Source: Desulfurivibrionaceae bacterium
GTDB lineage: Bacteria; Desulfobacterota; Desulfobulbia; Desulfobulbales; UBA5123
Assembly: GCA_030145325.1 (NCBI GenBank)
Contig: JAQYVW010000024.1
Coordinates: forward strand, 1 to 40,384
Direction: 5' to 3'
Length of the DNA stretch: 40,384 nt
Under the pieces are notes generated by a model that ran no database searches, was not told the DNA's origin, and saw nothing but the letters and a program-made list of their open reading frames with translations. This document shows, piece by piece, positions 1 through 40,384 of the stretch; the first letter of the stretch is position 1; each line of letters begins with the position of its first letter. The position numbers and the translations under genes were made by a program.

Positions 1-591
1 TACGAAAAAAGACCACCATTTAAACTGACATATAACTTTTACTGCCAACACCGACTCATTAAAGAATTGGAACAACGTCTTTTCATATCTAAGGCAACAG
101 CAAACACGAAAGAAATCACCGCTTACTACCAAAAACATCTTGAGAAATTCAAGCTGCCGGAAACAGTGACCATCGCCTCAGTCAGCGGTAACAAAGCCAC
201 AGCTAAGAAGATGTGGACAGGTATCATCATGGGAGAAGATTTCTTTACGCTGGCAGACAAATACTATAAGCAAGAACCAAAACCCCAGGAAATGCCCAGC
301 AATCATCTCGGCTCGGAGATGGCCCAAGCCCTGCAGCCCCTCACCCCAGGTGAAGTTTCGCCGCCATTTCAACAAAAGAACAACACAGTGATGGTCAAAC
401 TCATCAAGCGAAAAAAGGCTAGCCACCGGCCCTTGTCGGAAGTTGCCGATAAAATAACGAAAGATCTTCGCAACAAAACGATATCCCGTTTACGCGATGA
501 ATACCTCGACAAGATTAAAGATAGATCATTGATTTCAGTGGATAACAAAGCATGGCAAGCATTAAAAAAGAACTTGGCGGAAACAAAATGA
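1..591 (+). CDS. PpiC-type peptidyl-prolyl isomerase, 3' end only
   Basis: The reading frame is open from base 1, so the start lies upstream of the window; about 196 residues are visible. The visible part resembles the C-terminal half of SurA/PpiC-like periplasmic foldases: a parvulin-like stretch (LGSEMAQALQPLTPGEVSPP, then VMVKLIKRKKA) followed by a charged helical tail. Such enzymes isomerise proline peptide bonds in exported proteins. The stop overlaps the start of the next gene (ATGA), so it is translationally coupled to the 26-haem cytochrome. That suggests a dedicated folding helper for exported cytochromes (inference). Family assignment rests on a partial and fairly divergent sequence. 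It could also be a peptidase-less SurA-like chaperone. Confidence 0.7.
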   Translation, partial: YEKRPPFKLTYNFYCQHRLIKELEQRLFISKATANTKEITAYYQKHLEKFKLPETVTIASVSGNKATAKKMWTGIIMGEDFFTLADKYYKQEPKPQEMPSNHLGSEMAQALQPLTPGEVSPPFQQKNNTVMVKLIKRKKASHRPLSEVADKITKDLRNKTISRLRDEYLDKIKDRSLISVDNKAWQALKKNLAETK

Positions 592-2537
592 AAAAGATTA
601 CTTTTTACAGCTTACAAGTCTTGGTGTGCTTGACCTTGGCTTTTCTGGTGGTTACATGTGTGCCAACCGGTAAGCAGCCCAAAAAGGCCGTCCGAAATAC
701 CTGCGTTGACTGTCACCAAAAGATGGCAGACAAATACCTCCAAGGGAATGTACACGCACCGGTACTTAACAAGAACTGCGAAGCTTGCCATCAGCCCCAT
801 GGTCTCATCGGCGGACTCTATTTACGCCAAAAGCAACCGAATCTCTGTCTTAGATGTCACCGCGAACTGGGATCACTCTCCGGTAAAAAATCAATTCATA
901 AGCCAATGGCGAAAGGTAAATGTTCGACCTGTCACAATCCCCACAACAGTAAGTTCGCCAACCTTCTCAATGCTGAGGCCAACGAATCATGTTTTGCCTG
1001 CCATGATCGGGCCCCATTTTCCAAAACTAACATCCATGCGCCGCTGCAAAATGGTGGCTGCAAGACTTGCCATGACCCACACATGGCCGATCAACCATAC
1101 CTGCTGATTAAAGATACAAACAACCTCTGCTCCTCATGTCATCAAACAGAAACACCATCTTTCAAAAAGAGTCATTCTGGTTATCCCGTCAAAAGCGGTT
1201 GCGTTCTCTGTCATTCCCCTCATAGTTCAAACCGCCAAGCACTGCTAAAAGACGTTCTCCATCAACCGGTACAAAAAGGAAACTGCAACAGTTGTCACCA
1301 GATTGCAGCCAACGGAACGATCAACCTTGCAGCGTTACCCAACAAACTCTGCCGCAACTGCCATGCCGACCAGTATCAAGGATCGCCTCAACTGCATCAG
1401 CCGGTAAAAGAAGGCCAATGTTTAGATTGCCACGCCGTCCATGCCAGTAATTACGGCACCATGCTTATCAAGCCCCAGAAACAACTCTGCCTTGACTGCC
1501 ACCAGCAAGGTCAGAATCCCAAGATGAGAAGCAAGCACACTCCCGCCCAGGAAGGGAAATGTCTTGATTGCCACCAAGGCCATGACTCCAAAGATACCCC
1601 CCTCTTACGCTCTTCCAGCCAAACTCTTTGCTTTAAATGTCACGACAGGATGTCCAGCGTCCCTTACCAACATCCCCCGGCGGCAACAGGAGACTGTCTG
1701 GCATGCCATACTCCCCATGAGTCAGAGAACCGCAAACTTCTCGCCAATAACGAAAGTGAGCTCTGCTTCTCCTGCCACACCACCACCGCCAAGGAAATGG
1801 GCCGTTTCAGCCTCCACAACCCCTTTGCCAGAGGCGAGTGTAGCCGTTGTCATCAGGCACACGGAAGTAAACAGAAAAAACTTCTGAAATCTAAAAAAGA
1901 AGGTGGCATTCTCTGTCTTGGCTGTCACCAAGGGCTGACTCACACCACCACAAACGGTAGTGAACATAAACCATTCACTGCCGGGGAATGCTTAACCTGT
2001 CACTCTCCACACGCCAGTGACCAGCCATACACCCTCAGGGAAAGCCCCGGCACACTTTGCCTGAGTTGTCATACCGAAACGAAATTGTTTATCAACCGCC
2101 AAGAGGTTGCGCACGCTCCTGTGGCCAAGCTCAATTGCGCCGCTTGCCATTCCGCCCATGGCTCACCGTACCCCAATCTCCACACCAAAAGAGAACCAAC
2201 CCTCTGCCTTTCTTGTCACATTGAAGTGGGACGCTACTGGCAAAAAGGTGTCGGTCATTCCCCAGCCATGAAAGACTGCACCATCTGCCACCAACCCCAT
2301 GGATCAAACCAAGCCGGAATGCTCAATTCACCAATTGGACAGCTCTGCGCAAAATGCCATCAAGAAGAGACCACAATCTTTATCAATGCCCATCAGAAGA
2401 TAATGCCTCGACCCGATTCTTGTGTGACCTGCCACGACCCACATGGAGGACTGGAAAAAAATCTTCTTTATCCAGTAAGTCACAATCCTTTTGCCAACGG
2501 CACCTGTAACCCTTGCCACCAGGGGAGGAAAAACTAA
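588..2537 (+). CDS. 26-haem c-type cytochrome, doubled CXXCH family
   Basis: The 649-residue protein holds 26 CXXCH motifs (my count), one per 25 residues, many as CxxCHxPH or CxxCHxxH with an extra His for bis-His ligation. Pairs of motifs recur every 40-50 residues with phrases such as LCxxCH and GxCxxCHxPHxS, the doubled-CXXCH repeat architecture. The N-terminus is a hydrophobic export segment (residues about 8-26) ending at LVVTC, a weak lipobox, so it may be an outer-membrane lipoprotein. ATG 588 overlaps the upstream stop and is preferred over the ATG at 552, which would sit deep in the preceding gene and spoil the signal peptide. The likely role is long-range electron transfer in the periplasm or at the cell surface. 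It is the first of two large cytochromes in the cluster. The partner and redox direction cannot be read from sequence. Confidence 0.93.
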   Translation: MKKITFYSLQVLVCLTLAFLVVTCVPTGKQPKKAVRNTCVDCHQKMADKYLQGNVHAPVLNKNCEACHQPHGLIGGLYLRQKQPNLCLRCHRELGSLSGKKSIHKPMAKGKCSTCHNPHNSKFANLLNAEANESCFACHDRAPFSKTNIHAPLQNGGCKTCHDPHMADQPYLLIKDTNNLCSSCHQTETPSFKKSHSGYPVKSGCVLCHSPHSSNRQALLKDVLHQPVQKGNCNSCHQIAANGTINLAALPNKLCRNCHADQYQGSPQLHQPVKEGQCLDCHAVHASNYGTMLIKPQKQLCLDCHQQGQNPKMRSKHTPAQEGKCLDCHQGHDSKDTPLLRSSSQTLCFKCHDRMSSVPYQHPPAATGDCLACHTPHESENRKLLANNESELCFSCHTTTAKEMGRFSLHNPFARGECSRCHQAHGSKQKKLLKSKKEGGILCLGCHQGLTHTTTNGSEHKPFTAGECLTCHSPHASDQPYTLRESPGTLCLSCHTETKLFINRQEVAHAPVAKLNCAACHSAHGSPYPNLHTKREPTLCLSCHIEVGRYWQKGVGHSPAMKDCTICHQPHGSNQAGMLNSPIGQLCAKCHQEETTIFINAHQKIMPRPDSCVTCHDPHGGLEKNLLYPVSHNPFANGTCNPCHQGRKN

Positions 2538-3715
2538 TGCGGAACCAAATGCGCTTATCGCCTCTTTTGCTAATCCTTCTCTTTGCTCTGGTTCTGCCTG
2601 CAATCGGACAGGCAAGTAATCCCTGCTTCAAATGCCACAAGAAACAACTTTTCAAAAAAAGATTCACCCACCAGCCGGTGGCCGACAACAAGTGCGGGGC
2701 TTGTCATAATCCCCACGTTGCCCGTTACAAAAACCTCCTACAGCATAAGATTGCCACCCTCTGCTTCTCCTGCCACGAAAAATCAGCTCGGGAATTCAGT
2801 AAGGGAATCGTCCACGCCCCTGTCAGGAAGGGTAATTGCACCGCCTGCCACGACGCTCACGCCTCCAATGTCAGCAGCCTTCTCAACAAGCGACTGGCAG
2901 ACAGTTGTTTCAGTTGTCACAAGACAACTCCACAGAAATTCAAGCACCCCCATGCCCCGTTTGCAAAAGGGGACTGTACTGCTTGTCATCAGCCCCACCA
3001 AGCCGATAACGGCTACCTCCTCAAAGAGGATTCAGACAAACTCTGCTTCTCATGTCACCAGAAAGCAACTCTACAACAGAAACACCCCAACTTCCCCAAG
3101 CAACCAGCACGCTGCCTTTCCTGCCATAATCCTCACGGCAGCAAGCAGAAAGCATTGATGCGCAATGAAATGCACCAACCATTCAAACAAGGCTGCAAGA
3201 GTTGTCATGATAAAAAACAGGGAACCTCGGCTGCAGGCTGTCTGAAATGCCATCCGACCATCAAACAAAAGATGTACGCAACCCATAGCCACCTTACCTC
3301 TCCGGGTGATGGCAACAGTTGCCTAGAATGCCATTCCCCCCATGCCGGCGACAAAAAGAACCTGCTCAAGAGTAGCCAACAAGTACTCTGCCGGAAGTGC
3401 CACGAAGAAACATACCGCCGTAAAGATGCCAGCCCATATCCGCACCCGGACGCAGCGACGTGCAGTAATTGTCACGATGTCCACGGTTCCAGCAATGCGG
3501 CCATGCTCAAAGGCGACGGCAACAATGTCTGTGAGCAATGCCACAAAGCGCAGGGGCAGTTCACTCACCCGGTGGGAGCAAAAATCCGTGATCCTCGCAC
3601 TGGTCTAGCGGTGACCTGCGTCAGTTGTCATTATCCAATGGGTACCGAGTATAAATATCAGCTAAAACGAAACGGTCAAAAAGAGCTTTGTATGCTCTGC
3701 CACAAAGCGTACTGA
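2537..3715 (+). CDS. 16-haem c-type cytochrome, doubled CXXCH family
   Basis: This is a 392-residue exported protein with 16 CXXCH motifs. The signal peptide (MRNQMRLSPLLLILLFALVL, cleavage near IGQA-SN) begins at ATG 2537, which shares its A with the TAA stop of the previous gene. A strong AGGGGAGG lies about 9 bases upstream, which rules out the TTG at 2513. Repeats such as LCFSCH and GxCTACHxPH are very like those in the 26-haem protein, so the two look like products of the same repeat expansion. The mature protein has no anchor and is probably periplasmic or secreted. It is expected to relay electrons with the neighbouring 26-haem protein; whether they form a complex is inference. Confidence 0.93.
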   Translation: MRNQMRLSPLLLILLFALVLPAIGQASNPCFKCHKKQLFKKRFTHQPVADNKCGACHNPHVARYKNLLQHKIATLCFSCHEKSAREFSKGIVHAPVRKGNCTACHDAHASNVSSLLNKRLADSCFSCHKTTPQKFKHPHAPFAKGDCTACHQPHQADNGYLLKEDSDKLCFSCHQKATLQQKHPNFPKQPARCLSCHNPHGSKQKALMRNEMHQPFKQGCKSCHDKKQGTSAAGCLKCHPTIKQKMYATHSHLTSPGDGNSCLECHSPHAGDKKNLLKSSQQVLCRKCHEETYRRKDASPYPHPDAATCSNCHDVHGSSNAAMLKGDGNNVCEQCHKAQGQFTHPVGAKIRDPRTGLAVTCVSCHYPMGTEYKYQLKRNGQKELCMLCHKAY

Positions 3716-3789
3716 TGCTTACGGCAGAAGGCATTGCCCTTAGTCGTTTCTCAACAAAGATTTCAAAAAATGCACCTGGTAAATTTGCC

Positions 3790-4683
3790 ATGAAAAAAAA
3801 TGTTGTGCTTTCTTCCAGCCTGTTATTCCTAATTCTGCTTCTTTTCCTGCTCGGCGGGAAAGCCGAAGCCAAAACGCCTTGGCACTGGCAGATGAGCCTT
3901 CGAACCGATGCCGTGGTCGGGGCCATGAACATGCCGTCAGCACTGTTTGTGGATGCGAACAAAGACCGCTACTATATCGCCGACTGTGGCAACAACCGCC
4001 TTCTTTCCTTTGATCGCGAAGGTAAACTGCTGCACAGTTTCACCGCCAACGATGAACTCAAGACTCCATATGACATGATTCGTACCGAGACAAACGAATT
4101 ATGGGTGGTTGAAAAAGGGCTTAACAGCCTTACCCAAATTGACAGTCAAGCCAAAAAAACCATTCCCCACACCCTCCAGTACAAAGAGCGGACCGTCTTC
4201 CCTGACCGGGTCGAATATAAAAACAACCATTTCTACCTTCTAGACAAAGCCAGCGGCGATATTCTGGTTCTTGATAAAGATTTGACCATCAAACAGAGTT
4301 TCACATGCCCAACAGAAAAAGGTGCTGGTGGTTTTGTGGATTTCAAACTTGTCGGCAAGGATATCTGGTCCTTGGATCAACGCAGCAAAACTATTTATCA
4401 TTTTCGCCCCGACGGAGGAATTGCCGACAGAATCCGTTTAGGTAAAGATGTCCACTCCCCAGTCTCCCTTGCCATTAGCCAAATCGGAATCATCTATATC
4501 TTGGATCGTCTAGACAACAAAGTCAGTTCCTTTGACCGTTCAGGACGCTTCAAATACAGTTTTCTCACTGCCGGGCAGTCACAAGGACAGCTTTACTTCC
4601 CAAGAGAAATACTTTTTGACCCTTGGGGACAACTTTGTATTGTTGATGAAGGGAACGGCCGCGTAGAGATTTTTCGCCGTTAA
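3790..4683 (+). CDS. exported NHL-repeat beta-propeller protein
   Basis: A 297-residue protein begins MKKN with a hydrophobic core (VVLSSSLLFLILLLFLLGG) and a likely cleavage after AEA. The rest is beta-propeller repeats of NHL type, seen as YYIADCGNNRLLSFDREG, IIYILDRLDNKVSSFDRSGR and a closing LCIVDEGNGRVEIF. No CXXCH is present, so it is not itself a cytochrome. ATG 3790 is chosen because it gives a standard signal peptide. An ATG at 3715 overlapping the previous stop would add 25 unneeded residues, although coupling could begin there. NHL proteins are recurrent neighbours of extracellular cytochromes in metal-reducing bacteria (from memory), where they may act as assembly or scaffold factors. 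The exact job is unknown. Confidence 0.85.
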   Translation: MKKNVVLSSSLLFLILLLFLLGGKAEAKTPWHWQMSLRTDAVVGAMNMPSALFVDANKDRYYIADCGNNRLLSFDREGKLLHSFTANDELKTPYDMIRTETNELWVVEKGLNSLTQIDSQAKKTIPHTLQYKERTVFPDRVEYKNNHFYLLDKASGDILVLDKDLTIKQSFTCPTEKGAGGFVDFKLVGKDIWSLDQRSKTIYHFRPDGGIADRIRLGKDVHSPVSLAISQIGIIYILDRLDNKVSSFDRSGRFKYSFLTAGQSQGQLYFPREILFDPWGQLCIVDEGNGRVEIFRR

Positions 4684-4701
4684 TATTGGGAGGAATAAGC
4701 C

Positions 4702-5793
4702 TTGAAGTCCGTCAGAACAATACTTGTACTTGTTGGCGGGATTCTTCTTTTGCCAACACTCTGCCAAGGAAAGATTCCAGACGGACTTCTATGTGATGAA
4801 TGCCATACCATGCACAATTCCCAAGGCGGGCAGGCGATGTCATGGAACACGGTGCGAAACCCCATGCTCCTGAGAAACACCTGCCTTGGTTGCCATACAG
4901 GAACCAATGAAGCCGGTGGCTATATACCATATGTCCTTGCTACAACCCCACCAACATATGGCGTCAACACTCTCGCTGGCGGTAATTTCTATTGGGTTGC
5001 AGAGGGCGACAATCGCCTCGGCCATAATGTCATTTACCTGAACGTAGATAACAACTATGCAGACAGTGAACTACCTTCCCCACCAGGCTATGCAAGCACG
5101 GCCCCGGCCTGGACTGACAGCACCCTAACCTGTGCCGGCCCGCAGGGTTGTCATGGCAAACGGGAAGTAGCCGATGAAGGTTCCGACCTCCGCGACCCTC
5201 TTACACACTTGGGCGCGCATCACACGGATGACTCCCAACCTCTCGACGGCTCAACCGTTGGCAAAAGCTATCGCTTTCTTGACGGTGTCATCGGCCTTGA
5301 AGACACCAATTGGGAACGCACCAAAAGCGCTTCGAAACACAACCAGTACATGGGTAAGGCTCGGTCCTCTGATACCGATGACGCCACGAGCTATCTTACT
5401 TCCACCGATGGCTCAATCAGTTCTCTTTGCGCCAAATGTCATGGGGACTTCCACAACGGAACCGTGCAAGGAAACGTCGACGGCGGCACCTGGGGAAGCC
5501 CCTGGGTACGGCATCCCACCGACTTCGACATGAATGACGCAACCGGCACCGAATATGGTAGTTACGGCGGTGTCAGCCATGATTACAACCCTGATGTGCC
5601 ACTAGGCAGTAACGATGTAAGTTTAATAAAATCAGAGGTGCTGCAGGGATCAGGCGATGCCATCGTCATGTGCCTATCCTGCCACCGAGCCCACGGTTCT
5701 CCAAATGAGGCCATCCTCCGCTGGGACTTCCGAGGATGGCCTGGCTCCGGCGAATCCTATGGATGTTTCACCTGCCATACCACCAAGGACTAA
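4702..5793 (+). CDS. OmcS/OmcE-like multihaem cytochrome, candidate filament subunit
   Basis: A 363-residue exported cytochrome starts at TTG 4702, nine bases after a GGGAGG ribosome site. The signal peptide is about residues 1-23. Five canonical CXXCH sites are seen (C31, C61, C243, C324, C355). The stretch at residues 144-151 (CAGPQGCH) forms a CX5CH in the place where a third haem would be expected. Landmarks resemble what I recall of Geobacter OmcS/OmcE filament cytochromes: CxxCHTMHNSxGG near the mature N-terminus, a GGxFxWV then GHN stretch, YRFLDG, CAKCHxDFHN, RHP, CLSCHRAHGS and a last CXXCH close to the C-terminus. Haem density is low compared with its neighbours, as in filament subunits. 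Polymerisation is inference; it could also be a monomeric outer-surface cytochrome. Confidence 0.85.
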   Translation: MKSVRTILVLVGGILLLPTLCQGKIPDGLLCDECHTMHNSQGGQAMSWNTVRNPMLLRNTCLGCHTGTNEAGGYIPYVLATTPPTYGVNTLAGGNFYWVAEGDNRLGHNVIYLNVDNNYADSELPSPPGYASTAPAWTDSTLTCAGPQGCHGKREVADEGSDLRDPLTHLGAHHTDDSQPLDGSTVGKSYRFLDGVIGLEDTNWERTKSASKHNQYMGKARSSDTDDATSYLTSTDGSISSLCAKCHGDFHNGTVQGNVDGGTWGSPWVRHPTDFDMNDATGTEYGSYGGVSHDYNPDVPLGSNDVSLIKSEVLQGSGDAIVMCLSCHRAHGSPNEAILRWDFRGWPGSGESYGCFTCHTTKD

Positions 5794-7313
5794 TGAAAAA
5801 GATAACCTCGACATCCCTCCCCCAACAAGAGCGCTCAATTGCTTGTATTCTTACAGCCATTAATAGGGAGCGGCTAATTAAGGTCGCCACCGTCCTGACC
5901 CTTCTCCTGCAACTGATTATCACCGGTTGCAAGACCACTGGCACCAGCTCCTCCCATCATCTTCAGCAAAAGATGGAAGTCAATAACACTGCGGTGGCCA
6001 ACAGCGGCGGCAGAATCTCTCTATTCCTGAGCCTCAAAACTCCTGATAACCAGGGCGTTCGCCTGGATGTCAGCCAAATCGACATTTTGCACGATGACAT
6101 CTGGCTACCCCTTACATCTTCCCCCCTGACAATTAATGCTGCGGAAATCGGTTCACAGCAACTCTTTCTCGGACGTTGCCTATTGCCTCCCGGACAATGT
6201 CGTCGTCTTCGTTTTACCCTTCAGCAAGCATCAATCCTTAAAAACGACGGCAGCCAAATCTTCCTCGGCTTAGATAGCACCATGGTGGAACTAGATCTGC
6301 CGACAGCACTTGATCTAAGACGAGGTGATAGCCAATCGCTATTTATCACCTGGGATGAGGAAACCTCGTTACGCACCTCACCTATTCTCAAACCAACCTT
6401 AAGCATAACTCCCAATCTCAAACAAATAACCACGGATCTTGCTTACGCCGCCTGCCCTGAGATCAACACAATTTATGTTCTCCGCACCGATAAGAACTGG
6501 GTCTGCGACTCTTTTGGCATCAGCGGTCACCCCACCTGTCTAACGGCAATCAGACGACAATCCAGCGACCGACTCTATATCCTTTCTCCACAGGATGCAG
6601 TTATTAATGTTGTTGCGATACCCGAGAACAATATCATCAATTCCTTCCGCATCCCCATGACCACCAAGCCTACCTTTATGACCTTAAGTTCCGACGGGAG
6701 CTGGGCATACATCCTCGATACGCAAAACGACTATCTCCTCCGCATGGATATGGACTCCGGCAATCTGGATAAACGAGTTCGGTTAGGTTACCAACCAGAA
6801 TACGCCACCTATATCAACGCCCACAACCTCTTGGCGGTGGGCTCAACAATCTCCCAAACCATCTCGTTGCTGGATGCAAACACCTTCGCAAAAGTAGGAG
6901 AAATTCCGACGACAGGCACCCCCGAAGGACTTTTGGCTTGGGATAATTTACTATATATTTGCGAAGGTAGTGCAAACTCGGTCACGGTTTATGATCTGAA
7001 TCGACGGACCATACTCTCCCGCCAAAATGTCGGCTTTTTTCCGCACCGACTTCTCCAAAGCGACAATCAGATCTATGTAAGCAACCGGGACAGCAATTCA
7101 ATCTCCATCATCCACCCAAGACAGTTGGGCATTGCCCGTGAAATAAACCTTGATGGCACCCCCATAGAAATGGCGGTGGAGGAAAACAGTAGGTGGATTT
7201 ATGTCGGCAACAAAACTATCGGTGGCCTTTCCGTAATCGATGCAACCATCAACCGGATCAGCAGCCAGATTCTTTTCGGGGCCGTTCCCATGTCGTTGGC
7301 TGTTATCCAATAA
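5793..7313 (+). CDS. lipoprotein with C-terminal YVTN-type beta-propeller
   Basis: A 506-residue protein starts at ATG 5793, sharing its A with the previous TAA. After a polar stretch of about 30 residues comes a hydrophobic segment ending LLQLIITGC, a good lipobox, so it is probably lipidated at Cys46. Residues about 70-210 form a beta-rich domain with no motif I can name with certainty (loosely like DUF4382). From about residue 220 there are propeller repeats of YVTN/cytochrome-D1 type (WAYILDTQNDYLLRMDMDSG, LYICEGSANSVTVYDLNRRT, YVSNRDSNSISIIHPRQLG, IYVGNKTIGGLSVID). It lacks CXXCH and closes the coupled cytochrome cluster, so it is likely a surface or periplasmic scaffold for the cytochromes (inference). 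Confidence 0.82.
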   Translation: MKKITSTSLPQQERSIACILTAINRERLIKVATVLTLLLQLIITGCKTTGTSSSHHLQQKMEVNNTAVANSGGRISLFLSLKTPDNQGVRLDVSQIDILHDDIWLPLTSSPLTINAAEIGSQQLFLGRCLLPPGQCRRLRFTLQQASILKNDGSQIFLGLDSTMVELDLPTALDLRRGDSQSLFITWDEETSLRTSPILKPTLSITPNLKQITTDLAYAACPEINTIYVLRTDKNWVCDSFGISGHPTCLTAIRRQSSDRLYILSPQDAVINVVAIPENNIINSFRIPMTTKPTFMTLSSDGSWAYILDTQNDYLLRMDMDSGNLDKRVRLGYQPEYATYINAHNLLAVGSTISQTISLLDANTFAKVGEIPTTGTPEGLLAWDNLLYICEGSANSVTVYDLNRRTILSRQNVGFFPHRLLQSDNQIYVSNRDSNSISIIHPRQLGIAREINLDGTPIEMAVEENSRWIYVGNKTIGGLSVIDATINRISSQILFGAVPMSLAVIQ

Positions 7314-7413
7314 AATTGCTGAACAATTCTTTCCGTTTTGTTTTTGATCGATTATATATCGCGTTGTAATAATTCCCCGCTATGACCAGCTTTAATCAGG
7401 AGACTCTTCAAAA

Positions 7414-7602
7414 ATGCCCTACGTCAACATTCGCGTCGCCGGAAACTTAGACAAGGAACAGAAAGAACAAATCTGCGCTGGCGTCACCGAGGTTATCGCC
7501 AAGATCGCCAACAAACCCAAAGACTCAATTCTCATCTTCATCGACGAGGTCGCGCACGAAAATATTTCCTCCGGCGGCAAATTACTCAATAAACCAGCTT
7601 AA
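7414..7602 (+). CDS. 4-oxalocrotonate tautomerase family protein
   Basis: A 62-residue protein begins MPYVNIRVAG. Removal of Met would expose the N-terminal proline used as general base in this superfamily. The length, the beta-alpha-beta layout and the ending around IDEVAHENISSGGK fit the small hexameric 4-OT-like tautomerases. A CAGGAG ribosome site lies shortly upstream of ATG 7414. It follows the cytochrome cluster by about 100 bases, and no aromatic-catabolism gene is nearby, so the natural substrate is unknown. In such contexts these proteins are often orphan tautomerases. Confidence 0.85.
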   Translation: MPYVNIRVAGNLDKEQKEQICAGVTEVIAKIANKPKDSILIFIDEVAHENISSGGKLLNKPA

Positions 7603-9675
<2,073 letters not shown>

Positions 9676-9701
9676 TTTTATTTCCTGCCAGAGGAGAAAA
9701 A

Positions 9702-9980
9702 ATGGTGACCAAACGCATTCACGTCGTCATCGAGGGACGAGTACAGGGAGTCTTTTTTCGTGCCTGCACGGAAGAGGAAGCAACCAGACTGGGCTTAAAG
9801 GGCTGGGTTCGCAACCAAGCCGATGGCACAGTTGCAGCTACCATTGAAGGCGATGCAGAAAAGATCACGGCCATGATCCGCTGGCTTAACCAAGGATCGC
9901 CACAGTCAACAGTGACCAGAGTAAGGGTAACAGAAGAAAACCCCACCCATGCCGAGCAAGATTTCACCATTCACTACTGA
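9702..9980 (+). CDS. acyP: acylphosphatase
   Basis: A 92-residue protein hydrolyses acyl phosphates. The signature VVIEGRVQGVFFRACTEEEA gives the phosphate loop and the catalytic Arg. GWVRNQADGTV gives the catalytic Asn and the second conserved strand. GAGGAG stands six bases before ATG 9702. It follows ligA by 26 bases and may be co-transcribed with it. The size is standard for the family. Confidence 0.95.
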   Translation: MVTKRIHVVIEGRVQGVFFRACTEEEATRLGLKGWVRNQADGTVAATIEGDAEKITAMIRWLNQGSPQSTVTRVRVTEENPTHAEQDFTIHY

Positions 9981-10056
9981 CCAAATAATTGCCACCGAAG
10001 TGGTAGATTCCGGCCAATGTTCGTTGGACACACCCCCGCAACCATGATATCTTCCC

Positions 10057-10092
10057 ATTGAGTTGCAAATATAACTTTTGCAAAGACTCAAT
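10057..10092. repeat. imperfect inverted repeat upstream of rnhA
   Basis: Arms ATTGAGT-TGCAAA (10057-10069) and TTTGCA-AAG-ACTCAAT (10077-10092) pair over 13 positions with a three-base bulge. They leave a seven-base loop containing part of a TATAAC hexamer (10070-10075). It lies 37 bases before the rnhA start, in a gap of about 150 bases that otherwise holds nothing recognisable. It may be an operator or a leader hairpin. Confidence 0.4.
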
Positions 10093-10128
10093 ATTAAAAC
10101 AACCAGAACACTTCAAAAGATCATACCC

Positions 10129-10854
10129 GTGGCCACCAAAAAATATTACGCCATCGCCAAAGGCAGAAAACCTGGCATCTACGAGAACTGGCCAGAGGCC
10201 CAGACCCAGGTAATGGGCTTTGCTGGCGCGATTTACAAGGGGTTCGCCTCCAGACAAGAGGCAGAGGTGTGGCTCAAAAACCCATCCTATGGCTCTTCAT
10301 CCGGTAAAAAAACTGTCCGCAAAACCAAAGCGGCCAGCAGCCATGCCTCCCACCACAACACCGCTCCCAAGGAAGACGAAATAACCATCTACAGTGACGG
10401 TGGTGCCCGTTACAACCCCGGCCCCGGCGGCTATGGGGTCGTAATCATCGCTGACGGACAACGGCTGGAGCTTTCGGCAGGATTCCGCCATACCACCAAT
10501 AACCGCATGGAACTAATGGGCTGTATTGTCGGTCTCCGCGAGCTTGGCCAATGCGAGCAGCCAATTACCATCTACACCGACTCAAGTTATGTGGTTAACG
10601 GTATCAGTAAGGGCTGGGCCAAGAGTTGGCGCCAACGGGGGTGGCGCAAAGCAGACAAACAACCAGCCATCAACCCTGATCTCTGGAGCGAGCTGCTTGA
10701 GCTAACCGAAGGCCGTACGGTCAACTTTAGATGGGTTAAGGGCCATGCAGGCCACCCGCTGAACGAACGATGCGACGAATTAGCAGTGGCCGCCTCAAGG
10801 GGAGAAAACATGCCTGAGGATGTTGGCTATGAAAAGATCACTGCCGGAGATTAA
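10129..10854 (+). CDS. rnhA: ribonuclease HI with N-terminal viroplasmin domain
   Basis: The 241-residue enzyme cleaves the RNA strand of RNA-DNA hybrids. Residues about 4-48 (KKYYAIAKGRKPGIYENW to FASRQEAEVWL) form the small viroplasmin/RNHBD hybrid-binding domain. A Ser/Lys-rich linker follows, then the RNase H fold. The catalytic acids are the Asp in IYSDGGARYNPGPGG, the Glu in NNRMELMG, the Asp in IYTDSSYV, and the final His/Asp region GHAGHPLNERCDELA. GTG 10129 begins right at the viroplasmin domain. An upstream TTG at 10078 falls inside an inverted repeat and adds non-conserved residues. This eukaryote-like domain order is known in a subset of bacteria. Confidence 0.93.
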   Translation: MATKKYYAIAKGRKPGIYENWPEAQTQVMGFAGAIYKGFASRQEAEVWLKNPSYGSSSGKKTVRKTKAASSHASHHNTAPKEDEITIYSDGGARYNPGPGGYGVVIIADGQRLELSAGFRHTTNNRMELMGCIVGLRELGQCEQPITIYTDSSYVVNGISKGWAKSWRQRGWRKADKQPAINPDLWSELLELTEGRTVNFRWVKGHAGHPLNERCDELAVAASRGENMPEDVGYEKITAGD

Positions 10855-10902
10855 ACATCTAATCCTCGCAACCGCTAACCCTTGGCAAAGTGACATACAA
10901 CC

Positions 10903-11541
10903 ATGAGCCTGTTACTGAACGAAACCGAGCTGCGAGTCTTAGCTTGCCTGCTGGAAAAATCCATGGCCACCCCTGAATACTACCCGCTCTCCCTGAATTC
11001 ATTGCTCAACGCTTGCAACCAGAAGAGCAACCGGGATCCGGTGGTCTGCTATGACGAGGAAACGGTGAGCTACGCCTTGGCTATCCTGAAACAAAAACAT
11101 CTCGCTTGGCAAAGCGATGCGGGCCGGGTAAGCAAATACGCTGAGAATTTTGCAAAAAACTCCAATCTCATTCGCAGCGAAGCGGCCCTGCTCACCGTAT
11201 TGATGCTCCGTGGCCCGCAGACCCCGGGCGAACTGCGCAGCCGCGCTGAACGGATGTGTCCATTCGACAGCCTGGACACCGTCCAGACCACCCTGAATTC
11301 CCTCACCGAACAGGAACTGATTAACAAACTCCCCCGCCAACCTGGCTGTAAAGAATCCCGCTACGGACATCTCCTGGGAGATTTTTCGCTAGTCGCAGCC
11401 GCAACCACTCCCCCCCCAGCCAATGAGCCACTGCCCACTGCAGCCAATCGTTTGACCGCCATGGAAGAAGAGATTACCGCTCTCCGGCAAGAACTGACCA
11501 CCATGCAGGAAGAATTCAAGACCTTCCGGGATCAATTCTGA
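10903..11541 (+). CDS. YceH family (DUF480) protein
   Basis: A 212-residue protein matches the YceH/UPF0502 family. The N-terminus is LNETELRVLACLLEKSMATPEYYPLSLNSLLNACNQKSNRDPV-like, followed by a second winged-helix segment (LLTVLMLRGPQTPGELRSRAERM). The C-terminal tail (TAMEEEITALRQELTTMQEEF) is a short coiled coil. The family has two tandem winged helices, so DNA binding is plausible, but its function is not established. It ends two bases before rlmN, and the two are likely co-transcribed. Confidence 0.88.
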   Translation: MSLLLNETELRVLACLLEKSMATPEYYPLSLNSLLNACNQKSNRDPVVCYDEETVSYALAILKQKHLAWQSDAGRVSKYAENFAKNSNLIRSEAALLTVLMLRGPQTPGELRSRAERMCPFDSLDTVQTTLNSLTEQELINKLPRQPGCKESRYGHLLGDFSLVAAATTPPPANEPLPTAANRLTAMEEEITALRQELTTMQEEFKTFRDQF

Positions 11542-11543
11542 CC

Positions 11544-12653
11544 GTGATCACTGCCACCACCATCACCAAACCAGACTTGCGCAATTTCTGCCGCGCTCAG
11601 CTAAGTGATTTTCTAGCCAGGATCGCCATCCCCACTTCCTACCACCGACGGATCTTCAACCTGATCCACCGCCCTCAGCTCAACGACCTCGCCACTCTTA
11701 CCGACCTAAAACGTACCGTGCGAGAGACCCTCGTGGATCAGGCTCAAATAAGCTTTTTACAACCGGAGAAAGCTGAGCTATCCAAGGATGGCACTGTCAA
11801 ACTCGCCTTCAGACTCGCAGATAACTCCCTGATCGAGTCTGTGCTGATTCCCGAACAGGATCGCCACACCCTCTGCGTTTCATCGCAAGTGGGCTGCGCC
11901 ATGGGCTGCAAGTTTTGCCTCACCGGAGCCATGGGCTATCAACGCAACCTCACCCCAGCAGAAATCATCAACCAGGTACTGGCCACCATTACCTACATGA
12001 TCCAACAGGGAGTACGCCGCGCCACCACGCGTGAATTTATCAACAACCTCGTCTTCATGGGTATGGGGGAACCGTTGGCAAACTACGACAACCTGCTCAC
12101 CGCCCTCAACATCCTCATGGATGAACAGGGACTGGAGTTCACCGAAAGACGGATTACCGTCTCCACCTGCGGCATCACACCCAAGATCGGCGCTCTCGGT
12201 CGTGACGCCAAGGTTAATCTTGCTGTCTCCCTACACAGCGCCGATGATCAGACCAGAAGCCAGTTAATGCCAGTGAACCGCACCTACCCCCTGGATCAAT
12301 TGCTGGCCGCCTGCCGGGATTTTCCGCTGGGGAAAAAAAAGGTAATCCTCATCGAATACATTCTCCTCCAAGGGATTAACGATTCGGATCATGACGCACG
12401 CCTGCTGGCAAAAAAACTAAGCAATCTTCCCTGCCGAATCAATCTCCTGCCCTACAACGAATCAGAATTATTACCCTTTAGGTGCCCGGAACTCCAGCGA
12501 ATCAACGCCTTTCAAAAAATCCTTCGTGATCTCGGCTACATAACCATAGTTCGGGACAGCCGGGGAGCCGACATATCTGCGGCCTGTGGGCAACTGGCAG
12601 GGAAAACCACACGATGCCAACCACGCACCACAACCAAAACAGACCATTATTGA
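11544..12653 (+). CDS. rlmN: 23S rRNA/tRNA adenine-C2 methyltransferase RlmN
   Basis: This radical-SAM enzyme methylates C2 of A2503 in 23S rRNA and of A37 in some tRNAs. It has 369 residues. The 4Fe-4S/SAM site is C118-x3-C122-x2-C125 (GCAMGCKFC), and the methyl-carrying Cys is C348 in SAACGQLAG. LVFMGMGEPLANYDN and ITVSTCGITP are family landmarks. Translation starts at GTG 11544, two bases after the yceH stop, with only a weak ribosome site, so coupling is likely. The C-terminus after the Cys is slightly extended and Thr-rich. Confidence 0.96.
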   Translation: MITATTITKPDLRNFCRAQLSDFLARIAIPTSYHRRIFNLIHRPQLNDLATLTDLKRTVRETLVDQAQISFLQPEKAELSKDGTVKLAFRLADNSLIESVLIPEQDRHTLCVSSQVGCAMGCKFCLTGAMGYQRNLTPAEIINQVLATITYMIQQGVRRATTREFINNLVFMGMGEPLANYDNLLTALNILMDEQGLEFTERRITVSTCGITPKIGALGRDAKVNLAVSLHSADDQTRSQLMPVNRTYPLDQLLAACRDFPLGKKKVILIEYILLQGINDSDHDARLLAKKLSNLPCRINLLPYNESELLPFRCPELQRINAFQKILRDLGYITIVRDSRGADISAACGQLAGKTTRCQPRTTTKTDHY

Positions 12654-12743
12654 TTTAGAGTGGAAACAAAGAAAAACAAGTCAGAGATAACCAATAGCCC
12701 CAAGGGATTATTGACATTTCAACAAAACAAAGGTAGAGAAAGA

Positions 12744-12819
12744 CTAAACTAAAAAGATAGTCAATTCGTTTAGTTTAGGACAGCAAAGATATATCATATA
12801 TTTAAGCTTTCAAATATAT
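12744..12819. promoter_or_regulatory. two inverted repeats in the leader of the PAS gene
   Basis: The 200-base gap between rlmN and the PAS gene is AT-rich and holds two perfect dyads. One has arms CTAAACTAAA (12744-12753) and TTTAGTTTAG (12769-12778) with 15 bases between. The other has arms ATATATTT (12796-12803) and AAATATAT (12812-12819) with an 8-base loop. A TTGACA at 12711-12716 is a possible -35 box without a convincing -10. The first dyad has the spacing of a regulator operator, but no cognate regulator is known. No T-run follows either dyad, so they are not typical terminators. Confidence 0.4.
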
Positions 12820-12853
12820 TTCACAACCACCCACACCGTACCCAGACTAAAAT

Positions 12854-13435
12854 ATGCATAAAAAGAAAATTTTCGAAGCAACATTTAATCATGTAATTCC
12901 CATTTGCGTCACTGACGTTAATTATAATATCATTGAGGCCAATGATGCCTATTGGAATTTTTTCGGTCCCATCCCCACCGCCAACCAGAACAATCTGAAA
13001 TGCTATGATCACCGTCCCGGGCCAAGCTGTCAAACCGATAAATGCCCGCTGCAACAAATTATCTCCGGCACCCTTAATTTCAGCTGCGAACCAAGCAAGG
13101 AAAAAGATGGCAAACTACATTACTTGATTGTCACCGCCAAGCCGTTGCTTGACGATGATGGCAACATCGCCGGAGTTGTTGAATTTTTTCAGGATATTTC
13201 AGAAAGAAAAGAGTTAGAAGACGAGAAACAAAGCCTGATCAAGAAACTTCAAACCTCCCTTGAGCAGGTCAAACTCCTGAGCGGATTTCTGCCCATCTGC
13301 GCTTACTGCAAAAAAGTCCGGGACGACACAGGATACTGGAGTCAAATCGAATCATATATTAGAGATCACTCCGAAGCAGAATTCAGCCACGGCATTTGCC
13401 CGGAATGCGTTGAAAAATTTACAGAAAATGATTAA
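12854..13435 (+). CDS. single PAS domain protein with C-terminal four-Cys module
   Basis: A 193-residue protein has a PAS domain (residues about 8-118, ending VVEFFQDISERKELE), then a coiled coil (about 117-145), then GFLPICAYCKKVRDD...GYWSQIESYI...HGICPECVEKF. The C-terminal C149-x2-C152 and C182-x2-C185 look like a metal site. This tail is familiar from many delta-proteobacterial PAS sensor proteins. The PAS core carries four more Cys (50, 59, 64, 78), which could bind a metal or act as redox switches. There is no histidine kinase, GGDEF or HTH domain, so it must signal by protein contact. ATG 12854 follows a long AT-rich leader with two dyads. Confidence 0.85.
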   Translation: MHKKKIFEATFNHVIPICVTDVNYNIIEANDAYWNFFGPIPTANQNNLKCYDHRPGPSCQTDKCPLQQIISGTLNFSCEPSKEKDGKLHYLIVTAKPLLDDDGNIAGVVEFFQDISERKELEDEKQSLIKKLQTSLEQVKLLSGFLPICAYCKKVRDDTGYWSQIESYIRDHSEAEFSHGICPECVEKFTEND

Positions 13436-13442
13436 CCAGGGC

Positions 13443-13479
13443 AAAAAAAAGCTACTTAGCTAAGTAGCTAAGTAGCTCA
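13443..13479 (-). terminator. rho-independent terminator for trxA-trxB-bamD
   Basis: Read on the minus strand, a perfect 20-bp palindrome (13450-13469, built from AGCTACTT and AAGTAGCT around a central AGCT) is followed at once by a run of eight T (13450-13443). A second copy of the AAGTAGCT arm at 13470-13477 offers an alternative pairing. It lies about 90 bases past the bamD stop. On the plus strand no T-run follows, so it does not end the PAS gene in the same way. Confidence 0.75.
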
Positions 13480-13569
13480 AAAACAAGATCGCAACAGATT
13501 TCACTTCCCTTCCGTCGCAACATCTAAACCTTCCCATAACAGGATCTTAACCTCTCCTTCCCCCCCCAC

Positions 13570-14394
13570 TCACGGACCGCCATCGCTAGTGGTACCACCG
13601 GCGCCCTGCACACTAAGCCCACCAGCAAAGGTATGCCAATCCGGCAAAGAAAGATCAGGAATCCAATCCTGCCAAGTACGTTGAGGCGGATTGCCGGACT
13701 GAATGGCAGCCAACAACCCCTTGGCTTTTGGACATTGCGACGATTCGGGATAAGTGGCGAGTAAAAAATTCAGCCGCCCCTCGGCCTGCGTAAACTCCTC
13801 GGAGCGAACATAAAAGGCTGCCACATACATCTCATGCTGGGCCAGGAAATTCCGCCCTGCCTTGATCCGCGCCTTGGCTTCACTAGTATAAGGAGAATCA
13901 GGAGCAAATCGGAGCAAGCGCGAAAAAGCCTGAATTGCCCGCACCGCATCACTGGTATCACGATCAACGGTACCAATCTGCTTATAACTGCACATCCCTA
14001 TCTGAAACAACACATAGGGAATCGCTTCATTGGTAGGATGGCTGCTTTCAAATTCCTCATACAGACCCAGCGCATCGGCATAGTCAGACAAGTAGTAACG
14101 ACAATCGGCAGCCTTCAAATCGGCCAACAGACTATATTGACTGAAGGGATAGTTGTCGCGCAGATCCTCGAAAATCTTCAGCGCATCAGAATATTCACCT
14201 TCATTAAAGGCATCCATACCCTTCATTACCATCCCGTCTGGAGTAGCTGGGCCATTTTTATCAGCAAGACCCACTGCTGCCATCATCCCATCCAAGCTGG
14301 CACAACCCGGCAAGGCAAGAACCGCAAAAGAGAGCAAAAGAACAGCAAGGATAGTAAATCTCCAGGAATAGCGAGTGCGCTTACAAGTCATCAT
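13570..14394 (-). CDS. bamD: outer membrane assembly lipoprotein BamD
   Basis: BamD is the essential lipoprotein partner of BamA in beta-barrel assembly. This 274-residue protein has a lipoprotein signal (ILAVLLLSFAVLALPGC) and tetratricopeptide-like helix pairs (MKGMDAFNEGEYSDALKIFE, DYADALGLYEEF, AIQAFSRLLRFAPDSPYTSEAKARI, YVAAFYVRSEEFTQAEGRLN). ATG 14394 is chosen: GAGAAG lies just upstream and the signal peptide begins there, while upstream codons overlap trxB. The C-terminus has a short Gly-rich extension. It is the last gene of the trxA-trxB-bamD unit, 58 bases after trxB. Confidence 0.92.
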   Translation of the reverse strand: MMTCKRTRYSWRFTILAVLLLSFAVLALPGCASLDGMMAAVGLADKNGPATPDGMVMKGMDAFNEGEYSDALKIFEDLRDNYPFSQYSLLADLKAADCRYYLSDYADALGLYEEFESSHPTNEAIPYVLFQIGMCSYKQIGTVDRDTSDAVRAIQAFSRLLRFAPDSPYTSEAKARIKAGRNFLAQHEMYVAAFYVRSEEFTQAEGRLNFLLATYPESSQCPKAKGLLAAIQSGNPPQRTWQDWIPDLSLPDWHTFAGGLSVQGAGGTTSDGGP

Positions 14395-14452
14395 AGATGT
14401 TAACTTCTCTTTAAGAAGAGTTTTATTATTAAGATAAAAACAACTAAATAGT

Positions 14453-15382
14453 TTAAGCCAATTGCTGAAGATACTCTTCCACCGCCAAGACGGCAACCGC
14501 TCCTTCTCCGGCGGCATTCACCACCTGCCGAACCGCCTTGCTGCGAATGTCACCCACCGCCATCACTCCGGGGATAGAGGTTCGCATCTCACCGTCAGTG
14601 GGAATAAAACCGTAGGAGTCGGCGCCCAAATCATCCAGAGGCAGCATCTCGTTATTGGGCGCGGTGCCGATGAGCATGAAAACGCCATAGACAGGGAGAA
14701 AACTTTCCTCGCCATTATTATTTTTCAGCTGCACCCCCTCAACCCCATCCTTGCCGACAATACTCTGCACCTGGGTATCAAGGAGAAAATGCACCTTTTC
14801 GTTGGCAAAGGCATGTTTTTGACTAATCTTGGTGGCCCGTAACTCGTTGCGTCGATGGATAACCGTCACCTTATCAGCAAAACGGGTTAGAAACACCGCC
14901 TCCTCCACCGCCGTGTTGCCGCCACCGATCACCGCCACCTCGCGATTACGATAAAAGGGGCCATCACAGGTGGCACAGTAGGAAACCCCCTTGCCGGTAA
15001 GCTCAACCTCACCGGGCACCCCTAACTGCTTGGGGCGAGCGCCGGTGGAGATAATAACCGCTTTCGCGGTAAGTTGGGACCCATCCTCCATGGTCAATCG
15101 CTTGACCGGATCATTAAGATCCATGGCTGTAACGGAGCCCAACATTGTCTTCAACCCAAAGCGTGCGGCCTGGGCCGCCATCTTGTCTATCAACTCAAAG
15201 CCTGAGATTCCTTCAGGAAACCCAGGATAGTTGTCAACCCAGTCAGTGAGCAGCACCTGCCCGCCCACCGCACCCTTCTCAACCAGAACGGCATTAAGCA
15301 TGGCGCGGGCCGCGTACAACCCAGCAGTAAGGCCAGCCGGGCCACCACCGACAATGATCAGATCATACTCAGCTGAAGACAT
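14453..15382 (-). CDS. trxB: thioredoxin reductase
   Basis: This flavoprotein reduces thioredoxin. It has 309 residues, with the FAD Rossmann motif IIVGGGPAGLTAGLYAARA, the redox pair C136-A-T-C139 (SYCATCDG), a second nucleotide site (VAVIGGGNTAVEEA followed by HRRNELRA) and the C-terminal FAD contact GVMAVGDIRSKAVRQVVNAAGEG. The HRR sequence fits NADPH use. It starts eight bases after the trxA stop, so the two form a classic pair. Confidence 0.96.
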   Translation of the reverse strand: MSSAEYDLIIVGGGPAGLTAGLYAARAMLNAVLVEKGAVGGQVLLTDWVDNYPGFPEGISGFELIDKMAAQAARFGLKTMLGSVTAMDLNDPVKRLTMEDGSQLTAKAVIISTGARPKQLGVPGEVELTGKGVSYCATCDGPFYRNREVAVIGGGNTAVEEAVFLTRFADKVTVIHRRNELRATKISQKHAFANEKVHFLLDTQVQSIVGKDGVEGVQLKNNNGEESFLPVYGVFMLIGTAPNNEMLPLDDLGADSYGFIPTDGEMRTSIPGVMAVGDIRSKAVRQVVNAAGEGAVAVLAVEEYLQQLA

Positions 15383-15390
15383 GACGGGCC

Positions 15391-15720
15391 CTACAACGCT
15401 TTGGTGATCATGGCAACCAGCTGCGCTTTGCCAACCGCGCCAGTAACCTGCTCCACCACCTCGCCGCCTTTGAAAAGGATCAAGGTGGGGATGGCACGAA
15501 CACCAAACTTACCGGGAGTAGCAGGGTTGTCATCCACATTCATCTTGGTAATCTTGGCCTTGCCATCAAACTCATCGGCCAGCTCATCGATTACCGGACC
15601 GATAGCCTTACAGGGACCACACCAGGGTGCCCAAAAATCAAGCAACACCGGCAAATCGGACTCCATAACCTGGGCAGCAAAATCACTATCACTCACGTGC
15701 ACAACCTTATCTCCAGCCAT
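15391..15720 (-). CDS. trxA: thioredoxin
   Basis: A 109-residue thioredoxin has the active site W-C34-G-P-C37 in LLDFWAPWCGPCKAIGPV and the cis-Pro loop VRAIPTLILFKGG. Two in-frame ATGs exist, at 15726 and 15720. The AAGGAG site is only two bases from the first but eight from the second, so 15720 (MAGDKVV) is the better start. It heads the minus-strand trxA-trxB-bamD unit and supplies reducing power for cytoplasmic disulfides. No convincing promoter was found in the gap upstream. Confidence 0.96.
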   Translation of the reverse strand: MAGDKVVHVSDSDFAAQVMESDLPVLLDFWAPWCGPCKAIGPVIDELADEFDGKAKITKMNVDDNPATPGKFGVRAIPTLILFKGGEVVEQVTGAVGKAQLVAMITKAL

Positions 15721-15965
15721 CTTCATAACTCCTTATTATTATATCGATAAAAAATGTAAAAACATTGCCTTCCCACATGACCACCACGTCAACCTACGGA
15801 AGAAACAAAAGCTTATGGTTCAGTAACTTAAGCCAACCAAAGGATACCACCAATGACGTAACATAATATAGCATCTTACCTGCTCTCCCGGCCCATGACA
15901 ACCAGTAAATTAACAGCAAACAACAGTCGCAGTCGTCAACAAAAAGCCTGATCCCGACTATCATT

Positions 15966-15995
15966 TTGACAGCCGACAAGATGCCGTGCTATAGT
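15966..15995 (+). promoter_or_regulatory. sigma-70 type promoter of hemL
   Basis: TTGACA (15966-15971), an 18-base spacer and TATAGT (15990-15995) lie about 80 bases before the hemL start. The rest of the 15721-16076 gap shows only a small hairpin in the presumed leader (CGGGA 16021-16025 with TCCCG 16032-16036) and nothing else I can name. Confidence 0.7.
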
Positions 15996-16076
15996 TGCCA
16001 ACTTCCCGCCGCGAAATTGACGGGACAGCGATCCCGACAGATACTCTCAGTTATGAATTGGAAGGAGAAACAGACC

Positions 16077-17366
16077 ATGAACACCGAGCAATCACGACAA
16101 CAATTCAAGAAGGCACAGACCCTTATCCCCGGCGGCGTCAACAGCCCGGTTCGAGCCTGCAAATCGGTGGCCTGCGACCCGCTTTTTATCGCCCGCGCCA
16201 ACGGCTCGAAGATATATGATATCGACGGCAACGTCTTCATTGATTTCCTGGGTTCCTGGGGGCCAATGATCATGGGCCACAATCCCCCGGCCGTTATTGA
16301 GGCCATCAGCAACGCCCTTGCCAACGGCACCAGCTATGGCGCCCCCTGCCCGGCGGAAGTGGAACTAGCGGAACTGGTTTGTGGGGCACTACCCTCGGTG
16401 GAAAAGGTGCGCTTTGTAAGTTCCGGCACCGAGGCGACCATGAGCGCAGTACGTTTAGCCCGCGGCTATACCGGCAAGAAGATGATCGTCAAATTCGATG
16501 GTTGTTACCACGGCCACGCCGACAGCTTTCTGGTTAAGGCAGGCAGCGGTGTCATCACCTTGGGTATTCCTGGTAGTCCAGGAGTGCCGGATGATATAGT
16601 CAAAAACACTATCTCTATTCCTTATAATGATGTGGACACCCTTGAAAAGACCCTCCGCGACCCCAAACTGGACATCGCCTGCGTGATCGTCGAACCGGTG
16701 GCTGGCAATATGGGCGTTATCGCTCCCGAAGAAGGGTTTCACCAAGCTCTACGCAACTTGACCAAGGAACTTGGCATTGTTCTCATCTTTGACGAGGTGA
16801 TCACCGGCTTCAGACTGGCCTACGGCGGCGCCCAAAGCTATTTCAATATTACCCCCGATCTTACTTGTCTAGGTAAAATCATCGGCGGCGGCCTGCCGGT
16901 GGGTGCATATGGCGGCAAAAAAGAGATCATGGATCAAATTGCCCCGGACGGGCCAGTTTATCAGGCTGGCACTCTTTCCGGCAATCCGCTGGCCATGGCT
17001 GCCGGCATCGCCACCCTGAAGGCCTTGTCAGAACCAGGTTTTTACGAGCGGCTCAATGAAAAAGCAGCAGACTATGCCAAATCACTCAGCGAAATATCTG
17101 CCAAGTACATGCCGGAGACTACCCTCAACCGGGTAGGATCAATGATGACCAACTTCTTCACCCCCAACCCGGTAACCGATTTCAACTCAGCAATGCAGGC
17201 CGACACCGGCAAGTATGCCACCTACTATCGAGAAATGCTGGGACAAGGAATTTACCTCGCCCCGTCCCAATTTGAAGCGTCATTTATCTCAGCAGCACAC
17301 AGCCCTGAAGACCTGGCAACGGCCCTGGAAAAAAATGAATGGTCATTCAAAAAAATGTCCAAATGA
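16077..17366 (+). CDS. hemL: glutamate-1-semialdehyde 2,1-aminomutase
   Basis: HemL makes 5-aminolevulinate, the first committed tetrapyrrole precursor, from glutamate-1-semialdehyde. It is PLP-dependent and has 429 residues. The family start is KAQTLIPGGVNSPVRAC; SSGTEATMSAVRLARG and the FDEVITGFR metal/PLP contact follow, and the Schiff-base lysine is K267 in CLGKIIGGGLPVGAYGG. ATG 16077 has GAAGGAG upstream; codons before it belong to the promoter and leader. In a cell with such haem-rich cytochromes a strong hemL promoter makes sense (inference). Confidence 0.97.
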   Translation: MNTEQSRQQFKKAQTLIPGGVNSPVRACKSVACDPLFIARANGSKIYDIDGNVFIDFLGSWGPMIMGHNPPAVIEAISNALANGTSYGAPCPAEVELAELVCGALPSVEKVRFVSSGTEATMSAVRLARGYTGKKMIVKFDGCYHGHADSFLVKAGSGVITLGIPGSPGVPDDIVKNTISIPYNDVDTLEKTLRDPKLDIACVIVEPVAGNMGVIAPEEGFHQALRNLTKELGIVLIFDEVITGFRLAYGGAQSYFNITPDLTCLGKIIGGGLPVGAYGGKKEIMDQIAPDGPVYQAGTLSGNPLAMAAGIATLKALSEPGFYERLNEKAADYAKSLSEISAKYMPETTLNRVGSMMTNFFTPNPVTDFNSAMQADTGKYATYYREMLGQGIYLAPSQFEASFISAAHSPEDLATALEKNEWSFKKMSK

Positions 17367-17377
17367 GGAAAAACCCG

Positions 17378-17406
17378 TTGACTTTGCTACTTTGCCATGA
17401 TACCAC
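17378..17406 (+). promoter_or_regulatory. possible promoter of the Fo operon
   Basis: TTGACT (17378-17383) and a 17-base spacer ending TGA lead to TACCAC (17401-17406). It sits in the 99-base gap between hemL and atpZ. The -10 is poor, though a TG pair one base before it gives an extended -10. Read-through from hemL is the alternative. Confidence 0.3.
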
Positions 17407-17465
17407 TCGAAACGATTTTCCGTTTAAAGGGAAGGTTTCGCACCGCTCAATTTCGGAGAATACCA

Positions 17466-17690
17466 ATGAGTGACAACCGCAGAGAAATGATGAGGTTGTT
17501 GGGCGATTTTAGCACCATTGGCATGTCCGTTGCCTTTTCCATTTTCATCGGCGTGGGAATTGGCTACTGGCTAGATCAGAAGGTTTTTGGCGGACGTACT
17601 TCACCCTGGTTGACCATGATTTTTCTTGGCCTGGGAGTGGCGGCGGCCTTCAAGAATCTCTACATGATGAGCAAGAGGAAGGATCTGTAG
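17466..17690 (+). CDS. atpZ: AtpZ-like Fo accessory membrane protein
   Basis: A 74-residue protein has two membrane helices (FSTIGMSVAFSIFIGVGIGYWLDQ and PWLTMIFLGLGVAAAFKNLYMM), typical of the AtpZ/AtpI small subunits encoded ahead of Fo genes. ATG 17466 is preferred: TCGGAGA precedes it, and the 23 upstream in-frame codons lack conservation signals. AtpZ with AtpI is thought to help c-ring assembly or Mg2+ uptake. It ends one base before atpI. Confidence 0.82.
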   Translation: MSDNRREMMRLLGDFSTIGMSVAFSIFIGVGIGYWLDQKVFGGRTSPWLTMIFLGLGVAAAFKNLYMMSKRKDL

Positions 17691-17691
17691 G

Positions 17692-18078
17692 ATGAATGAC
17701 TCCATTTCCTTGAACAGGGTACAAACCCTCAACTGGCTGATATTGCTGATCATGAGTATCGCTGGGCTACTGCTCTTTTCCGGCCAGGTCGCCAAATCGA
17801 TATTTATTGGTGGCCTCATTGTCACCCTGAGCTTTCGGTTTTTACAACGAGACCTTACTAAATTGCTAACCGGCCCCCTGACGGCAGTAAAAGGGCGGTT
17901 TTTTATCAAATATTATGCACGTTTCTCGGTTGTGGCGGTGATTTTGTTCTTTCTAATCCGCTACCGGGCAGTCAACACCACCGCAATGCTGGTAGGACTG
18001 TCCACGGTACTGGTGAGCATTATTGTTACCACGGCCGGTGAGGCGAAAAAGATTCTTAGTACTAAGGAGGCAGCGTAA
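17692..18078 (+). CDS. atpI: ATP synthase subunit I family protein
   Basis: A 128-residue integral membrane protein has about four hydrophobic helices (TLNWLILLIMSIAGLLLF, SIFIGGLIVTLSF, FSVVAVILFFLIRY, AMLVGLSTVLVSIIVTTAG). The size and position between AtpZ and subunit a match the ATP synthase I chain, which assists c-ring assembly. The sequence family is loose, so the name depends heavily on context. An AAGGAGG near its 3' end probably serves atpB. Confidence 0.78.
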   Translation: MNDSISLNRVQTLNWLILLIMSIAGLLLFSGQVAKSIFIGGLIVTLSFRFLQRDLTKLLTGPLTAVKGRFFIKYYARFSVVAVILFFLIRYRAVNTTAMLVGLSTVLVSIIVTTAGEAKKILSTKEAA

Positions 18079-18083
18079 AGATC

Positions 18084-18806
18084 ATGGAACATCCAATACT
18101 GTTCATCTCGCTTCTATTAGAGGCTCTGGGAGCCCCGGTTCCACACACCATGGTGGGAACAACCCTGGCCGCCAAGCTCTCGTCCCCGCACATGACCTAT
18201 ACCTGGCTGGTCATGGCCTTTTTGATCATTATGCCTAAACTGACCTTAGGTAAAATGGAAATGATCCCCGGCAAGGGCCAGAATTTTTGGGAAGCGATCA
18301 TTGACGGCCTTGAAGGCTTCATGGCTGACAACATGGGCAAGGAAGGGGCAAAGATGATGTTCCCCATGCTGGCCACCTTTTCCTTCTACATCGTTGTTGC
18401 CAACATGATTGGCCTGATGCCCGGCTTCATGTCTCCAACCTCAAATCTCAACGTGACCTTGGGTTGTACACTGATTGTTTTTGTTACCACTCACATCCTC
18501 GGCCTCAAATTTCATGGCGCTGGCTACATCAAGCATTTTCTCGGCCCCATTCCCTGGCTGATTCCACTGATGTTTCCCATTGAGTTGATCAGTCATCTGG
18601 CTCGCATCCTGTCGCTGTCCATTCGGCTCTTCGGTAACATCATGGCCAAGGAGACCCTGCTGGGCATCCTCTTCATGCTCGCTGGTGCCTACTTTGCGCC
18701 GCTGCCGATCCTCTGCCTTGGTGTCTTTGTTTCCATCGTCCAGGCCCTGGTTTTCGTGCTGCTGTCCATTCTCTACTTCTCGGCTTCCATGGAACATGCT
18801 CATTAA
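18084..18806 (+). CDS. atpB: ATP synthase Fo subunit a
   Basis: Subunit a forms the ion half-channels against the c-ring. This 240-residue protein has five to six helices. The essential Arg lies in LSLSIRLFGNIMAKE, and the ELISHLARIL helix precedes it. ATG 18084 lies five bases after atpI, with AAGGAGG 13 bases upstream in the atpI tail. No b-subunit gene follows, so b and the F1 subunits must be encoded elsewhere. Confidence 0.96.
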   Translation: MEHPILFISLLLEALGAPVPHTMVGTTLAAKLSSPHMTYTWLVMAFLIIMPKLTLGKMEMIPGKGQNFWEAIIDGLEGFMADNMGKEGAKMMFPMLATFSFYIVVANMIGLMPGFMSPTSNLNVTLGCTLIVFVTTHILGLKFHGAGYIKHFLGPIPWLIPLMFPIELISHLARILSLSIRLFGNIMAKETLLGILFMLAGAYFAPLPILCLGVFVSIVQALVFVLLSILYFSASMEHAH

Positions 18807-18815
18807 GTAAATTAG

Positions 18816-19127
<312 letters not shown>

Positions 19128-19138
19128 TCAGGACAGGT

Positions 19139-19211
19139 TGGACGAGACTTTTCGTCCAGCAGATCGTTTTAAGCGATCATGAAAGGCCGCAGGTTTTCCT
19201 GCGGCCTTTTT
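19139..19211 (+). terminator. structured 3' end and terminator of the Fo operon
   Basis: Three hairpins follow atpE. The first is TGGACGA/TCGTCCA (19139-19145 with 19152-19158). A short GATCG/CGATC stem lies between. Last is a perfect 10-bp stem AGGCCGCAGG (19184-19193) and CCTGCGGCCT (19198-19207) with a TTTT loop, followed by a T-run. The last is a textbook rho-independent terminator. The first two may stabilise the abundant atpE message. Confidence 0.92.
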
Positions 19212-19244
19212 CTATTCCCCCCCCCCGGCTGACTAATTATCAAT

Positions 19245-19982
19245 ATGGATGTATTGATCGAACCCACTCGTGGCAAAGGCGAACCGGAACTCTCCGGCCC
19301 CGGACTTCTACTCATCAATCCGGGCGATGCCGAACAGGCAACCCGCCTGAGCAAGGGCAAAAACTTCAAACGTCATTTTCTCTATAACAGCAAGTTATAC
19401 CTAGGCACAGAAAGACCGCACCCGTGCTTCTGGGCAGGCCCAATGGTGGGCGCGCCAATGGCAGCAATGGCCCTTGAAAAACTCATCGCCTTGGGCGGTA
19501 AGCGATTTATCGTTTACGGCTGCTGCGGGTCCCTCCACCAATCCCTGGCCATCGGCGACCTGCTCTTGCCAACCTGGACAATCAGCGAAGAAGGCACTTC
19601 ACCCCATTACCCCGGGTCACAACCACCCTCCACCGCAGAGCCGTTACGCCAAGAGCTGGCTGACCATTTTGCCACCCTTGCCGTCAACACCGTTACCGGT
19701 CCGGTATGGACCACTGACGCCCCATACCGGGAAACTAGGCAAAAGGTGACAACCTACGCTGAGCAAGGTATTCTAGCCGTGGAGATGGAACTTGCCGCCC
19801 TAACTGCGGTGGCATCCTTCCGAGGAGTGGAACTGGCAGCGGTGCTGTTGGTTTCCGATGAACTGTGGCGCGAAAAGTGGACACCGGGCTTTCAGCGCCA
19901 GGATTTTCGGCAAAAAAACCGAGCCATGGTCGAATCCTTACTCCAATTTTGCCAACACCTTCCATCAGACGAGGAGAAATAA
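19245..19982 (+). CDS. nucleoside phosphorylase superfamily protein
   Basis: A 245-residue protein has the phosphorylase fold landmarks: a phosphate-loop-like stretch (AGPMVGAPMAAMALEKLIALGGKRFIVYGCCGSL), IGDLLLP, and the nucleoside/active-site segment ILAVEMELAALTAVASFRGVELAAVLLVSDEL. ExE-type Glu residues in the VEMELAAL region usually contact the ribose. It most resembles uridine phosphorylase-like members, but the base specificity cannot be read. It follows the atp terminator and precedes rimO by two bases. Confidence 0.82.
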   Translation: MDVLIEPTRGKGEPELSGPGLLLINPGDAEQATRLSKGKNFKRHFLYNSKLYLGTERPHPCFWAGPMVGAPMAAMALEKLIALGGKRFIVYGCCGSLHQSLAIGDLLLPTWTISEEGTSPHYPGSQPPSTAEPLRQELADHFATLAVNTVTGPVWTTDAPYRETRQKVTTYAEQGILAVEMELAALTAVASFRGVELAAVLLVSDELWREKWTPGFQRQDFRQKNRAMVESLLQFCQHLPSDEEK

Positions 19983-19984
19983 CC

Positions 19985-21322
19985 TTGGCCAGTAAACTTT
20001 TTCAGGTCAGCCTGGGCTGCTCAAAAAATCTTGTTGATTCCGAAGTCATGCTGGGGATTCTCTCCGAGGCAGGCTATGAGGTCTGCGAAACAGCGGAGGA
20101 GGCGAACCTGATTCTCGTCAACACCTGCGGTTTTATTCAACCGGCGGTGGAAGAGGCCATTGAAGAAATCTTGGCCATGGCCGAGATCAAGAAAAGTGAT
20201 CCGACTAAAAAACTGGTGGTCACCGGCTGTCTGGTACAACGATATGGCAAGGATCTGCAGGCTGAACTACCTGAGGTGGACTGCTTCATCGGCACCGACG
20301 GCTTTCAGGATATTCTTGCCCATCTCTCTGCCCTTGACGGCAAGAACGTCAGCCTGTCCATCAAAGCGCCACCAAGCTTTATCATGGACAGCTCCACCCC
20401 ACGTCGACTCTCCACCCCGGCCCATCGCGCTTTTCTTAAAATCACCGAGGGCTGCATCAACCGTTGCACCTACTGTATGATCCCCTCAATCCGCGGCACC
20501 CTGCGCAGCCGAGAAACAGACGACATCATTAAAGAAGCCCAACGGCTGGAATCACAAGGGGTCAAGGAACTCTGCCTCATCGCGCAAGACCTCACCGCCT
20601 ATGGGCTTGACCGCAAAAGCAAACAGGCAGAACTGATCCCGCTGCTCAAAAAACTGCTGGTCGAAACCAATATCCCTTGGATTCGACTGCTCTATCTGCA
20701 CCCGAAACGAGTTGACAAGAAGCTCTTGGAGCTGATGGCTGCCGAACCTCGCCTGCTCCCATACCTGGATATCCCTATCCAACACGTTAGCGATGGGATC
20801 CTTAAGCTGATGAACCGCCCCTATGGCCGCCAATACATTGAAGATCTCTTGACCACCATCCGCCAGACCCTTCCCGGTATCGCCATTCGCACTACTTTAA
20901 TGGTAGGATTCCCCGGTGAAACCCAGGCTGAGGTGGACGAAATGGAATCCTTCTTGAAAGAGCAACAACTGGATCATGTGGGAATCTTCACTTACTCAAA
21001 CGAGGATGGCTGCGCAGCAAGCAAGCTTGCCGATCATTGTCCGGAAGAAGAGATGGGGAGACGTCGCGACCTGCTAATGGCTGTGCAAGCGGAAATATCA
21101 ACAGCCAAAAACAAACAACAGATCGGCCAGGAATTGGAAGTACTGGTGGAAGGAATCAGTGGCGAGACGGACTTACTGCTGGAAGGACGTAGCCGCTATC
21201 AAGCACCGGAAGTAGATGGCACCATTTATATCGCCGACGGCGTCTGCGCCCCCGGCGACCTTGTCAAGGTTCGAATCACCGAGGCGCATACCTATGATCT
21301 GGTGGGAGAAATTGTAAGCTGA
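19985..21322 (+). CDS. rimO: ribosomal protein S12 methylthiotransferase RimO
   Basis: This radical-SAM enzyme adds a methylthio group to Asp of ribosomal protein S12. It has 445 residues. The N-terminal MTTase cluster Cys are C12, C48 and C82, the radical-SAM triad is C157-x3-C161-x2-C164 (GCINRCTYC), and a TRAM domain ends the protein (LEVLVEGISGETDLLLEGRS onwards). The start is TTG 19985, with GAGGAG eight bases upstream and the family N-terminus ASKLFQVSLGCSKNLVDSE immediately after. An in-frame extension reaching 19865 lies inside the previous gene and is rejected. SLGCSKNLVDSE separates it from MiaB. Confidence 0.96.
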   Translation: MASKLFQVSLGCSKNLVDSEVMLGILSEAGYEVCETAEEANLILVNTCGFIQPAVEEAIEEILAMAEIKKSDPTKKLVVTGCLVQRYGKDLQAELPEVDCFIGTDGFQDILAHLSALDGKNVSLSIKAPPSFIMDSSTPRRLSTPAHRAFLKITEGCINRCTYCMIPSIRGTLRSRETDDIIKEAQRLESQGVKELCLIAQDLTAYGLDRKSKQAELIPLLKKLLVETNIPWIRLLYLHPKRVDKKLLELMAAEPRLLPYLDIPIQHVSDGILKLMNRPYGRQYIEDLLTTIRQTLPGIAIRTTLMVGFPGETQAEVDEMESFLKEQQLDHVGIFTYSNEDGCAASKLADHCPEEEMGRRRDLLMAVQAEISTAKNKQQIGQELEVLVEGISGETDLLLEGRSRYQAPEVDGTIYIADGVCAPGDLVKVRITEAHTYDLVGEIVS

Positions 21323-21355
21323 AAAAAGTGAGGAACGGAGGCTAGAAAAATCAGA

Positions 21356-21631
21356 TTAACCGTTAACCCGTTCCTTTAACTCTTTGCCAACCTTAAAGAA
21401 TGGCAGTTTTTTGGGCGGCACTTGAATTTTAGCACCAGTCTTAGGATTACGACCATAGTACGATTCGTACTCCTTGACCACAAAACTGCCGAAACCACGA
21501 ATCTCAATGGCATCACCTGCTGCCAAGGCCTCCACCATGGCATCGAGAATGGTGCCGGTAATGGCCCCAGCCTCACGTAAAGGCATGTTCATGTCCTGGG
21601 CCAAAACCTCGATCAATTCAGATTTGTTCAT
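21356..21631 (-). CDS. HU/IHF family DNA-binding protein
   Basis: A 91-residue histone-like protein starts MNKSELIEVLAQ and has the family hallmark IEIRGFGSFVVKEYESYYGRNPKTGAKI with a DNA-arm Pro-containing loop (GRNPKTGAKIQVPPKKLPFFKVGKELKE). GAGGAG lies just before the ATG. It could be HU or an IHF subunit; sequence alone does not settle which. It converges on rimO with a gap of only 33 bases. Confidence 0.93.
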   Translation of the reverse strand: MNKSELIEVLAQDMNMPLREAGAITGTILDAMVEALAAGDAIEIRGFGSFVVKEYESYYGRNPKTGAKIQVPPKKLPFFKVGKELKERVNG

Positions 21632-21745
21632 CGTCTTCTCCTCAAAAGTATATCCTCTCTCCGACGACGATTAAGGCCGTCAAACTTTTCCACCGTGTTA
21701 AAATCATACTGAATACAAGCAGATGAGTTATCTTAATCCAGTAAA

Positions 21746-22480
21746 TCAACCGCTGTAAAGAGGATTTTTTCCAGAGAAGATTCGATTCAGGTCTTTTCGA
21801 TCAAGAAAACGATAGCGACCACGGGGTAAATCGCCGAGATTAAGACCGCCATAGGCGAGCCGCTCAAGGGCAAGAACCCGGTGACCGATGGCGGCAAACA
21901 TCTTCCGCACCTGCCGTTTACGGCCCTCGTGAATGATAATCTCAATGGTTGTGCGCCGAGAACCGGCAGAAAGTACCTTTATGCAGGCTGGCCAGGTGCG
22001 CCGCCCTTCAAGCTCAATACCTTTTTCCAAAGCAACTAGTTTCTGGCGATTGGGGTTACCATTAACCGTGGCCAGGTAAGTCTTATTGACCTCAAAACTT
22101 GGATGGATAATCTGCTGCGAAAGTTCGCCGTCATTGGTGAGGAGCAACGCCCCCTCGGTATCATAGTCAAGACGGCCAACTGGGAATACCCTGGCCGTGA
22201 CGCCGTCAAGAAGGTCGGTAACGATGGGCCGGCGTTGCGGATCGGAAAGGGTAGAAAGATAGCCGGTGGGCTTATTGAGAAGAATATAGACCTTTTCCTC
22301 TTCCTGGGTCACCGGTTTGCCGTTGCACTCAATACGATGCAAAACAGGGTCAACCCGCAGCCCCATCTCGGTGACCACTTGCCCATCAATAGCAACCTTG
22401 CCTTGGCGGATCAACTCCTCGGCGCCACGCCGTGAGGAAACCCCGGCCCGGGCCAGTATCTTTTGTAGCCGTTCTTCCAT
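21746..22480 (-). CDS. rluB: 23S rRNA pseudouridine synthase, RluB/RsuA type
   Basis: A 244-residue protein has an N-terminal S4 RNA-binding domain (RLQKILARAGVSSRRGAEELIRQGKVAIDG) and the RsuA-type catalytic domain with the Asp motif GRLDYDTEGALLLTNDG. Its LLNKPTGYLSTLSDP and HEGRKRQVRKMFAAIGH stretches are typical of RluB/RluE-like enzymes. The expected target is U2605 of 23S rRNA if RluB. No good ribosome site is seen before the ATG. Confidence 0.9.
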   Translation of the reverse strand: MEERLQKILARAGVSSRRGAEELIRQGKVAIDGQVVTEMGLRVDPVLHRIECNGKPVTQEEEKVYILLNKPTGYLSTLSDPQRRPIVTDLLDGVTARVFPVGRLDYDTEGALLLTNDGELSQQIIHPSFEVNKTYLATVNGNPNRQKLVALEKGIELEGRRTWPACIKVLSAGSRRTTIEIIIHEGRKRQVRKMFAAIGHRVLALERLAYGGLNLGDLPRGRYRFLDRKDLNRIFSGKNPLYSG

Positions 22481-22510
22481 AAATTATCTACGCAAACGGC
22501 TCCCGGTAAA

Positions 22511-22957
22511 TCAGGCTGAATAATCGCCGCGCCGATACTTGGCGGCTTCAAGATAGGTAACGGTGGCAACCCGGTCAAGTAACGCCCCAAGCTGGTCACC
22601 CGGCGGCAGTTGCTCCCTGACCGATAACATCCCCACCGCCTTTTCTTCCATGGCATCGACATAAGGAGCCAGGTCGGCAGCTGAATGGGTTTTATTTTTA
22701 AGGGCCTCACCAAAGGATTCCAAATCCTCAATGGCGGACTCGGACAGCGAAAGCCCCTCAACCCGCAGGGCAGGAGAAACATTCACCATGGGGGTCAGCG
22801 GCGCCATTTCCTGCGTGGGAGCGGCGGGAGCCACACCCTGGAGCTGTTCTTCCAATAATTTATGGAAATCAACTCCACCCGGTGATGCCGCAGTCTTGCC
22901 GAGCAGGCCATTCCTTTTAATCCCTTGCGGGCCATAAAGCAAATCATCGATCTTCAT
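22511..22957 (-). CDS. unknown 148-residue protein
   Basis: I do not recognise this protein. It starts MKIDDLLYGPQGIKRNGLLG at an ATG with AAGGAG seven bases upstream, so it is well supported as a gene. The N-terminal third is Gly/Pro-rich and low in structure (VAPAAPTQEMAPLTPMVNVSP). The C-terminal half is amphipathic helix (SLSESAIEDLESFGEALKN, then SVREQLPPGDQLGALLDRVATVTYLEAAKYRRGDY). There is no signal peptide, membrane helix or Cys. The layout (disordered N-terminus, helical C-terminus) is like some small partner proteins, but no function is claimed. It lies 30 bases before rluB. Confidence 0.7.
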   Translation of the reverse strand: MKIDDLLYGPQGIKRNGLLGKTAASPGGVDFHKLLEEQLQGVAPAAPTQEMAPLTPMVNVSPALRVEGLSLSESAIEDLESFGEALKNKTHSAADLAPYVDAMEEKAVGMLSVREQLPPGDQLGALLDRVATVTYLEAAKYRRGDYSA

Positions 22958-22975
22958 ACGCGAACTCCTTAAGAT

Positions 22976-22996
22976 AGTAGCTTCTACTTAGCTACT
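22976..22996. repeat. small inverted repeat sharing a 13-mer with the bamD terminator
   Basis: AGTAGC (22976-22981) and GCTACT (22991-22996) flank CTTAG-rich sequence. On the minus strand the segment reads AGTAGCTAAGTAG, also found at 13464-13476 beside the bamD terminator. The 168-base gap also holds CCTAGC (23045-23050) and GCTAGG (23070-23075), a wider dyad. No T-run follows on the minus strand, so termination of the ubiD-family gene here is doubtful. Confidence 0.35.
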
Positions 22997-23125
22997 CGGC
23001 AAAAAGACCGTCAACCTTAAAAAAATCTACCAGGAGAAATATCACCTAGCCACAGTTGATGAACTCGTAGCTAGGCGAAGACTGCTAAAAATCCATCGTA
23101 CCGCCAAAGATGACTAAGTATAAAA

Positions 23126-24895
23126 CTACCGCCATTGACTGGGCAACAGTTTACTCATTTTTCCATCCACCAGCTTCTTAGTCTCAGGATCAACCTCCAA
23201 GACCTGCGGATACCAAGGTTTCATTCGGCAATCAAAAATAATCGGTTCTTCAAGGCCGACATGAAAACGATTTACCCCGGTTTTGGCTGAATAGATGTCC
23301 GCCGCTGGCTCAAACCGGGTAAAAAAGCTCCAGATGAACTCCTGCAAACTTACGGTGGCAGCCCGGCTGTCATCCACCAACAACACCACCGGCCAAGCAG
23401 CCAATCCCGCCCAGGCGGCAAGACGAATGGGTAGCTCCTTATCATCAGCATAAGCTTCACCCTGTACCACCAATGTTCCTGGCAAAAAAACCACCGGCAG
23501 ACTGACCCCGGAAGGTAAATCTCCGGAAAAGGTCTCCGGCAAGACCCGTTTCGGCTCCTTGCCAAGGCCCATCATCATCGCCTTGGAACCCTTATTCACC
23601 GAAGGGCCGGTGTAATCAAGGGTATCTTGGGAAACATTGGCTAAAACGTAGAGATCACGCTGCCAGTCGATCCGCTCAAGAACATGCACCCACAATTTTT
23701 TAAAATCTGCGACATCAAGATCGCCATCGGTAACGATCAAAAACTTGGTCAACGACAGTTGCCCTTCGCCCAGGATCCGTAACCCGGAAGCAAAGGCCTC
23801 CCTGGGGTAGCGATCAGCCACCCGTGCCGCCGCGAGACAATGAAAACCGGCCTCGCCAAAGGTCTTGAGCTGACGAACACCGCTCATTACCAGCGGGAAC
23901 AACGGCGAAAGCAGATCCTGCAAGAAATCACCGATGTAAAAATCTTCCTGCCGGGGTCTTCCCACCACGGTGGCAGGATAGATGGCGTCAGGGCGATGAT
24001 ACAGCCGCTGGACATGAAAGACCGGATAGTCATGGGTCAAGGAGTTATAGCCGTAATGATCTCCAAAAGCGCCTTCCGGCCTCCTGGCATGGGGCGGCAC
24101 AATCCCTTTGGCGGCAAACTCGGCATGGGCAACCAACGGGTGCCCTCCCACCGGATCCTTAACCATCTCCAACTTGTCGCCCAACAATAACGAGGCAAGC
24201 ATCAACTCGGGGATATTCTCAGGCAAGGGGGCAATGGCTGACATCATCAACGCCGGTGGCCCACCGATAAAAAGGGTAACCGGCAGATCTTCATTTAACT
24301 TTTCCGCTTCATGGTAATGATACCCGCCCCCCTTGTGGATCTGCCAATGAATACCAGTGGTGGCGTCATCATAACGCTGAACCCGATACATGCCAAGATT
24401 ATGCCCCCGCCCCCCCGGATGCTCGGTATAGACCAGTGGCAAGGTAACAAAAGCGCCACCGTCACTCTTCCAAGAGGTCAACATGGGCAACTCGGAAAGC
24501 TTCGGGGGTGAAAAGCACCCTTCCAAAATAGGCCCCTTGCGAACGCTGCGGCTACCAATTTTCAAAGCCTGTCCGGCAACACCCCGCAGCCCCCATAACT
24601 CCTTGAGCGGAGGAATACCGGCCTCGGCCAGCCGCACCAAATCCTCAACAAACTTCTGCGGTCGCCTGCCAAAGGCGAGTTCCATTCGTCGCGCCGAACC
24701 AAACAGATTGGTCACCACTGGGAAGCGACTGCCCCGAACATTGGTAAAGAGTAGAGCAGGACCATTTTTAGCAATCACCCGCCGATGAATTTCGGCAATC
24801 TCCAGATACGGATCAACCTCAGTATCAATCCTGATCAATTCCGCTTCCGACTCCAGAATCGAGATAAAAGCTCGCAAATCCTTTACTATTTTCAT
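23126..24895 (-). CDS. UbiD-family prenyl-FMN decarboxylase
   Basis: A 589-residue protein of the UbiD/Fdc family decarboxylates (hetero)aromatic acids using prenylated FMN. Landmarks are KSDGGAFVTLPLVYTEHPGG, GIHWQIHKGGGYHYHEAE, PEGAFGDHYGYNSLTHDYP and YPATVVGRPRQEDFYIGD; the Glu of the EGAFGDH motif is in the E-R-E catalytic set of this family. The long form (about 590 rather than 490 residues) and the EDFYIGD motif are closer to menaquinone-route (MqnL-like) and related anaerobic members than to classical UbiD. No mqn gene or ubiX-type flavin prenyltransferase is in the window, so the substrate stays open. Confidence 0.85.
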   Translation of the reverse strand: MKIVKDLRAFISILESEAELIRIDTEVDPYLEIAEIHRRVIAKNGPALLFTNVRGSRFPVVTNLFGSARRMELAFGRRPQKFVEDLVRLAEAGIPPLKELWGLRGVAGQALKIGSRSVRKGPILEGCFSPPKLSELPMLTSWKSDGGAFVTLPLVYTEHPGGRGHNLGMYRVQRYDDATTGIHWQIHKGGGYHYHEAEKLNEDLPVTLFIGGPPALMMSAIAPLPENIPELMLASLLLGDKLEMVKDPVGGHPLVAHAEFAAKGIVPPHARRPEGAFGDHYGYNSLTHDYPVFHVQRLYHRPDAIYPATVVGRPRQEDFYIGDFLQDLLSPLFPLVMSGVRQLKTFGEAGFHCLAAARVADRYPREAFASGLRILGEGQLSLTKFLIVTDGDLDVADFKKLWVHVLERIDWQRDLYVLANVSQDTLDYTGPSVNKGSKAMMMGLGKEPKRVLPETFSGDLPSGVSLPVVFLPGTLVVQGEAYADDKELPIRLAAWAGLAAWPVVLLVDDSRAATVSLQEFIWSFFTRFEPAADIYSAKTGVNRFHVGLEEPIIFDCRMKPWYPQVLEVDPETKKLVDGKMSKLLPSQWR

Positions 24896-24970
24896 TTAAT
24901 TTCCTTTTCCCGCGCCAACGGGTATGGTAGTAAACAATTTCAGAAATATTGCTTGACGGAAATCCACAGG

Positions 24971-25216
24971 TCAGTCATCAAGGAACAGCTGGTGATATTC
25001 CTGCTCACTGAGATGCTTGCGCATCAGACCGGTCAGGAAATCAACCACCTTAGCCACCTCATCCTCGGCAAGGCGCGGAATTAAGGTATCTAATAACTCA
25101 TCACTGGTGGCACGCTGTAAAAAAGTCACCAACGATTGTTCATCCAAATCCCGGTTCATGCCGAAACAAATACTAGTGGCCGTCTGATCGGCCGACGAAT
25201 GCAAACGAATTTTCAT
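24971..25216 (-). CDS. unknown 81-residue protein
   Basis: This small acidic protein starts MKIRLHSSADQTATSICFGMN and ends HLSEQEYHQLFLDD. I do not recognise the family. A helix-rich stretch (SDELLDTLIPRLAEDEVAKVVDFLTGLM) makes up most of the body; there is no signal peptide or metal motif. The region around its start codon (AAATTAAATGAAAA) is nearly identical to that of the UbiD-family gene downstream on the same strand, but no strong ribosome site is present. It is divergent from the PilZ gene, with only 34 bases between them. Confidence 0.6.
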   Translation of the reverse strand: MKIRLHSSADQTATSICFGMNRDLDEQSLVTFLQRATSDELLDTLIPRLAEDEVAKVVDFLTGLMRKHLSEQEYHQLFLDD

Positions 25217-25250
25217 TTAATTTAAACGCCTTACTGTAATTTTTATAACT

Positions 25251-25973
25251 ATGCCCAAACCTATCTCCCAAACAGGCTGGCAGGCCGAAGATACCGGCTA
25301 CGATGTCACCAATTCACCGGAAATAATATCAAATATCCTGTCCACCCTAAAAAGCAATCGACTTTTTATTGTCATCATCCACAAGGGGTATCAATCAGGC
25401 AGCACCATCCTGGTTGAACAAACCCAGCGCCATTTACAGATCGACAAGCCCGTTGACTGGCCAGCCACCGAAAATACAATCCGCGTGGTTTTTAAAGACG
25501 CAGCCAAACTGTGGAACCATTTTACCGTCAAGGTTCTGGGAGTCAAGGACGACCTGCTCTACACCTCCCGACCGACCAAAATATCCAGACTCCAGCGCCG
25601 TAACCATTTTCGAGTGGACGTCCCGCGCAACAGCACCACCTCCTTCTCCTTCCATGACAACATGGTCTCCAACCTGGAGCTTCTTGACATCAGCGCAGGC
25701 GGCATGCAAGCATGCAGTAAAAATCGACTTCCCCTCACCGGCGAGGGTGACACCATCAAAAACATCTCCATCTATTTGCCACCCACCGTTAACATCGCCG
25801 AAACCACCCTTTCAATAAAAATAGGCACAGTTGTCCGCGCCCTGCGCAATGAAGCCACAAAAACCTTCTGCTACGGCGTCACCTTTGAATACAGTCAAAA
25901 CGAAGAAGAACTCCTACTCAAATATGTCCGACAGCGAGAACTGGAAATGCTTCGCTCCGGGCTTACCCAATAA
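25251..25973 (+). CDS. PilZ domain c-di-GMP receptor, YcgR-like
   Basis: A 240-residue protein has an N-terminal beta domain (about residues 25-105) like YcgR-N, then a PilZ domain. The c-di-GMP ligands are seen as SRLQRRNHFRV (the RxxxR switch, residues about 115-123) and LDISAGGMQ (the D/N-x-S-x-x-G motif). These effectors usually slow flagella or tune adhesion in response to c-di-GMP. No motility gene is nearby, so the output is unknown. No ribosome site is evident before ATG 25251. It converges on yjbQ. Confidence 0.88.
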   Translation: MPKPISQTGWQAEDTGYDVTNSPEIISNILSTLKSNRLFIVIIHKGYQSGSTILVEQTQRHLQIDKPVDWPATENTIRVVFKDAAKLWNHFTVKVLGVKDDLLYTSRPTKISRLQRRNHFRVDVPRNSTTSFSFHDNMVSNLELLDISAGGMQACSKNRLPLTGEGDTIKNISIYLPPTVNIAETTLSIKIGTVVRALRNEATKTFCYGVTFEYSQNEEELLLKYVRQRELEMLRSGLTQ

Positions 25974-25975
25974 GC

Positions 25976-26374
25976 TCAGAACGTCAACCGCCAACTCACC
26001 TTTCTTGAGCGCGGCCCATCAAACTCGCAGAAAAATATCTTCTGCCAAGTTCCTAAAGAAAGCCGCCCGTCCTCAACAAAAACCGTCACCGAACTACCAA
26101 GCAAAGAGGCCCGCAAGTGGGCCGGAGAATTCCCCTCCAGGTGCTGGTAGGGAAAATCCATCGGAACCATTCGCTGCAAGGCACCAAGCAGATCACTACA
26201 GACATCGGGATCCGCTCCTTCATTAATTGTTAAAGCCGCCGTGGTATGAGGGTTAAAAACATAAAGAATCCCATCCCTCACCCCACTTTTCTCTATCTCC
26301 CGCTGCAAAACAGCTGTGACATCGACGAACTCCATGGTTCGGGTCGTCGCCACCGCAAACATTCCTTTATTCAT
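25976..26374 (-). CDS. YjbQ family protein (UPF0047)
   Basis: A 132-residue protein of the YjbQ/UPF0047 family has signature LYVFNPHTTAALTINEGADPDV, with His-Thr-Thr and Asn-Glu at the presumed active site, and later LGSSVTVFVEDGRLSLGTWQKIFFCEFDGPR. Members have weak thiamine-phosphate synthase activity, but the physiological role is uncertain. ATG 26374 follows GGAGGGGAAG and is a better start than the codon ten residues upstream. Confidence 0.88.
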   Translation of the reverse strand: MNKGMFAVATTRTMEFVDVTAVLQREIEKSGVRDGILYVFNPHTTAALTINEGADPDVCSDLLGALQRMVPMDFPYQHLEGNSPAHLRASLLGSSVTVFVEDGRLSLGTWQKIFFCEFDGPRSRKVSWRLTF

Positions 26375-26790
26375 CTTCCCCTCCGCTCTTCGCCCTTCAG
26401 CCACCCCGGATACCCACCAGCAGCTGGGCTAATCTGCCTATTCAGTATTCCAGATTCATCACCCTGTCAAACTGAATATGACCTGCGTTTACGAGCCAAA
26501 ACCAATCCACCTGTAAAATTTCCCCTTACCCTCCCAATCACCCATTACCGCACCCATTCAGCAAGGAGTATCTACCCTTGCAATAGACAGGTTCCTCTAA
26601 CTCCATGGCCTGATATTAACCCCGAACAATGTATTCCGCAGGAGGGTGAATCATGATATGGATAACAGCCACCCTTGACATAAAAACCGGTCAGCGGTAA
26701 GACTGCCTCTTCTTTGCCATTTGCCAACATCTCTGTTAGATTGATGTCGCTTTTTATACTTTCTTACTCAAAAATCACCCAGGAAATTCC
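26375..26790. other. gap without a firm gene, with a 15-residue leader ORF
   Basis: About 415 bases separate yjbQ from the APH-like gene. Most of it is featureless. At 26653-26700 an ATG with a very good GCAGGAGGG site opens a 15-codon frame (MIWITATLDIKTGQR) that ends 90 bases before the next gene. TTGACA lies inside it (26675-26680) and TATACT at 26755-26760, too far apart (74 bases) to pair. The plus-strand frame through 26246-26656 runs antisense to yjbQ and has no family signal. Confidence 0.35.
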
Positions 26791-27804
26791 ATGGCCACCA
26801 CCGACCTACCTCCCTTTATCCAACACCTGCTGCAACCGGAAGCCTATCCCCACCCAGCCCCTGAGGTGCAACTGGTGCAGACCCATATCTCCTATGTGCT
26901 GCTGGCCGGTGATTTTGTCTATAAGTTTAAGAAACCAGTTGATTTCGGTTTTTTAAACTTTACCACCCTGGACAAACGGCAACATTTTTCGCAACAGGAA
27001 CTGCTCCTGAACCAACGTTTATGCCCATCCATCTACCTTGAGCAGGTGACGATCAATGAGGAAAGCGGCAAACTAACCCTAAACGGTGGTGGCGAGCCCA
27101 TGGAATATGGGATCAAGATGAAACGGATGCCCGAAGAGATGATGATGGGCAACATTATCAAGCGAGGTGAATTAAGCACCGCCATGATCGATGCCATCGT
27201 CGCCAAACTTGGCCCCTTTTACCAGCAAGCCGACGGCGACCAGACCATCAAAGAATTCGGCCTCGCCAAGTCGGTGAGCGTTAACGTCTTGGAGAACTTT
27301 GAGCAAACAGAAGCCTTCATTGGCTGCGAGGCCTTGAGTCAAGAACAGTTTGATACCATCTCCACTTACGCCCGCGCATTCCTGGACCGCGAAGAACTAT
27401 TCAACCAACGCATTGCTGCCGACAAGATTCGCGACTGCCACGGCGATCTATATTCAGCCAATATTTGTCTGGCTGACCAGGTCTATATCTTTGACTGCAT
27501 CGAGTTCAACGAGCGATTTCGCTACTGCGACGTGGCCAGCGATGCCGCCTTCCTGGCCATGGATCTCGACTTCCACAATCTCAGTGAACGGTCGGAACAC
27601 TTTATCGACAAGTTAACCGCAGCCTCAGGCGACGAAACCATGCGCGGGATGCTCAATTTCTATAAATGTTATCGGGCCTATGTCCGCGGCAAGATCGGCC
27701 TCTTCACTGCCCACGATCCCCAGGTGGACGATGCGACCAAGAAATCCTGCCTTGTGCAGGCAAGCCGCTACTTTCAACTGGCTGCACAATACGCGCAGCA
27801 GTGA
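26791..27804 (+). CDS. aminoglycoside-phosphotransferase-like kinase (COG2187 type)
   Basis: A 337-residue protein has the APH/choline-kinase fold. YVLLAGDFVYKFKKPVDFGFL carries the ATP-binding Lys, the catalytic loop is DCHGDLYSANICL, and the metal motif follows as IFDCIEFNERFRYCDVASD. It matches the N-terminal half of the widespread two-domain proteins that join an APH-like kinase to a P-loop kinase. Here the second half is the next gene, which starts five bases after this stop. The natural substrate is unknown; antibiotic resistance should not be assumed. Confidence 0.85.
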   Translation: MATTDLPPFIQHLLQPEAYPHPAPEVQLVQTHISYVLLAGDFVYKFKKPVDFGFLNFTTLDKRQHFSQQELLLNQRLCPSIYLEQVTINEESGKLTLNGGGEPMEYGIKMKRMPEEMMMGNIIKRGELSTAMIDAIVAKLGPFYQQADGDQTIKEFGLAKSVSVNVLENFEQTEAFIGCEALSQEQFDTISTYARAFLDREELFNQRIAADKIRDCHGDLYSANICLADQVYIFDCIEFNERFRYCDVASDAAFLAMDLDFHNLSERSEHFIDKLTAASGDETMRGMLNFYKCYRAYVRGKIGLFTAHDPQVDDATKKSCLVQASRYFQLAAQYAQQ

Positions 27805-27809
27805 GTGCC

Positions 27810-28406
27810 ATGAAGCCTTTCCCCCCCCCACTTCTCTTTGTCTTTTTCGGCCTGATTGCCAGTGGCAAATCTACCCTGGGCCAGGCTTTTGCCGAGAAAA
27901 AGGAGATGCGCTATTATAATTCCGATGTCGTGCGCAAGGAACTAGCTGGGAAACTGGCTGCGGACGGACGACAAGCAGAGTTTGACCAAGGGATATACAC
28001 AAAGACGTTTACCGATAAAACCTATACAGAGTTGCTCAAACAGGCAGAAAAAGATCTTGGCAATGGCATCTCAGTCATCCTTGATGCCTCTTATCAAGAC
28101 CCCGATGAACGACTCAGAGTAAGAAAACTTGCCGAAAAGATGGCACTTCCGCTATACTTCGTTCTCTGTCTCTGTCCTGAAGATGAAATGAAGCGACGAA
28201 TGGAGATCAGAGCCCGCGACCCCAAAGCCGTTTCCGACGGTCGCTGGGAAATTTATCTCAAACAAAAAGAGCGCTACCGACCACCGGCTGAATTACCACC
28301 CGGTAGCCTAATCACCATTGACACCACAGAGTCGGTGGAAAATCTGCTCGGAACCCTGACCACACTACTTGCTGCGGCAAACAGACCTCAACCGACCAAA
28401 GGATAA
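27810..28406 (+). CDS. P-loop kinase partner (COG0645 type)
   Basis: A 198-residue AAA/zeta-toxin-like kinase has Walker A FFGLIASGKSTLGQAFAEKKE and YYNSDVVRKEL, then VILDASYQDPDERLRVRKLAE as in nucleotide kinases. It is the C-terminal partner normally fused to the APH-like domain. Its frame differs from that of the preceding gene. ATG 27810 gives a clean start with the beta strand and P-loop close to the N-terminus. The two are most likely a natural split that works as a pair, but a recent frameshift near the C-run at 27820-27829 is possible. No strong ribosome site is visible. Confidence 0.85.
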   Translation: MKPFPPPLLFVFFGLIASGKSTLGQAFAEKKEMRYYNSDVVRKELAGKLAADGRQAEFDQGIYTKTFTDKTYTELLKQAEKDLGNGISVILDASYQDPDERLRVRKLAEKMALPLYFVLCLCPEDEMKRRMEIRARDPKAVSDGRWEIYLKQKERYRPPAELPPGSLITIDTTESVENLLGTLTTLLAAANRPQPTKG

Positions 28407-28410
28407 CGCC

Positions 28411-28839
28411 ATGTACACTCGCATTTACGTCTTAAAATTCCCCAAGGACGTCACCGACCAACCAATTATCTGCAATCTGGTTAAACAGTTTGATGTCGAT
28501 TTCAATATCCTCAAAGCAGACATCCTCCTGCAACAGGAAGGTATTCTGGTTTTACAGTTGAAAGGCCACAAAGAAAACGTCAATAATGGCCTTGCCTATC
28601 TTAAGGATCAAGGCGTGGTAGTGGAAAACCTTGCCACCAGCATGCACCGCGACGACGACAAGTGTTACCAGTGTGGGGCTTGCACCGGTGTCTGCCCAAC
28701 CGGTGCTCTGTCTGTAACGCGTCCAGAGATGGCAATTCCCTTCGATCCAGAAAAGTGTACCGCCTGCGGTCTCTGTGTACCGGTCTGCCCAGTTCGAGCC
28801 ATGCAAGTATCTCTTGATCCAATGAATCTGGCTGCTTAA
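28411..28839 (+). CDS. NIL-domain 2[4Fe-4S] ferredoxin-like protein
   Basis: A 142-residue protein has an N-terminal NIL domain (ACT-like, residues about 1-75: YTRIYVLKFPKDVTDQPIICNL to LAYLKDQGVVVENL). Two [4Fe-4S] motifs follow: CYQCGACTGVCPTGAL and CTACGLCVPVCPVRAM. Such proteins occur in anaerobes, often linked to sulfur-amino-acid or methionine metabolism, but the exact partner is not known. AAAGGA stands ahead of ATG 28411. It follows the kinase gene with four bases between. Confidence 0.9.
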   Translation: MYTRIYVLKFPKDVTDQPIICNLVKQFDVDFNILKADILLQQEGILVLQLKGHKENVNNGLAYLKDQGVVVENLATSMHRDDDKCYQCGACTGVCPTGALSVTRPEMAIPFDPEKCTACGLCVPVCPVRAMQVSLDPMNLAA

Positions 28840-28898
28840 GCATCTCCTTCTGTCTCTGACTCATAACATCTATCACCCTTGCTGGAGGGTCATCTGTC

Positions 28899-30521
28899 TT
28901 GACAAAATCTTGGTCAATTTTTTTTTGTCGACACCAGCGTCTTCTTTTTATAGCCACCCTCTGCTTGCTAGGAACACTCGCCTACGCAAACACTATCCAC
29001 GTGCCCTTTCTTTTTGATGACTACCAAAACATTGTCACCAACCAGCACATTCGTCTCACCGACCTGACCGTGGAAAGGCTGGGGGATGCCGGCTTTGCCT
29101 CTCCCCATCCCCATCGCTGGGTTGCCTATATCTCTTTCGCCTTAAATTATTTCGTCCACCAATATAACCCCGCTGGCTACCACATAGTCAATATTACCAT
29201 TCATATCAGCACCGCAATTCTCATCTTTTTTCTCTTCCAAATCACTTTACAGCGCCCCCCCCTTGCTGAGCGCTACGCCCCCCCGCAAACAATCTCCTTT
29301 TTTGCCGCTCTTCTCTGGCTTGTTCACCCTCTCCAAACCGGGGCCGTAACCTATACCGTGCAGAGAATGACATCTTTGGCCACCATGTTCTATATCCTCG
29401 CCTTGCTTCTTTACGTCCATGGGCGACTGACCACTAAAACAAAAAAACGACTCATCTTCTGGCTGGCCTCCATCCTGGCTGGAATCCTGGCCATGGGCAG
29501 CAAAGAGATTGCCGCCACTCTGCCGCTCTTTGTTTTACTCTATGAGTATTTTTTCTTTCAGGACCTAGATTGCCGGAAACGCAAAGGCTTTGTTCCGTTG
29601 GTGGTGGGCGCCCTCTTGCTTTTTTGCCTGATGGCTTTCGCCTTTCTCGGCCCAAATGCCTTGGAGGCAATCCAAGGCACCTATGCCCATCGCGACTTTA
29701 CCCTTGGCCAACGCGTCCTTACCCAATCAAGGGTTTTAATTCTTTACCTGTCACTACTCTTGTACCCACACCCATCAAGGCTCAATCTTGATCACGATAT
29801 GGTGCTCTCCCTTTCTCTTTTTGACCCTCTTTCCACCCTATTCTCCATCCTCACCCTTATCTCGATAATAATCTTTGCTTTTTTCGTTGCCAAAAAACAT
29901 CGTTTGGCGGCATTCGCCATTTTCTGGTTCTTGGGCAATCTCATCATCGAATCATCGATCATCGGCCTGGAAATGATCTTTGAACACCGCCTCTATCTAT
30001 CCTCAATATTCCTTTGCCTCTTGGTGGTCACCATCATCAATAAGCTCCGCTCACCATGGCTCAAATTTGGGATTTTGCTATCAATTTGCTTTACCTTTGC
30101 CGGTTGGACCCATACCCGCAATACAGTTTGGCACAGTGACCTTACCCTGTGGTCTGATGTGATAAAGAAATCTCCCCTCAAGGCGCGTGGTTATAATGGC
30201 GTCGGGATGCATTTCTTCCAAAACAAACAGCCCCAACAAGCTATCCCCTTCTTTCAGAAGTCTCTTCTCATCAATAATCTTCAGGCTAAACCTCACAACA
30301 ATCTCGGCCTCTGTTTTCTCGGCGTAAACAAGGTCGACCAGGCCATTAGCGAATTCACTAAAGCCATCGCCATTAAACCAAACAACGGCATGTACCATGT
30401 GAATCTGGGAATCGCTTATTGGCAAAAAGGAATTAGAAACTTGGCTAGCAAAGAATTCAGGCTGGGTAAAAAATTAAATCAACAACAGAAAAAACCACCT
30501 CGGACAAAAACAAGTCCATGA
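28899..30521 (+). CDS. TMTC-like membrane protein with C-terminal TPR repeats
   Basis: A 540-residue multi-pass protein begins at TTG 28899, nine bases after GGAGGG. It has about ten membrane helices. The first exoplasmic loop (FLFDDYQNIVTNQHI) holds paired acidic residues, as in the DD/ED motif of GT-C glycosyltransferases. The last about 110 residues form three TPR units (GYNGVGMHFFQNKQPQQAIPFF, PHNNLGLCFLGVNKVDQAISEF, YHVNLGIAYWQKGIRNLASKEF). This is the architecture of TMTC proteins, which glycosylate exported proteins in animals; bacterial members are largely uncharacterised. It ends head-to-head with the HD gene. Confidence 0.82.
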   Translation: MTKSWSIFFCRHQRLLFIATLCLLGTLAYANTIHVPFLFDDYQNIVTNQHIRLTDLTVERLGDAGFASPHPHRWVAYISFALNYFVHQYNPAGYHIVNITIHISTAILIFFLFQITLQRPPLAERYAPPQTISFFAALLWLVHPLQTGAVTYTVQRMTSLATMFYILALLLYVHGRLTTKTKKRLIFWLASILAGILAMGSKEIAATLPLFVLLYEYFFFQDLDCRKRKGFVPLVVGALLLFCLMAFAFLGPNALEAIQGTYAHRDFTLGQRVLTQSRVLILYLSLLLYPHPSRLNLDHDMVLSLSLFDPLSTLFSILTLISIIIFAFFVAKKHRLAAFAIFWFLGNLIIESSIIGLEMIFEHRLYLSSIFLCLLVVTIINKLRSPWLKFGILLSICFTFAGWTHTRNTVWHSDLTLWSDVIKKSPLKARGYNGVGMHFFQNKQPQQAIPFFQKSLLINNLQAKPHNNLGLCFLGVNKVDQAISEFTKAIAIKPNNGMYHVNLGIAYWQKGIRNLASKEFRLGKKLNQQQKKPPRTKTSP

Positions 30522-30614
30522 GGATTACAACAAAAGAATTGAGGGAAAACCTTAACAGCGGCACGGGTTAATTACCCCTCACCGTCGCCATCTTCATTTT
30601 TCTTCAGCACTTCA

Positions 30615-31547
30615 TCAACGCCCCCCTCCCCGGTTCAGGTGTTGCAATAAACAGGCATAACTACTACCACATTTACCCAAAAGTTTTTGCAAGTAAACCA
30701 GATTGCTATTTATCTCCTCGGCATAAAGATCCCGCTCTATCCCCCACCGGACCTTAAAATGGGACCTCAACACCCGTTGCACGTTGCCCAGTTCCCCCTG
30801 CAATCTTGGCTGCGCCAATGAACAGTAAAAATCCATGGTTTTGGAGAACAAATCTAACTCAGAGTCGTACCCCTTCACCCCCGCCTCAACGAACTCGCGG
30901 TAAAGGAGAGGCAGCTTTTCCAGATAAGCCCGGTCTGCCATCTGGGCCAACAAATCTGCGGCCCCCATCACCTTTCCCAGCAAGGCTGTTGTTTGGTCAC
31001 AAAAGGGTATTTCCACCAGAGGTTGGTTCAGGGCCGTGGCCATAATAATGGTGCCGCAATTCGCCACTTCCTCACCGCTGAAGCCATGCTCCTGCATATA
31101 TTCAGCCGCCAAGGCAATGCTACGCCGCTCGTGACCCACCATATGCCGGGCCCCTGACCCTTCTTGTTCTGCATCCTTTTGAAGAAGGCCGGCATCATGA
31201 AACATGGCCGCCAGTAAGCCCACCAGCAACTGCGACCCGGAAAAACGAACCCCGTCGTCAAGATACAACCCATGAAGCAAGCGCGCCATGGCCAGCACCA
31301 CTCCGTTGGTATGCTCCAGGTTATGATATGAAGTATTGCTAGCCAGGAATCCTGGATATTCACCGCCAAAAAGTCTAACCAGATCAGCCATGGCCTGTTC
31401 AAAGCGCCACTGATCAAAATCAACCCCAAACATGTTGCCAATCCGCCCAACCTCCTCTTTTATCGCGGCAGGATCATGGCAGCAGACCAGATCATGTAGC
31501 TTGATCTCCTCTCCACTTCTGGGTATTTTTGGGTCCGCCCCAGTCAC
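30615..31547 (-). CDS. HD-domain phosphohydrolase-like protein
   Basis: A 310-residue protein starts at GTG 31547 in GTGA, overlapping the stop of the corrinoid-activator gene, so the two are translationally coupled. HD-type metal ligands are YHNLEHT, MFHDAG and a later HERRSIALAAEYM, arranged as in cyclic-nucleotide phosphodiesterase-like HD proteins (SYHNLEHTNGV). The C-terminal third is helical with no motif I know. Substrate and role are unknown. The coupling suggests it serves the neighbouring activator or its corrinoid partner (inference). Confidence 0.82.
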   Translation of the reverse strand: MTGADPKIPRSGEEIKLHDLVCCHDPAAIKEEVGRIGNMFGVDFDQWRFEQAMADLVRLFGGEYPGFLASNTSYHNLEHTNGVVLAMARLLHGLYLDDGVRFSGSQLLVGLLAAMFHDAGLLQKDAEQEGSGARHMVGHERRSIALAAEYMQEHGFSGEEVANCGTIIMATALNQPLVEIPFCDQTTALLGKVMGAADLLAQMADRAYLEKLPLLYREFVEAGVKGYDSELDLFSKTMDFYCSLAQPRLQGELGNVQRVLRSHFKVRWGIERDLYAEEINSNLVYLQKLLGKCGSSYACLLQHLNRGGGR

Positions 31548-33481
31548 TTGCCACCCTCATGCTTGTACCTAGCGCAATGTTGCGGAAACAAGGACATATC
31601 GGTATGGGGGAGAAAAAGTGAGGCCACATACTGATCTTTAAAACTTGCCACCTCAGAAAGTTCAAAACTGGTCATCCGATGCACCACCTCAACCACATCG
31701 CGACGAATATGATTGCTCATCTCACTCATCCGTGCCCCCATCAACGAACCATTGCCTACATAGATGATTTTTTCAGGGGGCACCTCTGGCAGAAGCCCAA
31801 CGGTTATCGCGGCATCAAGATCGATATAGCTGCCAAAGCCACCGGCAAGAATAATTTGCTCAATATCACTTATCTGTAACCCCACTTCCTCAACCAGGGT
31901 TTTCACCCCGGCAAAGATAGCGCCCTTGGCACGGATGAAATTTTCGATATCCACCTCATTGAGAACGATCTCCTCTTGACCACCGGTATCATGCCGCCAG
32001 GCCAGAACATACTCGTAGCCACTGCGCCCCAAGCGAATCCGTTGGGTGCTCAGATCACGCTTAAACTTACCACGATGATCAAGCAAACCATGCTCAAAAA
32101 GAGCGGCAATGGCAATCAACAACCCAGAACCGCAAATACCGATGGCCGGTTGATTGCCGATGGTGAGCAGCATTGGTTCCTTGGTGAGGGGATCCAGGTC
32201 GAAATCCTCAATGGCTCCTGCCGCAGCTCTCATCCCGTGAGTAATGCCTCCACCCTCGAAAGCTGGGCCGGCCGAACAGGCCGCACAAACCAACCATTCA
32301 CGACTACCGATGACGATCTCGGCATTGGTGCCAATATCTATATAGAGAGTAAGCTTGTCGGTGCGATACATCCCCGATCCCATCACCCCGGCAACAATAT
32401 CCCCCCCCACATAACTGGAAATGGAAGGGTAAACCATGGCCACCGCATGGCTGGGTAGAGTCAAGCCGAGATCCGTGGCCCGAATGGGAGGCAAGAAGGT
32501 TGACACCGGCACATAGGGAGCACGGCGAATGTTGTCCGGTTCAAGGCCGAGAAACAGATGGTTCATGGCCGTATTGCCAGCGACGGTGATGGAGGTAATC
32601 TCGTCGGCACCAATGGCAGATTTTTTGAGCAAGTCAACGATGATATCATTAATGGTTGTGGCCACCTCCTTCTGGAGGGTAGCAAGTCCGCTTTCCTTTT
32701 CGGCATAAATCATCCGCGAGATAACATCCTCGCCATAACTTAGCTGCCCGTTATATTCGCCACCCTCGGCCAGCACCTTACCGCTGTTCAGGTCCACCAG
32801 CTGCCCATAGACCGTGGTAGTACCGATATCAAAGGCAATCCCAAAGTTGCGATGCAGCCAATTGCCAGGCTGGATGTTAAGCAGGTACTTCTTGCCCTCC
32901 TTGTTGACCGGCTGAGCAATGGTTACCGTCACCCGAAAATCATCCTCCCGCAACGCTTGCCGAAGCTTACGGAGCATCGCTAAAGAGATCGTTACCCCCC
33001 ACACGTCATACTGACCATGCAAACCATTCACAATCCGGGCAGCATCAGCCATATTATCGGCGGCCGTGGCCCGAGGAAGCTCGAGAAAAAATTTCTCAAC
33101 CGGCGGCAGAAAAACCCCTTCCGATTTGAGCTCATCAATTAAAAAGCAATGCTGCCCGGCCCGATGATGCACTGGCACATCAACCCCCAACGAACCTTGT
33201 TTGAGATCACCACTCATGGGCAGCTCTACGGTCAACGCTTTATGAATCAAAGCGGTACAAGCCTGTCGCTTACCCTCTGCCCACTCGGCATCGGTAAGGT
33301 GTTTGCCACCTCCACCCTCAACCTCGCCACTGACCACGGTCACCTTACATTTGCCACATACCCCAGCCCCACCACAGGAAGCATTGATATGAACGCCTGC
33401 CCGCCGCGCCGCCTTAAGCAGTGTTTCGCCATCCTCCGCCTCAATGATTCGATTTCCAGGCTGAAAAGTAATCTCCGGCAT
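31544..33481 (-). CDS. RACo-like ASKHA ATPase, corrinoid protein reductive activator
   Basis: The 645-residue protein has an N-terminal [2Fe-2S] ferredoxin domain (C36, C42, C45, C75 in SCGGAGVCGKCK and RQACTA), a middle linker, and a C-terminal ASKHA ATPase (DUF4445) domain with AFDIGTTTVYGQL, YIDIGTNAEIV and ILAGGFGSYIDLDAA. This is the build of RACo and RamA-like activators. They use ATP to push an electron onto the Co(II) of corrinoid proteins, returning them to the active Co(I) state. AGGAGAG precedes the ATG. No CoFeSP or methyltransferase gene is in the window, so the client is unknown. Confidence 0.9.
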   Translation of the reverse strand: MPEITFQPGNRIIEAEDGETLLKAARRAGVHINASCGGAGVCGKCKVTVVSGEVEGGGGKHLTDAEWAEGKRQACTALIHKALTVELPMSGDLKQGSLGVDVPVHHRAGQHCFLIDELKSEGVFLPPVEKFFLELPRATAADNMADAARIVNGLHGQYDVWGVTISLAMLRKLRQALREDDFRVTVTIAQPVNKEGKKYLLNIQPGNWLHRNFGIAFDIGTTTVYGQLVDLNSGKVLAEGGEYNGQLSYGEDVISRMIYAEKESGLATLQKEVATTINDIIVDLLKKSAIGADEITSITVAGNTAMNHLFLGLEPDNIRRAPYVPVSTFLPPIRATDLGLTLPSHAVAMVYPSISSYVGGDIVAGVMGSGMYRTDKLTLYIDIGTNAEIVIGSREWLVCAACSAGPAFEGGGITHGMRAAAGAIEDFDLDPLTKEPMLLTIGNQPAIGICGSGLLIAIAALFEHGLLDHRGKFKRDLSTQRIRLGRSGYEYVLAWRHDTGGQEEIVLNEVDIENFIRAKGAIFAGVKTLVEEVGLQISDIEQIILAGGFGSYIDLDAAITVGLLPEVPPEKIIYVGNGSLMGARMSEMSNHIRRDVVEVVHRMTSFELSEVASFKDQYVASLFLPHTDMSLFPQHCARYKHEGGK

Positions 33482-33683
33482 TATCTCTCCTCTCCGTTAG
33501 CAAGTGGCATCTATAAAAACAATTATTCCGCATGTTATCGATATGTTGGCTATAATGCAACGATGAACAACTCCCCCCTATCCATCCCTTGATATTGCCA
33601 ACCTCTATTATTTAGTTTAAAACGTTCCACAATAATCAAATATTCTTATCTGCTAGCAAGTGTCTGTCCATAAATGAGGATTT

Positions 33684-33697
33684 TTGATCGAGATCAA
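33684..33697. promoter_or_regulatory. perfect FNR-type palindrome in the outer element
   Basis: TTGATCGAGATCAA matches the FNR consensus TTGAT-N4-ATCAA without a mismatch. It lies 24 bases inside the left end of the outer element and about 200 bases upstream of the minus-strand corrinoid activator gene. It may be a real CRP/FNR-family operator carried by a mobile element, or just part of the element's own structure. Confidence 0.45.
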
Positions 33698-33743
33698 GGC
33701 ATGCGAAAAAAATAAGCGCAGGCATATGTTCGATATTCCGAGC

Positions 33744-34098
33744 ATTATTTTTTCTGATTACCACCGAGTTTCAGCCAAGGTTTTTTAGCCTTTGCAGTTA
33801 AAGATTTTCCCATTGACATGCCGCCGAGTACCGGAAAAGTTGCCGAAAAGGAGCAAAAACTGTTTGAGTCCGCCCATAGGCGGGCGAGTTTTTTTGATCC
33901 CGGCAACTTTGAGGAACGCAGGGTATACGCCGCAGGCGGACAGCAGTGTGGCTTGACCACATGGCGAGTGACACAGGGTGCCGTTTCTTTCGCCGCTTCG
34001 CTGCTGATTCGTTTTCTTTGGGCAAGCAAAGAAAATGAACATTAAATGAGATTATTCCTAAAGTTGGCTGAAACTCGCTAGTAATCAGATTATTTTTT
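33744..34098. mobile_element. inner 335-bp element with 10-bp target duplication
   Basis: The inner element spans 33754-34088. Its 25-bp ends, starting CTGATTAC (33754-33778) and ending GTAATCAG (34064-34088), are inverted repeats with two mismatches. They are flanked by perfect 10-bp direct repeats ATTATTTTTT at 33744-33753 and 34089-34098. Inside are a long stem (AAAGTTGCCG 33836-33845 with CGGCAACTTT 33901-33910) that encloses a GC hairpin plus T-run, and a TTTTCTTTG/CAAAGAAAA hairpin (34012-34020 with 34027-34035). The weak frames inside on both strands have no known domain. From memory the sequence resembles a repeat common in proteobacterial intergenic regions. Confidence 0.8.
33870..33895 (+). 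terminator. hairpin with T-run inside the inner element
   Basis: CCGCC (33870-33874) pairs with GGCGG (33879-33883) around CATA. A wobble and one more pair extend it, followed by GCGAG and seven T (33889-33895). It would stop plus-strand transcription that enters the element and so block read-through into the M20 peptidase gene. Confidence 0.5.
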
Positions 34099-34190
34099 GA
34101 ACATAACGCGGAGATCGGGCAGGTAGCGAACCTGTGAGACTCCGAAAAGACCATTTATGGACAGACACTAGCAAACAAGAGGTTTTCACC

Positions 34191-35336
34191 ATGCAGCTAA
34201 TCGTTAACGCCCAACGTCTGGCCGATACCTTTACCACCCTCTGCGAAATCGACAGCCCTTCGCGGCAGGAAGGAGAACTGGCCGCGTACCTCACCACCCT
34301 CTTTCGCGACGAGCTACATCCAGAAACTATTTTCGAGGACGATTCTGCTGCTCGCACCGGCTCTGACTGCGGCAACCTGATCTGCCGCTTTAATGGCGAC
34401 CCGGCACGGCAACCAATCTTCTTTAACTGCCACATGGATACGGTCTCCCCATGCCAAGGGGTGCGGGTACGCTTCGATGGCCTTAGTTTTACCAGTCACG
34501 GCGAAACCATCCTGGGGGCCGACGACAAGGCAGGAATCGCGATGTTGATAGAGATGATCCGGGTTTTAAAAGAAACGAACACTCCCCACGCTCCCCTGGA
34601 ACTGATTTTCACCACCTGCGAGGAGATTGGTCTCCTTGGGGCAAAAAACCTCGACTACAGTAAAATAAAAGCAGAAATGGGCTTAGCCCTTGACAGTGCC
34701 GGAGTAGATGTTGTGGTGGTTGGAGCTCCCGCCGCCAACAGATTTACCGTTAAAATACAAGGGGTTGCCGCCCACGCCGGTCTACATCCCGAACAAGGTG
34801 TAAGTGCCATTAAAATTGCATCTCAAGCCATCTCGGGACTTAAACTAGGCAGATTGGACGCAGAAAGTACCGCTAATATTGGTCTGATCAGCGGCGGCAC
34901 CGCCACTAATATCATTCCAGAACAAACCATTATCCATGGTGAAGTTCGTAGTCATTGCGAAAACAAGTTACAACAATTTACAGACAACATAGAATGGCGC
35001 TTCCGAGAAACAATTGAGTCCTGGCGAGACAACAATCCTGAGGGGCCATTGCTGCCCCCCTTAGAGTGGAAGGTTGCCAAGGAATACCCAGCGGTCAAGC
35101 TAAAAAATGATGACCCCCTGCTCAACCTTTTAAGCAAAGCGGCTTTCAACCTTGAGCGGCCGCTCACCCAACTTGTTTCCGGCGGCGGCAGTGATGCTAA
35201 CATTTTTAACGGGCAAGGGCTCAGAACCGCTATCTTAGGCATCGGTATGACCAAGGTTCACACCACCGATGAATCAATCACCATAAACGACATGATTCGC
35301 ACCACAGAACTAATTATTTCCGTCGCAACTAACTGA
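34191..35336 (+). CDS. M20 family metallopeptidase, peptidase T-like
   Basis: A 381-residue di-zinc peptidase. The metal ligands and catalytic residues are seen in FFNCHMDTVSP (H81, D83), LGADDKAGI (D111), FTTCEEIGLLG (E144, E145), LALDSAG (D168) and a late His in KVHTTDE. These enzymes cut short peptides such as tripeptides from the N-terminus. The start is ATG 34191 with AAGAGG eight bases upstream; codons before it lie within the mobile element. The insertion right before the ribosome site separates the gene from its older upstream region, so its expression may depend on promoter activity in the element. Confidence 0.9.
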   Translation: MQLIVNAQRLADTFTTLCEIDSPSRQEGELAAYLTTLFRDELHPETIFEDDSAARTGSDCGNLICRFNGDPARQPIFFNCHMDTVSPCQGVRVRFDGLSFTSHGETILGADDKAGIAMLIEMIRVLKETNTPHAPLELIFTTCEEIGLLGAKNLDYSKIKAEMGLALDSAGVDVVVVGAPAANRFTVKIQGVAAHAGLHPEQGVSAIKIASQAISGLKLGRLDAESTANIGLISGGTATNIIPEQTIIHGEVRSHCENKLQQFTDNIEWRFRETIESWRDNNPEGPLLPPLEWKVAKEYPAVKLKNDDPLLNLLSKAAFNLERPLTQLVSGGGSDANIFNGQGLRTAILGIGMTKVHTTDESITINDMIRTTELIISVATN

Positions 35337-35357
35337 TTCCACACACCATATACCTAT

Positions 35358-35373
35358 TGTTCCACGTGGAACA
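35358..35373. promoter_or_regulatory. parS centromere site
   Basis: TGTTCCACGTGGAACA is a perfect 16-bp palindrome that differs from the classic TGTTTCACGTGAAACA in two symmetric bases. It lies 195 bases before parA. ParB dimers load here as a CTP clamp and spread to form the segregation complex. The rest of the 35337-35567 gap holds an imperfect GAAAC-ATG-GTTTC dyad and no clear promoter. Confidence 0.92.
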
Positions 35374-35567
35374 GACCTCCCCAACTAACCACCTTTGGAC
35401 TATTTTTTAGTTTGCGTTCCTTGCTGAAACATGGTTTCTTGTGAGCAGAACAAGGGCATAAATACCACCTTGATATCCGTTGGATGTCTACTAAAACGAC
35501 GCAGAAACCGAGCCTGAGAATCCGCAAAAGGCCAAATCAGGCGGCAAAAACCAGGAGTTGAGACAAC

Positions 35568-36371
35568 ATGGCGACACCAGCAGAAAAAAAAGCAAAGGTC
35601 ATCGCCTTGGCCAACCAGAAGGGCGGAGTGGGCAAAACAACCACCGCCATAAACCTTGCCGCGTCAGTAGCATCCCTGGGCAAGAAAGTTTTATTAATAG
35701 ATTCCGACCCGCAAGGAAACGCTTCCAGTGGCCTGGGAGTCGATGTCAAAAAGACCCGCAAACACCTCTACCACTGCCTTCTGGAGGAAGTGCCCACAGA
35801 GGAAGCAATCTGCACCTCTGCCGACATCCAAAAACTAGACATCATCCCAACCTACATCGATCTCATCGGGGTCGAGGTTGAGCTTGTTTCGGCAACTAAG
35901 CGTGAACGTTACATGGAGAAGATGATTAAACCTCTACTTCCCCTCTATGACTTCATCTTCATCGACTGCCCACCATCCCTGGGATTGCTCACCGTCAACG
36001 CCCTCACCGCCGCCGATGGAGTAATAATCCCCATGCAGTGCGAATATTTTGCCTTGGAGGGCTTGAGCCAGCTGGTTCGAACCATTCGCTTGGTTAAAAA
36101 CTCGTACAACCCCAAACTGGCAATCGAAGGCTTACTGCTCACCATGTATGACCGGCGCAACAACCTAACCCATCAGGTTGCCTTGGAGATAAAAAAACAT
36201 TTCCAGAAACAAGTATACAGTACGGTGATCCCGCGCAACGTCCGCCTGAGCGAAAGCCCAAGCCATGGCAAACCCGCCCTAGCCTACGACCGGAAATCAT
36301 CTGGAGCGCAAAGCTACTTGCATTTCGGAAAGGAATTTTTAAAAAAGCAACAGGGTAAGGTGAAAAAATGA
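35568..36371 (+). CDS. parA: chromosome partitioning ATPase ParA (Soj)
   Basis: A 267-residue MinD/ParA-type ATPase has the deviant Walker A NQKGGVGKTTTAINLA and Walker B-like FIFIDCPPSLGLLTVNAL. The N-terminus is short, as in chromosomal Soj proteins rather than plasmid ParA with a long DNA-binding front. AGGAG lies ten bases before ATG 35568. With ParB and parS next door it drives origin segregation. Its stop overlaps the parB start. Confidence 0.96.
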   Translation: MATPAEKKAKVIALANQKGGVGKTTTAINLAASVASLGKKVLLIDSDPQGNASSGLGVDVKKTRKHLYHCLLEEVPTEEAICTSADIQKLDIIPTYIDLIGVEVELVSATKRERYMEKMIKPLLPLYDFIFIDCPPSLGLLTVNALTAADGVIIPMQCEYFALEGLSQLVRTIRLVKNSYNPKLAIEGLLLTMYDRRNNLTHQVALEIKKHFQKQVYSTVIPRNVRLSESPSHGKPALAYDRKSSGAQSYLHFGKEFLKKQQGKVKK

Positions 36372-37243
36372 CCAAACGTGCTTCAGGGCTAGGGAAGGGG
36401 CTTGGCTCCCTTCTCCCAGGAACAGACGAGAATAGCGCCGGCAAATACTTCATTTGCCCCGTTAATGCCATTCGCCCCAACACCTACCAACCTCGCAAAA
36501 AGATGAACAGCGATGCCCTTAATGAACTGTCATCATCCATTGCCGAAAAAGGGATCCTGCAACCCTTGGTGGTCAGCTCACTTAATGATAACGAATATGA
36601 ACTCATTGCAGGCGAAAGGCGCTTACAGGCTGCAAAACTTGCCGGACTAGAAGAGGTTCCGGTTATTTTGCGCGAAGCCGGGGCGCAAGAGCGCCTGGAA
36701 CTGGCCCTAATCGAAAACATCCAACGACAAAACCTCAACCCACTGGAAGAGGCGGAAGCATACCAGCAACTCCTTGACGAGTTCCACCTCACCCAGGAGG
36801 AAGTGGCCAAACAGGTGGGCAAGGAACGCTCCACCGTGGCCAACACCCTCCGCCTCCTTAATCTGCCAGACTATGCCAGAGAGGATCTTGCCAACGGAAT
36901 AATCAGCATGGGGCATGCCCGAGTGCTGCTCAGCGTCACAGACCAAAAAGATTGCAGGGCCCTTCGCGACGAAATCATAAACAAAAAACTTTCGGTACGC
37001 CAAACTGAAGAATGGGCCAAACGACTGAAAGAAAAAGCAAAAAAAGTTGCCTCGCGGCGGAGCACCAAGAAAAAAGGTGATTTACCAGAAGATTACTGCA
37101 AGGCGCTCAACAGTGATTTGGTTCGTTACCTGGGCACCAAGAGCAAGATTATCCAGAGCGGTTCTCGAGGAAAACTTGAAATAGAATACTACTCACCAGA
37201 TGACCTGGAACGGTTACTTGCCCTCATTGTTCGTCAACAATAA
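36368..37243 (+). CDS. parB: chromosome partitioning protein ParB (Spo0J)
   Basis: A 291-residue ParB. The CTP-binding/arginine region is seen in YELIAGERRLQAAKLAGLEEVPVILRE (the GERR motif), followed by LIENIQRQNLNPLEEAEAYQ. The central HTH (LTQEEVAKQVGKERSTVANTLRLLNLP) recognises parS. The C-terminal dimer domain ends at RLLALIVRQQ. It overlaps parA by four bases (ATGA). Confidence 0.97.
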   Translation: MTKRASGLGKGLGSLLPGTDENSAGKYFICPVNAIRPNTYQPRKKMNSDALNELSSSIAEKGILQPLVVSSLNDNEYELIAGERRLQAAKLAGLEEVPVILREAGAQERLELALIENIQRQNLNPLEEAEAYQQLLDEFHLTQEEVAKQVGKERSTVANTLRLLNLPDYAREDLANGIISMGHARVLLSVTDQKDCRALRDEIINKKLSVRQTEEWAKRLKEKAKKVASRRSTKKKGDLPEDYCKALNSDLVRYLGTKSKIIQSGSRGKLEIEYYSPDDLERLLALIVRQQ

Positions 37244-37267
37244 ATCTCCGGACCACGCTAAAATTTT

Positions 37268-38065
37268 ATGGAACATTCACTAACCAGACCCTCAGAAGTC
37301 ATCCGAAGCGAAGCCCTGGGCAGCGATATCTTTCGACTTACGATTATGGCCCCACAAATCGCCGACACCGCACAGCCTGGGCAATTCGTAATGGTGCAAG
37401 CAGCCTCCGGCCAAGACCCTCTGCTACGACGTCCCTTTTCCATTCATCAGGTTTCAGGCAACGGTACCGTCCAGATTCTTTTCAAGGTCGTAGGCCGCGG
37501 CACACGACTATTGGCTGCAACCACGAAGGGAGACTTTTTAAGCGTTTTCGGCCCATTAGGCAAGGGTTTCACCCTAGCCAAGCAGAACAAAAACATCGCC
37601 ATGATCGGCGGCGGGATGGGCATCGCTCCCCTTCTTTTCTTGGGCAAATGGATATTACGCTCGGGTTTCAGCGGCAAGCTAATCGCCTTACTTGGGGCAC
37701 GAAACAGTGCTGAAATCAATTCCCTACAAGAAGACTTTAACCATCTTGGCATTACCACTGCCATCGCCACCGACGACGGTAGTCGCGGCCACCATGGTTT
37801 GGTCACGCAACTCATGTTGCAGCACATGGACCCCGGCGAGGAATGGCAGGTACTCACCTGTGGTCCCTACCCGATGATGCGGGGGGTGGCAGAGATTTGC
37901 CAGGGAATGAACTGGCCCTGCCAAGTCTCCATGGAAACCATGATGGCTTGCGGGATGGGCGCATGCCTCGGCTGCGCCATCTCTAAACCAAATGATCTGC
38001 ACAGCTACCAACACGTCTGCAAAGACGGGCCGGTCTTCGCTATGAGTGAGATAGTATGGAAATAG
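37268..38065 (+). CDS. pyrK: dihydroorotate dehydrogenase electron transfer subunit PyrK
   Basis: A 265-residue flavoprotein that links PyrD to NAD. It has an FAD-binding barrel with the RRPFSIH motif, an NAD-binding Rossmann segment (AMIGGGMGIAPLLFLGKW) and a C-terminal [2Fe-2S] cluster with four Cys in METMMACGMGACLGCAI and HVC. It follows parB by 24 bases and overlaps pyrD by ten, as expected for a class 1B enzyme pair. Confidence 0.95.
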   Translation: MEHSLTRPSEVIRSEALGSDIFRLTIMAPQIADTAQPGQFVMVQAASGQDPLLRRPFSIHQVSGNGTVQILFKVVGRGTRLLAATTKGDFLSVFGPLGKGFTLAKQNKNIAMIGGGMGIAPLLFLGKWILRSGFSGKLIALLGARNSAEINSLQEDFNHLGITTAIATDDGSRGHHGLVTQLMLQHMDPGEEWQVLTCGPYPMMRGVAEICQGMNWPCQVSMETMMACGMGACLGCAISKPNDLHSYQHVCKDGPVFAMSEIVWK

Positions 38066-38979
38066 AAAAACCTAACCTACGGGTCAAGATTGGCAGCCTG
38101 AATCTGCAGAATCCGGTGATGACTGCCTCAGGCACCTTCGGCTATGGAGAAGAGTTTGCTTCCTACGTAAACCTGCATCGACTGGGGGCAGTGGTGGTCA
38201 AAGGGATTTCTATGCAACCCCGACCAGGCAATCCCCCCCCCAGAATTGTGGAAACAGCCTGTGGGATGCTAAACGCCATTGGCCTGGAAAATGTTGGCGC
38301 TGAACGATTCCTCGCCGAGAAGCTTCCCTACCTGATAAAAGCTAACGCCACGGTGATTGTTAATGTCTTAGGTGACAGCATTGATGACTACCAAGCCCTG
38401 GCCGAACGATTACATGGCAACGATGGGATTAGCGCCTTAGAGATCAATATCTCTTGCCCCAACGTCAAGAAAGGTGGGGTTGCCTTTGGCACCAACCCGG
38501 AAATGGCCCAAAAAGTCACCGAGGCGGTACGTAAGGCCACCGACCTGCCGATTATCGTCAAGCTCACCCCCAACGTCACCGACATCACCGCCATCGCCAA
38601 GGCAGTGGAGGCCGGAGGCGCGGACGGGGTCTCTCTGATCAACACCCTGCTGGGGATGGCCATCGACAGCAAAACCCGACGGCCAGTGCTGGCCAACGTC
38701 GTCGGTGGCCTCTCCGGGCCGGCAGTAAAACCAGTTGCCTTGCGGATGGTCTGGCAGGTGGCGCAGGCGGTGGAAATCCCAGTGGTGGGTATCGGCGGCA
38801 TCTGCTCTGCCGAAGATGCCATCGAGTTCCTGATCGCCGGAGCAACAGCAATCGAGGTCGGAACCGCCAACTTCATCAACCCACGCACCACCGAAGATAT
38901 CCTGGTTGGCATTTCTGACTATCTTAAGGAAAACAAGATGGACTCGATTCAAAAGCTCATTGGTAGCCTGCAAACATGA
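38056..38979 (+). CDS. pyrD: dihydroorotate dehydrogenase, class 1B catalytic subunit
   Basis: A 307-residue FMN barrel that oxidises dihydroorotate to orotate in pyrimidine synthesis. Landmarks are NPVMTASGTFGYG, VVVKGISMQPRPGNPPPR, EINISCPNVKKGG with the catalytic Cys region, IIVKLTPNV and IPVVGIGGICSAEDAIEFLIAGA. The Cys (rather than Ser) catalytic base and the adjacent pyrK fit class 1B. Confidence 0.96.
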   Translation: MEIEKPNLRVKIGSLNLQNPVMTASGTFGYGEEFASYVNLHRLGAVVVKGISMQPRPGNPPPRIVETACGMLNAIGLENVGAERFLAEKLPYLIKANATVIVNVLGDSIDDYQALAERLHGNDGISALEINISCPNVKKGGVAFGTNPEMAQKVTEAVRKATDLPIIVKLTPNVTDITAIAKAVEAGGADGVSLINTLLGMAIDSKTRRPVLANVVGGLSGPAVKPVALRMVWQVAQAVEIPVVGIGGICSAEDAIEFLIAGATAIEVGTANFINPRTTEDILVGISDYLKENKMDSIQKLIGSLQT

Positions 38980-39010
38980 GCAAGGCCCACCCGACACACC
39001 AACAATCCTT

Positions 39011-39763
39011 ATGTTATCGGCTACTTACCAAATGAAACAACTCACCCACACCATCAAAAAAGAACTTCTCAAGAGGATCTACCTTCACCATGGAGAGTGG
39101 CTGGCGGACACCCCATTAGCATGCGGCAAAGGCTGCGCCACTTGCTGTACACAGAGTGTCACCATGACCGGCCTGGAAGGCCAACTAATTGCAGAGTATC
39201 TCCAACAACAGGATCGATTGACAGAACTAGACCGCATTCTCGCCCACAGACCACAGACCTCTGGCCCTGCACCTATAACCACTAACGCTTTCGCTGAGTA
39301 CTGCCTGAAGGGCGTTGAACCAGCAGAACCTGTTCACGAGGAATGGGACTTCACCCCCTGCCCTTTTCTACAGGAAAACATCTGCACAATCTATTCGGCC
39401 AGACCATTCAGCTGCCGCGCCTTCGTCTCCACCGTAAACTGCGCTAAAACCGGCAGTGCTGAAATAGCGCCGCTGGTTCTTACCGTCAATACTGTCTACA
39501 CCCAACTCATTGAGGAACTTGCGCAGGGTCAATTATGGGGAAAAATGCTCGACATTCTGGAGTGTTACCAAATAAAGGGCGGGGGGCACAAGAACGGCAC
39601 CACAGGACACCACCTACGGCGCGCAAAACCAATACCTGGCCTGTTGGTATGCGAAGAGGAGCAAAAGCCCGTACAGGCGATCCTGGAGCGTTTAGGGGCT
39701 GAAATGATATCAGGGCAGCCAATCAGGACATTATTAGGGCTTGAGGAAGTACTTTACCAGTGA
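39011..39763 (+). CDS. YkgJ-type cysteine-cluster protein
   Basis: A 250-residue protein of the YkgJ/UPF0153 zinc- or iron-cluster family. ACGKGCATCCTQSV near the N-terminus and CPFLQENICTIYSARPFSCRAF in the middle supply the conserved Cys set. The C-terminal part is less conserved. No ribosome site marks the start; ATG 39032 (MKQLTHTIKK) is an equally possible start. It follows pyrD by 31 bases. The biochemical function of the family is not settled. Confidence 0.82.
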   Translation: MLSATYQMKQLTHTIKKELLKRIYLHHGEWLADTPLACGKGCATCCTQSVTMTGLEGQLIAEYLQQQDRLTELDRILAHRPQTSGPAPITTNAFAEYCLKGVEPAEPVHEEWDFTPCPFLQENICTIYSARPFSCRAFVSTVNCAKTGSAEIAPLVLTVNTVYTQLIEELAQGQLWGKMLDILECYQIKGGGHKNGTTGHHLRRAKPIPGLLVCEEEQKPVQAILERLGAEMISGQPIRTLLGLEEVLYQ

Positions 39764-40384
39764 CCACAACCCCGAACAAAAAGATTGCCCCGAAAATTGA
39801 CTGGTCAAAAATCGACACCGTGCTGTTAGACATGGATGGCACCTTACTGGATCGAAATTTTGACGATTATTTCTGGCGGCAATATATTCCAGAGGTTTAC
39901 GGCCTCAAACACCATATCCCCACCGCAGAAGCACAGAAAAAACTGTTGACCCGCTTCCAACGAGAAGAGGGCACCCTCTCCTGGACCAACCTGGATTTCT
40001 GGTCCGAAGAACTAGACCTGGACATCCCAGCCCTCAAGATCCGGGTGGATAGCTTGATCAAGATTCATCCCTACGTGGTAGATTTTCTAAAATTCTGTCG
40101 CACAACCGGCAAACAGCTCCACCTCGTCACCAACGCTCACTCAAAAACTCTGAACATCAAGATGCGCAAAACAGCCTTGGGGGACCACTTTCACCGCATT
40201 ATCTGCGCTGAGGAGGTAGGACTGGCCAAGGAAGATCCTCGCTTCTGGAAAAAACTCAAAGCAATCATCCCCTACGACGATGAAAAAACCCTCCTCGCCG
40301 ACGACAACGAAACCGTCCTCGCCTCCGCACAAATCCATGGAATCAAAAACCTCATCTACATCGCCCGCCCCAGTAGCACATTAC
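39760..40384 (+). CDS. HAD phosphatase, YrfG-like, 3' end missing
   Basis: A GTG at 39760 overlaps the previous stop (GTGA), and the frame is open to the window end (208 codons). HAD motifs are seen in order: I, TVLLDMDGTLLD (D24, D26); II, LHLVTNAHSKT; III, GLAKEDPRFW (Lys); IV, LLADDNETV. The sequence between I and II (FDDYFWRQYIPEVYG, LDFWSEELDLDI) resembles E. coli YrfG, a GMP/IMP nucleotidase. That makes a nucleotide substrate likely. Only the last few residues seem to be missing, judging by YrfG length. Confidence 0.85.
   Translation, partial: MTTTPNKKIAPKIDWSKIDTVLLDMDGTLLDRNFDDYFWRQYIPEVYGLKHHIPTAEAQKKLLTRFQREEGTLSWTNLDFWSEELDLDIPALKIRVDSLIKIHPYVVDFLKFCRTTGKQLHLVTNAHSKTLNIKMRKTALGDHFHRIICAEEVGLAKEDPRFWKKLKAIIPYDDEKTLLADDNETVLASAQIHGIKNLIYIARPSSTL

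Follow-up and report, generated by a model that had tools for sequence, protein, structure and literature searches.

The cytochrome gene at positions 4702..5793 (+) of a 40,384-nucleotide stretch of DNA from a Desulfurivibrionaceae bacterium (the window, i.e., the whole stretch that was analyzed) raises the question whether its third haem site, in which five residues instead of two separate the cysteines, still holds a haem, or whether the chain of haems is interrupted at this place. The usual starting point for counting haems, modelling structures, and calculating electron transfer in OmcS-like nanowires is CXXCH, and under a CXXCH-only reading most OmcS-like proteins of the sampled genomes would be one haem short, in the middle of the chain.

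Sequence features and relation to OmcS

The gene is an intact ORF of 363 aa with a TTG start and a likely ribosome-binding site (GGGAGG, 4688..4693, +) 8 nt 5' of it. The product was annotated as a six-haem OmcS-like c-type cytochrome, and a by-eye reading recognized a Sec-type signal peptide and no obvious lipobox. The five CXXCH sites and the CAGPQGCH (C144, C150, H151) reported in the preliminary description were confirmed in the intact frame. On the forward strand these are site 1 (C31-DE-C34-H35, 4792..4806), site 2 (C61-LG-C64-H65, 4882..4896), the expanded site 3 (C144-AGPQG-C150-H151, CX5CH, 5131..5154), site 4 (C243-AK-C246-H247, 5428..5442), site 5 (C324-LS-C327-H328, 5671..5685), and site 6 (C355-FT-C358-H359, 5764..5778). 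C144 is the nearest cysteine upstream of C150-H151, the sixth CH, which gives the CAGPQGCH reading, and every cysteine of the mature protein belongs to a haem-type site.

When the protein was searched with phmmer against all PDB sequences (E up to 10), the sole match was OmcS (E 8.7e-13, residues 31-342), with 27.7% identity over 354 aligned positions by BLAST, while a profile of 20 homologues matched OmcS with an E-value of 8e-28. As a control, OmcS was shuffled 200 times with the CXXCH sites and all histidines fixed in place, and the 177 scored shuffles reached a maximum of 41.3 and a median of 11.5 bits vs. 99.6 bits for OmcS itself. Masking every C and H of OmcS reduced the profile match to 6.6 bits, and the argument for homology therefore relies on the motif-preserving shuffles. 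The same profile matched OmcE with an E-value of 0.03 and over part of the length only, and the window protein has six sites, not the four-haem layout of OmcE. Since the OmcS score far exceeds those of the motif-preserving shuffles and the OmcE match is only partial, the protein is, on these alignments, OmcS-like and not demonstrably OmcE-like. Of the earlier "OmcS/OmcE-like" label the first half thus stands and the second does not: the alignment with OmcS covers most of the protein, well beyond the CXXCH spacing, and places CAGPQGCH at the third-haem position, as had been proposed. An AlphaFold2 model of the window protein and four homologues had a pLDDT of 29.7 and was discarded.

OmcS-type members of the family (41-59% identical to OmcS) carry CXXCH at site 3 and form a separate outgroup to the clade of the window protein in the tree. 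Because of its five CXXCH plus one CX5CH site instead of six CXXCH, together with this tree placement, the window protein is assigned by sequence to a sister clade of OmcS and is not regarded as an OmcS orthologue. The split agrees with PMC12545173, the text of which places the OmcS-like proteins of Desulfurivibrio alkaliphilus as sister to OmcS and counts haem motifs as CXnCH with n = 2 to 5.

Cysteine spacing at the third site among homologues

Homologues were found in 38 of 58 related genomes, the first set of which yielded 90-odd sequences, and in 39 of 247 genomes of a phylum set. In total, 189 homologous ORFs were retrieved, and the 181 of them that contain between six and eight CH sites were counted; the HMM was built from CX5CH-rich sequences, by which other spacings may be undersampled, and the counts describe this sample and not the whole family. 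At site 3, the cysteines are separated by five residues in 105 of these homologues, by two in 46, three in 16, four in 11, and by six and eight in one each, with one further CXXXXCCH-like case, so that 135 of 181 have something other than CXXCH. Sites 1, 5, and 6 are CXXCH in all 181 (a single seeming exception results from the way a CHACH was counted). Site 2 is CXXCH in 180, the single departure being a CX5CH (CLGVTACH) in L024 (L024:1333+), and site 4 has a single true departure, a contracted CX1CH (ACMCHGDFH) in L095 (L095:1110-), as four further ones proved to be an additional CX3CH site. The spacing is thus labile at one place, where the cysteine pair and the CH are kept. The motif is not a peculiarity of this protein but is what most members of a large clade have.

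The expanded site has the consensus L-T-C-A-G-x-x-G-C-H-G, in which the alanine is found in 88 and the three glycines in 99, 102, and 101 of 104 sequences. A back-translated DNA pattern of CAGxxGCHG occurred at 58 places in 27 of 297 genomes of the phylum and the reversed control pattern matched once, which argues that the motif is not due to chance. In the 84 six-haem CX5CH homologues all 12 site cysteines and the six proximal histidines are invariant; the conservation in relatives by which C144 and C150 were to be judged is hence complete (84/84), and H151 is identical in all of them too. Loss of the site-3 cysteine pair or of its CH was found in none of the full-length homologues examined, and those ORFs with fewer CH sites that were checked were truncated or distant.

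Close relatives differ from each other at this site only within the inter-cysteine loop, as can be seen in the segments of L049 (CTDCHTGGGHH), L050 (CTSCHTGGGHH), L076 (CAGTDGCHGGGGHH), and L074 (CSGSTYAYGCHRAGGHH). In a tree calculated without the site-3 columns, at least seven changes between the canonical and the expanded state and 19 changes of spacing were counted, with both cysteines retained throughout, and a single clade of six-haem CX5CH proteins was weakly rejected (AU test, p 0.041). Site 3 therefore consists, as far as the alignments tell, of two conserved cysteines and an adjacent CH, and is exchanged for CXXCH in some relatives.

Apart from the proximal histidines, H38, H108, H173, H174, H251, H271, and H331 are invariant in the 84 six-haem CX5CH members, while other histidines vary. 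These are seven candidates for the six axial positions that six haems need. H38 of CHTMH (4813..4815, +) is aligned with the OmcS CHTMH histidine and is invariant in all 181 homologues; H108 of GHN (5023..5025, +) is aligned with the GHN of OmcS, and H251 of CHGDFH (5452..5454, +), H271 of RHP (5512..5514, +), and H331 of CHRAH (5692..5694, +) are candidate axial ligands by alignment with OmcS and by conservation. The H173-H174 doublet (5218..5223, +) is present in 84 of 84 six-haem CX5CH members, whereas most OmcS-type members have CxxCH-DPH and lack it, so that one of its histidines probably takes the place of the DPH ligand of OmcS.

Additional sites were also observed in the family. A group of paralogues (L020:2681-3901, L064-L071, L073, L078, L093, and L094) has CX5CH at site 3 and an extra site directly before site 4, which ranges from CX4CH to CX7CH (CSATSCH, CADGISCH, CGNPAASCH, CGGGSEVTCH) and is CX3CH in L119 and L137. 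In the OmcS-type members L156, L160, L163, and L165, one more site, a CX3CH (GCALNCHVSLL), lies between site 4 and site 5 and is similar to the third site (CANSCHTSL) of the seven-haem paralogues. One seven-haem homologue (L036) lies on a contig labelled as a Chloroflexi MAG, which would mean either transfer beyond the phylum or mis-binning.

An intact six-haem OmcS-like gene with CAGTYGCHG (L193:3001-4098, +) was also present on the IMG/VR phage contig IMGVR_UViG_3300005099_000065, at about 70,100-71,200 of 79,661 bp; its product shows 45% likeness to the window protein and 59% to L112, the cellular protein closest to it. The gene is flanked on its two sides by HNH endonuclease, endolysin, and RuvC-like genes, and further genes of the contig code for a major head protein (1.8e-60), a holin, a DNA polymerase, a UvsX-like recombinase, and a gp32-like protein. 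It was the sole example in IMG/VR with the queries used; no CX5CH OmcS-like cytochrome gene was found in the INPHARED phage records and the plasmid collection gave no match. The contig may represent a phage-borne nanowire subunit or a chimeric assembly.

Gene neighborhood and probable filament formation

The cytochrome gene adjoins a known electron-transfer island (window 1-4683) that is made up, all on the forward strand, of the C-terminal part of a parvulin-type peptidyl-prolyl isomerase (PPIase) cut by the contig start (1..591, PF13145 4.8e-16), a 26-haem cytochrome (552..2537), a 16-haem cytochrome (2513..3715), and an NHL beta-propeller protein (3688..4683, PF01436 4.4e-8) that is found in the same place in relatives. 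Downstream, a YncE-like beta-propeller protein is encoded (5736..7313, +, PF21783 1.8e-7), and in some relatives (L039, L041) a non-haem ORF of about 480-526 aa occupies the corresponding place after the cytochrome. The island of 16-haem and 26-haem cytochromes, PPIase, and beta-propeller is known from partner bacteria of ANME and from Desulfurivibrio (PMC5539420), and the text of PMC10553843 names it Oet, with OmcS-like, OmcX, and Apc2a cytochromes in omcS/omcT-like positions. In many relatives each end of the island has a cytochrome of the present family, with a distance of 12-14 kb between the two. In the window's genome, contig C34 ends with the N-terminal PPIase part (L056) and the window contig (C39) begins inside the PPIase, with roughly 40 codons missing when the contig ends are compared with an intact relative; C34 moreover encodes a 14-haem cytochrome and the second CX5CH cytochrome, and where relatives have the porin it contains a 720-aa ORF for which no Pfam match was found. 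Given this gene content and the split PPIase, the two contigs are very probably neighbors with a short gap between them.

The genome encodes DsrA and two ResB/CcsA pairs of the cytochrome c maturation machinery (G000:C99, L199, and G000:C85, L201), and nothing resembling a dedicated lyase was seen near 4702..5793. One of these pairs directly adjoins a seven-haem cytochrome, and one of the two might serve expanded motifs.

The genome of D. alkaliphilus (G007) offers a link to expression data. The published DA_402 primers match exactly at a 469-aa ORF with CAGAKGCH, and two further members, nine genes apart at the island, fit DA_756 and DA_765 by position and count; all three carry CX5CH (CAGAKGCH in DA_402, CAGAAGCH and CATATGCH in the island pair). 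According to the text of PMC12545173, DA_756 and DA_765 are OmcS-like members upregulated during iron-oxide respiration; the upregulated proteins are apparent orthologues of the window protein. For DA_402, the study presents a model of a polymer like that of OmcS, in which six of the seven motifs align with OmcS. The text does not name the motif that was left out and lacked a partner histidine, and the model would lend only indirect support to the reading preferred here.

A surface cytochrome of the OmcS fold that stays monomeric or conduit-associated and does not polymerize seems unlikely, even if we know of no solved filament from the OmcS-like sister clade and the several paralogues of the cytochrome per genome possibly have other roles. 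Against it stands H38, which occupies the place of the inter-subunit ligand: its counterpart in the OmcS CHTMH, which we take to be the ligand donated to the neighboring subunit, is aligned with a residue that is invariant in 181 of 181 homologues. OmcS has one such inter-subunit histidine ligand, on haem 5 (PMC6584659). The gene position, moreover, resembles that of omcS/omcT with the same conduit adjoining, following the text of PMC10553843, and for the relative DA_402 a polymer model has been published (PMC12545173). Filament formation is thus the preferred reading, in which the subunits would most likely stack as extracellular filaments that are fed by the adjacently encoded conduit of 26-haem cytochrome, 16-haem cytochrome, and porin and that could exchange electrons with minerals or partner cells.

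Probable haem attachment at the expanded site and comparison with known systems

Taken together, we consider it probable that 4702..5793 encodes an OmcS-type, filament-forming six-haem cytochrome in which haem 3 is bound through the expanded CX5CH and the chain is unbroken. The protein would be secreted and would carry six c-type haems in a linear chain, with C150 and H151 of site 3 in the usual CH role and C144 reaching the second vinyl group over a glycine-bounded loop of five residues (C-A-G-x-x-G-C-H-G), while one histidine of H173/H174 would do the axial-ligand job of the histidine in the OmcS CxxCH-DPH. With haem 3 attached in this way, the chain would not be interrupted. The preliminary description had left the choice between a long loop that binds haem and a gap in the chain, and the comparative evidence favors the former and disfavors the latter: a stretched site that is conserved in over a hundred relatives most likely still holds its haem.

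Attachment of haem 3 by one thioether only (C150), with C144 kept for another function such as packing at the subunit interface, appears improbable. A five-residue loop is unusual, and the long loop of OmcZ is also part of the subunit interface (PMC9473688), but C144 is invariant in 84 of 84 sequences although the length of the loop varies among relatives, and a long loop accommodates both bonds in OmcZ, the haem 1 of which is attached through CX14CH within a filament (PMC9473688). Cytochrome c maturation tolerates longer spacings, and a CX15CH is found in MccA (PMC7096707). Least likely is a haem-free site 3, i.e., a five-haem relative with a structural C144-C150 disulfide, H151 as an ordinary or axial residue, and a gapped chain, for which speak the departure from CXXCH (scans for CXXCH only would give five haems) and an ungapped profile alignment in which H151 is matched with the histidine of the OmcS CHDPH and not with that of the CXXCH, but against which stand nested relatives with a plain CXXCH in place and the same CHx4HH continuation, the presence of the cysteine pair in all full-length homologues examined, the invariance of all candidate axial histidines, and many spacing changes without cysteine loss, which a mere disulfide beside an invariant CH does not require. 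Two thioether bonds at an occupied site 3 thus remain the preferred arrangement.

Extended to the family, it seems fairly likely that a large OmcS-like clade holds a mid-chain haem on an expanded motif, usually CX5CH, in which the Cys-Cys spacing is free (2, 3, 4, 5, 6, or 8 residues) while the neighboring sites stay CXXCH, that some paralogues add a seventh site with three to seven residues between its cysteines, and that this region is a hot spot where haem attachment in nanowires is tuned. If the site is occupied, a natural series from CX2 to CX8 at one fixed position is available, with which one can ask directly how much spacing the maturation of cytochrome c tolerates and how the length of the loop acts on a haem within a nanowire; an empty site would mean that the chain model of OmcS-like filaments has to be revised. 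A literature search for CX5CH or CXXXXXCH returned no relevant paper, and PMC12545173 (Nature 2025) counts CX2-5CH in its text. DA_402, DA_756, and DA_765 of that study belong to the same clade as the window protein, and DA_402 and the island pair have CX5CH too; the motif is used there for counting, and its clade-wide conservation and spacing lability are not discussed in the main text. What the present alignments add is that the expanded haem motif is conserved and defines a clade of OmcS-like cytochromes that probably form filaments, in which it appears as the rule and not the exception.

The oetABI cassette of AOM partner bacteria in the text of PMC10553843 and the operon of PMC5539420 are the same island as here, with the same proposed nanowire role, and in these studies haem motifs were sought as CxxCH. 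OmcS of Geobacter sulfurreducens (PDB 6EF8, 6NEF) agrees with the window protein in the number (six) and order of its haem sites and has axial-histidine groups aligned with H38, H108, H251, H271, and H331, but its site 3 is CSSCH followed by DPH, whereas the window protein has CX5CH followed by the HH doublet. OmcE (PDB 7TFS) is of the same general kind, an extracellular filament cytochrome, with four haems. Haem 1 of OmcZ is an expanded attachment loop in a cytochrome filament, as is proposed for the window protein, although in a different fold, at another haem position, and with 14 instead of 5 residues between the cysteines.
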